From positions 310,001-374,000 of the forward strand of contig PABP01000021.1 in assembly GCA_002699585.1 (NCBI GenBank): a stretch of 64,000 nucleotides of DNA. Direction: 5' to 3'. Shown here piece by piece: positions 1-64,000 of the stretch; the first letter of the stretch is position 1, and every line of letters starts with the position of its first letter. A model generated the notes under the pieces. That model had not been told where the DNA came from. It saw only the letters and a list, made by a program, of their open reading frames with translations, and did no database searches. A program made the position numbers and the translations under genes. Source of the DNA: Anaerolineaceae bacterium. Lineage in GTDB: Bacteria > Chloroflexota > Anaerolineae > Aggregatilineales > Phototrophicaceae.

Positions 1-537
1 CTCATCGAGGAAGCCACACAGGATTTGCGCTATGTGGAGCAGCTTGAGAGTGACATCGATATGGCCGCCAGTTGGCCGGAAATTGATGATGTCATCCGCG
101 AATTACGCAAGATGGGGTTAATCGACCGCGATAAGAAAATGCGGCAGATTGGCGGTGGCAATCGCACAGCGCCCATGCGCTTTACGCCCGATGGCTACGT
201 AATTTGGTTGGGGCGTAACAGCCGCCAGAACGAAGAAGTGACCTTTAAGAAGGCGAATCCGCAGGACTTATGGCTGCATGCGCGTGATGTGGCCGGTGCC
301 CACGTCGTCATCCGTGATGATGGACGGCGAATACCCGAAGAGCTGGTCGAGAAAGCAGCCTCAGTCGCGGCCTACTATAGTAAAGCGCGAGACGAAGCCA
401 GTGTCATAGTCGATGTGACGCACATCAAATATGTAAAGGGCATCAAGGGTGCTGGGCCGGGTATGGTCACGTATCGCAATGAACGCACCGTCACAGTCAC
501 CCCACAAAATGAGGAGGTTTTTGAAGATGGCTCGTAA
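1..537 (+). CDS. RqcH/NFACT family protein, C-terminal part (5' truncated by window)
   Basis: The reading frame is open from base 1 and ends at TAA 535-537, so only about 178 C-terminal codons are present. The motif DLWLHARDVAGAHVVIR, followed by a helix rich in small residues (VEKAASVAAYYSKAR), is the NFACT-R (DUF814) RNA-binding domain. In RqcH/FbpA proteins this domain binds the 60S/50S-tRNA interface during alanine tailing of stalled nascent chains. The N-terminal NFACT-N domain with its Asp-Arg motif lies outside the window, so full RqcH activity cannot be judged. The last 11 bases overlap the next gene, and its Shine-Dalgarno (GAGGAGG, about 511-517) lies inside this gene, so the two are translationally coupled. 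Confidence 0.85.
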   Translation, partial: LIEEATQDLRYVEQLESDIDMAASWPEIDDVIRELRKMGLIDRDKKMRQIGGGNRTAPMRFTPDGYVIWLGRNSRQNEEVTFKKANPQDLWLHARDVAGAHVVIRDDGRRIPEELVEKAASVAAYYSKARDEASVIVDVTHIKYVKGIKGAGPGMVTYRNERTVTVTPQNEEVFEDGS

Positions 538-1348
538 AAATCAAGATATTGATGTATTGACTCCCAAACCGCTCAGTACCGTAAACCTGTCGGATTATGC
601 CACGCGCTATGAAGGCGACATGGATAAGAAGACAGCTAAGGCGCTGGAACAGCAGTATGAGGAACGCCTGTTTACGCTCCAGGAAATGCTCTATGCGCAG
701 GGCAAAAAGGCCTTACTCATTGTTTTGCAAGCGATGGATGCGGGCGGCAAAGACAGCACGATTAAGCATGTCTTTGACTACGTTAATCCACAGGGTATTC
801 ATGTGCATAGCTTCAAAGTACCCACTGCCGAGGAACTCGCCCACGATTTCTTGTGGCGTATCCACAAGCGCACCCCGGCGAAGGGTTATATCGGCATTTT
901 CAATCGCAGCCATTACGAAGATGTCCTCGTTGTGCGCGTGAACAACCTTGTTCCCAAAGAGGTCTGGAAAGAGCGTTACGAACTCATCAACAATTTTGAG
1001 CGTATCCTGACTGAAAACGGCACACACATCCTCAAGTTCTATTTGCACCTGAGCAAAGAAGAACAGCGTGAGCGCTTTCAGGACCGGTTGGATCGACCAG
1101 AGAAGAATTGGAAGTTCTCTAAGGGAGATCTTGCTGTACGCGAACAGTGGGACGATTATATGCGCGCGTATGAGGATGTCCTGACTAAGTGCAATACGGA
1201 ATACGCGCCCTGGCATATTGTCCCAGCGGACCGTAAATGGTATCGCAACTACGTGATTACCAAGCGTATTGTCGAGGAATTGGAAAACATGGGACTGGCG
1301 TACCCTGAGCCAGAAGACAACCTGGATGATGTCGTCATCCCGGACTAG
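527..1348 (+). CDS. ppk2: Polyphosphate kinase 2 family protein
   Basis: PPK2 enzymes transfer phosphate between polyphosphate and AMP, ADP or GDP in the cytoplasm. The 273-residue product has the expected single-domain length. It shows the Walker A-like loop MDAGGKDS (residues 70-77), the Walker B-type segment FNRSHYEDVLVVRV (about 125-138) and the lid-module stretch RLDRPEKNWKFS (about 205-215). I chose ATG 527 rather than upstream alternatives because GAGGAGG sits about ten bases before it and family members begin close to this point. It overlaps the RqcH-like gene by 11 bases. The phosphorylation class (I, II or III) cannot be fixed by eye, but the sequence resembles the nucleotide-forming, single-domain classes. 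Confidence 0.9.
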   Translation: MARKNQDIDVLTPKPLSTVNLSDYATRYEGDMDKKTAKALEQQYEERLFTLQEMLYAQGKKALLIVLQAMDAGGKDSTIKHVFDYVNPQGIHVHSFKVPTAEELAHDFLWRIHKRTPAKGYIGIFNRSHYEDVLVVRVNNLVPKEVWKERYELINNFERILTENGTHILKFYLHLSKEEQRERFQDRLDRPEKNWKFSKGDLAVREQWDDYMRAYEDVLTKCNTEYAPWHIVPADRKWYRNYVITKRIVEELENMGLAYPEPEDNLDDVVIPD

Positions 1349-1374
1349 GAAAGTCTGGTCTCTGTTAGATAGCG

Positions 1375-2577
1375 TCAGCGCATGACGCGGCGTGCCGCAT
1401 CCAAAACATCGCTAACTGGGATGTTACGCACACACGGATGATACTCCGGCGGGTCGTCGCCCCAGTCAAGGATGCGGCAGGGGCGACAGCCAATATGACT
1501 GGTCAGCACCATCTGGCGATCACTGTCTCCCCAGGGCTTGAACTCAACAGGGTCGGCTGGACCGAATAGGCTTACAGTTGGGGCGTCAACTGCGGCTGCC
1601 AGATGCATGGGGCCGCTGTCTGCACCGAGTACGGCGCTGGCATGCTGGTAGAGAGCGGCCAATTGCCCCAGGCTGAGGTCCCCTGCGGCGGAAAACGCCG
1701 GGTAGCGCATATGGCTCTTGATGCTTGTGACAGTGGATTGTTCCGCCATTGTTCCCGTGAAGATCACAGCAAAATCGAATTGTTCGGTCAACGTGTCTGC
1801 GACTGCGGCCCACTTCTCGTCTTCCCACAATTTAGTCCAACTGCCGGAGCCGGGATGAACACACAGCAAACGTTTCTTACTAATCCCCACATGTTGTAGG
1901 TAACTAGCTGCGTAATCACGATCCTCGTCGGATGGCTCAAATGTATAGTGTATGTCCATTGGCGCTGCTGAATCTGCCCATGTGTCGACGAGCCGCATAT
2001 TTTGCTGGATGACATGCTCGTTTTGTAGAGGGATGCTCTCAGATAGGAATGGGCTGACATCCTTCACATTATAGCCAATCCGTCGCCGAATACCGGAAGC
2101 ATGGGCCAGCATTGCCCCCCACCAATGGTCAGGTCGCAGAATAATAGCCGCCGAATAGTTCAGCCTGCGCAAATTCCGCGAGACATGAATCAAATACTGA
2201 TACGGCGCGAGCATGCTCGTTTTTTCTTCGTTGCGGTCAAATCCTGGGAAGTTAATCGTTAAGACGCGGTCGATTTCCTTATAATTGGCCAGGATATTAG
2301 CCGCCCACGGGCCAGCCAAAACATGAATTTCTGTAGCGGTATCGGCTTGTTTGACAGCCCGGATGGCTGGCGTTGCCAGCAGCATATCGCCAATATGATC
2401 GGGCTTGATGAATAGAATGCGATTCATCGGCTTGGGCAGGGGCGTATATGGGAACTTCGACATGCTACGCAGCATATAGTGACGTACCATGTGTTGTAGC
2501 GGTCGTTGGTGGAATGCTGCCGTCAGCATTTGATTCCGGCGTACGAGGGCATCTTTATCCAATTTGTAGCTCCTCAT
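1375..2577 (-). CDS. Glycosyltransferase family 9 (heptosyltransferase-like)
   Basis: A 400-residue protein with the GT9 hallmarks: RILFIKPDHIGDMLLATPA near residues 53-71, the donor-binding HPGSGSWTKLW near 240-250 and DSGPMHLAAAVDAPTVSLFG near 320-340. A C-terminal Cys cluster (CRPCRI...HPCV) is common in this family. Family members add ADP-heptose or related sugars to envelope glycans; the donor here is unknown. It overlaps the upstream glycosyltransferase by 23 bases. The ATG at 2577 has no clear Shine-Dalgarno. A TTG at 2562 lies just after GAGGAG and overlaps the upstream TAA, so it could be the real start. It is convergent with ppk2, with only 26 bases between the stops. Confidence 0.88.
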   Translation of the reverse strand: MRSYKLDKDALVRRNQMLTAAFHQRPLQHMVRHYMLRSMSKFPYTPLPKPMNRILFIKPDHIGDMLLATPAIRAVKQADTATEIHVLAGPWAANILANYKEIDRVLTINFPGFDRNEEKTSMLAPYQYLIHVSRNLRRLNYSAAIILRPDHWWGAMLAHASGIRRRIGYNVKDVSPFLSESIPLQNEHVIQQNMRLVDTWADSAAPMDIHYTFEPSDEDRDYAASYLQHVGISKKRLLCVHPGSGSWTKLWEDEKWAAVADTLTEQFDFAVIFTGTMAEQSTVTSIKSHMRYPAFSAAGDLSLGQLAALYQHASAVLGADSGPMHLAAAVDAPTVSLFGPADPVEFKPWGDSDRQMVLTSHIGCRPCRILDWGDDPPEYHPCVRNIPVSDVLDAARRVMR

Positions 2578-3763
2578 AAACAGCTAGCAAGCGCGGAATG
2601 AGGACCGACCAATCATAATGCCGCCGGACGGCATCTTGTGCCTTTTTGCCTAAGCGGAGCCGTTCCTGACGGTCAGTCAGCAGCGTGTCGATAGCCTCTG
2701 CGAACGTCTGCTCCTCGTTGACGATGACCAGTGCAGACCGAGCGTCGTCATGTAGGCCCGATGCTGCCAGGTCGGTCGCTGCAATCGCACACCCACAAGC
2801 CATGGCTTCCAGAATTTTTAGTCGAGTGCCGCTCCCCATGCGCAGAGGCGCGATATAAACGTCGGTATTGTGCAGATAGGGCAGGACGGAATCGACCCAG
2901 CCCGTGAGTTGGATATTTGGCATTTCTAGTAGTGGTGCAAGCTGTGCATGGGACTTCTGTCCGACAATCGTCAGATTTACAGATTGCTTTATCAGTGGCA
3001 GTATCTTGTTTGTGAACCACAACATGGCGTCCACATTGGGTCGATAATCCATCTTCCCCGTGAAAATGACGCTGTTTTCTCCCAGATAAAGTGTTTTTTG
3101 TTGCTGATCTTGATAAGCATCCACATGAATACCACTGGGGACCACATGAACCTTTTTCCCTGGCGTATAAACTTGTAGCAGTTTGGCATCTTCAGGTGAT
3201 ACAGCGATGACTGCATCGGCCATCTGGCACAATGACTTTTCGTAAGTATGGATGCGGCGGCTCTGTATCCAGGAATAGCCAGCAACTAACCATCGGCGTG
3301 GGTTGGCGCGGTCTACTTTGGCGATGACGCGTTGTAGCTCAGCTTCGGCGTTAAATGTGTCAAAGACGATAGCCGTTTTGCTCTCTCGCCGAACAGTCGG
3401 AATGTAGCAGGCAACTTCAATGCCCTCGAACTGGACAATATCAAATGTCTGCTGCTGGAGTAGCCGGACCAACGCTTGCTCAAATATCTCGCTGTAGAAT
3501 CGACGAGCGATATCAGCTTCACCTGTCAGGAGCAGGTCTTTTAGTCTGTTAATTTTACTGCGGCGGGGCGGCTCAATCGTGATGATATCGCGGCAGTACG
3601 TATTCAGCGGCGTCTCGGGTAGGCGATCTGTAGGATCACCAAATGTCAGCAGGGTGATGGCATGTCCGGCCTCGGCCAATCCGCGCAGGATGCCATAGGC
3701 ACGCAGTGCACCGCCAGAAGCGGGCGGGTATGGGAGGGCGGCTGTGATGAGTAAAATCTGCAA
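2555..3763 (-). CDS. Glycosyltransferase family 4 (GT-B fold)
   Basis: A 402-residue GT-B protein. The N-terminal Rossmann half has a glycine-rich acceptor loop (PYPPASGGALRAYGIL, residues 11-26). The C-terminal half has VIFTGKMDYRPNVDAM and the retaining GT4 E-x7-E region (EAMACGCAIAATDL). It probably transfers a nucleotide-sugar residue to a surface glycan at the inner face of the membrane. The start is TTG at 3763 with CAGGACC upstream. It lies 46 bases downstream of another GT4 gene and overlaps the following GT9 gene, so the three form one glycan-assembly operon. Acceptor and sugar are unknown. Confidence 0.88.
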   Translation of the reverse strand: MQILLITAALPYPPASGGALRAYGILRGLAEAGHAITLLTFGDPTDRLPETPLNTYCRDIITIEPPRRSKINRLKDLLLTGEADIARRFYSEIFEQALVRLLQQQTFDIVQFEGIEVACYIPTVRRESKTAIVFDTFNAEAELQRVIAKVDRANPRRWLVAGYSWIQSRRIHTYEKSLCQMADAVIAVSPEDAKLLQVYTPGKKVHVVPSGIHVDAYQDQQQKTLYLGENSVIFTGKMDYRPNVDAMLWFTNKILPLIKQSVNLTIVGQKSHAQLAPLLEMPNIQLTGWVDSVLPYLHNTDVYIAPLRMGSGTRLKILEAMACGCAIAATDLAASGLHDDARSALVIVNEEQTFAEAIDTLLTDRQERLRLGKKAQDAVRRHYDWSVLIPRLLAVYEELQIG

Positions 3764-3809
3764 AATCAGGTCCTGATGATGAAGTATATCTGCTGCGGAT
3801 TATAGGAGG

Positions 3810-4910
3810 TCATAGCACGGATTGATAGACATCGAGCGCGATTTGGGCGGATTTTGCCCAGGTGAATTGTTTTGCACGTTCAATGGCGTTGGCTTCCATG
3901 TTCGTTCGCCAAACCGTATCTGACAGTGCCTTTTTGAGCGCCTCAGCGATGGCATCCACGTCCTCTGGATCAAATTGCAGGCCGACTTCTCCCATAACTT
4001 CTGGGAATGAGGATCGATTGCTGGCAATCGGAACTGTTCCGCAAGCCATTGCTTCCAGAATCGGCAGTCCAAAGCCCTCATAAAACGAGGTTGCAGCCAG
4101 CACAATTGCCAGATTGTAGACGGTAGGTAGTTGATCATCTTCGATATCACTGCGCCAGATAATGTGCTCGTTGATGCCTAGCGCGTCAATTTGGGCGCGT
4201 GTTTCCTCGAACAACCAACCCGGTCGCCCCACGAGCACGACTGGCGGCGCATCCGGTAGTTCTATGAGTAGCTCTTTGTACGCTTTGATCAAACCCAGGA
4301 TGTTTTTGCGCGGTTCATAGGTGCCCACATGCAAGATGTATGTCTCTGGCAATCCCAGTGCTTGGCGTTCTTTTTCCAACTGATCGGTTGACATAACCCT
4401 ATAACGTGAATGAACGCCATGTGGTTGCACAGTGATTTTTTCAGCGGGCACATGCAGCATCGACATCAGATCATGTCGGGTGCTATCGCTGACAGCCAGA
4501 ATATGATCCGTATGCTGGCACACTGCGCCAATTTGGTCGTTATAGTAGCGACGGGCATCGGTAGTGAGATAGTCTGGATAATGCAAGAATGTCAGGTCGT
4601 GCACGGTGATGACATGCCGCCTCGCGCCTCGGTAGGGCGCTATAAAATCGGGACTGTGCAGCACATCCAGCCGATACGGCGTTAATTCAACTGATAGGGC
4701 CAACCGTTCGAGCCGATGATGGGGTGGCGTCCACAGACGTTTTTCGCGAAAGTCTGTGTCGATACGATGCTGTGCTTTATGATGCTGAAAGAGGGTGATG
4801 TCCGCACCTGAGGCTAAATCATCAAGGCCCAGCGCTAATTCTCGTATGTAGGTGCTGATGCCCCCATCTCGGTATGCCAGTAAGCGTGCGTCGATGCCAA
4901 TTCGTTTCAT
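3810..4910 (-). CDS. Glycosyltransferase family 4 (GT-B fold, mannosyltransferase-like)
   Basis: A 366-residue single GT-B unit of ordinary family length. The sequence begins MKRIGIDARLLAYRDGGIST, typical of GT4 proteins, whose glycine loop binds the acceptor. The C-terminal nucleotide-sugar half shows ILHVGTYEPRKNILGLIKAY and the EGFGLPILEAMACGTVP motif with the conserved Glu pair. It heads the three-gene glycosyltransferase group (then GT4, then GT9), all on the minus strand. The likely role is building an exopolysaccharide or glycolipid. The sugar specificity cannot be read from the sequence. Confidence 0.9.
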   Translation of the reverse strand: MKRIGIDARLLAYRDGGISTYIRELALGLDDLASGADITLFQHHKAQHRIDTDFREKRLWTPPHHRLERLALSVELTPYRLDVLHSPDFIAPYRGARRHVITVHDLTFLHYPDYLTTDARRYYNDQIGAVCQHTDHILAVSDSTRHDLMSMLHVPAEKITVQPHGVHSRYRVMSTDQLEKERQALGLPETYILHVGTYEPRKNILGLIKAYKELLIELPDAPPVVLVGRPGWLFEETRAQIDALGINEHIIWRSDIEDDQLPTVYNLAIVLAATSFYEGFGLPILEAMACGTVPIASNRSSFPEVMGEVGLQFDPEDVDAIAEALKKALSDTVWRTNMEANAIERAKQFTWAKSAQIALDVYQSVL

Positions 4911-4961
4911 GCAAGCAGTATAACGACCGCATCAACGGCATACCAGACACATTTTGATGAC

Positions 4962-5258
4962 TCAGTCGTAACGCCGGAACAGTGTACGCCACATAACTGG
5001 CCATAGTCCGAAGACGATCACCACAAACAGGCAGCCGCCACTGAGGAAGGCGTTTGTCGTCGTTGATAGCAGTGCGACAATCGTGAACATAATCAAGCTG
5101 GCGCATCCACTTACAGGGAACACCAGACATCCGACACAGCCATCTTTGCGGCTGCGCAGGGCGGCGAGGAAGTAAAACAGGCCGATACATAACACGATGC
5201 CCATACGGATGGCATCTGCTATGCGGATCGTAGCAAGCCCATGCATGTGATTTATCAC
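4962..5258 (-). CDS. Small putative membrane protein, function unknown
   Basis: A 98-residue frame starting with GTG at 5258, or possibly the in-frame ATG at 5246. It has hydrophobic stretches at about residues 20-36 (GIVLCIGLFYFLAAL) and 55-90, separated by a basic, Cys-containing loop (RSRKDGCVGC), so two or three membrane passes are likely. It has no recognisable family. Its position on the coding strand between the solute-binding protein and the glycosyltransferases, without overlap, makes it a reasonable small gene. The Shine-Dalgarno is weak, and the alternative frame on the same strand (4822-5190) looks like a shadow. Confidence 0.5.
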   Translation of the reverse strand: MINHMHGLATIRIADAIRMGIVLCIGLFYFLAALRSRKDGCVGCLVFPVSGCASLIMFTIVALLSTTTNAFLSGGCLFVVIVFGLWPVMWRTLFRRYD

Positions 5259-5332
5259 TCTTATTGTGGCCGAGGCTTCTATACGATACGCTAGAATGTG
5301 TGGTTGCTGTCCCCCAGTAAATGGGGGATTGC

Positions 5333-6097
5333 CTAGAACCAGCTTTCGATCATCTGGCCAAGTGTGCCATCTGTCATGAGATCATCTAGTACGCTATTGA
5401 TCTGTTGCGCCAACCCTGGCCGATCTTTGGCAACCGCGATGGCATAGGGCACACTGCTCACCCAAGTGATTTGGAAATCCGATTCATCCTCATACAGATA
5501 ATACGTAGTCGCATCAACCAGCGCCGTATCTGCATCGCCCAGACGCATAGCATCCAGGGCGTAACTGGCGAACTCATAGGGCCGTCGCTCGAGTCCTTCA
5601 ATGCGTACTTGCCATTGGCGTGTGGTCGTGTCCGCTTCAGAGCCATATGCAAATGCGACTGATTGCCCCCGTAATTCCGTTGTCAGGTCATCATATGTCT
5701 GACTCATACTGACGAGCAGCAGACCATCGTCATAATAAGGTTGTGAATACATCACATCGGCTGTTTTTGTCATGTCGACAGCCAACATGGCGACGACGCA
5801 ATCCACTTGATTGTTGATGAGCGCATCGTAGCGGCTGTCATAATTAACAATCACTAATTGAACAGGTGTGCCCAGTTTCGTACCGATAGCTTTAGCCAGT
5901 TCGACTTCAAAACCCTGAAATGCATCGTCTACAATCGCAGCAAAAGGCGGCACAGTGGGGTCGATGCCTACGCGCAGGATGTCCCCTGGTGCAATCTTGC
6001 CCTGTGCTTCCCGACTGCTACTGAAGAGGGCATATGCCACCACGATTACCAGTGGAATAGCGAACCAGATCAGTCGTTTGTAGGTGGTGGCAACCAT
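5333..6097 (-). CDS. Membrane-anchored extracellular solute-binding protein, family 3
   Basis: A 254-residue protein with an uncleaved-looking N-terminal membrane segment (about residues 8-25, LIWFAIPLVIVVAYALF) followed by a complete SBP_bac_3 fold. It begins LRVGIDPTVPPFA and has the family signature GFEVELAKAIGTKLG. Such domains bind polar amino acids or small organic acids outside the membrane. No permease or ATPase lies next to it, so it may act as an orphan sensor or pair with a distant transporter. Its first 28 bases overlap the upstream glycosidase-like gene, implying co-transcription. Confidence 0.85.
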   Translation of the reverse strand: MVATTYKRLIWFAIPLVIVVAYALFSSSREAQGKIAPGDILRVGIDPTVPPFAAIVDDAFQGFEVELAKAIGTKLGTPVQLVIVNYDSRYDALINNQVDCVVAMLAVDMTKTADVMYSQPYYDDGLLLVSMSQTYDDLTTELRGQSVAFAYGSEADTTTRQWQVRIEGLERRPYEFASYALDAMRLGDADTALVDATTYYLYEDESDFQITWVSSVPYAIAVAKDRPGLAQQINSVLDDLMTDGTLGQMIESWF

Positions 6098-7227
6098 AAT
6101 TCATCATCTTGATTTTGATCGAGTGCATAGGCTTGCAGCGCGAAGTATATCGGTTTTGGTACGAATGCTGTATTCACCAGGGCGAAATTGTCCCGCTGGC
6201 TATAAGTTGTTTGTGGATAGCGAAAAACCCAGATACACATCGCTTGCAACCAGGGCCAGTTGGCCTCTGCGTAAGTATAGGCATCCACCGTGTATTGGGA
6301 TCTTTGAGCGGGCGTCACACTGTTGACCGCGCGTGGATGGTCATTCCAGCCTGTTTCTGTGATAAATACACGCGTAGCTGTATCATCGTATGTTTCCATG
6401 ATCTCTCTTAACAGTTCCGCTCGCCGGAAATTGAGCACATGCTGAGATGGGGCTGTCCCTGCTGGGGACGTGAATCCATAGGTATGCACAGCCAGGGCGT
6501 CGAAATAATCATCCCCACCTGCTTCATATATGGCGCGCAAATAGTCGAGATCGTTCATGGCGCTCTGGCTTGTAGCCTCTTCCAATGTGGGTGCGAGTGC
6601 GCCTGCCAGTACATGGATGTCAGGCTGGGCGGCCTTCACCATTGGATAAACTGTTTGCAGTAGTTCCACATACATCATGGGGTCTACGTCTTGAAACCCC
6701 CACTCAAACGCCAAATTAGGTTCATTCCAGATGATGATGTCCTCAACCGTATCGCCGTATCGCTCCACAAAAGCGACTGCAAATGCAGCGAATTCGTCAA
6801 AATACTCAGGTGTCAGGTAATTGCTTGTATGGTTTTCATTGCCGGATTGCCTTGCCCATTCAGGTACAAGCCCTAAGCGTGCAATGACCCGGATATCCTG
6901 GTTGTGTGCATGCAGCATAATCCGATCTGTTTGTGACCAATCAAACAGGCCCTCTGTGGATTCGATATAGGCCCAGGGGAAAAACTCGACGATGGTCGTT
7001 ACGCCCATATCACGCGCCATATCGAGCGTCTTCTGAATCTTCCATTCTTCAACTTCGTCAATCAAGCGAGTGTGGACACAAACAGGATGTGCCGGTGAGG
7101 CAATAGTTGCATCGCCGCGTAGGATTGCCTTGGGAGAGGGCGGAGAAAGAGCTTGAGCCACAATCCAAATCACGGCTATCCACATAGTAATGTATATAAA
7201 TAGACTACTATGCTTCCTGTTTGGCAA
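6070..7227 (-). CDS. Secreted glycoside hydrolase-like protein (clan GH-A, GH39/GH5-like)
   Basis: A 385-residue protein with one N-terminal membrane/signal segment (residues 9-27) and a (beta/alpha)8-type domain. Two clan GH-A landmarks are visible: the acid/base in IIIWNEPNLAF (Glu169) and the nucleophile in FITETGWND (Glu291). These Glu residues after beta strands 4 and 7 define retaining glycosidases. It is probably anchored outside the cell and trims or processes polysaccharide made by the neighbouring glycosyltransferases. The start is TTG at 7227, preceded by AAGGGG; downstream it overlaps the solute-binding protein gene. The exact family and substrate are uncertain. Confidence 0.8.
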   Translation of the reverse strand: MPNRKHSSLFIYITMWIAVIWIVAQALSPPSPKAILRGDATIASPAHPVCVHTRLIDEVEEWKIQKTLDMARDMGVTTIVEFFPWAYIESTEGLFDWSQTDRIMLHAHNQDIRVIARLGLVPEWARQSGNENHTSNYLTPEYFDEFAAFAVAFVERYGDTVEDIIIWNEPNLAFEWGFQDVDPMMYVELLQTVYPMVKAAQPDIHVLAGALAPTLEEATSQSAMNDLDYLRAIYEAGGDDYFDALAVHTYGFTSPAGTAPSQHVLNFRRAELLREIMETYDDTATRVFITETGWNDHPRAVNSVTPAQRSQYTVDAYTYAEANWPWLQAMCIWVFRYPQTTYSQRDNFALVNTAFVPKPIYFALQAYALDQNQDDELWLPPPTND

Positions 7228-7364
7228 CGTGAAGTACCCCTTGTAATACTTCTTAAGTTAATAATGCGTTACAATGAGTGTTACTCACAATTTTAAATTA
7301 ATTCTAAGTAAATTATTTTGATACAATTCTGTTATGATTAAGATAGTTTAGGGTGATTAGTCGT

Positions 7365-7380
7365 ATTCTTCATGAAGAAT
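7365..7380. promoter_or_regulatory. Perfect 16-bp palindrome upstream of the TIR-FGE gene
   Basis: ATTCTTCATGAAGAAT is its own reverse complement. It lies in a strikingly AT-rich 220-base divergent intergenic region, 66 bases before the TIR-FGE start. It is a candidate dimeric repressor or activator site. No convincing -35/-10 pair could be assigned next to it. Confidence 0.35.
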
Positions 7381-7446
7381 TGTGATTCATAAAGATAAAA
7401 TGCATTTAAGGGAGTGAGTGTTGTTTGATAATCAAGGTATTGAGTC

Positions 7447-8904
7447 ATGAAGCTCTTCTTTAGCTATGCCAGAGTAGACAAACCGACCGCCAACAAGCTG
7501 ATCGAACTGATGCAGATCCACGAGATCTGGTATGACCAGCGACTGTACAGCGGTGACAATTGGTGGACGACCATTGTCGACCAAATTGAACGGGCTGAGG
7601 GCTTTATCTACCTTATCTCTCCCGATTCCCTAAAGTCGGAATACTGCAACAAAGAATTCTTGCTGGCTGCGAATCAGAACAAGCACGTTTTCCCTGTGCT
7701 AATTCAGCCGCTTGACGATTTGCCAGAGCCGCTTTGCGACCTGACGACCATTGATATGTCTGAGGGCGTGAATGCTGTCAACATCACCCAGCTACACAAT
7801 GCCATCATCCTGGCCGAGCGTCAAGGATCATCGCGTGTTTATATCCCGGTCCCTGATGCGGAATCTGAACCAGCTTTCAATCGTGATACCTTTATGAAGG
7901 AAGCCGCCGAGGCTATCCGCGTCGAAGATTTCGATCATGCCGTCTTTTTACTCAAGATGGCCCTTGAGCGCAATCTAGATGACCCGACCGGGTTAGTGAA
8001 GATGATGCTCAAGCACGCCGAGGAGAAACTGGCGGAGCAAACACTTCTTCGTGCTGCCAGGCGGGATTACGAAGCGATTGTCGCTTTCCTCAAGCGTCCT
8101 GATACGCGCGAACTAGGTATTGAGGCCTTCGTGAAGTTTCGTCAGCAGTACCCGGATTACGACCCGGACAACATTGGCGAATTGGTCGCCACCGAACTGC
8201 TACCGAACCTGGCTTGGTGTGATGTCCCCGCAGGTGAGATCACGCTGACACACGGCAAGAAGCGTGTTACCTATCATGTCAATGCCTTCAAGATGAGCCA
8301 GTATCCCATCACGAATGCGCAGTATCAAATGTTCCTGGATGCGGATGATGGCTACTGTGATACCAACTGGTGGGATTTTTCCCATGATGCCTGTGTGTGG
8401 CGCAAGTACAACAAAAAGCCGCTCTCTTCAGGCGATGGCTTCGAAGATCATCCGCGGGTCAACGTGTGTTGGTACGAAGCGATGGCATTTTGCCGCTGGC
8501 TAAGCCAAAAAGTCGGTAAGAAAATTACGCTCCCAACAGAGACACAGTGGCGGCGTGCTGCCCAGGGCGACGACAATCGCCTGTACCCCTGGGGGACGCG
8601 CTTTGATGAAACGCTCTGCAACACGCGCGAGTCAAAGCTTAAGCATACAACAGACGTTCGTAAGTTTGCCAAAGGGGCTAGCCCTTATGGCGTGATGGAT
8701 ATGGCAGGCAACGTGTGGGAATGGTGCCGCAATATGGAATACGGCACCGTTGAGAATTATCTGGACGTATCGGGTAAGCAATCGCGCGTGGCGCGTGGGG
8801 GATCGTACTCTAGCCAGCGCTTGATGGTGCGCAACACACATCATATGATGTTCGCACCAGAGTCGCAGTGGAATACGGTCGGTTTCCGCGTGGTTTCTCT
8901 GTAG
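7447..8904 (+). CDS. TIR domain - FGE-sulfatase (SUMF1-like) fusion protein
   Basis: A 485-residue cytoplasmic-looking protein. Residues 1 to about 120 form a TIR domain (KLFFSYARVDKPTANKL; SPDSLKSEYCNKEF with a Glu at residue 70 in the usual NADase position). Residues about 130-250 are helical and charged. Residues about 255-485 are an FGE-sulfatase fold (MSQYPITNAQYQMFL, PTETQWRRAA, MDMAGNVWEW, ARGGSYSS, VGFRVV). TIR domains can cleave NAD+ or act in assembly. FGE folds are either formylglycine-forming enzymes or, more often in such fusions, C-type-lectin-like binding modules. A stand-alone gene with its own terminator, preceded by AAGG. Possible roles are stress or defence signalling; no partner gene is adjacent. 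Confidence 0.88.
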   Translation: MKLFFSYARVDKPTANKLIELMQIHEIWYDQRLYSGDNWWTTIVDQIERAEGFIYLISPDSLKSEYCNKEFLLAANQNKHVFPVLIQPLDDLPEPLCDLTTIDMSEGVNAVNITQLHNAIILAERQGSSRVYIPVPDAESEPAFNRDTFMKEAAEAIRVEDFDHAVFLLKMALERNLDDPTGLVKMMLKHAEEKLAEQTLLRAARRDYEAIVAFLKRPDTRELGIEAFVKFRQQYPDYDPDNIGELVATELLPNLAWCDVPAGEITLTHGKKRVTYHVNAFKMSQYPITNAQYQMFLDADDGYCDTNWWDFSHDACVWRKYNKKPLSSGDGFEDHPRVNVCWYEAMAFCRWLSQKVGKKITLPTETQWRRAAQGDDNRLYPWGTRFDETLCNTRESKLKHTTDVRKFAKGASPYGVMDMAGNVWEWCRNMEYGTVENYLDVSGKQSRVARGGSYSSQRLMVRNTHHMMFAPESQWNTVGFRVVSL

Positions 8905-8921
8905 CTCGATCGTCCAGAAGC

Positions 8922-8957
8922 AAAAAGGCGATGGTATTGCTACCGTCGCCTTTTTTT
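8922..8957. terminator. Strong bidirectional rho-independent terminator
   Basis: A 15-bp stem (one T-G pair) with a four-base TTGC loop and A/T tracts on both sides, located between the convergent TIR-FGE gene and msrA. It can serve both strands. Confidence 0.9.
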
Positions 8958-8976
8958 GTTTAATGACAGATTGAGT

Positions 8977-9513
8977 TTATGCTTTGAGCTGCGCGAGATA
9001 CTTCTGGCGGAACTTGGCGACCTTCGGCGCAATCACAACCCGGCAGTAGCCCTGGTTTGGATTGTTCTCAAAGTACTCCTGGTGATAATCCTCAGCCGGG
9101 AAGTAGTTCTCTACAGGCACCACTTCAGTGACAATGGGATCAGACCAGGGACCATCCTCATTGAGTGCTTTGATGGTCTCTTCAGCAATTTGCTTCTGCT
9201 CATCAGAGTGATAGAAAATCGCTGACCGATATTGTGTCCCGATGTCATTTCCTTGCCGATTTAGCGTCGTCGGGTCATGGATTGTGAAGAACACATTCAG
9301 GATATCCTGAAATGTAATCACATCATTGTCGAACTCAACCTGAACAACTTCTGCATGGCCCGTTGTGCCCGTGCAGACCGCTTTGTAGCTGGGGTTCTCA
9401 ACATGCCCACCCGCATAGCCGGATTCCACTGCCTGCACGCCTTTTAGCTGGTCATACACAGCTTCAAGACACCAGAAGCATCCACCGCCGAGCGTTGTCG
9501 TTTCAATTGCCAT
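8977..9513 (-). CDS. msrA: Peptide-methionine (S)-S-oxide reductase
   Basis: MsrA reduces the S-epimer of methionine sulfoxide in proteins, using thioredoxin. The 178-residue length is standard. The catalytic motif GGCFWCLE is at residues 10-17, followed by the family's SGYAGG and YxxV region and by HAEVVQVEFD. A typical C-terminal resolving Cys is present in QGYCRVVIAPK. The gene stands alone on the minus strand. The start ATG at 9513 has no clear Shine-Dalgarno. Confidence 0.95.
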   Translation of the reverse strand: MAIETTTLGGGCFWCLEAVYDQLKGVQAVESGYAGGHVENPSYKAVCTGTTGHAEVVQVEFDNDVITFQDILNVFFTIHDPTTLNRQGNDIGTQYRSAIFYHSDEQKQIAEETIKALNEDGPWSDPIVTEVVPVENYFPAEDYHQEYFENNPNQGYCRVVIAPKVAKFRQKYLAQLKA

Positions 9514-9600
9514 AGGATGTTATCTACCATTCAACTAGGTGTATTTATCTATGTTCTGATTATGGCACACAGACATTACACATTCATGAATAGCAAAGCA

Positions 9601-10596
9601 TTATTCCGCAAGAATATCTTCGATAGCTTGCAACTCGTCTTCGCTGAATTCCAGATGATCCAGTGCCTTGACCGCATCTTCAATTTGTGAAGGTTTGCTT
9701 GCACCAATCAGTGCCGATGTTACCGTATCGTGACGCAGCACCCAGGCCAATGCCAACTGCGCCATGTTCTGACCGCGTGCTTTGGCAATTTCATTGAGTT
9801 TGCGCACCTTTTCGATACGCTCTTCGCTGACCTTATCGCCCCAGTGGAAGCTGTTTTCTAGCTTCTTGGCACGGGAGCCTTCAGGAATTTCCTTGATGTA
9901 CTTGTTCGTCAAAATGCCTTGGTCCAATGGCGAGAAGCAAATGCTGCCGATGCCTTCTTCATCCAACACATCCAGCAGGCCATCTTCGATCCAGCGATCA
10001 AACATGTTGTAGCGAGGCTGATGAATCAGGCAGGGTGTGCCCAGGTCTTTGAGGATAGCAGCGGCTTCTTTGGTCTGTTCTGGACTGTACGAAGAAATAC
10101 CAACATACAGCGCGCGCCCACTGCGGACGATGTAATCGAGCGCACCCATTGTTTCTTCCATCGGTGTTTCTGGGTCAGGTCGATGGCTGTAGAAGATGTC
10201 AAAGTACTCTAGCCCGGTGCGCTTGAGGCTCTGGTCACAACTGGCGATCAGGTATTTCCTCGATCCCCATTCACCATAAGGACCGGGCCACATGACGTAC
10301 CCTGCCTTATCGGAAATAACCAACTCATCACGATAGGGCTTCAGATCTTCTTTGTAGATGCGCCCCAGTGTTGATTCAGCCGAACCAGGAGGGGGGCCGT
10401 AGTTGTTGCCGATGTCGATATGCGTAATGCCCAGGTCAAAAGCTGTGCGCAGCATGTTACGCGCATTTTCCAGTGAGTCGATACCGCCGAAGTTATACCA
10501 AATGCCCAACGAAATCGCTGGCAGTAGTAGACCACTGCGGCCTGTCCGCCGATAGATCATTTTGTCATAACGAGATTCTTTTGCTGAATAAACCAA
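9601..10596 (-). CDS. Aldo/keto reductase, YghZ-like
   Basis: A 331-residue NADPH-dependent TIM-barrel oxidoreductase. The N-terminus (SRYDKMIYRRTGRSGLLLP) is characteristic of the YghZ / L-glyceraldehyde-3-phosphate reductase subgroup, which detoxifies methylglyoxal and small aldehydes. The catalytic tetrad is visible: Asp in THIDIGNNYG, Tyr in the same motif, Lys in VISDKAGY and His in FYSHRPDP. The start is TTG at 10596, supported by AAGAGGAGG seven to fifteen bases upstream. It is divergent from the M20 peptidase gene across 147 bases. The physiological substrate is not known. Confidence 0.9.
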   Translation of the reverse strand: MVYSAKESRYDKMIYRRTGRSGLLLPAISLGIWYNFGGIDSLENARNMLRTAFDLGITHIDIGNNYGPPPGSAESTLGRIYKEDLKPYRDELVISDKAGYVMWPGPYGEWGSRKYLIASCDQSLKRTGLEYFDIFYSHRPDPETPMEETMGALDYIVRSGRALYVGISSYSPEQTKEAAAILKDLGTPCLIHQPRYNMFDRWIEDGLLDVLDEEGIGSICFSPLDQGILTNKYIKEIPEGSRAKKLENSFHWGDKVSEERIEKVRKLNEIAKARGQNMAQLALAWVLRHDTVTSALIGASKPSQIEDAVKALDHLEFSEDELQAIEDILAE

Positions 10597-10743
10597 TTTT
10601 GCCTCCTCTTTCTAAATATGCGGTCCAATGGTGGGATGTTCCGCTAAATCTAGGTATAAGTATATCGCTGTCAGTATCAATTGTCGCATGGATGGTCTGT
10701 GTGGCTTTTGACGTTAAAGCTCGCCTGAAAGGACACGCACTTC

Positions 10744-11976
10744 ATGGCAACGATGCCACCCCAAGATCCTATTGAGGCCCAATTGATGGCCCATATCGCC
10801 GACCATGAGAGCGAATTGATCTCGTTCTGTCGCCAGCTTTTGCAGACGCCTTCCGTCAATGGCGTCGATGATGAACTCGCTATTGCCAAAGTCATCACAA
10901 ATTATGCGCGTTCACTGGGTTTGGTCACGGAAATTGCGGGCCTATCTGCGGAGCGTCCCAATGCGATTGTTCACACAGATACACAGGGCGACACGGGCTT
11001 GCTTTTGATCGGCCATTTGGATACGGTGGCTCCCGGAGATGCCCAGGCATGGACCTACCCGCCATTCAGCGCGACCATCGACGATGGCAAACTCTATGGG
11101 CGCGGCGCGGTCGATACCAAAGCGGGTATGGCCTCAGCGATTATCGCCTTGGCAGCCCTCAAAGCGGTTCCTGACTCGCTTCACAAAGGCCGTGCATCTT
11201 TTATTGGCGTGCCAGATGAGGAAAGCGGCGCAACTGGGACATTGGGCATTCGCTGGTTGGCGGCACAGAGCAAACTCAACGGCCTGGGGTCGATTTATTG
11301 CTACAGTGGGCGCGATATTTACCTGGGACATCGTGGCCTGATTCGCTTTGAGATAACCTGCAAAGGGGAATCCCTGCACACGGGCAGCGATGAATGGCAG
11401 AATGGCGAGAAGGGTATCAACGCCGTGACGGCCATGTCTCGGTTGTTGCTTAAGCTGGAAGCAGCCGAATTCCCAGCCGGAGAGGGCTATTTTAGCCGTT
11501 TTAAGACCGTTATGACGCCCGGTACAGTCATCAATGGTGGTACAGGCGTTAGCATTGTGCCGGATACCTGTACGGCCCTGGTCGATGTTCGCACCGTCCC
11601 CGGAACAGATGCCGCCGTATTTGACTATATGGAACAGGCTGTGGCCGATGTCAAATCAGCAGTCCCTGGCCTGGAAATCGACGTTAAGCCCTTCATCCAT
11701 CTGTCAGCGGCCATCAGCGACGAACGTGCGCCGATGTTCAGTATCGTGGAAGATGTCACCCAACAGCTTACAGGCCAGCGACCGACGCGCCTTGTTGCAG
11801 GCCCGGCCAACGAAGGCTACCTGCTAATTGAGCATGGCATCCCAACCATATGCGGCTTTGGTCCCATTGGTGATAACTTCCATGCGCTTGATGAGTACGT
11901 TGAAGTCGATAGCCTGGTGGAAACCGCCCAAATTTACGCGCTGACTGCTCATCGGCTATCAGCACACGTCAAATAG
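10744..11976 (+). CDS. M20 family zinc metallopeptidase (ArgE/DapE/succinyl-diaminopimelate desuccinylase-like)
   Basis: A 410-residue di-zinc amidohydrolase. Ligand motifs are in order: LLIGHLDTVAPG (His and Asp), the bridging Asp in LYGRGAVDTKAG, the catalytic GVPDEESGATG Glu pair, and a C-terminal dimerisation lid. Family members cleave N-acyl amino acids or dipeptides. The gene is preceded by GAAAGGA. It ends only three bases from the stop of the convergent kinase operon. The exact substrate cannot be assigned; ArgE, DapE and carboxypeptidase G2-type enzymes share these motifs. Confidence 0.88.
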   Translation: MATMPPQDPIEAQLMAHIADHESELISFCRQLLQTPSVNGVDDELAIAKVITNYARSLGLVTEIAGLSAERPNAIVHTDTQGDTGLLLIGHLDTVAPGDAQAWTYPPFSATIDDGKLYGRGAVDTKAGMASAIIALAALKAVPDSLHKGRASFIGVPDEESGATGTLGIRWLAAQSKLNGLGSIYCYSGRDIYLGHRGLIRFEITCKGESLHTGSDEWQNGEKGINAVTAMSRLLLKLEAAEFPAGEGYFSRFKTVMTPGTVINGGTGVSIVPDTCTALVDVRTVPGTDAAVFDYMEQAVADVKSAVPGLEIDVKPFIHLSAAISDERAPMFSIVEDVTQQLTGQRPTRLVAGPANEGYLLIEHGIPTICGFGPIGDNFHALDEYVEVDSLVETAQIYALTAHRLSAHVK

Positions 11977-11979
11977 AGT

Positions 11980-12909
11980 CTATGCGTGGGTGATTTCTGC
12001 GTGTGCTTGCATCCACGCCAGACGTTGATCCCGTTCAGCGATGACATCCTCATCCAGTGGGATGAGGGCGACTCCGATCTGCTCAATAGCGAATGAGGCG
12101 GCTGTCGCGCCTGCGCAGGCTGCTAATTCCAAATCCCGATGCTGCGACCACATGGCAAAGAACGCGCCGCAATATGTGTTGCCCGCGCCCGTCACGTCGA
12201 CCACTGGCTCAATCGGATAAGCGGGCAAGGTGACGCGCTTATCGGGTGTTGCCGCGATGCTGCCATGTTCGCCCATGCGCAGTACGACTACGGGCGCGCC
12301 GTCTTCTAGCATGGCATCCACCAGTTCATTGGCCGTTTCAAGACCATATAGTGATTGCGCTTCCAATAAATTTGGCGAAACCACGTCAACCTGTTTCAGT
12401 AATCGCCGGAATTCAGGGGCGTTTGCTGCTTGCATATACGGTTGATGTGGTTCCCAGAATAACATCGCCTCTGGGAACGCTGCACGCCACTCCGCGAATA
12501 CACGGCCTACAGTCAGGAGATAGACGTGTTGTGTGTGGCGTAAGCTGGCGGGAATTGCATCAATGGGCGGCCCCATCTGATAGGTGACAGGGTCGTCCAC
12601 ACGATATAGCTCAGTACGTCGTCCATCCCACTCGAATAGCTGCCATGCGCGGATATGCGGCTGATTGAGGCGAATCATGCCACTCAGGTCGAGTGCATTC
12701 GCTAGTGCCTGATAGGGGCGCTCTGGCATATCATTGCCCATATAGCCGAACGGCACCCCCGGCGCGTCAAAAATGCGCATGCCCGCTGCTGCATGGATCG
12801 ACCCACCGCCCAGAACACACATTTCTGAGCGGCCATCCGGGAAGATAATATCGTCGATAAACGGGGCACCCACACAAATAATGGGGCTGTCAATTTCGGG
12901 TGTTGTCAC
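11980..12909 (-). CDS. PfkB-family sugar kinase homologue with GAGN in place of GAGD
   Basis: A 309-residue ribokinase-fold protein. The N-terminal substrate lid (FIDDIIFPDGRSEMCVLGGG) and the C-terminal ATP-site motif VDVTGAGNTYCGAFF are recognisable. In active PfkB kinases that motif is GAGD, with Asp as catalytic base; here it is Asn. The paralogue at 14117 has the same change and the same N-terminal DDIVFPDGR signature, so this is a shared subfamily trait rather than a sequencing error. The start is GTG at 12909, overlapping the SIS gene's stop as GTGA. It is the last gene of the 13-gene nucleoside operon. It could be a slow kinase, a regulatory subunit or a binding protein. Confidence 0.85.
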   Translation of the reverse strand: MTTPEIDSPIICVGAPFIDDIIFPDGRSEMCVLGGGSIHAAAGMRIFDAPGVPFGYMGNDMPERPYQALANALDLSGMIRLNQPHIRAWQLFEWDGRRTELYRVDDPVTYQMGPPIDAIPASLRHTQHVYLLTVGRVFAEWRAAFPEAMLFWEPHQPYMQAANAPEFRRLLKQVDVVSPNLLEAQSLYGLETANELVDAMLEDGAPVVVLRMGEHGSIAATPDKRVTLPAYPIEPVVDVTGAGNTYCGAFFAMWSQHRDLELAACAGATAASFAIEQIGVALIPLDEDVIAERDQRLAWMQAHAEITHA

Positions 12910-14087
12910 CGCTGGACCTCATCCAACTGCACACTATCGTAAATTTTGTTGGTTTTGTCCCCGCGCGAGGAATTCCGTCCCCCACCGAAGCCCTGGAAGT
13001 ATTCCGTACCCTGGTGTTCAGCCCGTTCGGCTGCGATCAGTTCACCGGGAATACTGGCGACAACCGGGTAAAATGCCTCACGAACTGCGCCCATGACAGG
13101 TAACTTGGCTTGGACTAAGCCGGAAATCTCTTGTTCAGCTTCCGGCAGAATGCCCGCTGTGCGTCGTCCGATGGCATTGGCCGCATTCACGACCTCTGCC
13201 GTGCGCTGCCGATCAAGTCCGCCCGTGTCGCCCGTGCTGATAAATGTTGTCGGTGTGGCTGGCTCTGCACTGAAATACTGCAAATGCGCCCATTCTTCGA
13301 CATCCTGCGCCCAGGCTGCATCGCCGCTGGCTTCCAGCACCTTCGCCGCCGTGAACATGGCCACGCCATAGTTGGGTCCGGCTCCTACGAACACGAACTC
13401 CTTGAGGTCTTCCCAGTCGCGCACCAGATCATGGGCAATCGGTTGGCAAGCCTGGATAGTTGCCTCAGCGATGCCTGCCATTGCCTTCAATTCAGCCCTG
13501 AGCTGGTCGGCATAGGCTGTTGTGATGTGACCGCGCACCTCACCAATACGAATGGCGGCGCTGTACAGCCCGATTTGCGATGCGGTATAGCTGCGGATAC
13601 CGGGTACAATCATGCCTTGCATTTCATCCGGTAGCGGCGGGACCGTTGTCTTGAAAACGTGCTGCGCATGGGATGCCAATTTAGCATCGGGATTACCTGT
13701 GAGGGCGACACCCATTGCGCCGACTTTCTGGGCCAATCGGAGCGCTTCAATCGTGCGGCTGACCACGCCACTGACGGAAATGGTAATGACCAGGGTCGTG
13801 TTGGGGCCTGTATCCGGCAAGAAGCCTGCCGTATAGTGACTGAATTGCATCGACGAGAGGGCACGGGTTGGCACGCCTGTAATCTGATTAAATGCCAGTT
13901 CAGCCCCCACCGGCGCATGATGACTATCGCCGCAGCCGACCAGATAAATTTGCTTGACGCTGGTACACATCTCAAAGCTGAACGTTTGCCGTGCCGAAAC
14001 GTCAAACGGATCGGTGATAGCGGATAACAGATCAGGTAGCGTATAGATTTGCTGATGCATCGGCGAAAGCTGGCTTAGGTCCGTCAT
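12906..14087 (-). CDS. Double SIS-domain sugar-phosphate isomerase/deglycase-like protein
   Basis: A 393-residue protein resembling the isomerase half of GlmS, AgaS and FrlB, with no glutaminase domain. SIS motifs visible: IYLVGCGDSHHAPVG (first phosphate loop), ITISVSGVVSRTIEALRLA, and in the second SIS domain FVGAGPNYG and a Glu/His pair in DVEEWAHLQYF. Such enzymes isomerise ketose/aldose phosphates or cleave amino-sugar adducts. It sits between two PfkB genes, an arrangement reminiscent of FrlB/FrlD (deglycase plus kinase) for Amadori compounds. ATG 14087 is preceded by GGAGAA; its end overlaps the next kinase gene by four bases. Confidence 0.85.
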   Translation of the reverse strand: MTDLSQLSPMHQQIYTLPDLLSAITDPFDVSARQTFSFEMCTSVKQIYLVGCGDSHHAPVGAELAFNQITGVPTRALSSMQFSHYTAGFLPDTGPNTTLVITISVSGVVSRTIEALRLAQKVGAMGVALTGNPDAKLASHAQHVFKTTVPPLPDEMQGMIVPGIRSYTASQIGLYSAAIRIGEVRGHITTAYADQLRAELKAMAGIAEATIQACQPIAHDLVRDWEDLKEFVFVGAGPNYGVAMFTAAKVLEASGDAAWAQDVEEWAHLQYFSAEPATPTTFISTGDTGGLDRQRTAEVVNAANAIGRRTAGILPEAEQEISGLVQAKLPVMGAVREAFYPVVASIPGELIAAERAEHQGTEYFQGFGGGRNSSRGDKTNKIYDSVQLDEVQR

Positions 14088-14116
14088 GTTTACGTTCTCC
14101 TGTCAAAGGTGATGGT

Positions 14117-15046
14117 CTAAAGAGCTATTGTTTCAATCGTTGAGCGTGCGGTCGCCAGTCGCTTCTCGTAGTCATCAGACGAGGGCAGACCATCCGGCGG
14201 CATGCCGATTTGCTCGACCATATAGCTGGCTGAAGCACTGGCGTATGCTGCCGCGTCACTCAGGGTATCGCCTGCATAAATCCTGGCGATTAATGCCCCA
14301 CAAAATGTGTTGCCCGCCCCAACTGGATCAACTACCGTCGTGGGTACGATGCCTGTCCGCACACGGATGCCCTGCTCAAAATCAAAAAGGCTCGCGCCCT
14401 CTGCTCCCTGGCGAACAGCCAGCCGTTTTGCACCCGCATCCCTAAATGTTTGGGCAATAACGCTGATGTCATTGCTATTGATGATGCCGGCTGCCTCGTA
14501 ATTATTTGGCGAAAACAGGTCGCACATGGACATCAGTCGTTGAAGGGCTTCTGACGATAGCGGCTGGTCCGGCGGTTGAAAAGTTTCAAGAGAAACGCGC
14601 TTGCCCCTGGCTTTTAAGTCGGCTGCCGCTTGAATATCAACCTCGCAGTCGCCGGGGTTGATGCCCCAATGGAACCAGGTTGCATCAACATAAGCCGCAT
14701 CGTAGCCACGACGCAGTTGCTTGTCTATCGTCGCCGGGTTGACACGCCACACATGCCGCCGACTGCCATCGTGCTCCAGTACGTTCCAGGTGCGCGTTGT
14801 CGGGAACTGCGTCAGCCGTATGCCGTCCATATTGATGCCTGTGTTGGCCAATGGCGCAAGATATGTTGCATCAATATCGCTACCAATCCCGGAAATGATG
14901 CCTACCTGGCTACTATCGCCTGCTGCACAGGCCATGCCCCAGCACGTCTGCGGACCGCCACCACCGAGCACGCCCATGTGCGTACGCCCATCCGGGAACA
15001 CGATGTCATCAATGATGATGCCATAGCCGACCAATGCGACGGTCAT
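14117..15046 (-). CDS. PfkB-family sugar kinase homologue with GAGN in place of GAGD
   Basis: A 309-residue paralogue of the kinase at 11980, with identical length, a closely related N-terminus (IIDDIVFPDGRTHMGVLGGG) and the same Asp-to-Asn change in VDPVGAGNTFCGALI. Otherwise the ribokinase fold appears complete. Its start follows immediately after the stop of the upstream PfkB gene (TAG then ATG), so translation is coupled. The change of the catalytic base makes normal phosphoryl transfer doubtful, although remote PfkB relatives with GAGN are known in other organisms. A sugar- or nucleoside-binding role is possible. Confidence 0.85.
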   Translation of the reverse strand: MTVALVGYGIIIDDIVFPDGRTHMGVLGGGGPQTCWGMACAAGDSSQVGIISGIGSDIDATYLAPLANTGINMDGIRLTQFPTTRTWNVLEHDGSRRHVWRVNPATIDKQLRRGYDAAYVDATWFHWGINPGDCEVDIQAAADLKARGKRVSLETFQPPDQPLSSEALQRLMSMCDLFSPNNYEAAGIINSNDISVIAQTFRDAGAKRLAVRQGAEGASLFDFEQGIRVRTGIVPTTVVDPVGAGNTFCGALIARIYAGDTLSDAAAYASASASYMVEQIGMPPDGLPSSDDYEKRLATARSTIETIAL

Positions 15047-15955
15047 CTAAGCGTGCTCCTCAAGAAATTGCATGACTTCATCCAGTCGGGGTAATCCACC
15101 TCTGGCGCCCATCTGTTGCACACTGAGCGCCGCCGCTGCCGAGGCAAATCGCATCGCCTGCTCTAATGGCCAGCCTTTGATTTTTCCGTATAGCACTGCC
15201 GTATGGAAACAATCACCGGCCCCGGTTGTATCTACCACATCAACTTCAAACGCAGGCTGGAACACGTCTTTGTCATTTTTTCTGTCGTAACCATAGGCAC
15301 CGCGGCTGCCAACCGTCTGTATAACCCAACCTGTCGCCGGAATGTCTTTAAGGGCTTTATAGCCCCATTCCGTCATGATCGCATCCGACACAAACAGCGT
15401 ATCGGCCTGGGCTGCGATATAGTCAAAATCTTGCCGCGATAGGCCATAGGTCGCTTCACAATCCAGTGCCAGCATACCGCCACCTGTTCGTGTGGCTTCT
15501 GCAAGCTGATCGACCCATTGCACATCACGTGGGTAAGAATAAGCGACCTTTGCTCGGCTGACTAAGGCCAGTTGATCCTGATTCAGACTTTGCATATACA
15601 GTGGCGACGAGGGAATCACAATGGCCCGGTTACCCTGACGATCCAGCATGACGATATTGATAGGCGTGTCCAGGTCAAGATCGTAAATCATGCCCAGGTT
15701 ATTGCGGGTGATGCCTTCGTCGAGGAAGGTCTGTGCTAACCAATGCCCATCGCCATCATCGCCGACCCAACCGACATAACCTGTTTGCATGCCCAGTCGT
15801 GCGGCTGCTACGGTACCGTTAGCGATAAAGCCCCCGGCCACTTTTTGCCCAGGTGGGACGAAGTATTTGGCATCGTGGCCCGGTAATTCGTCCATCTGTA
15901 TGACGAGATCACCCGCTAAGCCACCTATTCCCACGAAGTCGAGTCGCTCAACCAT
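15047..15955 (-). CDS. PfkB-family carbohydrate/nucleoside kinase
   Basis: A 302-residue ribokinase-like protein with both PfkB signatures: an N-terminal glycine-rich substrate region (KVAGGFIANGTVAAARLG) and the C-terminal VDTTGAGDCFHTAVLYG with the catalytic Asp intact. It most plausibly phosphorylates ribose or a related product released by the nucleoside hydrolases encoded just upstream. It lies nine bases after the upstream nucleoside hydrolase and abuts the next PfkB gene. Ribokinase, sulfofructose kinase and adenosine kinase types cannot be separated by eye. Confidence 0.88.
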   Translation of the reverse strand: MVERLDFVGIGGLAGDLVIQMDELPGHDAKYFVPPGQKVAGGFIANGTVAAARLGMQTGYVGWVGDDGDGHWLAQTFLDEGITRNNLGMIYDLDLDTPINIVMLDRQGNRAIVIPSSPLYMQSLNQDQLALVSRAKVAYSYPRDVQWVDQLAEATRTGGGMLALDCEATYGLSRQDFDYIAAQADTLFVSDAIMTEWGYKALKDIPATGWVIQTVGSRGAYGYDRKNDKDVFQPAFEVDVVDTTGAGDCFHTAVLYGKIKGWPLEQAMRFASAAAALSVQQMGARGGLPRLDEVMQFLEEHA

Positions 15956-15964
15956 TAGGCTCAG

Positions 15965-16954
15965 TCACTCGGTAGGGGCTTGCAGACAGGTGTAAAGCAA
16001 GGATTTCCAGCGAGCTGCGTCAATCTCCCAGCAGACCGTCACCCAGGGTTCGCCTTTTTCACGGAACGGTTGCCACATGCTGACGGGATGTGCGTCTAAC
16101 TCTGCTACCCGGCAGGCATCGACAATCGTCATGCCTCTGGTGAATGTGCCATCACAGTCAATTTCGACATAATGCTTGCTGTGCCGCGTGCAGATTGTTG
16201 GGTCCAGCGCGACTGCCATTGCGACTGGGTCTGGTAGTCCTAGGCCTGGATCGCCTAACCAATCGCGGCTGGATGTCAGCGCGTCGGCGTTGCAGTCGAT
16301 GGCAAAATGGGCCAGTTCCGTGCCGATGTCTTCTTTGCAGTGGCGCATGTCCTCGTCGGTGAGATTGGCCTCGCCTCGGCATAATTCCCATCCGACCATT
16401 TCAATAGGCATCCCACTGCGGAAAACCATCCGTGCCGCTTCTGGGTCGCACCAGATGTTGTACTCAGCCGCCGGGGTCACATTACCGACCGTATTGGCGG
16501 CACCACCCATCACGATGCAGCGGCTTACGTTGGCCACGATGTCCGGGGCTTTGCCGATGGCCAGCGCAATGTTGGTCAATGGCCCCAGTGTGACGAGTTC
16601 TATGCCCGGATTGTTCTTGACAATCTCAATGATTTTATCAACGGCATGTTCGGGTTTTGGCTGTGTCTTGGGAGCAGGGTAGTGCATATTGCCCATGCCA
16701 TCCTCACCATGGAACCAGTCCGCGCGATAGACTTCACGTATCAACGGGGCTTCCGCGCCATGATAAACAGGCACATCGGCTTTATGGCACAGTTCAGCCG
16801 TATAACGTGCGTTGATGCTGCCTTGTTTGACGGGCATATTGCCCGCCACAATCGTGATGGCCAGCACTTCAACGTCAGGATGTTGTAGCGCCATCAAGAT
16901 AGCAACGGCATCATCGCTGGCGGTATCGGTATCGATGAGCATTTTTCGGGTCAT
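15965..16954 (-). CDS. Inosine-uridine-type nucleoside hydrolase (HIS-to-Pro variant)
   Basis: A 329-residue member of the IUNH family, which hydrolyses the N-glycosidic bond of ribonucleosides to free base and ribose. The Ca-binding DxDxxxDD motif is at the N-terminus (LIDTDTASDDAVAIL). ELVTLGPLTNIALAI and the metal Asp in LPDPVAMAVALDP are present. In well-studied enzymes that last segment reads HDP; here the active-site His is Pro. The same substitution occurs in the homologue at 26511 but not in the one at 16988, pointing to distinct substrate classes. It belongs to the operon downstream of the BMP-type ABC transporter. Confidence 0.9.
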   Translation of the reverse strand: MTRKMLIDTDTASDDAVAILMALQHPDVEVLAITIVAGNMPVKQGSINARYTAELCHKADVPVYHGAEAPLIREVYRADWFHGEDGMGNMHYPAPKTQPKPEHAVDKIIEIVKNNPGIELVTLGPLTNIALAIGKAPDIVANVSRCIVMGGAANTVGNVTPAAEYNIWCDPEAARMVFRSGMPIEMVGWELCRGEANLTDEDMRHCKEDIGTELAHFAIDCNADALTSSRDWLGDPGLGLPDPVAMAVALDPTICTRHSKHYVEIDCDGTFTRGMTIVDACRVAELDAHPVSMWQPFREKGEPWVTVCWEIDAARWKSLLYTCLQAPTE

Positions 16955-16987
16955 AAGTTTATTGGCTCCAAAATGAGAATAAGTAAT

Positions 16988-17929
16988 CTACAGCGACCGT
17001 TCCAATTGCAGTGCGACCGACTTTTCACCGTCGACATTCACGCAGATATTGACGGGGGTCCTGCCTTCCCAGGGTGGGATCTGTCGACGAGGGGCGGGCC
17101 AGGTCTTGCCTCGGCTGATGCCTTCCAGCGCGACGGCGACAGGTAGCTGTACTGTCTCAAATAACTCCGGTACAATTAGATAGACCAGGGCGGAAGAATC
17201 GTGGATGAAGATGCCATCTAGTCCTGGATAAGCTTGCTTATGAAATTCGTGATAGTGGTGGATCATCTTGGCAACATATTGGGCTAGATTGCGCTCAGAT
17301 TGCCCGAATTGCGCCAGTTGTTCGCTAGTCATATTCGTCTTTTCAGTGACGTCCAGCCCGACCATCGTCAGTGGCCATCCCGCGCTGAAAACGACATCTG
17401 CCGCTTCAGGGTCATTCAGAATGTTGGCTTCGGCTGCTGGGGTGGCATTACCGGGAACAAACGCATTCCCACCCATGATGACCACCTCTTTGACCGCCTC
17501 CACGATTTTCGGTTCCAGCCTCAGTGCCAGCGCGATATTCGTCAGCGGTCCAACCGGAACCAGCGTGATTTCGCCCGGTGCGGCCATGATCTGCTCGACG
17601 ATGAATTGAGCAGCGGTTATGTCAAGTGCCTTGCCACTGGGTGCGTCTGCATCGATATTACCCAGCCCATCGTCGCCATGGACGAACGGTACTGGCCCTC
17701 GGTAGGCACGGGCCAATGTGTTCGCTGCTCCTTCTGCTACCGGAATATCCGTACGGTCAGCCACTTCCAGTAGATGCAAAGCGTTCTGGGTCGCCTGGGC
17801 AGTATGCACATTACCAAAAATAGTCGTTAGCCCGATGAGTTCAAGTTCGGGGCAATCCAATGCGAAGAAAATAGCCATTGCATCGTCAATGCCAGGGTCT
17901 GTATCGAAAATAATCTTTCGTTTGGTCAT
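16988..17929 (-). CDS. Inosine-uridine-type nucleoside hydrolase
   Basis: A 313-residue IUNH protein with IIFDTDPGIDDAMAIFFAL at the N-terminus (DxDxxxDD calcium site), TLVPVGPLTNIALAL, a conserved NILNDPEAADVVF and the C-terminal FIHDSSALVYLI, in which His and the metal Asp are retained. It cleaves ribonucleosides to base plus ribose. Its ATG overlaps the stop of the YjbQ gene by one base (TAATG), and it is followed after 33 bases by a second, more divergent hydrolase. Of the three nucleoside hydrolases in the window it is closest to the classical active site. Confidence 0.92.
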   Translation of the reverse strand: MTKRKIIFDTDPGIDDAMAIFFALDCPELELIGLTTIFGNVHTAQATQNALHLLEVADRTDIPVAEGAANTLARAYRGPVPFVHGDDGLGNIDADAPSGKALDITAAQFIVEQIMAAPGEITLVPVGPLTNIALALRLEPKIVEAVKEVVIMGGNAFVPGNATPAAEANILNDPEAADVVFSAGWPLTMVGLDVTEKTNMTSEQLAQFGQSERNLAQYVAKMIHHYHEFHKQAYPGLDGIFIHDSSALVYLIVPELFETVQLPVAVALEGISRGKTWPAPRRQIPPWEGRTPVNICVNVDGEKSVALQLERSL

Positions 17930-18336
17930 TAGCCTGCTATCACCTTCATTTGGATTTTTCGGTCGCGTGGGCCATCGAACTCATAAAATAGGATGCTCTG
18001 GGAGCCGCCCAGCAGCAATTTGCCTTCGCTGATCGTCACCAGCACACTATGGTCGATGAGTGCTGCTTTCACATGGCCAGCGGCATCCGTTGGCGTATCG
18101 TACTGATGATGAAAGTCGATGCGCGTTGGCACCAGGCGGCGCATCTCGGCAGTGATGTCATCAATCGTCGCTGTATCCAGCGCACTGTTGATCGTAATCG
18201 CGGCAGTCGTATGAGGAACGATCAGCGCACATAGGCCCTCTTTGACGCCCATCCGCTCGGCTGCTGCTGTGACCAGCTCGGTGATATTGACCATGCTCTC
18301 GCCAGGGCCAGTTGCGATTTCGAGAATCGTTAGCAT
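17929..18336 (-). CDS. YjbQ/UPF0047 family protein
   Basis: A 135-residue protein of the usual length for the family. It shows the conserved metal-binding His residues: VPHTTAAITINSALD, FHHQYDTPTDAAGHVKAALID, and the C-terminal LLLGGSQSILFYEFDGPRDR. E. coli YjbQ has weak thiamine-phosphate synthase activity in vitro; the true role of the family is unresolved. Here it is embedded between a PfkB kinase and two nucleoside hydrolases, with a one-base overlap downstream, suggesting a function in ribosyl or base metabolism. ATG 18336 is preceded by AAGGGAG. Confidence 0.9.
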   Translation of the reverse strand: MLTILEIATGPGESMVNITELVTAAAERMGVKEGLCALIVPHTTAAITINSALDTATIDDITAEMRRLVPTRIDFHHQYDTPTDAAGHVKAALIDHSVLVTISEGKLLLGGSQSILFYEFDGPRDRKIQMKVIAG

Positions 18337-18354
18337 GCGCTACTAGCTCCCTTT

Positions 18355-19305
18355 CTAAGATAAGGTGATGTCAATATGATGGTTCGCCAGCACCGCCTGG
18401 ACCTCGTCCAGCGTAGGCGCATTGTGCCCACCGCCGAGTTTAGCAACGGATGCGGTTCCCATCGCGTTAGCGACCTGTGCACAGTCATCAAGTGACATGC
18501 CATTGAGATGGCAAGCGACAAACGCGCCCCCGAAGCAGTCACCCGCGCCAACCGTATCGACTACTACAGCTTGGTATCCAGGGTAGGGTTGGTTGAGGTC
18601 CTCTGTGATCAGTTGGCAGCCTTCTGCGCCACGCTTGATGACCAGCAGCTTTGGCCCCAGGCTCAGCAGATAGTCATAAGCGGGCTGTCCCCTCATCTGA
18701 TTAGCAGCAGAAGGCACTTCGTCTTCCGTCGTGATAACCACATCCACCTTACTGAGGATGTGCTTAATGCGTTCAGCCGGGACCATACCCAAAAAAGGTC
18801 CCACATCAAAATAGATGGGGATACCCGCCTCGCGCACTTTTTTTAGAGTGGTCATGGCCATTTCGGCAGTGCGTTCTTCCGCGAACGTATAGCCCAGGAA
18901 GTAGGCTCCGTCAAAGCCGGACAAGCGATTTTCTAAAGCTTCCGGGTAGGCAATCGCTGGACCCTCACCGTAAGAGCCCACATATATATGTTCGTGTTTG
19001 TCGACGTCAACCAGCACTGTCACCAGGGTCGATGTGGTGTTGGGCAGCACGACAATCGCGCTCGTATCAATGCCATAATCATCTAGCGAATCAATGATAA
19101 TCGTACCTAGGGCATCATCACCGACGGTTCCCGCTGCTGTGACTGCCAGCCCCATATTGCAGGCCGCGAACATGAACGTGCCGGCGCCTCCGGGTTCAAT
19201 GCGGCGCGTCGGCACGTTTTGATGGTTACCAATCCCGATGGGCAGTGTAACTGGCATGACGATGTCGCATACCAGATCACCCACGCAAAGGAGCTGCTTG
19301 CTCAT
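18355..19305 (-). CDS. PfkB-family carbohydrate/nucleoside kinase
   Basis: A 316-residue ribokinase-fold kinase. MSKQLLCVGDLVCDIVMP opens the first beta strand. EPGGAGTFMFAACNMGLAV is the substrate-site glycine loop, and VDTVGAGDCFGGAFVACHL carries the intact catalytic Asp and anion hole. It probably phosphorylates ribose, a nucleoside or another sugar released by neighbouring hydrolases. Its ATG overlaps the ADP-ribosylglycohydrolase stop by one base (TAATG), so the two are tightly coupled. Confidence 0.88.
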   Translation of the reverse strand: MSKQLLCVGDLVCDIVMPVTLPIGIGNHQNVPTRRIEPGGAGTFMFAACNMGLAVTAAGTVGDDALGTIIIDSLDDYGIDTSAIVVLPNTTSTLVTVLVDVDKHEHIYVGSYGEGPAIAYPEALENRLSGFDGAYFLGYTFAEERTAEMAMTTLKKVREAGIPIYFDVGPFLGMVPAERIKHILSKVDVVITTEDEVPSAANQMRGQPAYDYLLSLGPKLLVIKRGAEGCQLITEDLNQPYPGYQAVVVDTVGAGDCFGGAFVACHLNGMSLDDCAQVANAMGTASVAKLGGGHNAPTLDEVQAVLANHHIDITLS

Positions 19306-20333
19306 TACCCCTCGCCCCTGGCAACGATCATATTCAGCAGTCCGTCAGCAATCGCTGGGACGCCGTAGTCAGCGAAAATCTCATCTGCATTTAGTTGATC
19401 AACCAGATTGCTGGGGATGGCTTCAAAACCAGCCCAGGCGCCAGAAATCGCGCAGGCGATAGCCGCAACGGTATCCGCATCGCCGGACAGGTTTGTGGCG
19501 TATTCGGCTGTTTTCAGGGGATCGCCCTCAGCCATGACCACGCACCCAAATGCCGAGCCGACTGTTTCCGGTACGGAGAGCGATGTGCCGATTTCATCGT
19601 ATATCCGGCGCAGCCGCTGTTTGACGCTGCCCGGACTTTTTGCGATGGCGACAGCCATTTCAATACGGCTGGCATTCGATGGGCCAAGCCATTGGCGACC
19701 CTGTTTTTCTCCCAACCGCGCGCCCAGGATGCCGCCTGCGACGACCGCATCAATCGAAACACCTTCGCCCATAGCGACTGCAATCGCAGCAGCCACCGCT
19801 GATGCTCCTGCGACCGCAGGCCGCGTAAAGTGCGTCGGCGTTGATGCAATCACGGCATCAGCGACGGCCCCAACGGGGTCATTCGGATGCAGCAAGCCCA
19901 CAGGCGAAATACGCATTGGCGCGCCATTGGTATCGCCCCATAAGCCAGTCGTCGTCGGATCATCGCCGTTCTTCAAAGCGCCCACACCACGTTTGGTACT
20001 GGGGCCAACATAAGGTGAATTATCGCCATCGACGCGATCATACCAGGTCACAATAGCTTCAACAGCGGCTTCTAGCGTGACCCCACCATGCTTGATGTAG
20101 GCCTGCGCCATTGAAAAAGCCTGTTCGGAGTCATCCGTGATGCGCCCTGCGGGCAATCCGGCATGGACTGCATGGTCATCGGGTGCTGGTAAAAAGGTAT
20201 CGATCCAGCCATAGACGGCGGCGGTTTGGTCAGGGTGGAAGTAAGCGGGCATGCCAAAAGCATCGCCCAGCGCTTGCCCGTATAGCCCACCGAGTATTTT
20301 GTTTTTGAGGTGGGGAATATCGTAACTTGGCAC
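19305..20333 (-). CDS. ADP-ribosylglycohydrolase family protein (DraG-like)
   Basis: A 342-residue all-helical di-metal hydrolase. GLYGQALGDAFGMP near residues 16-29, the metal ligands in GRITDDSEQAF, and the C-terminal GDADTVAAIACAISG are the three conserved signatures, and all expected Asp/Thr ligands are present. Family members remove ADP-ribose from proteins or hydrolyse related ribosyl bonds. In a nucleoside-uptake operon the substrate is more likely a small ribosyl compound than a modified protein. The start is GTG at 20333, preceded by AAAGGA; it overlaps the next kinase by one base. Confidence 0.9.
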   Translation of the reverse strand: MPSYDIPHLKNKILGGLYGQALGDAFGMPAYFHPDQTAAVYGWIDTFLPAPDDHAVHAGLPAGRITDDSEQAFSMAQAYIKHGGVTLEAAVEAIVTWYDRVDGDNSPYVGPSTKRGVGALKNGDDPTTTGLWGDTNGAPMRISPVGLLHPNDPVGAVADAVIASTPTHFTRPAVAGASAVAAAIAVAMGEGVSIDAVVAGGILGARLGEKQGRQWLGPSNASRIEMAVAIAKSPGSVKQRLRRIYDEIGTSLSVPETVGSAFGCVVMAEGDPLKTAEYATNLSGDADTVAAIACAISGAWAGFEAIPSNLVDQLNADEIFADYGVPAIADGLLNMIVARGEG

Positions 20334-20362
20334 GTTTTTGATCCTTTATGGATTTTGAATAA

Positions 20363-21769
20363 CTAAGCTGGCGCGGGTATAGCCTGCCGAGTACCGAGCA
20401 GACGCCATCCGCCCAATAATAGCCAGATTATCACGGCGAAGATAAGTCCAATGACGATGGCGACAATCGGCTCATAGAATAGCGTGAGCAACAATGCGAC
20501 CAATGCACCCAGGCTGATGGTGACGACAACCGCACTAAGGATTGCCTTTTCAGAGATGCGTTCGACTTTGAGCACGAAAGGCAGTCCAATACCGAACAAG
20601 ATGACTGAGATGATGGCAATCACCAATGCTGGTGGATAAGCGGCCTCGATGCCACCAAAACCTTTGGGTACGAAGAACATGCTGACGCTGATAATGAGTC
20701 CGACGACCGCGGGCATCATCAGGAGCATATGTAGCACGGAAAGCTGCTGAATCGTGCCCCAATAGCGGCGGTCGAAGTTCTCACCCTCGGAGGCTCTCAG
20801 CGTGCGGACACGAGCGCGTAGCCGGCCTTGCAATGCATAGATGACCAGCGCCATAACTGTGGCCACATAGGGAACCATCTGCGGCAATTGTGGCGGAATA
20901 CTGAGTGAGCCAATGCGGATCGCCAGTGATTCAAAGAAGCCGAACACGACGGATGCCAAACTTGTCCCGACAGGTGTTCCACCGCCGAGAAGGGGTGTCG
21001 CCAACGCGATGAAACCGCGGCCTGCTGTCATATCACGCTGGAATAAGCTCAGATAGCCCATGCTCATATGGATGCCACCTAGTCCGGCGAATAGCCCGCT
21101 GATGACCAGCGCACGATACTGCACACGCTTAACAGGGATACCAACCGACTCCGCGGCGGCTGGATTTTCACCTACAGCCCGTAGATGATAGCCTGCAGCT
21201 GTTCGATACAGCACAAAGCTGACTACTGCCACAGCGATAAAGGCAATCCACGTCATGATGTTCTGGTTGTTGAACGTGCCGTACAGAAAGGGGCCAATAA
21301 CTGGAATACTCTCGATAAAAGTTGGCAGTTGCACAAATGGCATTTGCAAGCTTGCCAGCGTGCTTGTATTCCCGCGATCACCCGTCAACTCAAACATGAC
21401 AGCAACCGTCGCTGCCGATCCCAGGAAGTTGATGGCAACACCGCTCAAAATCAGATTGGCTCGTAGTGTCAAATGGAAGAACGCCAGCAGTAAGGCTGTC
21501 AACATCGCAGCAATGACGCCCATCGCCATGCCTATCCAGGGGCCAATGACTGCCCCCGTTTCGGGTCCAAACCAATCTTGTGAATAGGCACTGAACAAGA
21601 CGCCAACAAAAGCCGAGACCAACATCATGCCCTCAAGGCCGATGTTGATAACACCTGCTCGGTCACTGATAAGCGCACCCAGGGATGGCAGCAAAATTGG
21701 CGTGGTGACACGCAAAATTGATGCCAGAAAAGCGGCGCTGAAGATACTCTCTACAACATTGTCAAACAT
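20363..21769 (-). CDS. BMP-type nucleoside ABC transporter, permease subunit with C-terminal extra helices
   Basis: A 468-residue integral membrane protein. Residues 1 to about 320 match the BPD_transp_2 permease fold: ALISDRAGVINIGLEGMML near the N-terminus and YRALVISGLFAGLGGIHMS in the coupling region. About 140 further residues form four predicted membrane segments after a basic loop (RLRARVRTLR), longer than the usual permease of about 310 residues. With the adjacent larger permease, ATPase and BMP protein it forms an importer of the PnrABCDE/ribonucleoside type. The role of the extra helices is unknown. Confidence 0.9.
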   Translation of the reverse strand: MFDNVVESIFSAAFLASILRVTTPILLPSLGALISDRAGVINIGLEGMMLVSAFVGVLFSAYSQDWFGPETGAVIGPWIGMAMGVIAAMLTALLLAFFHLTLRANLILSGVAINFLGSAATVAVMFELTGDRGNTSTLASLQMPFVQLPTFIESIPVIGPFLYGTFNNQNIMTWIAFIAVAVVSFVLYRTAAGYHLRAVGENPAAAESVGIPVKRVQYRALVISGLFAGLGGIHMSMGYLSLFQRDMTAGRGFIALATPLLGGGTPVGTSLASVVFGFFESLAIRIGSLSIPPQLPQMVPYVATVMALVIYALQGRLRARVRTLRASEGENFDRRYWGTIQQLSVLHMLLMMPAVVGLIISVSMFFVPKGFGGIEAAYPPALVIAIISVILFGIGLPFVLKVERISEKAILSAVVVTISLGALVALLLTLFYEPIVAIVIGLIFAVIIWLLLGGWRLLGTRQAIPAPA

Positions 21770-21795
21770 GCAGACATAGCCTCCAGGATCGTTGC

Positions 21796-23523
21796 TTAGG
21801 TGCTGCTTGCATCTGCGGCAAGGGCAGGCGGTGGACTTGATTCATCTTCTACGACCTGGCCCCTTCGTCGGATGCGCCGTTGCCTGAAGAATGAGGCAAT
21901 CGCTTCTGCAGTGATGAGTAGGATAATCACGGACTGGATAATGCGTACCACCTCAAAACTGACGTTAGCATCTCGCTCCATGAACTGTGCGCCGGCTCGT
22001 AGATAGGCATACAGCAAGCCTGTAAAAGGCGAGACCAGAACATTATTCCGTGCTAACAAAGCCACAACGACGCCCTCGAAGGCGAGCGCGAAACTAATAT
22101 TTGTAATCAATCGTCGGTGGATACCCAGCGCCAGATGCGCTCCCGCCATACCTGCCACGATACCGCTGATGGCCATAGCTAGCATGATGGTTCGCTTGGT
22201 ATTGATGCCGCCGTAGTCTGCGAAGCGGATATTGCTACCAATGATCCGTATTTCATAGCCTAACGGCGTGCGTCTTACGAGCAACCATGCGGCCAGAACC
22301 ACGATCACAACCATAAACACAGCGACCGTGACCTGTGTACCTTCTACGATAGGCGCCATTTGTGCAGCATCAGCCACATAATCCGACGCGATGTATCCGG
22401 CATCATCTGGCTTAAGCTGATAGGTCAGCGTCAGCTCATAGAACTTGATCGCTATCGTATTGAGCATCAACGTCGATACGAGTTCATTGGCACCCAGGTA
22501 AGCCTTTAACGCTCCTGGGAGCAAACCCCACAAGAAGCCCGCTACCATAGATCCGCCGACCGCCATAGGCAGCACGATGATGGGCGGCAGGTCGGTTAAC
22601 CACAGACCAATCGCGCCCGACACCAGCGCTCCGAAATAAAGTTGACCTTCTGCGCCGAGGCTAAACTGCTCTGCTCGGAAGACGATAGCAAAAGCGACGC
22701 CCAGCAGAATCAACGTCAACGCATCCTGAATCCACACGCCCCAGCGATTGACGCGACTGAGTGGCCCTAACAAAAAGGCCTCGTATGCCACATTTGTCTG
22801 GTTGAGGGCCTCGCTCATCGTCGTCGAAAAAGGTACATCTTCTGGTGATGCTTGGATCGTATAGATGCCGTCTTGGAGTAATTCAAAATTTTCGATCAGA
22901 GCATCGGTTTCGCGTCGGACGTCTTCGTAAGTTTCTGCCTCAACGATGTCCGCGGATATACTGTCAGCTTCCGCCAAAATAGTGCCATCAGGGTCGAGCA
23001 GGGCAACCTGCATATCCACTTCACTACGGCGATTAGCGGCCAAAGCGACAATCGTCACCACATCGCCTGCTTGGCCCTCAAATGTATAGGTGGCTTCAGT
23101 CAGTGGTTCTGCGGCATTGGGCTGGTTGAATTCGCCGCCACGCTGACGGCCATATTCAATGTCTGTATTGTCGTTGTCGACGGGTTCGGAATCTGAAATC
23201 AGTTGGACGGTGAAATCACCACTGCTGAAGCGCGAGGCAGCGTCCATATTAAAGATCACCGTGACAAAATAACCCAGTAGCAAAGCCAGACCGACCGTCA
23301 TCAAGACGCGCAGGGCGTCGCGTTTTAGCTCAACAACGAACAGCGCTACGCTGATGCCGACAAGGGCATTCACGAAAAGGACAGCGGGCCAACTTGGTGT
23401 CTCCTGCATTGCCTCTAGCGAGCCGCCGAAGACCTCATAACTTGTCAAAAATGTCACGATGATCGCAATGGCTAACCCAAAGAGCCACAATACCGAAGAC
23501 CTACGCGGGGATTCTTTGCTCAC
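21796..23523 (-). CDS. BMP-type nucleoside ABC transporter, permease subunit with extracytoplasmic PPC-like domain
   Basis: A 575-residue permease. Three N-terminal membrane segments (to about residue 92) are followed by a soluble outside domain of about 170 residues. Its core (about 142-228, from TYTFEGQAGDVVTIVALA to DGIYTIQAS) looks like a PPC/bacterial pre-peptidase C-terminal beta-sandwich. The BPD_transp_2 permease follows from about residue 265 (FRAEQFSLGAEGQLYFGAL). Ordinary family members have about 360 residues and no such domain. The start is GTG at 23523, overlapping the ATPase stop as GTGA. The C-terminal tail is basic, then Ser/Pro/Ala-rich. Confidence 0.9.
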   Translation of the reverse strand: MSKESPRRSSVLWLFGLAIAIIVTFLTSYEVFGGSLEAMQETPSWPAVLFVNALVGISVALFVVELKRDALRVLMTVGLALLLGYFVTVIFNMDAASRFSSGDFTVQLISDSEPVDNDNTDIEYGRQRGGEFNQPNAAEPLTEATYTFEGQAGDVVTIVALAANRRSEVDMQVALLDPDGTILAEADSISADIVEAETYEDVRRETDALIENFELLQDGIYTIQASPEDVPFSTTMSEALNQTNVAYEAFLLGPLSRVNRWGVWIQDALTLILLGVAFAIVFRAEQFSLGAEGQLYFGALVSGAIGLWLTDLPPIIVLPMAVGGSMVAGFLWGLLPGALKAYLGANELVSTLMLNTIAIKFYELTLTYQLKPDDAGYIASDYVADAAQMAPIVEGTQVTVAVFMVVIVVLAAWLLVRRTPLGYEIRIIGSNIRFADYGGINTKRTIMLAMAISGIVAGMAGAHLALGIHRRLITNISFALAFEGVVVALLARNNVLVSPFTGLLYAYLRAGAQFMERDANVSFEVVRIIQSVIILLITAEAIASFFRQRRIRRRGQVVEDESSPPPALAADASST

Positions 23524-25061
23524 GCATTCTTCTCCATCTCTTCGGCAGTCTGTCGCTCTGCACCGAGCATATATAGACCCAATTTTTCTTCTGTTAAATC
23601 TGGTGAATTCTCAAACATTGCTACAACTTCGCCGCCATACATCACCATGATCCGATCAGAGAGCTTCATCACTTCCTGTAAATCGGCTGATACCAACAAG
23701 ATTGCCAACCCATCCGTGCGCTTGTTCACCAACTGTTGATGGATGAACTCAATCGCACCGATGTCAACGCCGCGTGTAGGCTGTGCTGCAATCAATAGAC
23801 GTGGATTCGATGAAAATTCACGCGCGATAATCACTTTCTGCATATTGCCACCGGAAAGTGCCTCGATAGGTACATCGCCATCAGTAGCCAGGATATTGTA
23901 CTCATTGATGAGTTGCTGACCATTTTGTCGCAAAGCGTTCAAATTCAATAAACCGTTTGAGGTAAATGGCTTGCGATAATAACGATCTACGACCAGGTTA
24001 TCGGCAATAGATCCCTGGGCAGCAACGCCATTTGTCAAACGATCTTCAGGAATATGTGCGACATTGGCTTCGCGGACTTGTCGGGGGCCGGCATTGAGCA
24101 GGTTCTTGCCATCAACCGTAGCCATGCCCGATGTCGCATCGATCAACCCCGATAGTACCTCGACAAGTTCTGTCTGGCCGTTCCCTTCGACACCAGCCAC
24201 GCCCAGGATTTCGCCCTCATGGACGGTAAAAGTGGCATTGTTGAGTGTCTTGCGTCCGGCTTCATTGACATACGTTAAGCCGTCAACTTTGAGTACCGCT
24301 TCGCCCGGTTGTGAAGGCGGCTTATCCACCACCATAAAGACTTCACGCCCGACCATCATCCGTGCCAGTTCAGCTTCGCTTGTTTCTGACGTCTTGACCG
24401 TACCCACATACTGAGCATCGCGCATGACTGTGACACGGTCGCTGATTTCCATGACTTCACGCAGTTTATGCGTGATGAAAATCACCGTCTTGCCTTCTTG
24501 CACCAAATTACGAACCGCTTTGAAGAGATCGTCGGTTTCGCGCGGCGTAAGGACAGCGGTTGGCTCATCCAGAATGAGGATTTCAGCACCGCGATACAGC
24601 GCCTTGAGAATCTCTACACGTTGACGCATGCCCACGGGTGTAACCTCAACGCGGCGTGTGGGGTCTACATATAGGCCATACTGTTTGGATAGATTCTCTG
24701 TGTCGGCAATAGCCTGCTTGCGATCCACTTGCAGCCCGCGTGTTGTTTCTTTACCTAGAATGATGTTTTCTGCGATGGTAAACGAATCGACCAGCATAAA
24801 ATTCTGATGGACCATGCCGATACCGTGTTCAATCGCGATGTGGGGGTTGGTGATCTCGACTGGCTTACCGCGCAGTCGGACTTCGCCGGAAGTCGGTTGT
24901 TCCAGCCCGTAGATTATTTTCATCAGCGTGGATTTACCTGCGCCGTTCTCGCCGACCAGCGCGTGGATCTCGCCTTTTTCCACTGACAGTTGAACGTTGT
25001 CATTGGCGAGGACGCCATTTGGGTACACTTTAACAATATCGACCGCTTCAATGAGTGGCAT
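23520..25061 (-). CDS. BMP-type nucleoside ABC transporter, duplicated ATP-binding subunit
   Basis: A 513-residue tandem ABC ATPase. Domain 1 has GENGAGKST (Walker A), GMRQRVEIL in place of a full LSGGQ, and [12 protein letters not shown] (Walker B). Domain 2 has the degenerate [16 protein letters not shown], an intact [14 protein letters not shown] and the reduced Walker [13 protein letters not shown]. This asymmetry is normal for ribose/nucleoside importers (RbsA/PnrB type), where one ATP site is active. It overlaps the first permease by four bases and lies downstream of the BMP gene behind a hairpin. Confidence 0.95.
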
Positions 25062-25096
25062 TGACAGTCAGTCCTCGTTTACCTTGGCATAAACAT

Positions 25097-25123
25097 AGCC
25101 CGGAGCAAAGAGCACTCCGGGCT
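25097..25123 (-). other. mRNA hairpin between the binding-protein and ATPase genes
   Basis: AGCCCGGAG and CTCCGGGCT form a perfect 9-bp GC-rich stem with a nine-base loop, and no T-tract follows. In binding-protein ABC operons such intercistronic hairpins typically protect the upstream message and partly terminate transcription, giving more binding protein than ATPase. Confidence 0.6.
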
Positions 25124-25148
25124 GATGATGATGATTTCGTTAATTTAC

Positions 25149-26300
25149 TTATTCAGCAGATTCCATCGCTGCCATGACATCGAACTCAGTTTCCGGCATG
25201 TCTGCACATGACGTGCCAACCACGGCTGGCTCTTCACTGAAGACGCTTACGATGTTGATTTCGCCAGCGGTCACGGCTTCTTCAGCCGCTGCGATGAGCG
25301 CTTTGACATCGTCCGGGGTAGCATCTTCATAGAATTCATTCTGTGCCAGACCAACGCCACCTTCAGCGATACCGAGTGTCTCGGCTTCGCCCAAAGGCAG
25401 TTCGCCATCGATGTAAAGTTCAACCGCACGATACAGGCTGTTATCCACGTTCTTGAGCATAGATGTCAGGATGCGTTCAGCTTGGTCAGGATCAGTATCT
25501 GCAATGATGGTTGCTTGGTCACTGTCGACACCAATAGCATAGTGGCCCTGTTCTTCTGCTGCTTCAAAGACACCAACGCCCGTGCCGCCAGCGATCTGGA
25601 AAATAATGTCGGCACTTTGTTCGAACATAGCCAGCGCGATTTCTTTACCGCGTGCCGGGTCGTTCCAGCCACCAGCATACTGGATGATGACTTCCGTATC
25701 AGGATTGACGAGGCAGGCACCCTGTTCGTAACCGACGATGAAGTCATTGATGACCGGGATTTCTTGGCCACCGATGGCCCCGATAATCGCCGATTCGTTA
25801 ACGCCGTCAAGGTCGCTCATGCTGATGGCTGCTGCGTATAGACCAGCCAGGAAGGAGCCTTCGTTCTGGGCATAGAGGACGCTATAGACATTGGTGCAGC
25901 CATCTACGCACATGTCAGGATCATCATATGGGACGTTCGTATCAAAGAGGATGAAGTCCTTGTCGGGATATTGATGCACGCGCTGGGCCAGGAATTCCAT
26001 CATCTGGAATGTACCCACGATCAGGACATCATAGCTGTCTGAGTCGGACATGGCGTCATCAAGGCCGGATTCCCAGTTGGCCGGGTCAATACCCAACTCA
26101 ATGGAATTCACTTCGATGTTGAAGTCATCCATAGCGGCGTCCATACCACGTTGTGCGCTGTCAAAAAACGATTTGTCACCGAGCACACCGTTCAGGACCA
26201 GCGAGATCCGTAGGGTTTCGTCTTGTGCCTGGATGCCAACTGCCAACGACGCGAATAATCCGATAACGAGCACGAGGGTGAGCAACTTATAGCGCGACAT
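25149..26300 (-). CDS. BMP-family nucleoside-binding protein of an ABC importer
   Basis: A 383-residue extracytoplasmic binding protein. The start at 26300 (MSRYKLLTLVLVIGLFASLA) gives a normal signal peptide and is preceded by AGAAGGGA; a longer frame to 26429 would bury it. After VGIQAQDETL comes the BMP fold: SLVLNGVLGDKSFFDSAQRG, ALAMFEQSADIIFQIAGGTG and AIGVDSDQA, matching PnrA/TmpC ribonucleoside receptors. No Cys lipobox is visible at the cleavage site, so unlike most relatives it is probably not a lipoprotein, or is held by an uncleaved helix. It is the first gene of the 13-gene catabolic operon. Confidence 0.92.
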   Translation of the reverse strand: MSRYKLLTLVLVIGLFASLAVGIQAQDETLRISLVLNGVLGDKSFFDSAQRGMDAAMDDFNIEVNSIELGIDPANWESGLDDAMSDSDSYDVLIVGTFQMMEFLAQRVHQYPDKDFILFDTNVPYDDPDMCVDGCTNVYSVLYAQNEGSFLAGLYAAAISMSDLDGVNESAIIGAIGGQEIPVINDFIVGYEQGACLVNPDTEVIIQYAGGWNDPARGKEIALAMFEQSADIIFQIAGGTGVGVFEAAEEQGHYAIGVDSDQATIIADTDPDQAERILTSMLKNVDNSLYRAVELYIDGELPLGEAETLGIAEGGVGLAQNEFYEDATPDDVKALIAAAEEAVTAGEINIVSVFSEEPAVVGTSCADMPETEFDVMAAMESAE

Positions 26301-26371
26301 ATCTATATCCCTTCTGACAAGTTGTTTGATTCCTAAACTACGAGGTTGGTGAAATGGTCCTGACACATGGC

Positions 26372-26391
26372 TTTTGTAATGTTCTACAAAA
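26372..26391. promoter_or_regulatory. Inverted repeat in the divergent nucleoside-operon control region
   Basis: TTTTGTA and TACAAAA flank a six-base centre. The site is 71 bases upstream of the BMP start and 119 bases upstream of the divergent nucleoside hydrolase, a good position for one regulator to control both operons. The regulator is not encoded nearby. Confidence 0.35.
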
Positions 26392-26443
26392 TGGTAAAAC
26401 CATGCCCACTGGATCACGTCACCTGGCAATTATTTTTAACAAT

Positions 26444-26454
26444 ATGATAATCAT
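26444..26454. promoter_or_regulatory. Short palindrome ATGATAATCAT in the same divergent region
   Basis: An 11-base palindrome 56 bases before the nucleoside hydrolase start. It partly resembles a Fur-type half site, but length and context are insufficient to name a regulator; it may instead overlap a -10 element. Confidence 0.25.
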
Positions 26455-26510
26455 TCGAACTTCATAACGCAAAAACTTGTTGGTCCAGATAATATGGAGA
26501 AGACTTACTG

Positions 26511-27434
26511 ATGAAGCTGCTTATTGATACTGATGCTGGTGTAGATGATGCGCAAGCGCTCATGCTGGTATTAACAGCGCCTGACGTTCAGGTAGAGGCG
26601 ATTACGACTATCACAGGCAATGTCCACATTAATAATGTGAACCAGAATGTACTGACGATACTGGATGTATTTAATGCAGATATCCCAGTTTATGCAGGCA
26701 CAGATCGCCCATTGGTCAGTGCCTGGGAACGTCTGGTTCATGAAATACACGGCGAAGATGGCATGGGCGATTGGCCTCAGCGCCCACCAACACAGCGCCA
26801 ACTTCAAACAGAACATGCTGTGAATGCCATCGTTCGTCTCGTCAATGAGCAACCTGGTGAATTAACGCTCGTCACGCTGGGGCCGCTGACCAATATCGCC
26901 TTAGCCGTTCGCATAGACCCGGACTTGCCGAAGAAGGTAAAAGGCCTTGTGTTTATGGGTGGTGCGATTGCAGCCCGTGGCAATACGGACAACGTCACGG
27001 CGGAATTCAACATCTTTTGCGATCCAGAAGCCGCCTTCATTGCTTTGGAAGCTTTCCCACACAGCACCATGCTTTCCTGGGAAACGACATTAGCACATCC
27101 AATCCCGATGGATACATTCAGCAAGTTGATGTTGGGGCCAACGGCTAGCTCAAAATTCCTCAAAGGGATTAGCACACATACCTTTGATTATTGCGTCCAG
27201 CGCGGCATCACGGGCTATTTGCTTCCTGATCCCCTGGCGATGGCCATCGTGCTCAATCCGGCTATTATTCAACAATCAGCAGACTATCATGTCACTGTGG
27301 AACTATCGGGTGCACTGACACGCGGACAAACAGTCATTGATTATCGAGGCCGAGGCAAGCACCCTAATTGCACCATTGTTGAAAAAGTTGACATCGAAGC
27401 CGTGATCGCCATGTTTGAAAGGGCAGTGCAGTAA
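26511..27434 (+). CDS. Inosine-uridine-type nucleoside hydrolase (His-to-Pro variant)
   Basis: A 307-residue IUNH protein. LLIDTDAGVDDAQALML carries the calcium-binding Asp cluster. LTLVTLGPLTNIALAV and FNIFCDPEAAF are conserved, and the C-terminal ligand region reads LLPDPLAMAIVL, with Pro instead of the catalytic-site His. It is transcribed divergently from the BMP transporter operon and starts at ATG 26511 behind GGAGAAGAC. Its stop overlaps the next ATG by one base (TAATG). It probably extends the substrate range of the two hydrolases on the other strand. Confidence 0.9.
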   Translation: MKLLIDTDAGVDDAQALMLVLTAPDVQVEAITTITGNVHINNVNQNVLTILDVFNADIPVYAGTDRPLVSAWERLVHEIHGEDGMGDWPQRPPTQRQLQTEHAVNAIVRLVNEQPGELTLVTLGPLTNIALAVRIDPDLPKKVKGLVFMGGAIAARGNTDNVTAEFNIFCDPEAAFIALEAFPHSTMLSWETTLAHPIPMDTFSKLMLGPTASSKFLKGISTHTFDYCVQRGITGYLLPDPLAMAIVLNPAIIQQSADYHVTVELSGALTRGQTVIDYRGRGKHPNCTIVEKVDIEAVIAMFERAVQ

Positions 27435-28561
27435 TGTTTGACCTACAGTCATACCAATCACCAGAGGCCAAAGTCGTTTGGCAGACCATCACGCAAATTG
27501 TCGCGGGACTTGCGCCGTCATCGGGTGCCGATTTGCCCGGTGCTGTGGGCGATACCATCGCTGAGTTAGCGACCCAACTCGTGCCTGATGGCCGTATCGT
27601 CAGGAACTTCAAGAATACGGGTAATATGGCGCTGCAATTAGGCCCACCAACAGACCAGCCCGACCTTGTCATCACCGCCCACATGGACCGTCCTACTTTT
27701 TGCGTTCGCTCGATTGATGAGCAGGGGCGAGGCTCGTTATTCCCGATATGTGCCATTCGCTTACCTGAAGGTCAATATCGCACAGGGGCCAGGAGTTTTC
27801 GGTTTGAGGCTGGGATGCTTGTTGTTGGGGCCACTGGCCACTATGTCGCCGTACCCAATGCCTCTGACGACTATGCGTTCTATTTTGAGCCTACTGAGGG
27901 CCATCTGACGCTGATGGACACCATCGTTATGGAGACGCCGCCGCGCCTGGATGAAACAACCAAAGAGATCGTATCAACGGGCTTTGATAATACGCTGGGT
28001 GTTACGGTGGCGTTGTTCACGGCTCAGGCACTGGCTCCCCTCATTGGGGCGCGTGCTTGTTGGTTCGTCTTCACCGACCATGAAGAAGGTCCGCCCAATG
28101 GTTACTACTTCAGCCAGGGTTCGGACCGCCTGACTCGGGCCATTCCCGCCCCGCGTATCGGTGCCATTAATGTCGATGCCCACAACGCGGGAGAAGGTCT
28201 GCCGATTCAGCTTGGTAAAGGGGCCAGCTTCGCTATGGTCAGCGGTGATGGCAAAGGGGCCGTTGTTCCGCCAAACTATGTGGCGATGGCCAACGACCTC
28301 AAAGACTATCTCAACACAACCAGCCTAGCCCAGGTGCAGTTTAATCCCGGTTATCTGTCTCGCAGTGATGAGATGCCCATGCATCGCTGGTCGCGTTTGC
28401 TGGCGATGATCGGTCCACCGTTGGCGCACGCCCATACAGGCAATGAAACCGCCAATCTCACCGACGTTGTCGATAGCATCACGTTGTTGACGCATATTTC
28501 GTCTATGGCGTTAGGCACGTCGCCAGAAGCCACCGCCGCCTATCATCTGTCATTTGACTAG
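27434..28561 (+). CDS. M42-like zinc aminopeptidase/deacylase homologue
   Basis: A 375-residue protein with a co-catalytic di-zinc peptidase pattern: VITAHMDRPTF (His and Asp), STGFDNTLGVTVAL (bridging Asp), FTDHEEGPPNG (Glu pair), GAINVDAH and a late HTGNETANLTDV (His). The order matches M42/M28-type aminopeptidases, but the segments are divergent. It is translationally coupled to the nucleoside hydrolase, which is unusual for a peptidase. It might deacylate a modified nucleoside or an amino-acyl ribosyl compound; this is inference only. It is convergent with the amidohydrolase, nine bases apart. Confidence 0.7.
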   Translation: MFDLQSYQSPEAKVVWQTITQIVAGLAPSSGADLPGAVGDTIAELATQLVPDGRIVRNFKNTGNMALQLGPPTDQPDLVITAHMDRPTFCVRSIDEQGRGSLFPICAIRLPEGQYRTGARSFRFEAGMLVVGATGHYVAVPNASDDYAFYFEPTEGHLTLMDTIVMETPPRLDETTKEIVSTGFDNTLGVTVALFTAQALAPLIGARACWFVFTDHEEGPPNGYYFSQGSDRLTRAIPAPRIGAINVDAHNAGEGLPIQLGKGASFAMVSGDGKGAVVPPNYVAMANDLKDYLNTTSLAQVQFNPGYLSRSDEMPMHRWSRLLAMIGPPLAHAHTGNETANLTDVVDSITLLTHISSMALGTSPEATAAYHLSFD

Positions 28562-28570
28562 CGCCTCGAC

Positions 28571-29911
28571 TTAAGGGTTATAGGTCTGGATGCGCTGATC
28601 GGGACGATTTCTAGAGAGGCGCTCCATACGTGCCTTTGCCTGCGAGACAACTTCATCCCGGTCAATAGCTGTGACGCGGCCATTTTCAACCACGACGTCA
28701 CCGTCGACCAGGACAGTCGTAACGTCAGTTGGCCGGGTATTGTAGACAAGTGACGCCGGAATCTGGTGTAACGGCGTATGATGTATGCCGCTCATATCGA
28801 CCAGAACCAGATCTGCCAGCCGTCCAACCTCGACAGCACCCAGGTCGTCAGCCAACCCGACAACCTGGGCGGCGCTGCGCGTGGCGACGTGTAGGGCCTG
28901 CGGAATGGGCATGGCCTCCGCGCCCAGGCGGTCTTTTTGTAGCATCGACATCAGTCTTAGTGGCTCCCATAGATCCATCGTGTTGTTGCTGGCTGCGCCA
29001 TCTGTTGCCAGCCCAACAGCAATTCCTGCCTCACGGAAGGCTGTCACAGGGGCGATATCCTCACCGAGCTTCAAATAGGTTTTGGGTGCATGGGCGATGC
29101 CGCCCTCATGTTTCTGATATTTGGCGATGATCTCAATGTCGCGTTCGTTGACGCCACAGCAATGGGCTAAGAGGGTAGGCTGGTCAAATATGCCTGTTTC
29201 TTCCAACACTTGTATGGGGGTGATGCCACGCGCGGAGAGACTTGCTTCCGTCTGGGCCTTTGTTTCCGAGGCATGAATATGCAAGCCAACCCCAATTTGG
29301 TTAGCTTTCTTTGCTGTTGCCCGTAAAAAGTCATCGTCGCAGGTGTAAGGTGCGTGTGGGGCCATCCAGGCGCGGATACGTGATGTGCCGCTGCCGTTGA
29401 TTTCCTCAACCCAATCAGCCGTGTCATTAACGGCTTGTTGGCCCAGGCTGCCGAATATGGCCCAGCCAAGCAGAGCACGCCCACCAATCTTCTCAATCGC
29501 TTCTACCGAATGATGCATGTGGAAATAGTGGTCAGCAACGGTGGTGACACCGCTTTCCAGCATTTCGATCATGCCGAGCAGAGTGCCCCAATATACATCT
29601 TCGGGTTCCAGGTTATTTTCCAGCGGCCAGATGCCCTCGTTAAACCAGCGATCAATCGGCATATCTTCGACCAGGCCGCGAAATAGCACCATCGGGACAT
29701 GCGCGTGTGTATTAATCAGCCCTGGCATGATGAGTTGGCCATTGGCTTCGATGACCCGATCAAAATGTCTTGCATCGACTGCCCCAGTTGCTTGGATCGC
29801 ATCGATACGGTTGCCCTTGATGAGGACATCTTGTTGTGGAATTGGCGTAGCGGTTGTGCCATCAGCGGCGATGTCAAGAACCGTCCCGTTGCGAATGAGT
29901 GTCTGCTTCAT
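28571..29911 (-). CDS. Amidohydrolase, MTA/SAH deaminase (MtaD)-like
   Basis: A 446-residue cytoplasmic metal-dependent deaminase. GLINTHAHVPMVLFRGL supplies the HxH pair, LHIHASETKAQTEAS the third His, LLAHCCGVNERD the fourth, and GLATDGAASNNTMDLWEPLR the catalytic Asp. The last motif is typical of enzymes that deaminate 5'-methylthioadenosine, S-adenosylhomocysteine or adenosine to inosine derivatives. Next to nucleoside transport and hydrolysis genes it would feed inosine-type nucleosides to the hydrolases. Guanine or cytosine deaminase-like activity cannot be excluded. Confidence 0.85.
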   Translation of the reverse strand: MKQTLIRNGTVLDIAADGTTATPIPQQDVLIKGNRIDAIQATGAVDARHFDRVIEANGQLIMPGLINTHAHVPMVLFRGLVEDMPIDRWFNEGIWPLENNLEPEDVYWGTLLGMIEMLESGVTTVADHYFHMHHSVEAIEKIGGRALLGWAIFGSLGQQAVNDTADWVEEINGSGTSRIRAWMAPHAPYTCDDDFLRATAKKANQIGVGLHIHASETKAQTEASLSARGITPIQVLEETGIFDQPTLLAHCCGVNERDIEIIAKYQKHEGGIAHAPKTYLKLGEDIAPVTAFREAGIAVGLATDGAASNNTMDLWEPLRLMSMLQKDRLGAEAMPIPQALHVATRSAAQVVGLADDLGAVEVGRLADLVLVDMSGIHHTPLHQIPASLVYNTRPTDVTTVLVDGDVVVENGRVTAIDRDEVVSQAKARMERLSRNRPDQRIQTYNP

Positions 29912-30013
29912 TGGCTATCCTGATCCCATTAGACTATAAGTGGGCCAGATTGTGCCGAAAGCCTAGTAGACTGTCAAATGTGGAGAATTCGGTTCACCCT
30001 ATGAATATAGCAA

Positions 30014-30057
30014 AATGAGCGGTTTCGAAGTGTTTTTTGACCTTGAAACCGCTCATT
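30014..30057 (-). terminator. Long 13-bp inverted repeat, probable terminator of the HdeD-like gene
   Basis: AATGAGCGGTTTC and GAAACCGCTCATT are perfectly complementary 13-bp arms with an 18-base T-rich centre. On the minus strand it lies about 40 bases after the HdeD stop and is followed by ATTTTGC. It lacks a long T-tract, so protein binding is an alternative. Confidence 0.55.
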
Positions 30058-30097
30058 AGTTATGTGTGTATTATGTTGTTTCTGGCTCGCAGGCTGA

Positions 30098-30718
30098 CTA
30101 TGCTACATCTGATGCGTTCTTGCGCTCCTGATGGATGATATTCTGGTCTGGCTCGTTGCCTGTATTGTCAGGCGTATAGTTGCGCAACCGCAACCCCAGG
30201 CCAATCATCGTAAAACCAAACATGATGGCATAAAAACCAATCAACCATGCCAGCGCCAGGGCACCACTGCCGGGTGCGAAGATCAACAGGATACCAAACA
30301 CGAGCGATAGGACACCACTCAAGCCGAGTAACCACTCTGTGCTGATCTCTTTACGCAGGTGGAATGCGGCGACGATTTCCAGGACACCCGTCATAATTGC
30401 CCAGAAGGCAATCAGGTAGAGCAGAATTAAGCCCGTCATTCCTGGCCAGATGAAGGTCAGCAAGCCAACGACGATGCCAACGATACCCTCAAGCAAGCCC
30501 AACCACCAACGCTGATTCTTCTGACGTCCTGTTAGTGCAGCGTAAATACTAAATCCACCGTCGACAATGACGTATACCCCGAACATCAACACCAGAACAT
30601 ACAATGTGATTTCTGGCATCAAGATGGTCAGACCGCCGAATAAGACGGCAAATACGCCACGGACGACCAGTAACCACCAGTGCTTTGCCATTGATTCTGA
30701 CATATTATTCGCAAACAT
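30098..30718 (-). CDS. HdeD/DUF308 family membrane protein
   Basis: A 206-residue protein with about six membrane helices arranged in pairs, and the internal repetition (GLLEGIVGIVVGLLTFIWPG, GLSGVLSLVFGILLIFAPGS) typical of DUF308 proteins such as HdeD. HdeD is linked to acid resistance at high cell density in E. coli, but most family members have no proven function. The start at 30718 is preceded by AAAGGAAAG. It is a stand-alone gene. Confidence 0.85.
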   Translation of the reverse strand: MFANNMSESMAKHWWLLVVRGVFAVLFGGLTILMPEITLYVLVLMFGVYVIVDGGFSIYAALTGRQKNQRWWLGLLEGIVGIVVGLLTFIWPGMTGLILLYLIAFWAIMTGVLEIVAAFHLRKEISTEWLLGLSGVLSLVFGILLIFAPGSGALALAWLIGFYAIMFGFTMIGLGLRLRNYTPDNTGNEPDQNIIHQERKNASDVA

Positions 30719-31036
30719 GAGCTTTCCTTTCTTAGATCATGCTTAATATGGCCATTAGAATGGCAAACAATGTTGCTACAAAAGCGTCATTCTTAGTGGC
30801 TATTAAAGTACTTTCATTACGCTTTTCATTGTAAGAACCTGCTCTTAAACCGGGGTGATTTTTGAGTAAGAAATGTGTATTCAAATGTAAAAAGAGTGTT
30901 GAATTTGGCGATTATGGGATGCTTTTAGAAAAGGATAACAACTTGCGGAAGGGGAATTTTGTTTTCATATGTCGATGCCCTCCTTCAAAATAATTCATAG
31001 ATAAGAAGGAGGAACACCGACTCGGAGGCGGGACTT
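30719..31036. other. 318-base intergenic region without a gene
   Basis: AT-rich DNA upstream of the HdeD gene and downstream of the aldo/keto reductase. No open frame, tRNA or known RNA was recognised. The only structure seen is the inverted pair CCTCCTTC (30979-30986) / GAAGGAGG (31005-31012) with an 18-base spacer, possibly the reductase terminator. Confidence 0.5.
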
Positions 31037-32005
31037 CTAGGCTTCTTCTAGCCGATCAGTTGCCGGAGGTGGTTCTGGAGACAGCGCCGAAATTTCGGCA
31101 CGGAATTCAGGTGTCATGTCGATGTCGAGCGATTTCAGTGACATCTCTAGTTGTTCCAGGTTACGCGCGCCGATAATCGGAGCGGTCACTGCCGGATGAC
31201 TCCCGACCCAGGCCACAGCCAGACTGGCGGGCGTCACGTTGTGTTCCTGGGCAAAGTTTGTGAACTTCTCTGCAACCTCATAATATCCTGGTACGCCATA
31301 GCGTGTTTGATAAGCATCACTTTCTACCAATCGTCCAGAATCTGGCCGTTTATTTGTGCCATACTTCCCCGTAAGTAACCCCCCGCCTAATGGACTATAG
31401 GGTATGACGCCCAAATTCTCAGATTCTGCCATCGGCAAAATCTCGACTTCTGCCTGACGTTTGACCAGATTGTACATCGGCTGAATGCATTCAAATCGCG
31501 CTAAACCTTCTTTGGCAGAAATGCCAAGTGCTTTAGCGATTTGCCATGCAGCGAAGTTGCTGGCCGCCGGATACAATATTTTCCCCGCTTTGACGAGATC
31601 ATCAAGCGCGTTCAGTGTTTCTTCAATCGGTGTATTCTCATCAAATTTATGAAGAAAATAGACGTCGATGTAATCGGTCTTGAGTCGCTTAAGGCTGGCC
31701 TCAACAGCGCGTTGTATATGCCGCCGCGACAAACCGCCAGCATTGATGTCAGGGCCAGTGGAGCCAAATACTTTTGTGGTGATGACCAACTCGTCCCGGC
31801 AATCAGCGATCAAATCCCCCAGAATTTCTTCCGAGCGCCCCTCTGCATACACATTGGCACAATCAAAGAAGTTGATCCCGACATCCCGGCAGCGATTGAA
31901 CATATCCGCCGATGTCTTTTCATCTGCGGTACTGCCAAAAGACATGGTTCCAAAACATAAAGTGGAAACCTGTACGCCCGTTTTGCCCAATAACGTATAT
32001 TTCAT
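31037..32005 (-). CDS. Aldo/keto reductase
   Basis: A 322-residue NADP-dependent TIM-barrel oxidoreductase. The start at 32005 (MKYTLLGKTGVQVSTLCFG) is typical of the family and is preceded by GGAGAAG; the frame extends further upstream without support. Catalytic residues are seen in INFFDCANVYAEGRSE (Asp, Tyr), LVITTKVFG (Lys) and DVYFLHKFD (His). It resembles the YajO/Tas-like group acting on small aldehydes and ketones. It stands alone; its substrate is unknown. Confidence 0.9.
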   Translation of the reverse strand: MKYTLLGKTGVQVSTLCFGTMSFGSTADEKTSADMFNRCRDVGINFFDCANVYAEGRSEEILGDLIADCRDELVITTKVFGSTGPDINAGGLSRRHIQRAVEASLKRLKTDYIDVYFLHKFDENTPIEETLNALDDLVKAGKILYPAASNFAAWQIAKALGISAKEGLARFECIQPMYNLVKRQAEVEILPMAESENLGVIPYSPLGGGLLTGKYGTNKRPDSGRLVESDAYQTRYGVPGYYEVAEKFTNFAQEHNVTPASLAVAWVGSHPAVTAPIIGARNLEQLEMSLKSLDIDMTPEFRAEISALSPEPPPATDRLEEA

Positions 32006-32301
32006 AAGGTTCTTCTCCAACGAGAAATTGTGAATTACGAAACAGTCAAGAAAAACGTTTCCTTGAGTTGTACTACGCCACACACAGATCATCAAGCAGA
32101 GGTATGCATTTCATAGGTCCACTTCCCAGTGCTAAATGCAAGCAGATCAGTAGATTTTGTGCCCCTTCTGGACATATTTTCACTCGTGGTTTCGACGCGA
32201 AAACCAACGAAAATACGAAGTAAGACTCAAATTATTTTAGGAAGAGAAGATGGTGTTTTTCTAAGCCGTGTGGAGTTTTACAGATTGCTGTCGAAGTTAG
32301 G

Positions 32302-32373
32302 TACCCCCGACAGGACTCGAACCTGTGCTTCTGGCTCCGGAGGCCAGCGCTCTATCCACTGAGCTACGGGGGC
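32302..32373 (-). tRNA. tRNA-Arg (anticodon CCG)
   Basis: The minus strand folds into a full cloverleaf: acceptor GCCCCCG/CGGGGGT (G-U at pair 1-72), D-arm GCTC/GAGC, anticodon stem CTGGC/GCCAG with loop CTCCGGA, and T-arm ACAGG-TTCGAGT-CCTGT. The anticodon CCG reads the Arg codon CGG. The variable loop has four bases and the 3' CCA is not fully encoded. Confidence 0.95.
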
Positions 32374-32401
32374 ATTGGGTATCGATTGTTGCTTGGTGCA
32401 T

Positions 32402-32430
32402 AGTCTATCATTGATTGTTACCGTACTCAA
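32402..32430 (-). promoter_or_regulatory. Candidate promoter of tRNA-Arg
   Basis: TTGAGT (32425-32430), a 17-base spacer and TAGACT (32402-32407) lie 28 bases before the mature 5' end, leaving room for a short 5' leader. Each hexamer has four of six consensus bases. Confidence 0.4.
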
Positions 32431-32536
32431 GGTGTGAGGATGGCAATATTATCATCGGCCCAAATGAAATATGTGATACAAAATCGGTTATTTTCCTGTA
32501 TGATGTGACGCTGCACACGCAAAAAGATGACCTTTC

Positions 32537-33235
32537 ATGATTTCTGTATATCGTTTGGCAACGTATATCCTCCTCAGCTTTCTACTGCTGATGACTACCG
32601 CCTGTAGTGCGCTGACGGTTGAAGACGCTCCTGCGACCATGCGCGCTGATCTGTCCATGAATGTGACTGAAATGGCTGTAGCTCGTACAGCGATTGTTGA
32701 ATCCCAGGGTTCAGCAAATGCAACTGCAGAAGCTGCTATGACATCGGCTGCGGAGTTGAATACGCTAAATGTCGCGCTCTATGCGACCATGAACGCCGCT
32801 GCGGCTAATGGCATTACTGAACGGCGTGTTCTACAGAACGATGGCGGTGCCATGCCGGCTGAAATGTTTGACTTGTCAAGTGGTACGATGCGCTTTGAAC
32901 AAGTCGGGCTGACAGCCCATATCCGTGAATCGGATCGCTGCTTTGATGAACAGAACAACGGGACGTATTGGGTGGGTTACTTTGACAGTATCTATCTGGT
33001 CGCTGTTGCCCTGAATATGGATGCCGGTACGCAATTCCGTGTAAACTGGTTGCGGGAAGGCGAGTTTATTCAGGAAAGTGTTTATGTGGCCCCAGTATTT
33101 GCGGAATACCAGTGTTTAGCTCTGGAAATTAGTAATAACAATGGTCAGCTTACCCCTGGTCATTGGGCAGCGAGTATTGTGGTCAATGGCGAACCCCTGA
33201 TGACCCGTACGTTTACCATACAAAATCAACCCTAA
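32537..33235 (+). CDS. Putative lipoprotein, function unknown
   Basis: A 232-residue protein with a lipoprotein signal peptide: a hydrophobic run followed by the lipobox LMTTAC, with Cys near residue 23. An Ala/Thr-rich helical segment (about 40-95) precedes a C-terminal beta-rich domain beginning near FDLSSGTMRFEQVG and ending in MTRTFTIQNQP. No family was recognised. It opens a run of three plus-strand envelope genes (to 36390). A Shine-Dalgarno is hard to see before ATG 32537. Confidence 0.75.
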   Translation: MISVYRLATYILLSFLLLMTTACSALTVEDAPATMRADLSMNVTEMAVARTAIVESQGSANATAEAAMTSAAELNTLNVALYATMNAAAANGITERRVLQNDGGAMPAEMFDLSSGTMRFEQVGLTAHIRESDRCFDEQNNGTYWVGYFDSIYLVAVALNMDAGTQFRVNWLREGEFIQESVYVAPVFAEYQCLALEISNNNGQLTPGHWAASIVVNGEPLMTRTFTIQNQP

Positions 33236-33299
33236 AATGGCGCGAACACGCGGCTCATGATAGCATACAAGATAGATTGATCTGGAAAAGGAATCATTT

Positions 33300-35210
33300 G
33301 TGAAGCGTGCAATACCGCTATTAGGTATTTTGCTGCTTGGACTGGTCGCTGCAGTAGCAGTTTTCAGCCAGGCTCAAGATGATGATGCTTTTCCAGATGC
33401 CAATATCATCTTGCCGGAAAGTGCTTTTGTCCGTAGTGGTCCTGGCTCACAATACATAGAGGTTGGGGCGGTTTATTCCGGTGAGGAAGTGAATCCTCTC
33501 TATACCAGTGCAGATGGTCAATGGCTCCTCATTCCTTACAATCGCGGCTATGGTTGGATACAACGCAATCTCGTCTTCTTACTCTTTGATCCGTCAACCT
33601 TGCCTGTTCTTGAACCTAATGTCACGCCATTTAGTGACCTTCCCGCAACGTCGACGGCCTTCTTCCCGACGCCAACGCCGCCAGCGAGTTATGTCGATGT
33701 GAATACCAGCAGTGCCTTTGTCCGGGCCGGGCCGGGTAGGGGATACTTGCGCCTGGGTCAATTGTTCCCTGGTGATTTGGTGGAGCCTGTATCCCGTAAC
33801 GAAGATGCCACCTGGGTGATGATTCGCTTTAGCGATCAGTTTGGCTTTGATGGCTTTGCCTGGATTGCTCGCAACCTCGTAGAATGGCAGGATGAAGCCG
33901 CTATTGATGAGCTACCTGTTGTGGAAGCCAGCGACTTAACGCCGACAGCTACTTATACAGCTTCTGCCACACCAACGGATACATTGACACCAACGCCAAC
34001 CTCAACGGCGACGCCTACGGCAACCAACACGCCCACATCAACGGCAACAGCGACATCCACGCCTTCGGATACGCCCACGCACACCGCGACATCAACGTTG
34101 ACACCGACTGCGACCGATACATCGACGCCGACCGATACCGCCACGCCCAGCGATACGCCTACCGCGACATCGACTTCTTCGCCAACCCCGTCAGACACGC
34201 CGACGGCTACATCAACCGTTGCACCATCGAGTACACCGACGCCTACGGCAACCGAGACAACAGAGCCGACCGAGGTCGCCGTTGTTCCTGCTGTTGTGAC
34301 TGAGGTGGAAGAAAGCACCCTGGAAGCAACTGATGAGCTACCAACACAAACAGAGAGCCCAACGGCAACCGACGAACCAACGGCAACCGACGAACCAACG
34401 GCAACCGACGAACCGACACAAACAGCGTTGCCATCCGCGACGGATACGACATCGCCTACCAATACAGCATTGCCAACGGATACGGCAACGGCCACCGAGA
34501 CTTCGTCGCCAACCGCGACTTCAACACCATCCAACACGCCAACAGTGACGCCGTCTGCAACAGCTACCGTAACAGCAACACCGACCGAAACGGCATCACC
34601 ATCTAGTACACCAACCCCTACCCAGGATGCGACCGAAACAGCCATTGCTCTGGCGGCCTTAGCAACCGACGAACCGACAGAAACGCCTATACCGAGCAAT
34701 ACGCCAACCGATACGCCGACTGTGACACCCGCAGAAACAGAAACACCGACGCCAATCATCCTGCCTGCGACCGAAGTACCCCCGGATATTGTTGAAGTGC
34801 CGCCTGCGACGGATGCGCCAGGAGGCTTATCGCTGCCGCCGGAAGCCATTGTAGGTGGTATTGTGGTCTTGTTGGTGCTCTTATATCTGCTGCTTTATCT
34901 GCGCAGCACGATTGTCGCTGGGCGCTATCGCGAGGGTTTCGTGATTGATGTTTGCCCGGTTTGCCATCGTGGTCATTTGCAGGTGGAAGAGCGCCGAGAT
35001 GGGATCATGGGTATTCCTCTCGTTCGTTGGACAGTGCGCTGTACCAATTGTCGCTCCATCTTGCGTGAGGTAGGTCGCCGGCGCTGGCGCTATAGTGTGG
35101 ATCGGACGGCCAACCGAGCCATGTATGATCGCTTCAACGGACGCCACATCACAGACGATGAACTGCAGAGGCTGGCCATTACCAGTTCGCATCTGCCATC
35201 CGATGACTAG
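33300..35210 (+). CDS. SH3b - Thr/Pro-rich - TM - zinc-ribbon envelope protein
   Basis: A 636-residue protein starting at GTG 33300 (GGAAAAGGA upstream). A signal peptide (1-25) is followed by two bacterial SH3 domains (about 41-96 and 138-198), each opening SAFVR(S/A)GPG. Residues about 210-510 are a low-complexity Thr/Pro/Ala/Glu region, with one membrane segment near 518-537. A C4 zinc ribbon follows (CPVC at 551-554, CTNC at about 581-584) and then a basic C-terminal tail. The topology puts the SH3b domains outside and the zinc ribbon in the cytoplasm. SH3b domains usually bind peptidoglycan; the linker is probably O-glycosylated. Function unknown. Confidence 0.85.
34362..34415 (+). repeat. 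Three tandem 18-bp units encoding TATDEP
   Basis: The unit ACGGCAACCGACGAACCA occurs three times in a row, with one change in the last copy, inside the Thr/Pro-rich linker of the SH3b protein. Slippage at this repeat would change the linker in steps of six residues without breaking the frame. Confidence 0.85.
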
Positions 35211-35241
35211 TATGGACATTTGTAGCCAAATATAGAACGAC

Positions 35242-36390
35242 ATGACCTATTTTAAATTCGCCTTGATTATGGCGCTAAGCATATTGATTGCTGGGTGCTC
35301 GCCTGAGCCGGCACGCTCAACTGCCACACTGAGCCAACAACCTACTAACACGCCAACAATGGCCGCGACCTCTATTCCCACGGCTGTTTTGGCTGCCAGC
35401 GCGACGCCCATCGTTCGCTCTTCAGCGACTGCTTTGCAGCTCGCCGTTTTTTCGCCAACCCCGCCAGCGACGCAAACGCCGCTGCCTAGCCCGACAACCC
35501 AAGGCGATGTCTCGGCGGCTGCTTCATTGACGCTAGCCCCATCGCCAACGGTACCAGCCGTGATTGATACTTACTGGCTCAGTCGTCCCATCAGTCGTAG
35601 CGATGATCCCGACCGTATTGACTACATAGACCGGACGTACCCTTATGGCGGCACGCAATTTAGCACGCGCGAAGTCCATTTAGGCGTGGAGTTCGTGAAT
35701 AAACGTTTTACGCCCATTTTAGCGGCTGCTGAGGGCATTGTCCTTTTCGCAGGTAGCGATGACGAAATCCAGGTTGGCCCGGTGCGCAATTATTATGGCA
35801 ATGTGATTGTTGTCCAGCATCAGTTCCTGGGTGTAGATGAAGCTGTCTTTACTGTCTACGGACATTTGCAAGATGTACTTGTTGAAACGGGACAGACACT
35901 CAGTCGTGGCGAACGGATTGGTCGGGTGGGGGACACAGGTATCGCAGTCGGTCCACATCTGCATTTTGAGGTGCGCGTGGAAGATGGCTTGGATTATCGA
36001 CGGACGCGCAATCCAGCTTTGTGGATCGCACCTTTCCCACAGACAGGGACATTGGCTGGGCGTTTGGTGGTTGAGCGTACGACCGCCGAAAATGAGGCTG
36101 AGACTGGTGAAAATCAAAGCTCGGAAATTGAACAGACTGAAGTAGCTGATCCAGAAGTGGGCCGGACTATCCTGGTACGCAATGAAGACTTTACCTGGGA
36201 AACCTATACATACGGCAGCGATAGGGTGAATAGCAGCGCCCTATGGAATGAAAATTTTGTCATGCCGGATTTACCAGTTGGCGAGTACGAGGTGATTGTG
36301 AGCAATGAAAATGGCCGCAACCTATTCCGAAGCACAGTTGAAATTCGCAATGGCGGCACGACCTTCATCAATGTTGATGTCACGCAATAA
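35242..36390 (+). CDS. Lipoprotein with M23 (LytM-like) peptidase domain
   Basis: A 382-residue lipoprotein (lipobox LIAGC, Cys19). A Thr/Ser/Pro-rich linker of about 80 residues leads to an M23 metallopeptidase domain: HLGVEFVNKRFTPILAAAEG, then VYGHLQDVLVETGQTL and GPHLHFEVRV. The usual zinc ligands are His and Asp in HxGxD plus the last His of HLH; here the Asp is Glu (HLGVE). A C-terminal beta domain follows. The likely role is cutting or binding peptidoglycan cross-links outside the membrane. It follows the SH3b protein closely and ends at a strong terminator. Confidence 0.88.
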   Translation: MTYFKFALIMALSILIAGCSPEPARSTATLSQQPTNTPTMAATSIPTAVLAASATPIVRSSATALQLAVFSPTPPATQTPLPSPTTQGDVSAAASLTLAPSPTVPAVIDTYWLSRPISRSDDPDRIDYIDRTYPYGGTQFSTREVHLGVEFVNKRFTPILAAAEGIVLFAGSDDEIQVGPVRNYYGNVIVVQHQFLGVDEAVFTVYGHLQDVLVETGQTLSRGERIGRVGDTGIAVGPHLHFEVRVEDGLDYRRTRNPALWIAPFPQTGTLAGRLVVERTTAENEAETGENQSSEIEQTEVADPEVGRTILVRNEDFTWETYTYGSDRVNSSALWNENFVMPDLPVGEYEVIVSNENGRNLFRSTVEIRNGGTTFINVDVTQ

Positions 36391-36414
36391 TCAACGATAA
36401 TTTTATGGCTGAAC

Positions 36415-36448
36415 AAAAGAGCGCCCAATCGTGAGGGCGCTCTTTTTT
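36415..36448. terminator. Bidirectional rho-independent terminator
   Basis: A perfect 12-bp stem AAAAGAGCGCCC/GGGCGCTCTTTT with an eight-base loop and a T-tract, lying between the convergent M23 gene and the receptor-like gene. Confidence 0.92.
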
Positions 36449-36463
36449 GTATGGCCTAAAAGG

Positions 36464-38629
36464 CTAGTTGTAGACGCGATAGGCAATAGTCAAATTGCCG
36501 CCGGATACTGCACCATCTATGCGGATGACACCGCGCTTCTGGTTGCCTGTATCTGTTCGTAGCCCGATGAACGCATTTGCCAGCATGGTCACATTGATCG
36601 GCGATGCATTCGTTGTGGTGCTAATGACATCATAGTGAATTTGGTCCAGGCTGCTAAACCCACTCAACAAGTAGATTTGTGCGCCATTCTGTGCCACCAG
36701 ATCCGAACCAGTCCACAGCAAATCATCAGTACTGCCATCAAGGTTAATTGTGCTGCCTGGTGCTAATGTGATGGAAGCCAGTCCACCGGGTGTCAGCGTG
36801 CTGTTATCAGCGACATACGAGTAGATGAAGTCGTCGTTATTGGCTTCGCCGATTGGTCCTTCATTGACCTGGTTGTTCAGGTCAGCGACGACCACCACAT
36901 TCCTCGGTCCGGTTGCGCCTGTCAGTGTGCCCGTCAGCGTGACGTTGGTTTGTTGGCCTGGGGCCAGTCCGGGTAGGTTCACAGCAGAGTAGACGCTGCC
37001 CGGTTCAAACGTGCCCGCAATCGCGAAGCCGCCGGCTGCCAATGCACCCTGATTACGTACTGTCACCGTTGCTGTGAATGGCTGGCCAATGACGAGGCGA
37101 CTCGGTGAAACACCCACAATGACGAGGTCGGCGAATGGCTCGGCTGTTGGTGTCGCCGTTGCCGGGGGTGGCGTGGGGGTCGGTGGTGGTGCCATAACCG
37201 GAATTTGATTGACGTTGCCAAACAGGTCCAGAATGCCGCGTGACAGCCATCCCTGGCCACCCCGGAACGAAATGACAACCCAGGAGAAGTCGATATTCGC
37301 GCCTATGACCTGCGCTGTATCGCCCTCTTGTAGCTGGCCGATGACATCGTAATTGAGTCCTGGCCCGGTACGGACGTTTTGGACGGCCCGTGTGATAACA
37401 AGATAAGGGCTGTCTGGCGTCGCTGTGGGGGCTGGAGTTGCCGTCACCTGCGCGACTTCGGTCGCAATCGGTTCATTCTCATCGGCTTCTGTAAGCCGTT
37501 GATTGCCAGAGAATCGCAAGATTAGCTCCGGCGCGCCAAATGCACCCAACTCTGTGATGGCGACGTTGTTGCTCAGTTCACCGACCAAAAGATCACCGGT
37601 GCTGAGTTCGCCCTGCACCCCACGCAAAGGAACTAGATTGGCTAGATTCTGCGTGAGGGTTCCAGGCTCACCTATGGCCTCTGCTAGCAAGTAAATGCCA
37701 TCATACGCTGATGCTGCCACCGGATCAGGTAGTTCACCATACGCACCGATGTAATCGAGCACAAAGCGTTCACTGGTCTGATTAGGCGAGCTATATGACC
37801 ATGTTGTGACGCTAATGACGCCCGTCAGACGCTCAAAAGGCACACTAGCACGGAATTCAGAGGCATTCGCTTGATTGTATGCAAAGCGTCCGCTCCAGCC
37901 GCTGCTGCGTAATTCGCCGTACAGAATACTGGCTGTTGCGGGTGGCCCATATAACACGACAACATCGGGGTTCCTGGTGACGATACGCTCAACCAGATCT
38001 TCAACTGTCGTATTGTCATCCAACAAGTAAGAGATGCTGGGTTGCACCCCATGCTCGGCCAGGGCCGTCGTAAATCCGACAACGCCGGTTGTGCTGGCCA
38101 CATCCAATTGCACGGTTGCGATATCGGCTTCACCCAGGTCGTCGATCAAATAATTGGCGAGTCCGCGTCCCAGCAGGACTTCCTGTGCGCGGAGGCGAAA
38201 CAGCAAGTCAGTTGTGTCTCGGGCGATGAGCGTGTCATCAATGGCGGGGGTCAATACGGGTACGTTCAAGTTCTGGAGTAGGCTCAGGTTATTGAGGGCC
38301 GTTCCACTATCTTCCGGGCCAAGCACAGCGATCACACTTGCTTGTTGGATATTGGCGATAGCAGAGGTCAAGTCATCGGTGGGTTGGGTAACAAGCTCCA
38401 ACCGGAAGGATGTGCCATCTGCGCCGACGACACCACCGTCTGCATTCAGGTTTTGTACGGCCAGACGTGCACCTTGGCTGAGCGATCCTAGCGGGTCACC
38501 CAGCACACCAATACGAAAAACTGGTTGCTGTGCTTGTATCACGGACGTAATAAGTATCCAGGCAATTAAAATGAGTGGAACCACGAACAAGCGTGCCAAC
38601 GAAGGTTTCACTCTTAAGCCAATGCGCAT
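36464..38629 (-). CDS. Receptor-like periplasmic-binding-fold protein with SH3b and CARDB domains
   Basis: A 721-residue secreted or anchored protein. The start at 38629 is chosen because GGGGAG lies eight bases upstream; the ATG at 38644 has no such site. Order: signal/TM segment (about 12-33); type I binding fold (about 36-395; FRIGVLGDPLGSLSQGARLAVQNL, ILRFSGNQRL) as in branched-chain amino-acid receptors; SH3b (about 410-475; RAVQNVRTGPGLNYDVIGQL); Pro/Thr linker; CARDB-type beta domain (about 500-605); and a C-terminal beta domain. No transporter genes are adjacent, so it may sense rather than import a ligand. Confidence 0.85.
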   Translation of the reverse strand: MRIGLRVKPSLARLFVVPLILIAWILITSVIQAQQPVFRIGVLGDPLGSLSQGARLAVQNLNADGGVVGADGTSFRLELVTQPTDDLTSAIANIQQASVIAVLGPEDSGTALNNLSLLQNLNVPVLTPAIDDTLIARDTTDLLFRLRAQEVLLGRGLANYLIDDLGEADIATVQLDVASTTGVVGFTTALAEHGVQPSISYLLDDNTTVEDLVERIVTRNPDVVVLYGPPATASILYGELRSSGWSGRFAYNQANASEFRASVPFERLTGVISVTTWSYSSPNQTSERFVLDYIGAYGELPDPVAASAYDGIYLLAEAIGEPGTLTQNLANLVPLRGVQGELSTGDLLVGELSNNVAITELGAFGAPELILRFSGNQRLTEADENEPIATEVAQVTATPAPTATPDSPYLVITRAVQNVRTGPGLNYDVIGQLQEGDTAQVIGANIDFSWVVISFRGGQGWLSRGILDLFGNVNQIPVMAPPPTPTPPPATATPTAEPFADLVIVGVSPSRLVIGQPFTATVTVRNQGALAAGGFAIAGTFEPGSVYSAVNLPGLAPGQQTNVTLTGTLTGATGPRNVVVVADLNNQVNEGPIGEANNDDFIYSYVADNSTLTPGGLASITLAPGSTINLDGSTDDLLWTGSDLVAQNGAQIYLLSGFSSLDQIHYDVISTTTNASPINVTMLANAFIGLRTDTGNQKRGVIRIDGAVSGGNLTIAYRVYN

Positions 38630-38713
38630 CGTTGAACTCCCCATGAATTTTAAATTAAGTACATATATTGTAACTCAGTTTTTAATAAAACATCGATTAT
38701 CTGAACAGACACC

Positions 38714-38733
38714 GAACAACTTATAGGTTGTTC
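38714..38733. promoter_or_regulatory. Inverted repeat GAACAAC-N6-GTTGTTC
   Basis: Seven-base perfect arms sit in the 226-base divergent space between the receptor-like gene and the MBL hydrolase, 85 bases from the first start. It is a possible operator or a small hairpin. Confidence 0.3.
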
Positions 38734-38817
38734 ACCCGCGTTACCTACCTTGATTTATCCAATTGACGTTACTATACTCGACGTTTGTCGTACGCTACAC
38801 AGTCGACTTCTTATTAA

Positions 38818-38847
38818 TAGACAACCATTCGTTAGAATTCATATAGT
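38818..38847 (+). promoter_or_regulatory. Promoter for the MBL hydrolase, probably giving a near-leaderless mRNA
   Basis: TAGACA (38818-38823), an 18-base spacer and TATAGT (38842-38847) are followed after only eight bases by the ATG at 38856. No Shine-Dalgarno is present. Transcription would begin at or next to the start codon. Confidence 0.55.
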
Positions 38848-38855
38848 CAACCCTT

Positions 38856-39704
38856 ATGCAACGTGAACGAGTGACAGACAACATCTATATATTCCGTAGC
38901 GATCTGTATGTTCAGGTCACGGCTGGCCTGGTAATGACAGACGCTGGCGCCGTATTGATCGATACGCTCATGTATCCTGAAGAAACGGCTGCTATCAAAC
39001 GCTTTGTGGAGCAGCGGCTGGGGGCACACGTTGTCTATCTGGTTAATACGCATCATCATGCGGATCATACTTTGGGCACGTGTTTCTTCCCGGATGCCCA
39101 TGTTGTCAGTCATCGGCTATGCCGCGATTTGCTGGATACACGCGGTCGGGATTCGCTTATTGCGATGCAAGAGTCATCCAGCGGTCTGGATAATATCCAT
39201 CTGATATTGCCATCGACCGTCTTTGATGATCGCTTGACCTTATCCTTAGCAGATCAGACATTTGAACTCGTCTGGTCGCCGGGGCACAGCCAAGATTCGG
39301 TTACGTGTTTGGTGGTGGAGCCGCAGGTGCTTTTTGCTGCGGATACCGTGATGTCATTACCCACCTTCGTTGATGGCGATATTGACCAGCTTATCGCATC
39401 GATCAAACGTTTGCAGGGCCAACCTTACGAAGCCATTGTTCAGGGTCACGGAGATGTGATCTTACGTGGAGAAGTCCAAACGCGGCTTGAGCAAGACCTG
39501 GCTTATTTGGATATGCTTAAACAACAAGTATCTCAAGCGATTGCACAGGGGCTTAAGACCCCACAGGCAATTGCCGAGACGGTTCCCGTGGAATCTTGCG
39601 GCAAAGAAAAGATTGTTCTGCATGGTGCGGCCATCCAACTGCACGAAAGCAATGTGTATGCCTTAGCTGCATCAATGCTCAGCAACGCCCCGGTCAATAC
39701 ATAA
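38856..39704 (+). CDS. MBL-fold metallohydrolase
   Basis: A 282-residue metallo-beta-lactamase-fold enzyme with the zinc-binding motif NTHHHADHTLG, a further His in WSPGHSQDSV, an Asp in FAADTVM and the last His in IVQGHGDVI. These ligands suit a di-metal hydrolase acting on a thioester, lactone or phosphoester; the substrate is unknown. It starts directly behind a promoter and lacks a Shine-Dalgarno. greA follows 74 bases downstream on the same strand. Confidence 0.88.
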   Translation: MQRERVTDNIYIFRSDLYVQVTAGLVMTDAGAVLIDTLMYPEETAAIKRFVEQRLGAHVVYLVNTHHHADHTLGTCFFPDAHVVSHRLCRDLLDTRGRDSLIAMQESSSGLDNIHLILPSTVFDDRLTLSLADQTFELVWSPGHSQDSVTCLVVEPQVLFAADTVMSLPTFVDGDIDQLIASIKRLQGQPYEAIVQGHGDVILRGEVQTRLEQDLAYLDMLKQQVSQAIAQGLKTPQAIAETVPVESCGKEKIVLHGAAIQLHESNVYALAASMLSNAPVNT

Positions 39705-39778
39705 TCGATAATACAACATGTGGATACGAAGCCAGTTTGAATGGCTTTATTCAACAATGATTAGTGAGGATTAGTGGT

Positions 39779-40249
39779 ATGCAAGACGAAGTGACCTATG
39801 TAACCGCAGAAGGTTTAGAAGAGCTTCAACGCGAACTCGCCAATCTTAAAGAAGTCAAGCGTCCAGAGCTTGCACAGCGTCTTAAAGAAGCGGTCGCGAT
39901 GGGCGATCTAAAAGAAAATGCCGATTATCACGACACGCGCGAGCAGATGGCACTGCTTGATGGCCGCATCAATCATGTAGAGGCGATTCTGCGCAACGCT
40001 GTCATCATTGAAAACGACGGGCCCAGTGATGTGGTACGCATAGGCTCCAAGGTGACAATGCGCGAAGATGGTGAAGAAGAAGACGAAATTTATACCATCG
40101 TTGGTGCAGCTGAGGCCAACCCGCGTGAAGGTCGTATCTCTCAGAAAAGCCCCATTGGCTCAGCGCTCATCGGCCACAAAAAAGGTGATAAAGTCCGTGT
40201 GGAGACGCCCAACGGCTATGTCGTATTCAAGATTCGCAAAATTGAGTGA
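39779..40249 (+). CDS. greA: Transcription elongation factor GreA
   Basis: A 156-residue protein of normal length. GreA enters the RNA polymerase secondary channel and stimulates cleavage of backtracked transcripts. The N-terminal coiled coil is clear (YVTAEGLEELQRELANLKEV; AMGDLKENADYHDTREQ with the two acidic tip residues). The C-terminal FKBP-like domain ends in GYVVFKIRKIE. ATG 39779 is used because GreA proteins begin just before YVTAEG; GTGAGGA lies upstream. It is followed by a strong terminator. Confidence 0.96.
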   Translation: MQDEVTYVTAEGLEELQRELANLKEVKRPELAQRLKEAVAMGDLKENADYHDTREQMALLDGRINHVEAILRNAVIIENDGPSDVVRIGSKVTMREDGEEEDEIYTIVGAAEANPREGRISQKSPIGSALIGHKKGDKVRVETPNGYVVFKIRKIE

Positions 40250-40273
40250 GTGATCACACAATTCTAACGAACA

Positions 40274-40298
40274 AAAAAGCCCCGATTAGGGGCTTTTT
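40274..40298. terminator. Bidirectional rho-independent terminator
   Basis: AAAAAGCCCC and GGGGCTTTTT form a perfect 10-bp stem with a five-base loop, between greA and the convergent membrane-protein gene. Confidence 0.92.
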
Positions 40299-40313
40299 GT
40301 TTCTCTCATTACG

Positions 40314-41984
40314 CTAGCTCATTGTTGGCCTGAAGTTGCCAGTATCGCCAAATGGATCGTCGTCATCCTCATCATAGTCCTCGTCGTCCTCATCCATCCC
40401 TGGTGGATACTGAAGCGCCGAGGGCGGTGATTGGAACGGGTTATTCTGGGTAAATCTTGGTGGCTGCTGTAAGGGATCAGCGCCGCCAAATGGTTGCGGC
40501 GGTACCGGCGCAGTATCACCATCCAGTAAAGACCCCAGCGAACGGCTTTCCTCGCTTTGTGGCGGATTGTCCCAGGCCGGAGGTTGATCGTCCCACGCTG
40601 GTTGTTGGTTCTCCCATGCGGGTGGTGAAGGTGGCGATTGCGCAGGTTGAGGATTTGGATTCGGCTCGGCTGTATAGGGTTGCGGCGGTGATGTGTAGGT
40701 CGGTTGCGCGCTTTGGGCTGGCTGCGGTGGCATGATTGGCGCAGCCGTTGTGGTCGGCGTCGGTGTGACGGACGGCAGTGTTGAGCCGCCTTTTGCCCAG
40801 GCCTGCAATTGAATTTGCGCATTTTCGAAGCGGCCATCTGGGTTGATCTCGACGCTGGCGAGCGTAGCCTTTAAGCGCAGAGAATCGGTATCAATGAGAA
40901 GTGAACCACCCGGTTGGGCCACAATGATGTCGGTCATCGGATCATCCACATCAGCTGCGATCTGTCCCCGGATACTGCTGTCGTTATTGGCTTGGGGTGT
41001 GATGAATACCTTTTTGGCATCCTGCTGGGTTGCCATATCGAACACCCAGACTTCCAACGCAACCGGATCAGGGTCAACCACTTCTGCAATGACCGCACCG
41101 CATTGTCCCAGGAAATCGCTGCCACCCGTAGGTAGCTTACGTTCGATTTCTTTGGAATCGTCATAAGGCACGTTACGCTTAAAGATCGACAGCGATTGCA
41201 TAATCGGTGCGCCTAGCTCGGCATCATCTTGCGCCGTAGACTTCAGCTCTTCTGCTAAGCGACGCTGTTCCTGCATGGTTTTCAGCGCAGCTTGCTGCTG
41301 ACGCCGTTGCTGTGCATACTCGGCATCGCGCGCCATATGGATGCGATCTTGCAAGGGTTGGACCAGATTTGGATGAATGAGCAATCGCCATAACAGGGTA
41401 AGAACGATGAAGACCAGCGCAATGACAATAATCGGTACAACCAACTGAATCGCCTGGTCGAGCAGGCTCGACGCGACTGGAGAAGGCGTGCCCGCTACCT
41501 GTGCCCCGGCGACAGCATCACGTAAGGCCACCAGCGCGTTGTAGTCGGCTGTCCCTGGCTGCTCAGTACTCAGTAGGCGTTCAATGCTCGCCATCGGCTC
41601 AGAAACCTGATTGAGCAGGATTCGCACCTGGTCCGCATCGTAAAAACTTTGCTGATCGTAGCCTACAGCGGCCATTTTAATCCACTGATCCTGCGCCGAT
41701 TGGTTCAGTCGGTTAGGGTTACCGCCAGCCCACTGAATAGGCACAATCACATACGCCCAGAACATGCCAATAATCATGCCGATAATCAGCACGAATACGG
41801 TGCCCCAACTGGGCATATTCGGCTCAAGTAAGATCTTGTAAATGCCGTTGTAAGAATCAATCAGCCATTGGCGGATGCCGCCACCTGACTCTTCATCGTC
41901 GGCTGGGGGTTTTGCAGCAGGAGCCTGAGGCATAGGCGTGGCTTGCGCCTTATCATCCTCTTTGTTTCTGCGGAATAAACTCAT
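40314..41984 (-). CDS. Membrane protein with Pro/Gln-rich and acidic C-terminus, function unknown
   Basis: A 556-residue protein. A charged N-terminal tail is followed by one membrane segment (about 60-83), an outside region of about 100 residues, a second membrane segment (about 180-203) and a Gln/Arg-rich helical stretch (likely coiled coil, 215-255). Next come a globular domain of about 150 residues (to about 400), a long Pro/Gln/Trp-rich linker and a very acidic end (EDDEDYDEDDDDPFGD). The globular part and both tails should be cytoplasmic. No family was recognised. It is well placed with its own intergenic region of 237 bases upstream. Confidence 0.75.
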   Translation of the reverse strand: MSLFRRNKEDDKAQATPMPQAPAAKPPADDEESGGGIRQWLIDSYNGIYKILLEPNMPSWGTVFVLIIGMIIGMFWAYVIVPIQWAGGNPNRLNQSAQDQWIKMAAVGYDQQSFYDADQVRILLNQVSEPMASIERLLSTEQPGTADYNALVALRDAVAGAQVAGTPSPVASSLLDQAIQLVVPIIVIALVFIVLTLLWRLLIHPNLVQPLQDRIHMARDAEYAQQRRQQQAALKTMQEQRRLAEELKSTAQDDAELGAPIMQSLSIFKRNVPYDDSKEIERKLPTGGSDFLGQCGAVIAEVVDPDPVALEVWVFDMATQQDAKKVFITPQANNDSSIRGQIAADVDDPMTDIIVAQPGGSLLIDTDSLRLKATLASVEINPDGRFENAQIQLQAWAKGGSTLPSVTPTPTTTAAPIMPPQPAQSAQPTYTSPPQPYTAEPNPNPQPAQSPPSPPAWENQQPAWDDQPPAWDNPPQSEESRSLGSLLDGDTAPVPPQPFGGADPLQQPPRFTQNNPFQSPPSALQYPPGMDEDDEDYDEDDDDPFGDTGNFRPTMS

Positions 41985-42172
41985 ATTACGCAGCCTTTCA
42001 ATGTGCGCTGGGTGTTCACCATGCTAATTTGGGAAGCTATATCACTGAGCATCAGTTGTCTAGTGCGTGTAAGCAAACTCGTCTATCCAGTATATATGCA
42101 CCGCAACAGCAGCGCAAAAGAAATCTTTGCTCAAAAAGCGAAATATGTATGATGGAATGCACATTAAGGGCA

Positions 42173-42202
42173 AACAGGCACCCTCGCAAGAGCGTGCCTG
42201 TT
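42173..42202 (-). terminator. Candidate hairpin terminator of topA
   Basis: AACAGGCAC and GTGCCTGTT form a perfect 9-bp stem, with CTC/GAG pairing further inside, 20 bases past the topA stop. The T-tract is short, so termination strength is uncertain. Confidence 0.5.
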
Positions 42203-42221
42203 CGTATGTTTGTCGATGTGG

Positions 42222-44546
42222 TTAAGACGCTTCTTCTTGTAGGGATTGCTCATTCGTCGCGTCCTGGTCGGATTCAGTCCCGGGCTTGTTCCAGGAGCGA
42301 TAATCACATTCAGGGTAGCGGGTACAGCCGTAGAAGGTCCGTCCGCGGCGCGTCTTGAGTTCAACCACTTCGCCGTTATGCTCTTCACGGCAAACAGGGC
42401 AGGCGACGCCGATAAGCTCCTGATACTGCTCCGTATGGCGGCATTCTGGATAATTGCTGCAACCAATGAACTTGCCCCAACGGCCATACTTGATGACCAG
42501 ATCGCCATCGCCGCAGGTCGGGCATTTGCGCCCAACAAGCTCTTCTTGCTTCATCTTGGGCATATTGACGCGCGCATTCTTCAGGCGCTCCTCAAATGGC
42601 TCATAGAAGTCGTGCATGAAGGGCTGCCATTGCATGTCGCCCTGGGAAATCTCGTCGAGCTGGTTCTCCAGCTTGGCTGTGAACTGGTAGTCCATTTCTT
42701 CAGCGAAGTACTCGACCAACAGTTTGCTAACCACCTTGCCCGTATCTGTCGGGACTAGGCGTTTATCCTGCTTAGTCACATAATCACGGTCCTGGATGAC
42801 AGCGACAGTGGGTGCATAGGTACTCGGACGACCAATGCCATTCTCTTCCAGCGTACGGACCAGTGACGCTTCTGTGTAGCGTGGCGGTGGCTGGGTAAAG
42901 TGCTGCAAGGGAATGATCTGCTGCAAGTTCAGATCTTCCTTCTCGATAAGTTCCGGCAGCATCCGATCCGTTGTCGTCTTTGGGGCGTCTTCATCACGGC
43001 TTTCTTCGTACACTGCCAAAAAGCCTTTGAAGCGAATGCGGTTCCCAGATGCACGGAACAGGTAGGGCATGTCATCGCTGCGAAGCCCGGCCTTGATCTC
43101 TGCACGTACCGTGTCGTAGACAGCGTGGGCCATCTGGCTGGCGACGAAACGCTCCCAGATCAATTGATACAACTTGAACAAGTCGCGTCCAGCAGTTTTC
43201 AATGCCGATTGGATTTCCAGCGGCGTGCGCGTCACGCCTGTCGGGCGGATAGCCTCATGGGCTTCCTGCGCGGACTTCGAGCGCGTTTTGTAGTTATGTG
43301 GTTTTTCCGGCACGTATTCTTTGCCGAAGTTATGGGTTACATACGCCAACGCTTCGTCCTGTGCCTGCTTAGAGATGTTGACACTGTCGGTACGCATGTA
43401 CGTAATCAGACCGACAATCTCGCCATTTGCCAGCTCAATGCCTTCATAAAGCTTTTGGGCAGCGCGCATCGTCCGACGGGCATCAAAACCCAGGCGACGT
43501 GATGCCTCCTGTTGCAGCGTGCTGGTCGTAAAGGGTGCCGAGGGCTTGCGCCGCCGAGTCCCGATCCGCACTTTGTTGACGGTGTACTGGCTTTTTTCTA
43601 GGATCTCAACATGCGGATCAACCTCAGCCTGTGTGGTAAAGTTGAGGTCTTCGCCATTGATTTTGGCTAGGCTGGCTGTGAATTGCTCTGGTGCATTGCC
43701 ATTGATAGCTTGTTTAGCTAGCTCCGCATCGACCGTCCAGTATTCTTCCGATACAAAGGCGTCAATCTCTCGTTCGCGGTCGACAACCAACCTCAGCGCG
43801 AGGCTCTGTACACGTCCCGCCGACAGACGGTTGCGTACTTTGTCCCACAGCAGCTCGGTAATGTTATAACCAACCAGTCGGTCCAGAATGCGTCGGGCCT
43901 GCTGGGCATTGACCAGATCCATGTCGATGGTGCGGGCGTGATCGAACGATTCGCGTACCGCATCACGGGTCACTTCATTGAATGTGACGCGCTTGACGTT
44001 CTCGTCAATGTCAATGGCCTCGGCAAGATGCCACGCGATGGCTTCACCTTCGCGGTCAGGGTCCGTCGCCAGGTAGATGTTCTTGGCGCTATCGACTGCC
44101 TCTTTGATCTGCTTGACCGTTGCCCGTTTGTCGTTCGGGACGCGGTACTTCGGCTCGAAGTCATTTTCAATATCGACCGAGAGCTGTGTCACCAACAAAT
44201 CCCGAACATGACCTTTTGATGCCAGGACAGTGTAGTCATTACCCAGATAGCTGCCGATACTGCGCGCTTTGGCTGGGGACTCCACAATAACGAGGTTCTC
44301 GATCTTCTTCCGCCCACGCTTTGCCTTAGCTTTCTTGGTTTTCTTGCGCTTGGGCTTCTTGATGACTTCTGGCCTGGGTAGGCCCTCATGGGCCGGTGTT
44401 TCGCCCATGACGAAGATCGTCGTGCCACACTCTGGGCACTTGCCCTTGGTCGCAGGCACACCACTTTTGGTAAACGTGGCCTCTGCTTCTGAAATTTCGC
44501 GCTTGGTTTTGCATTTCATGCAGTAGCCGCGCAATTCGTCACTCAT
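42222..44546 (-). CDS. topA: DNA topoisomerase I with N-terminal zinc-ribbon extension
   Basis: A 774-residue type IA topoisomerase that relaxes negative supercoils. The first 50 residues are an extra domain with two CxxC pairs (CMKCKTKRE, CPECG), DUF5679-like, then a Lys/Arg-rich linker. The core follows: Toprim (NLVIVESPAKARSIGSYLG; DPDREGEAIAWHL), the catalytic Tyr in GLITYMRTDSVNIS, and two C-terminal C4 zinc fingers (CPTCGDGD...CSNYPEC; CPVCREEH...CTRYPEC). E. coli TopA lacks the N-terminal zinc domain. AAGGA lies before ATG 44546. Confidence 0.96.
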   Translation of the reverse strand: MSDELRGYCMKCKTKREISEAEATFTKSGVPATKGKCPECGTTIFVMGETPAHEGLPRPEVIKKPKRKKTKKAKAKRGRKKIENLVIVESPAKARSIGSYLGNDYTVLASKGHVRDLLVTQLSVDIENDFEPKYRVPNDKRATVKQIKEAVDSAKNIYLATDPDREGEAIAWHLAEAIDIDENVKRVTFNEVTRDAVRESFDHARTIDMDLVNAQQARRILDRLVGYNITELLWDKVRNRLSAGRVQSLALRLVVDREREIDAFVSEEYWTVDAELAKQAINGNAPEQFTASLAKINGEDLNFTTQAEVDPHVEILEKSQYTVNKVRIGTRRRKPSAPFTTSTLQQEASRRLGFDARRTMRAAQKLYEGIELANGEIVGLITYMRTDSVNISKQAQDEALAYVTHNFGKEYVPEKPHNYKTRSKSAQEAHEAIRPTGVTRTPLEIQSALKTAGRDLFKLYQLIWERFVASQMAHAVYDTVRAEIKAGLRSDDMPYLFRASGNRIRFKGFLAVYEESRDEDAPKTTTDRMLPELIEKEDLNLQQIIPLQHFTQPPPRYTEASLVRTLEENGIGRPSTYAPTVAVIQDRDYVTKQDKRLVPTDTGKVVSKLLVEYFAEEMDYQFTAKLENQLDEISQGDMQWQPFMHDFYEPFEERLKNARVNMPKMKQEELVGRKCPTCGDGDLVIKYGRWGKFIGCSNYPECRHTEQYQELIGVACPVCREEHNGEVVELKTRRGRTFYGCTRYPECDYRSWNKPGTESDQDATNEQSLQEEAS

Positions 44547-44609
44547 ATACAGTCCTTCAATTGCTTATCGTCGCTTACTGGTGCATTCGTCGGTCTACCA
44601 CAAATCGAC

Positions 44610-45698
44610 TTATAAATATTCGTCGTAGCCGTTTTCTTGTAAATACTGAACCACTGCCTTCACGTCCTGGGCACGGTCACGGTGACAGATGAGGATCGCA
44701 TCCTCCGTGTCGATCAGGACGATATCTTGGACGCCAATTGTTACAGTGAGTCGGTCGCTAAATACCAGTGTATTACGTGTGTCAAGTATCACATGCTCTC
44801 TTGGCGATGCACCCCGTGTACAATTTCCAAATCGATCCTGCTGTACCACTTCGAATAGGGCATCCCATGCGCCGACGTCACTCCACCCGATATCAACAGG
44901 GATGACGGCCATCTTTTCAGCACCTTCCATGATGGCAAAGTCAATCGAAATCTTACTCAGGTCCGTCCAGACAGCATCTAATTTAGACTCAAATTGGGGG
45001 GTGTCAACGCAAGATTGAATGTCCCGCAAAACAGCAAACATACTTGGCTGCTGTCGCTCGAACTCATGCATGGCCGTGCTAGCCTTCCAGATAAACATAC
45101 CAGAATTCCAGCTATACTTACCAGAGGCAACAAATTGGGTTGCCCGTACCAGGTCCGGTTTTTCAGTAAAACGAACCGCGTCGTGGTAAGAGAATCCCAT
45201 AAATTCGCCGAGCAATGCACCTTGTTCGATGTAGCCAAAGCCCGTTGCTGGGCTAGACGGTGAGATGCCCAGCGTCACGATATAACCATCATTTGCGACC
45301 TGGCTGGCCGCCGCCAGGACATCCCTGAACAAATCTTTTCTGGCAATATGGTGATCTGATGTGAGCATGGCCACAATCGCATCAGGGTCACGCTTCTGAA
45401 TCACGGAGAGAGCCAGCCCCGCCGCCGGGGCACTGTCGCGTGCACTGGGTTCCACAATGAAATTCTCAGCTGGAATTTCCGGCGTTTGTGAACGCAGCTC
45501 ATCGACGTAATTTTTGCCTGTAACCACATAAATGCGCTCTGGTGTAAACAAAGGCGACAGACGCCTTACACTTGTCTGGAATAGGCTTTCATCATCAACC
45601 AAAGGCAAAAATTGCTTCGGTGTTTGTTTACGGCTCATGGGCCACAGGCGTGTTCCACCGCCCCCGGCCAGGATGAGTGCATAGAAATGTTCAGTCAT
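44610..45698 (-). CDS. manC: Mannose-1-phosphate guanylyltransferase
   Basis: A 362-residue nucleotidyltransferase that makes GDP-mannose from GTP and mannose-1-phosphate. ILAGGGGTRLWPMSRKQTPK at residues 8-27 is the pyrophosphorylase signature. FIVEPSARDSAPA, TSDHHIA and FTEKPDLVRA complete the active site, and KYSWNSGMFIWKAS is typical of GMP enzymes. There is no C-terminal isomerase domain, so it is the short form. The start at 45698 rather than 45731 fits family length. It could supply donor sugar to the glycosyltransferases at 1.4-4.9 kb. Confidence 0.92.
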   Translation of the reverse strand: MTEHFYALILAGGGGTRLWPMSRKQTPKQFLPLVDDESLFQTSVRRLSPLFTPERIYVVTGKNYVDELRSQTPEIPAENFIVEPSARDSAPAAGLALSVIQKRDPDAIVAMLTSDHHIARKDLFRDVLAAASQVANDGYIVTLGISPSSPATGFGYIEQGALLGEFMGFSYHDAVRFTEKPDLVRATQFVASGKYSWNSGMFIWKASTAMHEFERQQPSMFAVLRDIQSCVDTPQFESKLDAVWTDLSKISIDFAIMEGAEKMAVIPVDIGWSDVGAWDALFEVVQQDRFGNCTRGASPREHVILDTRNTLVFSDRLTVTIGVQDIVLIDTEDAILICHRDRAQDVKAVVQYLQENGYDEYL

Positions 45699-45801
45699 TG
45701 TGCAACCTCGGATTGTCGGACAAAAAGGCAAGTCTCCTTCGCACTATTATCATCATAGACCCACGATAATGTATCTTAATTCTTGGATTTTAGTTGTGTT
45801 T

Positions 45802-46896
45802 TTAACGGATTGCTCGGGAATATTGCATAGGGCCACTGGTAATTGCAAGCCCCTTTAGCTCTAGGATGGTGAGTGCGGCAATGACATCGTTGCTAGAGAA
45901 TTTTGATATTCGGATAATGTCGTCGATATGAATAGGGTCAATTTCTAAGAGTTGTAGCACCTGTTTTTCGATGTCATTCTCAGGGGCGGCTTGCTCCGTT
46001 TGATGTTTGGTTGTGGTGCGCACATATGCCACATTGAGCGCATCCAGAATATCAGCCGCCTCGGTAACCAGAGTTGCACCCTCTTTGATGAGTTGATTAC
46101 AGCCTTGCCCCACTTTGTTGAAGATATTTGCTGGCACGGCGAATACCTCACGGCTTTGTTCCAGCGCGGTTTCCGCGGTGATGAGCGCGCCCGATTTAAT
46201 GGGTGCTTCCGTCACCAGCACCCCCAATGATAATCCACTCAGGATACGATTCCGCCTGGGAAAGTTACTGCCTGTCGGTGGCGTACCCAGCGGAAACTCA
46301 CTAATCAGGGCACCATGCTGGATGATCTGTTGTGCGAGCTTGTGGTTCTCTTTGGGGTAGGTGATGTCGATGCCACAGCCCAGGATAGCTATCGTGCGTC
46401 CCTGGGCCTGGATTGCTCCCTGATGGGCGGCTGTGTCGATGCCCAATGCCATCCCGGATACAATCGTCACGCCGCTAGAGGCCATTTGTCGGGCCAGTAG
46501 TGATGTTACATCGCGGCCATAGCGCGTTGCGCGCCGCGTTCCGACAATCGCCAGTGCGAGGCTATCTGCTTCGGTCAATTGACCTTGAACATAGAGTACA
46601 GGTGGTGGGTCAGGAATGACACGCAAATCTGCTGGATAATCCGCATCATCCAACGTCATGAATGTGATTCCCAGGTCCTGGATGCGTTGCCAAGCCTTAT
46701 CTAGGTCAATCGTCTTACGCTGTTGGAGGACAGCCTGAAGCGCATTCTGGGGTAGACTTGCTTGGCGTAAATCACTATCAGAGGCACGCCATGCACCTTC
46801 CAGGCTGCCGAAGTACTGCTTGAGCTGCAAAATGCGTACCGCACCCATCTGCGGGATGAGATGAAAGCCTAGCCAATAACGATGTTGTGGGTTCAA
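45802..46896 (-). CDS. dprA: DNA-processing protein DprA
   Basis: A 364-residue Rossmann-like protein that loads RecA on incoming single-stranded DNA during transformation. It shows ALAIVGTRRATRYG, IVSGMALGIDTAAHQGA, TIAILGCGIDITYP and PRRNRILSGLSLGVLVTEA, all DprA core motifs. A helix-hairpin-like N-terminus (about 1-70) and a winged-helix-like C-terminus (about 300-360) are also present. The likely start is TTG at 46896. It follows rimM after a 72-base gap. Its presence allows, but does not prove, natural competence. Confidence 0.94.
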   Translation of the reverse strand: MNPQHRYWLGFHLIPQMGAVRILQLKQYFGSLEGAWRASDSDLRQASLPQNALQAVLQQRKTIDLDKAWQRIQDLGITFMTLDDADYPADLRVIPDPPPVLYVQGQLTEADSLALAIVGTRRATRYGRDVTSLLARQMASSGVTIVSGMALGIDTAAHQGAIQAQGRTIAILGCGIDITYPKENHKLAQQIIQHGALISEFPLGTPPTGSNFPRRNRILSGLSLGVLVTEAPIKSGALITAETALEQSREVFAVPANIFNKVGQGCNQLIKEGATLVTEAADILDALNVAYVRTTTKHQTEQAAPENDIEKQVLQLLEIDPIHIDDIIRISKFSSNDVIAALTILELKGLAITSGPMQYSRAIR

Positions 46897-46968
46897 AATG
46901 AATACTCATTAAGATGATCGAAACGTCATCAGCATAGCAATGAGCAAATTAGATTGTCAACCAGGGAA

Positions 46969-47508
46969 TCAATCTTCGGAGATGAGGCCGTCAGGTAGTT
47001 CAACGGTGATGAGGCGTTCATCAACATCGGTGTCGATGAGCGTATCCTCGTGGATGGGGATGAGCAATTCGCCATATTGTGGGCTATCGACGATATAGAC
47101 ATCGTTTGCACCCGTCTCAAGGACATCGCGCAGCTTCCCCAGCTTTTCGCCAGCAGACGTCTGTACATCCATGCCAATGAGTTGATAGAGATAGACTTCG
47201 TCATCATCCAGTGGCACAGCATTAGCCATGTCAATCATGACCATTTGCCCGCGTAAAAGCTCTGCTTCATTCCGCGATGGCACATCAGCGAACGTCACGA
47301 GAGCTGCACCTTTGTGAAATCGCACCGATTTGATCTCATAGGCCTTGGCCCTTGAGGTATTCGGGTCAGACCCAAGATACACGTGCTTTAGGCTTTTTAG
47401 TCTTTCCGGGTAATCGGTAAGGATACGAACACGAAGTTCACCGCGCACCCCATGTGGGCGCTCGATTTTTCCAAGCAGGAGATATTTGGGTTCGGCGTAG
47501 TCAGGCAT
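46969..47508 (-). CDS. rimM: Ribosome maturation factor RimM
   Basis: A 179-residue 16S rRNA-processing protein. The N-terminal RimM barrel begins YLLLGKIERPHGVRGELRVR. The C-terminal PRC-barrel contains VYLYQLIGMDVQTSAGEKLG and ends ...LIDTDVDERLITVELPDGL. It binds ribosomal protein S19 and assists 30S head assembly. It is the fourth gene in ffh-rpsP-KH-rimM, the usual bacterial order; trmD, often next, is not here. A hairpin precedes its start and no clear Shine-Dalgarno is visible. Confidence 0.95.
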   Translation of the reverse strand: MPDYAEPKYLLLGKIERPHGVRGELRVRILTDYPERLKSLKHVYLGSDPNTSRAKAYEIKSVRFHKGAALVTFADVPSRNEAELLRGQMVMIDMANAVPLDDDEVYLYQLIGMDVQTSAGEKLGKLRDVLETGANDVYIVDSPQYGELLIPIHEDTLIDTDVDERLITVELPDGLISED

Positions 47509-47517
47509 AAGTGAGAG

Positions 47518-47542
47518 CAGACCGCAGCAAGGCTACGGTCTG
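47518..47542 (-). other. Intercistronic hairpin between the KH gene and rimM
   Basis: CAGACCG and CGGTCTG form a 7-bp stem with an 11-base loop, ten bases before the rimM start. It may modulate rimM translation or be a weak attenuator. Confidence 0.35.
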
Positions 47543-47546
47543 ACGT

Positions 47547-47780
47547 CTACTCAATCTCTAGAACGATGCGATTACCGGTCGTATTGTCGGAAGCGACACG
47601 AAGCAGGGCACGCATCGCATTTGCAACACGGCCACCTTTGCCAATTACACGTCCCATATCATCCTGTGCGACGCTCAATTCAATGATGGTCGTACGCCCA
47701 GCCTGACGCTTATTGACTTTGATCTCATCAACATTCGCGACAAGATGTTCAGCAATGTACTGGACCAATTCGCTTTCCAT
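47547..47780 (-). CDS. khpA: KH-domain RNA-binding protein (KhpA/YlqC family)
   Basis: A 77-residue single KH domain with the GxxG loop in DMGRVIGKGGRVANAMRAL. It partners with KhpB/Jag in many bacteria and binds a range of RNAs, affecting cell length and ribosome assembly. It lies between rpsP and rimM as in most Gram-positive and Chloroflexota genomes. GGAG lies ten bases before ATG 47780. Confidence 0.94.
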   Translation of the reverse strand: MESELVQYIAEHLVANVDEIKVNKRQAGRTTIIELSVAQDDMGRVIGKGGRVANAMRALLRVASDNTTGNRIVLEIE

Positions 47781-47812
47781 AAGGATGCTCCACAGGTATT
47801 TAAATGGGCGTA

Positions 47813-48256
47813 TTACTCAGCGGCTTCTTCTGTCTCTTCTTCAGCTTCTGCGGCGAGTGCAGCAGCGGCAGCGGCCTCACGGGCCTTCAGCTTGGATTCA
47901 CCCGCAGCCGGGGCCGGGTAATTCGTACGCGGATCAGGCATCTCACGCGGGTTGGCCTCAACCTCAGCGACCAGTTCTTCAACTGTGGCATCGCCACTCA
48001 ATAGACGCGCGTAGCGCTCTTTGGTGCCAGTGCGGTTGAAGATGCTGTCAACAGCTTCACTCGGTTGTGCGCCAACGCTCAGCCAGTACAGCGCGCGGTC
48101 TTCCTGGACGACCTCGGTATCGGGGCGGGTGCGCGGATTGTAATGCCCGATGATTTCCAGGTATTTACCATCGCGTGCATTGCGCTTATCGGTGACGACG
48201 ATGCGGTAGCTCGGCTGCTTCTTCAGCCCAACACGGGCTAGACGAATACGTACCAT
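47813..48256 (-). CDS. rpsP: 30S ribosomal protein S16
   Basis: A 147-residue protein beginning MVRIRLARVGLKKQPSYRIV, the S16 signature. The core is about 85 residues (NARDGKYLEIIGHYNPR; ALYWLSVGAQPSEAV). The remaining 60 residues are an Ala/Glu-rich extension ending in EEETEEAAE, which is not part of the classical protein; similar acidic tails occur in some phyla. AGGAGC precedes the ATG. It follows ffh by 67 bases. Confidence 0.96.
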   Translation of the reverse strand: MVRIRLARVGLKKQPSYRIVVTDKRNARDGKYLEIIGHYNPRTRPDTEVVQEDRALYWLSVGAQPSEAVDSIFNRTGTKERYARLLSGDATVEELVAEVEANPREMPDPRTNYPAPAAGESKLKAREAAAAAALAAEAEEETEEAAE

Positions 48257-48323
48257 GTTTTCTAATGCTCCTGATTATTGCATACCCAGACAACTGGGCA
48301 TTCTTTCGAGAAATACGACTAAA

Positions 48324-49685
48324 CTAGAAACCTTCAAAGCTGTCCATACCATCTGTTAGGCCAGGGATCTTCGGGAAGCGCCCTTTGCGCAGTTGGTCCA
48401 TCAGCTTTTGCATTTGACGATATTGCTTGATGACGTCATTGACGTCCCGGACTTCGACGCCACTACCGCGCGCGATGCGCTTTTTGCGGCTGGCGTTAAG
48501 GATTTTCGGGCGTTCGCGCTCAGTAATGGTCATTGAGTTGAGAATCGCCTCGACCTTGCTGATGCGTGACTCGACTTCTTCGTTGTCGAGCATACCCTGC
48601 ATCTGCATTTTACTCATTCCTGGCAGCATACCCATGACTTTACTGATCGGTCCCATGCTACGGATTTTACGAAGTTGATCTAAGAAATCTTGCAGCGTGA
48701 AGTTATTCTCCATCATCTTCTTCTGCAAGCGCAGGGCTTCCTCTTCTTCATAGAGGGACTCTGCTTTTTCGATCAACGTCATCACGTCGCCCATACCCAG
48801 AATGCGATCTGCAATGCGCTCCGGGTGGAACTGTTCGAACGTATCCAGGCTAATTTTCTCGCCTGTACCCATGAACTTAATGGGTACGCCGGTCACAGCA
48901 CGCATAGAGAGTGCCGCACCGCCACGGGCATCACCATCGATCTTGGTCAGGATCAAACCCGTAATACCAATACGTTCGTTAAAGCCCGTTGCGATGTTGA
49001 CGGCCTCCTGGCCAGTCATGGCATCTGCAACCAGCAGAATTTCAGCAGGGTCAGTTCGCTTTTTGATTTCTTCCAACTCACGCATGAGTTGTTCATCAAT
49101 CTGCAAACGACCTGCCGTATCGACAATCGCGACGCTGGCATTCGCCTCTTTAGCAGCGGCCAAACCCCGTTTGACGATGTCTGGCGGGCTGGCAGAAATC
49201 CCTTCCTCGTAGTAAGGCATGTTGACCTGTTTTGCGAGGGTAACCAACTGGTCCACTGCGGCTGGACGGTAGGTATCCGCAGCGATGAGGAAAGGTTCGC
49301 GCCCTTCTTTCCGTAGGTACATGGCCAGCTTTGCAGCCGATGTCGTTTTACCAGAACCTTGTAAACCAACCATCATGATGACGTGTGGCTTGGTACTGCC
49401 GGAAAAGTTTAACCGTCCGGCTTCGCCCAGCGTTTCACGCATTTCTTCATGGATGATCTTCAGAACTTGCTCGTGGGGACGCAGTGTTTTATGGACTTCA
49501 GCACCGATGGCACGTTCACGTACCCGGCTGACGAAGTCTTTGACGATGGGCAGGGCGACATCTGCTTCTAACAGCGCCATGCGCACATCGCGCATCGCAT
49601 CTTTGACGTCCTGCTCGGTGACGACGCGACCGCTACCGAGGCGATCAAATGTATTCTGAAGACGTTGGCTTAGGCTCTCAAACAT
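48324..49685 (-). CDS. ffh: Signal recognition particle GTPase Ffh
   Basis: A 453-residue SRP54 protein: N domain (MFESLSQRLQNTFDRLGS), G domain (GLQGSGKTTSAAKLA P-loop, DTAGRLQ, TKIDGDARGGAAL) and a Met-rich M domain (MGPISKVMGMLPGMSKMQMQ) that binds 4.5S RNA and signal sequences. I chose ATG 49685: GGGA lies just upstream, SRP54 proteins start at MFE, and a promoter (-10 at 49716-49721) would start transcription near 49709, excluding the longer GTG start at 49712. First gene of the rpsP-khpA-rimM operon. Confidence 0.96.
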   Translation of the reverse strand: MFESLSQRLQNTFDRLGSGRVVTEQDVKDAMRDVRMALLEADVALPIVKDFVSRVRERAIGAEVHKTLRPHEQVLKIIHEEMRETLGEAGRLNFSGSTKPHVIMMVGLQGSGKTTSAAKLAMYLRKEGREPFLIAADTYRPAAVDQLVTLAKQVNMPYYEEGISASPPDIVKRGLAAAKEANASVAIVDTAGRLQIDEQLMRELEEIKKRTDPAEILLVADAMTGQEAVNIATGFNERIGITGLILTKIDGDARGGAALSMRAVTGVPIKFMGTGEKISLDTFEQFHPERIADRILGMGDVMTLIEKAESLYEEEEALRLQKKMMENNFTLQDFLDQLRKIRSMGPISKVMGMLPGMSKMQMQGMLDNEEVESRISKVEAILNSMTITERERPKILNASRKKRIARGSGVEVRDVNDVIKQYRQMQKLMDQLRKGRFPKIPGLTDGMDSFEGF

Positions 49686-49715
49686 GTTTGTTCCCATGTA
49701 CGCAACAGACACAAA

Positions 49716-49744
49716 ATTGTAGTGTATGACCTTAATGGAGTCAA
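49716..49744 (-). promoter_or_regulatory. Promoter of the ffh operon
   Basis: TTGACT (49739-49744), a 17-base spacer and TACAAT (49716-49721): five of six consensus bases in each hexamer. It predicts a leader of about 24 bases carrying the GGGA ribosome site. Confidence 0.75.
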
Positions 49745-49791
49745 CTGCGGAAGCGTTGGAGATGCATATATATCGTGGCTACTAAGCATCA

Positions 49792-51009
49792 TTATTCGGC
49801 TGAAATTCCTTTTTTGGGGCTATGTTCGCTAATGGCGACCCACATCATGACGAATGCAACCAGTCCAATGCCGAGTGCTATTGCACCCGTCAGGACGAAA
49901 TTGCCCGATGTGGCGTAGATTGCGCCACCGAGAGCTGCACCACCCATACGCCCCAAAGCATGGGCTGTATTGTTTGCGCTCATCATCATTGCTTTTGCAT
50001 TGGGTACGATCTCAGTAAATAGTGGGAAAGATGCGACAATCGCGGTTTCTACGCACATGAACATCATGAATAACGCGACCAGCGTCAGCGGCAGATTACT
50101 GGCGAGATTGGGGAGGGCAAAGTAGGCAACTGCCGCTCCTAATGCACCGGCCATTGCCAGTGGACGCTTGCCCACACGATCTGCTATCGAAATGACGATG
50201 ACTTCACCTAGGGCTTCAGCCGCGGCGATGACAATTGTCACTGCCCCCAATGCGGTTAGCGGCAATTCAAAGGTGGCTTCCATGTAAAGCCCATAGTTGA
50301 TGAAAAATAACTCATTCGCGCCAACCAGTGTCATTGAAAATAGCAAGGCACTCATCGCTACTGGTGAACGCAGAATGATGCCCCAATCGGCAAGCAGTTG
50401 CTTAGATGACCGTTTCTTCTTGTCCATTGCGTTATCTGGTGGCAAATAAACCCAACCCGCGACTGCGACGACGGTTAGCATGCCAGTGAAAATTAGGAAC
50501 AGGACTTGCATGGTGCTGTGCTCTAACACGAAGCCTGCCAGCGGGGCTACAAATAGCAACGATCCCGCCCAGCTTAATTCGACGATGCCCATTGCTCGCC
50601 CACGCTGATTGTACGGAATCAGATTGCCCAGGTAGGCTTGCATTGTCGGGTTGAAGATGACTTTGCCAAAGCCGAAGCACACCATGACGAAAGCCCACAC
50701 GCCGAATACGGGCAGTACTGCACCGATCAGGCCCGCAAGCGCCATACCAAACAAGCTGATCAGCATCATGCGTTTGTGGCCATAGCGCTCTGCAAGCGTC
50801 CCGAAGAATGGGCTGGTCAAGCCAATGCCCCATTGCGATGCCAGTACATTTTGAATCGCGGCTGGGCTAACACCAAGTTGTGCCGCAATGGGTCCCACAA
50901 AAGGATACACAAAGCGCTTGGTCATATCCATAACGAGGCGCGCCAGCGTCAATAGCAAGATGCTGCGAGCATTTTGAGACTCGTTTTGTTGGTTCGTTAT
51001 TGCCTTCAA
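49792..51009 (-). CDS. Major facilitator superfamily transporter
   Basis: A 405-residue protein with about twelve membrane helices in two halves. The loop 2-3 MFS motif is visible as GTLAERYGHKRMMLISLFG and its counterpart in the second half as SIADRVGKRPLAMAGALG. A cytoplasmic basic loop (DKKKRSSKQ) separates the halves. It is probably a drug or metabolite antiporter; no substrate can be assigned. A stand-alone gene, with 155 bases before it. Confidence 0.88.
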   Translation of the reverse strand: MKAITNQQNESQNARSILLLTLARLVMDMTKRFVYPFVGPIAAQLGVSPAAIQNVLASQWGIGLTSPFFGTLAERYGHKRMMLISLFGMALAGLIGAVLPVFGVWAFVMVCFGFGKVIFNPTMQAYLGNLIPYNQRGRAMGIVELSWAGSLLFVAPLAGFVLEHSTMQVLFLIFTGMLTVVAVAGWVYLPPDNAMDKKKRSSKQLLADWGIILRSPVAMSALLFSMTLVGANELFFINYGLYMEATFELPLTALGAVTIVIAAAEALGEVIVISIADRVGKRPLAMAGALGAAVAYFALPNLASNLPLTLVALFMMFMCVETAIVASFPLFTEIVPNAKAMMMSANNTAHALGRMGGAALGGAIYATSGNFVLTGAIALGIGLVAFVMMWVAISEHSPKKGISAE

Positions 51010-51164
51010 TTCAGGTTGACCTCAGTTGTGGGCAAAGAATTCGTCACAAGATGTATAATTCGGCCCAGAAATTAAGGGTCACAATATATCAGGAAAGGTC
51101 ATAAGGTGAAAGATGCAACATGATTTGTGAGCATTCTTCGTCATTTATCAAGAAGGTTCCGAAG

Positions 51165-52076
51165 CTATTTGGCTAGAAAACGCAGAATCCTGGGGGTAAT
51201 ATGCGTCAAATCAGAAAATCCATCTGCGAATGCCGCATGTTCTTTGCCATAAATCAGCGTCGGAACGTCATTTTCAGTATGGTGGCGGTCGCCAATGACT
51301 TCCATATTGCCGTGGTCACTTGTCACGATGACCAGTCCCTCGTCCGGGTTCCACTGGTCAACAATACCGCGCATCACCCCGTCAAAGCGTTCCAGCAATT
51401 CTATCGCCGCCTGGAACGGTCCACGATGACCAACATAGTCGGTAATCCAATGGGAATGCAAGCTGAAATCATATTTCTCTGATAAATCAACCAGCATCTT
51501 CCCGGCTTCATAGGGTGTATACAGGGGCGTGTCCATCAACTTAAGATGGCTGTGCCATTCTTGACCCGTGTACTCTGCCGTGAGTGCCCGTTTTTCCCGG
51601 ACATCATCCACCGTAAACAGCGATTGACCGCTGGCAATGGCTGCATACTGAATGCTCGATGGCAGCGTCTTGCCGCGTTTGATACTTGCCAGCAAACTCG
51701 GTGGATAGCCATCCAGCAGGGCAGCCTTTTTCCCATCTGCCTTAACCGAAATAAACAGGTTTTCGTTGTCCAGCAGTTGCCGTGTTTCGGCATCTGGCTT
51801 GGGACCATAATGCCTGCCGATCATCTCCGGCACATTTTTCCCGGTGAGGATAACCGCCTGGGATGTCCCGCTCTGGGGGCGACCTTCTACCCCAAGCCGT
51901 GGGTCTGTCGGCACAAATGACACCAAATCGCTTTGCTGGCGACCGATGCCTTCTAGCCAGCGCTTCCCATTGGTCAATTGCGTCAAAAAGGGCATATCAG
52001 CAACGGCGAAGGGGTTCGTTTCAGGGTCATATGGCCCCAGGCCGATGCCATCCAAAAATAGCAGTAAGATGCGCAT
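51165..52076 (-). CDS. Alkaline-phosphatase-superfamily metalloenzyme (phosphoglycerate mutase-like)
   Basis: A 303-residue protein with the superfamily ligands: LLLFLDGIGLGP (first Asp), GTSQAVILTG (catalytic Ser/Thr region), HSHWITDYVGH (Asp and His) and VIVTSDHGNMEV (Asp-His), plus a later His. The order resembles cofactor-independent phosphoglycerate mutase and phosphopentomutase, but the protein is much shorter than iPGM (about 510 residues) and lacks its insert domain. A phosphatase or a nucleotide-sugar phosphodiesterase is possible. It lies six bases after the MBL hydrolase. Confidence 0.75.
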   Translation of the reverse strand: MRILLLFLDGIGLGPYDPETNPFAVADMPFLTQLTNGKRWLEGIGRQQSDLVSFVPTDPRLGVEGRPQSGTSQAVILTGKNVPEMIGRHYGPKPDAETRQLLDNENLFISVKADGKKAALLDGYPPSLLASIKRGKTLPSSIQYAAIASGQSLFTVDDVREKRALTAEYTGQEWHSHLKLMDTPLYTPYEAGKMLVDLSEKYDFSLHSHWITDYVGHRGPFQAAIELLERFDGVMRGIVDQWNPDEGLVIVTSDHGNMEVIGDRHHTENDVPTLIYGKEHAAFADGFSDLTHITPRILRFLAK

Positions 52077-52082
52077 ATGGAT

Positions 52083-52739
52083 CTATTGTTTTTCCAAATA
52101 GTCGAGCAAGAAGGGGTTCGTCTGGCGTTCCCTGCCAATAGACGTATTCTGCATGTGACCAGCCAAAACCTGAGTTTCATCGCCCAGGGGCAGCAGGTGT
52201 TTGAAGATCGACTGCATCAGTAAGTCATAATCGCCGCCCGGTAAATCTGTGCGCCCAATGCTGCCCGCAAAAAGCGTATCACCACTGAAAACGAGCTGTT
52301 CATCGGCCATGTAAAAGCTGATGTGCCCCGGAGCATGGCCGGGTGTATACAGCGTTTTCAGCTTGATTGATCCTAGCTCGATAGTTTCCGACTCACTGGT
52401 CAGCAGACGATCCGGTGTGGCGGCTTCTGGGAAGGGCGGTAGTCCAAACATGCGCCCTTGAGAAGGCAGTTGCTCAAGCCAGGGCACACACTCTTCATGA
52501 ATATAAAACGGGGCACCTGTTAATTCTTTGAGTCCTTTGCTGGCCAGAACATGGTCAAAATGCGCATGGGTCGCCAATATTAGTTCAATCGACCAGCCTT
52601 CTTTATTCGCGGCTGCGTATAAGGCGTCTGCGTCATCAACCGGGTCGATGACCAGCGCCTGCTTCGTGTCTGTATCGCCTACCATATAGGCATTGGTCGC
52701 CACTGCGCCCAATGTCAGTTGGAGTATCTTGATAGCCAT
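52083..52739 (-). CDS. MBL-fold hydrolase, glyoxalase II-like
   Basis: A 218-residue metallo-beta-lactamase-fold protein. It has LATHAHFDHVLASKGL (HxHxDH), the His in YTPGHAPGHISFY, the Asp in FSGDTLFAGSIG and the last His in LAGHMQNTS. It resembles small glyoxalase II/YcbL-type thioesterases that use Zn or Fe. The start at 52739 follows family length; the frame extends to a TTG directly at the murJ stop. It lies in a murJ - MBL - phosphomutase-like run on the minus strand. Confidence 0.88.
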   Translation of the reverse strand: MAIKILQLTLGAVATNAYMVGDTDTKQALVIDPVDDADALYAAANKEGWSIELILATHAHFDHVLASKGLKELTGAPFYIHEECVPWLEQLPSQGRMFGLPPFPEAATPDRLLTSESETIELGSIKLKTLYTPGHAPGHISFYMADEQLVFSGDTLFAGSIGRTDLPGGDYDLLMQSIFKHLLPLGDETQVLAGHMQNTSIGRERQTNPFLLDYLEKQ

Positions 52740-52772
52740 GTTGGGTGATGCCTTGTCGTGAGTACGAACCAA

Positions 52773-54476
52773 TTATACTTGCTTGAGCTTCGCTGGTGCT
52801 CGCCGGAGGACAATAGCCAGCAAGTCGCTTAATTCTCGCATACGTAAGGCAAATGCCGCAACCAGGAATGCCAGCCCACCCAGCACAACCTGGACACCAA
52901 TCTGAGCAATTGTGAAAATCGTCCCGCGATCACCGAGAATTTGTGTCCATAAGATCTCGATGACGATCACGACCAGCGCCATAACTAGGCTGGCGATGAG
53001 TGTTTTGAGTACGGCCATAGCCAGGGTGTTTTCCTGGATGCCATGCCAGCGACGACGCAAAATCCACAGCAGGAACAGCACTTCAAACATCACACCCAGC
53101 GAATTGGCCAGCGCTAAACCACTGACATTGCCTTGTTCCAGATAGAAACCGTCGAGTGGCCACAAGTTGATCGCTGTATTGAGTGCAGAAAATTGTGCCA
53201 CATAATTCACATTGCTGAGCACATACGACAGCACCAGATTGATGGCTGCGCCACCCAGTGCCGCCCATAAGGGTGTCAGCGTATCTTTATCGGCATAAAA
53301 GCTGCGTGCTACCACTTCCAGCGCTGAATGCACGATCAGGCCCAGCGTAAAGGCCGTTAGTGTACTGTATACCAATGCTGATGCCGATGCATCGAACGCG
53401 CCACGCTCTAGCAAGCTGATAATGGGCCGTCCGACGACGATTAACCCGACTGCCGACGGAATGCTGCTAATCAGGATGAAGCGTAATGCACCTGACATCA
53501 ATGCACGCTTGCCAGATTCATCACCGATCTCGCTCAACGCTGCCAGCGACGGAAAAACCACTGTCCCAATCGCTGTGCCGATGAGCGTCTGCGGGATTTG
53601 CATTAAGCGCCAACCCCAATCAAGCGCAGATACCGAACCAGTCCCTAGCCGCGATGCGATGTTGTTCATGACCAGGAAATTCAGACTGAAGACGCCCAGA
53701 CCAGCCACGCGCGGCAGCATCAGCCGGATGACGCGCCACAGCACCGGGTCTTTCAGATCGAGATACGGACGCCAGCGTGCGCGGTAATAGATCAGCCCAG
53801 GAACCTGTATACCGAAGTGCATGGCAGCACCCAACACCGCACCCAGGGAAATGCCCACCACGCCCATACTCGGTAGCAAGAAGATAACGCCAAACAAAAT
53901 GCCGACATCGAACATGATCGGAGCCAGGGCTGGCAGCAGGAAGTGATTGTGGCTTTGCAGAATGCCCATGCTGATGCCGCTGACCGAAAAGATCAGCGTA
54001 CTAATCAGCAGGATACGCATGAGTTGCGCTGTTTGCTCGACTTGCTCCAAAGTGAAGCCCGGAGCAACGACATGCTCGACCATCCATGGAGCTACCACAA
54101 AAACCACGGCACTAACGATAAACGTCACCGAGAAAATGAAGTTGATGACATTGGTAGCGATGCGCCACGCGCCCGGTTTATCATCCCGCGCCAGGTAGCT
54201 GCTGAAAATCGGGATGAAGGCATGGGCCAGCGCTCCGCCGGAAATCAACGTGAAGATGAGTTCCGGGATGCGGTTGGCCGTGACGAATGAATCCCACTCG
54301 GAGCCAACCCCAAACGCCTGTGCGATAATCACCGTCTGCGCTAGGCTGATGACCTTCGCAACCGCAAAGGCAACCATCACGATCACAGTAGACCGTGCGA
54401 TTTGCCGATTGCGTTGGTTGGCTTCATCTTGGTTTTCTTGTGGCTCTTGAATCGGTTCTGTGATGGATTCAGTCAC
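52773..54476 (-). CDS. murJ: Lipid II flippase MurJ (MviN)
   Basis: A 567-residue MOP-superfamily transporter with about 14 membrane helices. It flips lipid-linked peptidoglycan precursors to the outer face. Signatures: VAKVISLAQTVIIAQAFGVG at the first helix, the cavity-facing Arg/Asp residues of helix 1-2 (SEWDSFVTANRIPEL), and AFIPIFSSYL. The N-terminal cytoplasmic tail is acidic and Gln-rich (EPIQEPQENQDEANQ). The MBL hydrolase gene starts 33 bases after its stop, and the C39-like peptidase gene lies 37 bases upstream. Confidence 0.93.
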   Translation of the reverse strand: MTESITEPIQEPQENQDEANQRNRQIARSTVIVMVAFAVAKVISLAQTVIIAQAFGVGSEWDSFVTANRIPELIFTLISGGALAHAFIPIFSSYLARDDKPGAWRIATNVINFIFSVTFIVSAVVFVVAPWMVEHVVAPGFTLEQVEQTAQLMRILLISTLIFSVSGISMGILQSHNHFLLPALAPIMFDVGILFGVIFLLPSMGVVGISLGAVLGAAMHFGIQVPGLIYYRARWRPYLDLKDPVLWRVIRLMLPRVAGLGVFSLNFLVMNNIASRLGTGSVSALDWGWRLMQIPQTLIGTAIGTVVFPSLAALSEIGDESGKRALMSGALRFILISSIPSAVGLIVVGRPIISLLERGAFDASASALVYSTLTAFTLGLIVHSALEVVARSFYADKDTLTPLWAALGGAAINLVLSYVLSNVNYVAQFSALNTAINLWPLDGFYLEQGNVSGLALANSLGVMFEVLFLLWILRRRWHGIQENTLAMAVLKTLIASLVMALVVIVIEILWTQILGDRGTIFTIAQIGVQVVLGGLAFLVAAFALRMRELSDLLAIVLRRAPAKLKQV

Positions 54477-54513
54477 GCGCTTACTTTCTGGCTCACTGGC
54501 ACTGGCTCACTGG

Positions 54514-56028
54514 CTAAAGTCGGTCGAGAGCTGTGCGGGCAGCTTCATAATTGTAGTTGTAGTTCAGTGCTTGGTTATATTGTGACCGCGCCTGTGCGAT
54601 CTCGCCCTGGCCTTCATACACGCGACCACGCCAATAGTAAGCTTCTTCAAGCTCCTCTGCTTGGCTCAGGATCGTCTGTGCATGAACCAAAACTTCTTCA
54701 TAACGGCCGGATTCAAAGAAGGCGACGAAGGGGCCAAACTGGTACCAGAACATGCGCCAGGGCAGGTCATAGCGACGTGCCTGTGCATAGGCATTGGCAG
54801 CTTCTTCATACCGACCAAGCTCTACCAGCGATGTGCCCATATTGAACCAGGCGAAACCATCATTTGGGTTGGCATTTGCTTCTTCCTGGGCAGTTGCAAA
54901 GGCGATTTCAGCAGCTTCGGTTTCGTCTGCTAGCGGACCCAGGATTTCCATCACACGGGCTTCTTCTTGCGGCGGATAGATGACGATGAAAAGCCGGTTA
55001 AACGCACGCCAATCTTCATCGACTGCGCTGAAGCTTTCATAAACGCCCACGCTGTCTTCACCCGTGCCCATAAAGCTATCATAGGCGAAGAAAAGCTGGC
55101 TGGTATCCTCATAAGCTACCAAGGCCTGATAATGTCCAAGCCAGTCGTTAGCCTCAAACTGCATGCCCCTCTCAATGATGACCGGGTACTCATTGGCCAG
55201 CAATGCACGCAACGTATTGATACTCCCACCATAGCGCATGACAGCTCGTAAATCCGTGTATTCGTTGACGAAGCCTACGAGTTCCTGAGGGCTGACGTTT
55301 TTGTCCTCACGGTTGGGCTTGAGTCGCTCTTTGGCGTAGATTTGGTCGTTTTGCCAGCCATAAAATGTGAGTGCGGTCGTCACAGTTGCGGGGCCACAAT
55401 TATTCCACTCCTGGCGTTCCCAGCGCATCCCATACAGGCGTGATGAATTCGGTAGCAGCGACAGAGTTTGCGATACGGATGTATTCACGCTCTGGTTGGT
55501 CGCCCCTGTAGATGTCTGGCTGCTGGTGTCGGCAGGTGTTGGGGTTGGCGGTACAGCGGTAAATGTTGCCGTAGGCGGGACAGTCGTCGGTGTTGCGACC
55601 GCTTCTTCGAGAGTCGGCTCGATGGCAGGCGCTTCTGTACTGGCGAGAGTTGGCTCGGCAGTAGGTGCTGTTTCTTCACCATTTCCAGTGAGTGCACTGG
55701 CAGTCGGTGTATCAAATGCCAGCGGCTGGTTCAACAAATCGAGTGCTGCATCGTTATCTGCAGCATCCGGCTCGATGGTTGGCAATACACCCCCTTGAGG
55801 GGTGGGGGGCAAAAAACTGCGCATAAACGGCGCAATACCGATTACACGCTGCTGCTGGCTCGGCTGCAAAACACTTGTGAAGATGACAATTGCTGCAATG
55901 ATGCCTAAAATAACCAGCACAAAAAACCCTAGTACCCCGTAAAATAGGATACGTGGTGGAGCTTGCAAATCGCTCCGATAGCCGCTAACACGTTGCATGC
56001 GCGGTTCAGTGTCGTTTTGGAATGTCAT
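54514..56028 (-). CDS. Membrane-anchored C39-like cysteine peptidase with TPR repeats
   Basis: A 504-residue protein. One membrane anchor (about 26-52) is followed by a Thr/Pro/Glu-rich linker (about 75-185). A C39_2 papain-like domain has Cys in WNNCGPATVTTALTFYGW, His in WLGHYQALVAYED and Asp in LFFAYDSFMG. A C-terminal helical part has tetratricopeptide repeats (FAWFNMGTSLVELGRYEEAA; YYWRGRVYEGQGEIAQARSQ). It would act outside the membrane as a protease or binding protein. ATG 56028 has AGGA upstream. It is divergent from the flippase-like gene at 56222. Confidence 0.85.
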   Translation of the reverse strand: MTFQNDTEPRMQRVSGYRSDLQAPPRILFYGVLGFFVLVILGIIAAIVIFTSVLQPSQQQRVIGIAPFMRSFLPPTPQGGVLPTIEPDAADNDAALDLLNQPLAFDTPTASALTGNGEETAPTAEPTLASTEAPAIEPTLEEAVATPTTVPPTATFTAVPPTPTPADTSSQTSTGATNQSVNTSVSQTLSLLPNSSRLYGMRWERQEWNNCGPATVTTALTFYGWQNDQIYAKERLKPNREDKNVSPQELVGFVNEYTDLRAVMRYGGSINTLRALLANEYPVIIERGMQFEANDWLGHYQALVAYEDTSQLFFAYDSFMGTGEDSVGVYESFSAVDEDWRAFNRLFIVIYPPQEEARVMEILGPLADETEAAEIAFATAQEEANANPNDGFAWFNMGTSLVELGRYEEAANAYAQARRYDLPWRMFWYQFGPFVAFFESGRYEEVLVHAQTILSQAEELEEAYYWRGRVYEGQGEIAQARSQYNQALNYNYNYEAARTALDRL

Positions 56029-56221
56029 GAGCGTAATCCTGCTCCTATGCAAATCGGCGTCAGTATAGCGTATTCGCCGGATTGTGTTTACCCTGTACGT
56101 GTTTACATCAAACTTATTAACAAATGCTGTAGTATAGACAATTCAAGCCCGAATTGGGCGGATGTATCTCTACGACCAACCGACGAACAACCCATGATCT
56201 GTCTCGCTGAAAGGCTATACA

Positions 56222-57385
56222 TTGAGCGATTCACTAAAAGCGACTACAAATGCCACCTCACAGGCGGCTCCCAAAAAAGCCGGGGCTAAGCCCTCCGTGC
56301 TACGTCGGTATCGCAATCAGATCATTATTGGACTGATATTGGCCCTGGGCATCTATATTGTGGTCCTGTTGATTGCTGACAATCAACTTCGTTTAGAAAC
56401 TGAAGGCATTGGCGAAACACTGTCTAAATTCAATGCCTGGATGCTGTTGCCACTCATCGGTTTACAACTGGTGGTGATGGTCTTTCGCTGGATCGAGTGG
56501 CACTATTACCTGGGGGTCGTCGGCGCTGCCAGGGCACTCGGTATCATCGATAGCATCTTGATCCAGGTCGCCGGATTTGTGTTGGTCGTCAGTCCCGGTA
56601 AAGCCGGTGAACTGCTCAAAGCCGTGCCTGTGAAGGCCAAGACGGGTGTGCCCATCGCGCGTGTCGTTCCGGTCATCCTGGCGGAGCGCATCATCGATGG
56701 TATGGCAGTCATCGTCATCTTGACGGTCACGCTGCTGCTGGCTGGCGACAACCTCGACCTGGGGACCTACAACGACATTGACTATGACCTCATTAGCCGC
56801 ACCATCGTTTTTTCCTCTGCTGCCATTTTGACAGCGGGTATGATCATCGTGCAGATTGAGCCATTAGCGCGCTTTGGTCTCAACATCCTCAAACACATAC
56901 CTATCCTCAACCGGCTATATGCTGCCGCTGTTGTGTTTTATGAAAGCAGCCGCGAAATTTTTTCAGTTCGCCATGTTATCCCGATGCTTGGCGTGGGCGT
57001 TTGTGTCTACATTCCCAGTGTGTTGAGCTTATTTTTGGTGTTGCTTGGCTTTGGGCTGGACCCCTCATGGACATTGCTACTCAAAGCCGGATTCATCGTG
57101 GGCGTATCCTCAGCGATTGGCGCACTCAGTTTTGTGCCCAATGGCGCAGGTGTCACAGAAATATCCAATGCGGGTATGCTGCTGGCGTTCGTCACCCCGA
57201 CGAACCCCATCCTCACGCCGATCGTTGCGGCGGCGGTGGCCCTTGTGCAGGGGCTTTTTCACAAATGGTTCCGGGTGATCGTTGGCTTAGGCGTTCTCGT
57301 GATTTTTCGGGACCGCTTACTAGGCGACAATTTCGATGCCGCTCTTGATGATCTGGAAGCGTTTCAGAGTGAAAACCATCGCTAG
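56222..57385 (+). CDS. Lysylphosphatidylglycerol synthase-type membrane protein (UPF0104)
   Basis: A 387-residue protein with eight or more membrane helices after a basic N-terminal tail. It belongs to the LPG_synthase_TM superfamily: VSPGKAGELLKAVPVK and LAERIIDGMAVIVIL in the first half, and a late GALSFVPNGAGVTEIS motif. It has no cytoplasmic aminoacyl-transferase domain, so it is a stand-alone flippase-like member of unknown lipid specificity. The start is TTG at 56222, preceded by GAAAGG. It is convergent with the pbp gene, ten bases apart. Confidence 0.88.
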   Translation: MSDSLKATTNATSQAAPKKAGAKPSVLRRYRNQIIIGLILALGIYIVVLLIADNQLRLETEGIGETLSKFNAWMLLPLIGLQLVVMVFRWIEWHYYLGVVGAARALGIIDSILIQVAGFVLVVSPGKAGELLKAVPVKAKTGVPIARVVPVILAERIIDGMAVIVILTVTLLLAGDNLDLGTYNDIDYDLISRTIVFSSAAILTAGMIIVQIEPLARFGLNILKHIPILNRLYAAAVVFYESSREIFSVRHVIPMLGVGVCVYIPSVLSLFLVLLGFGLDPSWTLLLKAGFIVGVSSAIGALSFVPNGAGVTEISNAGMLLAFVTPTNPILTPIVAAAVALVQGLFHKWFRVIVGLGVLVIFRDRLLGDNFDAALDDLEAFQSENHR

Positions 57386-57395
57386 AACCGGATGA

Positions 57396-58844
57396 TTATT
57401 GTGGTGGGGTCGCTTCTGTCAGGTTGTCGATGGTTGCCATGATGGTTTGCTCAACCACATGATTGAGCGCGTCGATGCTGGCATCGGGTTCCAGCGCAAT
57501 CACAATCGACGCACTTTGCTGTGAGGGTAAGCGAACAAAGCCCACAAACCAGCGTACCTGACCGTCGCCCGTATGCGAAATCGCATATTGTCCGCCAATT
57601 TCGACGCCTTCTGGTCGAGGCATATCCGCTAATGGTGAGACAGCAAATGCCGACTTCATAGCGTTAAGCAGGGCATTGGCTGTGTCTTCTGTGAAAAATG
57701 GAATCGGATTGCGATCAACCGTATAGGGCTGCCAGTCATCAGCTTGGGGCGGTTTGGTTGCAAGTATCGTATGGGGCTGGCGTGTACTGCCATTTGATAA
57801 AATAGCTGCGACCATCGTCGAAAGCGTCAACGGGGATACGGTCATGTTGCCCTGGCCCAGCACCTCTTCCTGGAAGTTTGCCTCTGGTTCATCAGTGACA
57901 GATGGCGTTGGTGTCGTGTCTTCAGTAGGTGTGGGGGTTGCAAATGCTTGTAACAGCGTTGTCTGTCGGTCCCCGATACGCTCCAGGTAACTATAAACGG
58001 TATCTTCACCGAGTTGTTCAGCGATAGTCAAGAAGGGTTGTGGGCAGCCGTAACTGTAGCTCTGTATGAGCGTAATCGGGCCTTCAGGTGGCGCCAAAAC
58101 ACAGTTCAACGCGATGTCGTCCAGGTCAACTGGGTCGCTGGCCCCGCTGAACTGGCGTGTGGTGTCCAGGCTGGCCAATGACGCAGCCCCCAACAACAAC
58201 GTCTGCATGGTGCTGCCCGGTTGATATTGTCCCTGTAAGGCACGATTGAAGAAGGGTTTGTCCGGTGCCTCAACCAGCGTTTCCCAGTCGGTTGCCAGGG
58301 TATTCGGATCGTATGTTGGCAAAGAAACCAGGCTGAGCAAGCCGCCGCTCGGTACACTGACGACCAGTGCGGCACCAGCTTGGTCGCCCATCGCTTCCAC
58401 AATCGCCTGCTGAATGCTGAGGTCGACCGTGAGTTGGACATCGGTGCCAACACGAGGGCGATGCAGCAGACTCTCGTTTACGAAAGTGCTCCAATCATCC
58501 GGCAAAGCTTGACCACTCAGGATCGTATCATACGTTGATTCCAGGCCACCGACGCCATAGCGTAAGCTGTAATAGCCGAGCACGCTGTTCATAGCAGATT
58601 GCGTATAATCACGCTCGGCGACGCCACTTTCTGTTTCAGTAGTTTCTGCGAGTAGCGTCAGATCCCGATCATAGAATCTGCCGCGCAAAATAGCGGATGT
58701 GGCCTCGACTAAGCGTGGGTTATCTTCTCGCCCCAAAATGGAGTCTGGTCCGAAGACGGCCCAATATCCGGCGGCAATGGCCACCAGGAAAAATGCGACC
58801 AACAAGCCAAAGACTGTCGTCTGGATTTCTTTAGCAAATGGCAT
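57396..58844 (-). CDS. Penicillin-binding protein homologue with degenerate transpeptidase motifs
   Basis: A 482-residue class B PBP-like protein: one N-terminal membrane helix (about 10-30), LRGRFYDRDLTLLAE, YYSLRYGVGGLES and NRALQGQYQPGSTM, all PbpA/FtsI landmarks. The three catalytic motifs are altered: SxxK reads STMQ (Gln codon 58203-58205), SxN reads SYG, and KTG reads HTG (His codon 57573-57575). It is therefore probably inactive as a transpeptidase. A Thr/Pro insert (about residues 308-325) interrupts the domain. ATG 58844 follows the rodA stop by one base (TGATATG), the usual SEDS-bPBP pairing. Confidence 0.88.
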   Translation of the reverse strand: MPFAKEIQTTVFGLLVAFFLVAIAAGYWAVFGPDSILGREDNPRLVEATSAILRGRFYDRDLTLLAETTETESGVAERDYTQSAMNSVLGYYSLRYGVGGLESTYDTILSGQALPDDWSTFVNESLLHRPRVGTDVQLTVDLSIQQAIVEAMGDQAGAALVVSVPSGGLLSLVSLPTYDPNTLATDWETLVEAPDKPFFNRALQGQYQPGSTMQTLLLGAASLASLDTTRQFSGASDPVDLDDIALNCVLAPPEGPITLIQSYSYGCPQPFLTIAEQLGEDTVYSYLERIGDRQTTLLQAFATPTPTEDTTPTPSVTDEPEANFQEEVLGQGNMTVSPLTLSTMVAAILSNGSTRQPHTILATKPPQADDWQPYTVDRNPIPFFTEDTANALLNAMKSAFAVSPLADMPRPEGVEIGGQYAISHTGDGQVRWFVGFVRLPSQQSASIVIALEPDASIDALNHVVEQTIMATIDNLTEATPPQ

Positions 58845-58845
58845 A

Positions 58846-60153
58846 TCAGGCGCGCCTCGACGATAACCGCAAGAGAAGTCCAATCATGATGAAGCTCACC
58901 AGCAGTGAACTCCCGCCATAGCTGACGAAAGGCAGCGTGACGCCTGTCAGCGGCAGTAATTTGAGGATGCCCATCATAATCAGCAGGCTTTGCACCCCGA
59001 TCAGCAGGCTGATGCCAATCGCCAGCAATGTATAGAAAGGGCGGGTCTGGTTACGCAAGCCGATATGTGCTGCCCGTACGACGATAATGGCAATCACCAC
59101 GACGATTGCGAGTACGCCCAGCAGACCCCATTCCTCGGCGATAGCAGCCAGTACAAAATCGGAATGCACCACCGGAATATAGCCCGGTGATCCTTGGCCG
59201 ATGCCTTGACCAAAGATACCCCCTGCGCTGAAAGCCATCAGGCTTTGCACGATCTGGTAAGCGCGCCCATCCGCATCTGGCCAGGGATTCAGCCATATAT
59301 CAATTCTGAGCTGCACCAGATCGATCACGACATAAGCCAGGATGCCTGCCAACCCTAACAAGATGCCACCACCGAGCATGATTTCCAGCCGCGTGCTGGC
59401 AATATAGAGCAGTGTTAAAAAGACGATGAAGAAGAGTGCTGCCGTACCCAGGTCCCGCTGCCAGATCAACATGATGATACATAGCCCCCACATCAGCAGG
59501 ATGGGGCCTAAGATGCGCATCGGGAAGGCTGCGCTAGGTTCGTCTCCGCGTTTATCCAGGCGGCGCATGATGGGGTATTGTTCGCCCAGGTAGCTCGCCA
59601 GGAACGCAACCAGAATGATCTTGAGCGCTTCCGAAGGCTGGAAATACACGCTATCGAAAACCAGCGGAATTTCTAGCCATAATTCTGGCCCAAACCCGGA
59701 TGGATTGCGCCCCAGAATGATGGTTGCAACCAGTAAAGTCAGCCCACCAAAAAACAGCGTATAGCGATATTGACGCAGCCAGTAAAGCGGCTGTCGGAAG
59801 ATAGCCGTTACCAATAGCGCGCCTACAGCCACCAGCAGCCAGATAATCTGCCGATCCGCAAAAATGGGTGATAATCGCTCGATAACCAGCACACTCCAGC
59901 CACCCAAAAACATTACCAGTGGGAACAGGAGGATGTCTCGGTCCGGCAAAAATCGATTCAGCAGCACATGGCCGCCTATGGCACATCCAGCCCAGATCAG
60001 CAACTGAATGCCGATTGATGGCAGCGCATAGTCCTGAATGGCGAGCGCCGCATAGTTAATCGCCAGGAACATGAACGCCAACACCAGCAGCCAGCGTTCT
60101 TTGCGCTGCCTGCTGTGGTCGTATCCGAGGGATAGCGGTGTGGTTGACGTCAT
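58846..60153 (-). CDS. rodA: SEDS-family peptidoglycan glycosyltransferase (RodA/FtsW)
   Basis: A 435-residue protein with ten to twelve membrane helices. Conserved SEDS features include QSLMAFSAGGIFGQGIGQGS and the loop VVHSDFVLAAIAEEWGLLG, which carries the Asp essential for polymerisation; GVTLPFVSYGGSSLLVSF is near the end. It appears catalytically complete. SEDS proteins extend glycan strands from lipid II and need a class B PBP partner, encoded immediately downstream. Position in fhaA-fhaB-x-rodA-pbp suggests RodA rather than FtsW. It lies 12 bases after mtnP. Confidence 0.93.
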   Translation of the reverse strand: MTSTTPLSLGYDHSRQRKERWLLVLAFMFLAINYAALAIQDYALPSIGIQLLIWAGCAIGGHVLLNRFLPDRDILLFPLVMFLGGWSVLVIERLSPIFADRQIIWLLVAVGALLVTAIFRQPLYWLRQYRYTLFFGGLTLLVATIILGRNPSGFGPELWLEIPLVFDSVYFQPSEALKIILVAFLASYLGEQYPIMRRLDKRGDEPSAAFPMRILGPILLMWGLCIIMLIWQRDLGTAALFFIVFLTLLYIASTRLEIMLGGGILLGLAGILAYVVIDLVQLRIDIWLNPWPDADGRAYQIVQSLMAFSAGGIFGQGIGQGSPGYIPVVHSDFVLAAIAEEWGLLGVLAIVVVIAIIVVRAAHIGLRNQTRPFYTLLAIGISLLIGVQSLLIMMGILKLLPLTGVTLPFVSYGGSSLLVSFIMIGLLLRLSSRRA

Positions 60154-60165
60154 ATTTTGGGTCGC

Positions 60166-61050
60166 TTACAGGCCCAGGGCGCGGGCAACAATCGGATGCA
60201 GTTTAGCGATGATGTCAGCAGGCATTTTGTCCGGTGCCGTCATGATTGCGCCGTCTAGCGCTGAATGCGAGGGGGTCACCATATTTTCATCGAGTATTTC
60301 GACAGCTTTGGCCAGTGCTTGCTGCGCTAGAGCGATATTCTTCTGGAAGGTTGCTGTGACCATTTCGACTGTAACGGGTTCCTCGTGCCACACATCATAA
60401 TCGGTGATATGCGCCATCGTCGCATACGCCATCTCGGCTTCGCGCGCCAGGAACGCCTCCGGCGCAGTCGTCATGCCAATGATGTCACAGCCCCAATGTT
60501 GGAATATTTTGCTCTCCGCGCGGGTCGCAAAGCGGGGCCCATCTTCAATCAGGAAGGTGCCTGCGGTGTGTACTGTGCCTTCGACAGCCTCAATGGCATC
60601 TGCCATGATGCTGCGCAGTACATCGTCAAAAGGTTGTGCGACACTGATGTGGGCGACAATGCCTTCTTCAAAAAACGAACGATCCCGTGTGCCAATCGTG
60701 TAATCAAATATCTGGTCAGGCACGACGATGTGCCCTGGTGCATAGTCTTCACGTAAGCTGCCACACGCATTCACTGACAAACAGAAGCGTACCCCTAGCT
60801 TTTTGAGTGCGTAAATGTTCGCGCGTTGGGGGATCGCCCCCGGTGATTTGACATGACCGACCCCATGACGCGGCAAAAATGCGACTCGCTTGCCGCGCAA
60901 GGTACCAACAGTAACGGCAGCGCTGGGTGCACCGAAAGGTGTATCGACCTGATAGGTTTCTTTATCAGTGATTTCTGGCATGTTGTAGAGACCGGACCCG
61001 CCAATGACAGCGATCTTGATGGGCGCTTCCGGTAAATGATAGTCAGTCAT
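60166..61050 (-). CDS. mtnP: S-methyl-5'-thioadenosine phosphorylase
   Basis: A 294-residue purine nucleoside phosphorylase-fold enzyme that converts MTA and phosphate to adenine and methylthioribose-1-phosphate. IAVIGGSGLYNMPEI, FLPRHGVGH (phosphate site) and IIGMTTAPEAFLAREAEMAY are MTAP signatures. Together with the MtaD-like amidohydrolase at 28571 it suggests active MTA salvage. Its position between fhaB and rodA, where Actinobacteria have the phosphatase gene pstP, is unexpected. It has its own promoter candidate inside the fhaB tail. Confidence 0.94.
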   Translation of the reverse strand: MTDYHLPEAPIKIAVIGGSGLYNMPEITDKETYQVDTPFGAPSAAVTVGTLRGKRVAFLPRHGVGHVKSPGAIPQRANIYALKKLGVRFCLSVNACGSLREDYAPGHIVVPDQIFDYTIGTRDRSFFEEGIVAHISVAQPFDDVLRSIMADAIEAVEGTVHTAGTFLIEDGPRFATRAESKIFQHWGCDIIGMTTAPEAFLAREAEMAYATMAHITDYDVWHEEPVTVEMVTATFQKNIALAQQALAKAVEILDENMVTPSHSALDGAIMTAPDKMPADIIAKLHPIVARALGL

Positions 61051-61099
61051 AAGGCCTATCCTCAGCAGATGAGTACACGAGATGGATCCACAGCCTGCG

Positions 61100-61127
61100 A
61101 TTGTACACGCCGTGCTTGATTACTCAA
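61100..61127 (-). promoter_or_regulatory. Candidate internal promoter before mtnP
   Basis: TTGAGT (61122-61127), a 16-base spacer and TACAAT (61100-61105) overlap the fhaB stop codon. It could transcribe mtnP-rodA-pbp separately from the fha genes. Confidence 0.5.
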
Positions 61128-61569
61128 GTTCAAGGCGGAAGCCATAATTGCCAATGCCGATCACATCCCCGTGCGTGATGATGATGGGGCCATCGATACG
61201 CTCTCCGTTGAGCGAGGTACCGTTACGGCTGTTGCGGTCTTCCAACCACCATTGATTGTTGCGCAGCGCGATAAGCGCATGCTCGCTGCTGGCGAAGTCA
61301 TCAGCGATGACAACCGCGTTGGTAGGCGAACGTCCCATGCTGGTGAGGGGCAGCAAGGCATAGGATTGGCCCGTTTCCAGCAGATGCCCCTCGATGGTGG
61401 TTAGGGAAATGAGGCGGCCATACTGGCGTCGATAGGCCTGTGTCTGGTCAATCGTGCGCCGATAATCCCTCAGCAGCACGATGAAGACCGCGCCGACAAA
61501 GGCCAGCAGAGCTATTGCAGAAGCAATTCGCAGCACAAAGAGGATGACATCAAGTTCCATTGGCGTCAC
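61120..61569 (-). CDS. fhaB: Membrane-anchored FHA-domain protein (FhaB-like)
   Basis: A 149-residue protein: one membrane helix (about 8-31), a basic linker, then an FHA domain (about 72-147) with the phosphothreonine-binding residues in MGRSPTNAVVIADD, SSEHALIAL and DRNSRNGTSLNG. This matches FhaB/FipA of Mycobacterium, which links Ser/Thr kinase signalling to cell division and wall growth. It overlaps the fhaA stop by one base. No Ser/Thr kinase or phosphatase gene is in the window. Confidence 0.9.
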   Translation of the reverse strand: MTPMELDVILFVLRIASAIALLAFVGAVFIVLLRDYRRTIDQTQAYRRQYGRLISLTTIEGHLLETGQSYALLPLTSMGRSPTNAVVIADDFASSEHALIALRNNQWWLEDRNSRNGTSLNGERIDGPIIITHGDVIGIGNYGFRLELE

Positions 61570-62351
61570 TAGTCATCAATTGGATCAAGTTGGGTAGTTG
61601 TTTTAGTGGCTCGGAAGCCCGGATTTTCATCCACGAGATACAGTAGCTTGCTCTGGCCAATCTGGATGACATCTCCCGGTTGCAAGCGATGTTCGCTGAC
61701 TTTGACCTGATTGACATACGTCCCACCGCGGCTGTTGACATCGAACAGGGTGTATACGCCGAATCGCAAACGGATCTGCACATGATGGCGTGATGCATAT
61801 TGGTCGTCAAGCACGACATCGTTATCGCTGCCGCGCCCGATGTTGACAATCGATTGGTCCAGAGAAATAGTCCGTTGCCCGTTGATGAGCATCTGAGGGT
61901 TGCGTTGGGGTGGGGCCGCTGATTGTGGCTGCACCGGTTGCATGGCCATAGTGCTTTTCATCTGTTTCGCAGAGTGCCGCGCCATGATGATGGCCTGGGA
62001 TGCATCCTCTATCGCGGCATCTGGGCGCATTTCGACATTCAGATCAGTCAGGATGCGATACCCCATATCTGTTGCCAATTCAACCAGATAGCGAGTGAGT
62101 TCAGTCGCAAATTCTGGTCGTTTAGACTGCAAGATCTGGTATGTCTTAGGGCTTAAGCGGATTTCAAAATAATCCGGCGCGATAGGTTGCGTGGCTCGGT
62201 CAACAGGTAAGCGAAGATTGTCTTCCATACTCCTGACAAGTTGCAGCGCAATATCATGGGCGCTGACGGACTTGCGGAAGAATGACGAAAACACGCCTTC
62301 TACCAGGCGTTCCAATCGGGATTCGAGTACGACGATTCTGTTATCGTTCAT
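61569..62351 (-). CDS. fhaA: FhaA-like protein (DUF3662 plus FHA domain)
   Basis: A 260-residue cytoplasmic protein. The N-terminal DUF3662 domain (RLERLVEGVFSSFFRKSVSA; YFEIRLSPKTYQIL) is diagnostic of FhaA. A Gln/Pro-rich linker leads to an FHA domain with NIGRGSDNDVVLDD, SRHHVQI and NSRGGTYVNQ. In Mycobacterium FhaA binds the phosphorylated pseudokinase domain of MviN (MurJ) and restrains peptidoglycan synthesis. The start at 62351 is chosen because a strong promoter ends seven bases upstream, leaving no room for the longer frame. First gene of the fhaA-fhaB-mtnP-rodA-pbp cluster. Confidence 0.92.
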   Translation of the reverse strand: MNDNRIVVLESRLERLVEGVFSSFFRKSVSAHDIALQLVRSMEDNLRLPVDRATQPIAPDYFEIRLSPKTYQILQSKRPEFATELTRYLVELATDMGYRILTDLNVEMRPDAAIEDASQAIIMARHSAKQMKSTMAMQPVQPQSAAPPQRNPQMLINGQRTISLDQSIVNIGRGSDNDVVLDDQYASRHHVQIRLRFGVYTLFDVNSRGGTYVNQVKVSEHRLQPGDVIQIGQSKLLYLVDENPGFRATKTTTQLDPIDD

Positions 62352-62358
62352 GTGAGGC

Positions 62359-62388
62359 ATTATAATGGAGGCTTGCGGGTGCTGCCAA
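62359..62388 (-). promoter_or_regulatory. Strong promoter of fhaA, leaderless arrangement
   Basis: TTGGCA (62383-62388), an 18-base spacer and a perfect TATAAT (62359-62364) are followed after seven bases by the ATG of fhaA. There is no Shine-Dalgarno. The transcript should begin at the A of ATG. Confidence 0.7.
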
Positions 62389-62425
62389 CGATGATTGCTA
62401 TGTCGTTGGGATGCCGTCAGAAACA

Positions 62426-62467
62426 AAAAGAGAACCCGTCGTCCAACTTGGCGATGGGTTCTCTTTT
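62426..62467 (-). terminator. Rho-independent terminator after the PpiC-type gene
   Basis: A 16-bp stem (one G-T pair) with a ten-base loop. On the minus strand it ends in TTTTTGTTTC. It separates the peptidyl-prolyl isomerase gene from the fhaA promoter. Confidence 0.9.
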
Positions 62468-62482
62468 CAACTGCATCAATGC

Positions 62483-63838
62483 TTATTGCGGAACGTAATC
62501 CGGCCAGTTATCAGCAATGTCGATATTGGCTTCATTTTCTGCCCGCAAGTCTTCAAGGTAGCTTACAAACTGCGATGCTGCCAGTTGGTCGCGCTCTTGA
62601 TCTTCAGTTTCGCGCTCTTCACGGGCACGTACCTGAATGATGTGGTAGCCAGCCTGCGTCTGGACAGGGCCACTGATTTCGCCAATCGGCAAACTTAGCA
62701 CCGCATCACGGAATTCATCAAAGTAGTTAGCGGCAGCCGCCCAACCCAGTTCGCCACCCTTAGAAGCGGAACCCGGGTCTTGGGATGCAGCCCGCGCCAG
62801 TTCACTGAAGGACTCACCATTCTGGAGCGCATCCAGAATTTCCAGGGCTTGTTCTTCTGTATCCACCAGGATATGACGTGAGTTGACATAGGTTGTCGTG
62901 CTCATATCGCCAACGACATCTTCCTGCAGAGCGTCGCGCAGCGCCCGGCGCTCAAAGAAGGCGTCAATGGCATCGTTGCCTAACCCGGCATTCTGGCGAA
63001 TATAGCTGGAGAACGCACGCTGATTTTCTTCGAATGCGGCCACCTGTGTGGCTTGTTGTTCTTCAGCCAAAGGCGTACTGGTCGGCTCCAGCGTTGGGAA
63101 CGGCGTGTTGGTCGCAGTTGCCTCTGCTGCCGGAGTGCTGTCCTCAGGCGCATCTGTCGGTAGCGGTGTAGCAGTCGGCTCGGAAGTCGGCGTTGGCGAG
63201 ACAAATGGTGTGGCCGTCTCTGTCGGGATTGGCGTTTCTGTAGGGTCTGTGCCAATCAGGGCAACCTGCGTGGGATCATACCCGTAGAAATCGTTGATAC
63301 CCGCCTGAACTGATTCTTCATCGACTGTGATATTGCGTTCAGCCGCAGCCTGGGCAATGAGCTTATCCTCGACCATGTCGTCCAAGACGCGCTGTCCCAG
63401 TTGGTCAGGGAAGTTCAGCTCGTTCAGCCATGTACTATACGGTTCCTGGCTGAACTGCTGGTTGATCTGTTCGTCAGTAAAGCCAAACGCTTGCAACTGC
63501 GAGACGGTGCCGTTGATTTGTTGTGTAACGCGCGCGCGTTCAAACTCAACTCGGTCGCGGAACTCGCCAACCGTAATCGCTTCGCCGTTAACCGAAGCAA
63601 CAGACTGGCCAGGGACAATGATGTTGTTATAGAAGAGCGCCGCACCAATGAGCAACACGATAATGATACCTATAGCAGCCGAGCCGCGTACAAGCAGCCG
63701 ATTGATGGCATCATCACGTTCTTCGCGTGTATGCGGATGGCCCAGCAAATTATCTAGCCACTTAGGTCCGACGATCTCGCGCTCACCTGCAGTCCGTCGG
63801 CGGCGGGGCCCGCCAGTGGTTTTTTCACGTTTTGCCAT
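62483..63838 (-). CDS. Membrane-anchored PpiC-type peptidyl-prolyl isomerase (PrsA/SurA-like)
   Basis: A 451-residue foldase. A basic N-terminal tail precedes one membrane segment (about 52-73). The SurA_N-like helical region follows (SVNGEAITVGEFRDRVEFE; VLDDMVEDKLIAQAAAERNI), interrupted by a Thr/Pro-rich insert of about 65 residues (about 205-270). The parvulin domain comes next (NSRHILVDTEEQALEIL; GGELGWAAAANYFDEF; AGYHIIQVRAREE), then an acidic C-terminal helix. It helps fold secreted proteins outside the membrane. GGAGGA precedes ATG 63838. It is anchored by a helix rather than a lipid. Confidence 0.92.
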   Translation of the reverse strand: MAKREKTTGGPRRRRTAGEREIVGPKWLDNLLGHPHTREERDDAINRLLVRGSAAIGIIIVLLIGAALFYNNIIVPGQSVASVNGEAITVGEFRDRVEFERARVTQQINGTVSQLQAFGFTDEQINQQFSQEPYSTWLNELNFPDQLGQRVLDDMVEDKLIAQAAAERNITVDEESVQAGINDFYGYDPTQVALIGTDPTETPIPTETATPFVSPTPTSEPTATPLPTDAPEDSTPAAEATATNTPFPTLEPTSTPLAEEQQATQVAAFEENQRAFSSYIRQNAGLGNDAIDAFFERRALRDALQEDVVGDMSTTTYVNSRHILVDTEEQALEILDALQNGESFSELARAASQDPGSASKGGELGWAAAANYFDEFRDAVLSLPIGEISGPVQTQAGYHIIQVRAREERETEDQERDQLAASQFVSYLEDLRAENEANIDIADNWPDYVPQ

Positions 63839-63852
63839 ATGTCCTCCGCACG

Positions 63853-63936
63853 TTTACGTTAAATGTCTAAAAACGACTGGTTTCGTTCATAGATTAATGG
63901 GGTCATCTAACGTAACCGTTGATGTGTGTTTACGTT
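63853..63936. promoter_or_regulatory. Three TTACGTT/AACGTAA sites upstream of the PpiC-type gene
   Basis: TTTACGTT (63853-63860), its inverse TAACGTAAC (63908-63916) and TTTACGTT again (63929-63936) occur within 84 bases of the control region. They are candidate regulator-binding sites, possibly for envelope stress control. Confidence 0.35.
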
Positions 63937-64000
63937 GTGCTCTTAAAATGATAAATGCAAAATGTTAAATGAATGAGGGCATAGCTACTTTTGATAACCA

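Follow-up and report, generated by a model that had tools for sequence, protein, structure and literature searches.

The pbpA-like gene at positions 57396-58844 of the window, the whole 64,000-nucleotide stretch analysed here, encodes a protein that belongs, by descent and fold, to the PbpA-type class B PBPs and has lost all three transpeptidase motifs. We consider it probable that this protein is a pseudo-transpeptidase, kept as a membrane-anchored partner of a third SEDS polymerase, or as its activator, while other enzymes make the cross-links. Below, loci lacking all three motifs are called dead and loci keeping them intact. The gene and the parts of its product are located as follows:

57396..58844, minus strand: pbpA-like gene for a class B PBP without any of the three transpeptidase motifs (482 aa, P0001)
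58752..58817, minus strand: N-terminal transmembrane helix, approximately residues 10-31, its membrane span estimated by inspecting the sequence
58488..58685, minus strand: pedestal, the PBP_dimer_2 match, residues 54-119, where constraint is kept in the dead clade
57426..58436, minus strand: transpeptidase-fold domain, catalytically empty, approximately residues 137-473, from Pfam, the model and the fold match
58203..58214, minus strand: SxxK position, reading STMQ, residues 211-214, Lys lost, from the alignments
58041..58049, minus strand: SxN position, reading GCP, residues 266-268, from the alignments
57582..57590, minus strand: KTG position, reading QYA, residues 419-421, from the alignments

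The open reading frame is uninterrupted and begins with ATG, one spacer base after the stop codon of the SEDS gene (rodA). Pfam recognised the transpeptidase domain PF00905 (E 6.7e-18, 65.4 bits, cut-off 22.1) and the PbpA dimerisation domain PBP_dimer_2, PF21922 (E 1.3e-07, 32.2 bits, cut-off 27). The earlier note had described the fold landmarks around the motifs as intact, and the predicted structure agrees, showing a transpeptidase/PbpA fold (pLDDT 83.2, pTM 0.82) in which residues 3-31 form a helix. The best Foldseek match of this model was Mycobacterium tuberculosis PbpA (3upn_A, E 1.1e-24), and a second fold comparison gave 3lo7_A, tied with related entries, with a Z score of 35.9 and an rmsd of 3.1 over 381 residues.

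The motif register was set by alignment with 31 relatives and then by aligning the profile of that alignment with M. tuberculosis PbpA. Both alignments placed S211-T-M-Q214 at the SxxK site, as the earlier note had read it. Its other two readings were out of register and were ruled out by the same alignments: the SYG that it had taken for the SxN motif occupies residues 264-266, the site itself being G266-C267-P268, and the HTG taken for the KTG motif occupies residues 424-426, the site being Q419-Y420-A421. The claim that all three motifs are lost thus survives in the corrected register (STMQ/GCP/QYA). A pattern search for S..K and K[T/S]G across all 482 residues was empty, and no intact SxxK or KTG lies elsewhere in the chain.

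The earlier note had also coupled the gene to an apparently complete rodA, and the neighbouring SEDS gene bears this out. It is listed here with three further genes of the same strand, which lie at higher coordinates:

58846..60153, minus strand: SEDS polymerase of the RodA/FtsW family (PF01098, E 1.2e-71), one spacer base from the PBP start
60166..61050, minus strand: phosphorylase-family gene (PNP_UDP_1), between fhaB and the SEDS gene, common in relatives
61120..61569, minus strand: FhaB-like FHA-domain gene, from Pfam
61569..62354, minus strand: FhaA-like gene with FhaA_N and FHA domains, from Pfam

The fourth extracellular loop (ECL4) of the SEDS protein reads HSD, with the putative catalytic Asp kept; its place matches D297 in the H-T-D of FtsW, as given in PMC8765783. 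The same Asp was present in every one of the 97 SEDS sequences that could be read in the non-intact class set; this set includes L054 and L125, and one further sequence in it was unreadable. Among 46 loci with both 5-kb flanks, drawn from the best 80 named fused relatives described below, FhaA and FhaB matches were found in 43, in all 43 on at least two separate ORFs, and a phosphorylase lay beside the fused genes in 37. The other window neighbours looked for, the genes for MurJ, the C39-TPR protein, an LPG-synthase-like protein and PpiC, were found in none of these 46 loci; therefore, the synteny rests on fhaA, fhaB and the phosphorylase only. In M. tuberculosis, pbpA is likewise linked to fhaA, fhaB and rodA. 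In the window, a gene for MurJ, the lipid II flippase, lies close downstream of the SEDS-PBP pair (52773-54476), and a protein with a C39-like peptidase domain and TPR repeats is encoded between the two (54514-56052).

Whether the motif changes are fixed among relatives, a check proposed with the original observation, can be answered for the loci read. All three motifs were absent in 35 of the 35 loci examined from the window's family; a same-genus relative with 49% identity reads NTLN/GCP/QIA. Of 298 genomes of the class, 280 had a match at 1e-8, often to another PBP, in a search that scored at most five candidates per genome. We read 118 class loci, the window included, of which 30 came from the genome search and 88 were fetched, picked among the matches listed. 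All three motifs were lost in 100 of these 118 loci and kept in 15; since loci resembling other PBPs were left out, 100/118 describes chosen loci and is not a share of class genomes. The remaining three are L130, a separate intact SEDS-fused paralogue, the locally decayed L054 and the fragment L125. In L054 (G006:C189:37459-41339), which belongs to an intact lineage, a low-complexity stretch rich in Glu, Leu and Gly replaces the centre and KTG is kept, which is either local decay or an assembly fault. The loss in the window protein is not a matter of chance: it is shared by 35 of 35 family loci, and seven other proteins of the same genome keep their motifs.

Across the phylum, a search of 151 genomes found the motifs kept in 29 of the 30 best loci. 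Two of these 29, L213 and L218, come from class genomes that the counts above already include; the one remaining locus, L233, is dead and joined in one ORF to a SEDS protein. A scan of named genomes found 144 relatives, the best 80 of which are titled Chloroflexi, Anaerolineae, Anaerolineales and similar. SxN and KTG were absent in all of these best 80 and SxxK in 79 of them, the scan profile having been built from fused loci only and the best 80 partly overlapping the class genome set. L198 has S..K at the aligned position, without SxN or KTG.

A tree of 142 rows, which included relatives from other parts of the phylum, was built with a mixture model after removal of the motif columns. In it, 99 dead class rows group as a single clade that contains no intact row (SH-aLRT 96). 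L125, L213, L218, L054, L104, L115 and four own-genome paralogues were dropped from this second tree. In the first tree, rooted on one distant long-branch paralogue, the support of the dead clade was 83. L233 was placed outside the main dead clade; judging from this placement, motif loss probably happened at least twice.

The dead PBP is encoded in the same ORF as a SEDS protein in 62 of the 100 dead loci and next to a SEDS gene on the same strand in 34; no SEDS gene was detected in the fetched stretch of the other four. None of the 15 intact loci is fused, 12 have an adjacent SEDS gene and three have none in the fetched stretch. The best 80 of the 144 named relatives were all fused, as a sample selected by a profile of fused loci. 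The fusion state requires nine changes in the first tree (at least six by the starred branches) and 11 in the second, which suggests that SEDS-PBP fusion arose repeatedly or was in part undone. Intact SEDS-PBP fusions also exist. L130 (G284:C49:3148-7022) keeps SVFK/SDN/KTG, in a genome that also carries the dead fused L097, and L230 is an intact fusion from the phylum search.

Purifying selection acts on the dead PBP genes. Across 14 closely related dead pairs, some rows being used in more than one pair, dN/dS ranged from 0.09 to 0.21 for the N-terminal part and from 0.08 to 0.30 for the transpeptidase part; in the latter, dS was saturated (2.58) for the pair L114-L116. The transpeptidase part had a lower dN/dS than the N-terminal part in five of five intact pairs and a higher one in nine of the 14 dead pairs; a sixth "intact" pair, L026-L054, which joins an intact and a decayed copy, was left out of this comparison.

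In the dead PBPs the catalytic region has become less constrained, and constraint now lies mainly on the membrane-proximal pedestal. Mean pairwise identity was computed for 15 intact and 98 dead rows, and the dead values are given here for unfused and then for fused rows. It was 0.42 in the intact rows versus 0.37 and 0.37 in the membrane part, 0.46 versus 0.43 and 0.42 in the pedestal, 0.57 versus 0.42 and 0.46 in the first part of the transpeptidase domain, 0.44 versus 0.23 and 0.22 in its middle, and 0.53 versus 0.29 and 0.30 in its C-terminal part. Position by position, conservation seen at 27 sites in 42 intact rows is gone from the 100 dead rows, and 26 of these sites lie at residue 211 or beyond; the two sets were defined by the motifs, and the conservation of the motif columns is itself circular. 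Conversely, 28 of the 33 positions that are kept or newly conserved in the dead rows lie before residue 211. Among the kept positions are R54, G55, R78, Y80, G90, E102, L109 and G111; conservation is new at R39, D41 and P43, among others, and as an Arg where the window protein has S110. The segment that holds SxN is deleted in 44 of the 100 dead rows, 33 of these 44 being fused, and the median length of the PbpA part is 406.5 aa in fused dead, 463 aa in unfused dead and 478 aa in intact proteins.

The source genome (6.7 Mb, listed completeness 96.17) was searched for another intact class B PBP, as the earlier note had advised. PF00905 gave nine matches in eight proteins, the window protein included, and the other seven, all motif-bearing, keep SxxK, SxN and KTG, with SxD for SxN in L004. 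Three SEDS genes are present, the window's included; the second lies approximately 3 kb from L001, labelled FtsI-like here, and the third approximately 4 kb from L004, labelled PBP2-like here. Six YkuD matches indicate that other possible cross-linking enzymes are also present.

Forty-eight genomes were surveyed for SEDS proteins and for PF03717, the PBP_dimer family of other class B PBPs: 31 with a dead PBP, 14 with an intact one and three without a strong match. At least two PF03717 matches were found in all 48, including all 31 dead-PBP genomes. The dead-PBP genomes carry three SEDS matches in 29 cases and two in the other two (G251 and G073), where the SEDS protein beside the dead PBP may be the sole one besides an FtsW-like one. 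The intact-PBP genomes carry three in 12 cases and four in two, some of them partial. The three genomes without a strong match carry two each; thus, in this sample, the third SEDS gene accompanies a PbpA-type PBP, dead or alive. We rejected the idea that motif loss is a simple result of extra SEDS-PBP pairs, because most of the surveyed genomes, intact and dead alike, have three SEDS matches and two or more PF03717 matches; the loss of catalysis therefore needs more than spare transpeptidases as its explanation.

The earlier note had suggested a pseudo-enzyme that persists because it activates the SEDS polymerase. Its first half is strongly supported, by the clade-wide loss, the purifying selection, the predicted fold and the conserved SEDS Asp. 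The activator half we infer as the best reading, one that fits the linkage, the repeated fusion and the constraint on the pedestal. In this mechanism, acyl-enzyme chemistry would have been lost from a PbpA-type class B PBP, whose transmembrane helix and pedestal would still hold the SEDS protein and switch on the polymerase. The emptied transpeptidase domain may stay as a scaffold or regulatory lobe, and the new glycan would be cross-linked in trans by other PBPs or by L,D-transpeptidases. Complex formation, activation and cross-linking by other enzymes are all steps that we infer; bearing on the complex are the repeated natural fusion in relatives and one confident model of such a fusion. This natural fusion, L191 (850 aa), was predicted as one chain with a pLDDT of 90.0 and a pTM of 0.83, its Foldseek matches, among those listed, being PBP entries only. 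If the helix alone were to suffice, as in E. coli, it would be unclear why selection acts on the 400-residue outer domain.

Other readings share part of this evidence. That the gene is a decaying relic under no selection is scarcely credible: the three lost motifs, the divergent middle region and the 12 of 61 family genomes without a match at 1e-30 (49 have one), from which the PBP gene may be dispensable, point that way, but dN/dS stays far below 1 in every one of the 14 dead pairs, the loss spans a 99-row clade and 35 of 35 family loci with repeated in-frame SEDS fusion, and the truly decayed-looking L054, its centre a low-complexity stretch, looks different. It is very improbable, too, that catalysis has passed to other residues, the candidates being Ser211, Cys267 and the His that often replaces the KTG Lys. 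The Ser is kept in the window protein, a Cys lies beside the SxN site in 55 of the 100 dead rows and a His occupies the KTG Lys position in 38. Nevertheless, a Ser stands at the catalytic site in only 13 of these 100 rows, the NTLN/GCP/QIA of the same-genus relative departs from the window protein, and the Cys is also found in 18 of 42 intact rows and falls in the segment deleted from 44 dead rows. A conserved Cys/His replacement site was rejected, as no replacement residue set is common to the dead clade.

A sensor or an inhibitor, both non-catalytic, fits the same data as an activator. As a sensor, the emptied cavity would bind stem peptide, glycan or another wall ligand and gate the SEDS protein, acting more as a receptor than as a constitutive activator. 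The outer domain still under purifying selection in the dead pairs, the fold kept in the predicted model and the fhaA and fhaB neighbours, which may mark a regulated locus, speak for this role, which we hold to be unlikely, given that a single shared ligand site is made doubtful by the absence of the SxN segment from 44 of 100 dead loci and by the low middle and C-terminal conservation. More improbable is an inhibitor that keeps the SEDS polymerase inactive pending a releasing signal. A dedicated inhibitor predicts tight linkage and fusion equally well, and the opening of RodA-PBP2 is described as the activating step in PMC10257715, which implies a closed, less active state; against it, PBP2 stimulates its SEDS partner in the accounts of PMC6207328 and PMC10449877, and the present data give the inhibitor no direct support.

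Taking the pseudo-transpeptidase partner of SEDS as the preferred reading, we would tentatively extend it, at somewhat less than even confidence, to a large clade of a single Chloroflexota class, whose relatives carry the titles Anaerolineales and Anaerolineae. Its SEDS polymerases, many of them in one piece, would have a former transpeptidase that is now only a built-in allosteric subunit; they would make glycan without a cross-linker of their own, and the cross-links, or a different polymer, would come from separate enzymes. The question of the class B PBP as an enzyme or as an allosteric subunit of SEDS has been approached with engineered mutants in the papers cited here, and evolution appears to have split these roles across a large clade, with probably a second instance in another part of the phylum (L233). 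The natural dead fusions are one-chain polymerases that, judged by their sequences, should lack transpeptidase activity. They offer a direct test of which parts activate SEDS proteins, and of the need to couple polymerisation and cross-linking. For annotation, a Pfam assignment as PBP does not imply a beta-lactam target.

M. tuberculosis PbpA (PDB 3un7, 3lo7 and 3upn) resembles the window protein in fold and, by name, in the PBP_dimer_2 family, but it has SxxK, SCN and KTG, of which the window protein has none, and it forms acyl-enzymes with beta-lactams, according to the titles of the PDB entries. The E. coli RodA-PBP2 pair likewise joins a SEDS protein to a class B PBP; PBP2, however, is an active transpeptidase, whereas the window-type PBP is dead and in many relatives naturally fused. 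For the E. coli pair, PMC6207328 describes an engineered RodA-PBP2 fusion as functional and changes in the PBP2 pedestal as activating RodA, and PMC10449877 describes stimulation of RodA by the PBP2 transmembrane helix alone. Engineered inactivation has been reported in PMC12713402: in Clostridioides difficile, SpoVD S311A still allows asymmetric division through its SEDS partner SpoVE, and a catalytically inactive PBP2b mutant of Bacillus subtilis still supports division. These are laboratory point mutants, whereas the loss described here is natural, complete and clade-wide, and was followed by fusion and deletions. According to PMC10449877, which cites the Rhodococcus RHA1 genome paper, SEDS and PBP also occur naturally joined in a single ORF; PMC10449877 does not state, where it mentions these fusions, that the PBP part is inactive, whereas 62 of the 100 dead class loci here join SEDS to a dead PBP. 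In the open PMC literature, covered mostly by listing, we found no naturally inactive class B PBP paired with a SEDS protein. Engineered inactive class B PBPs and SEDS-PBP pairs are thus known, and what appears new is a natural, clade-wide pseudo-transpeptidase tied to SEDS.
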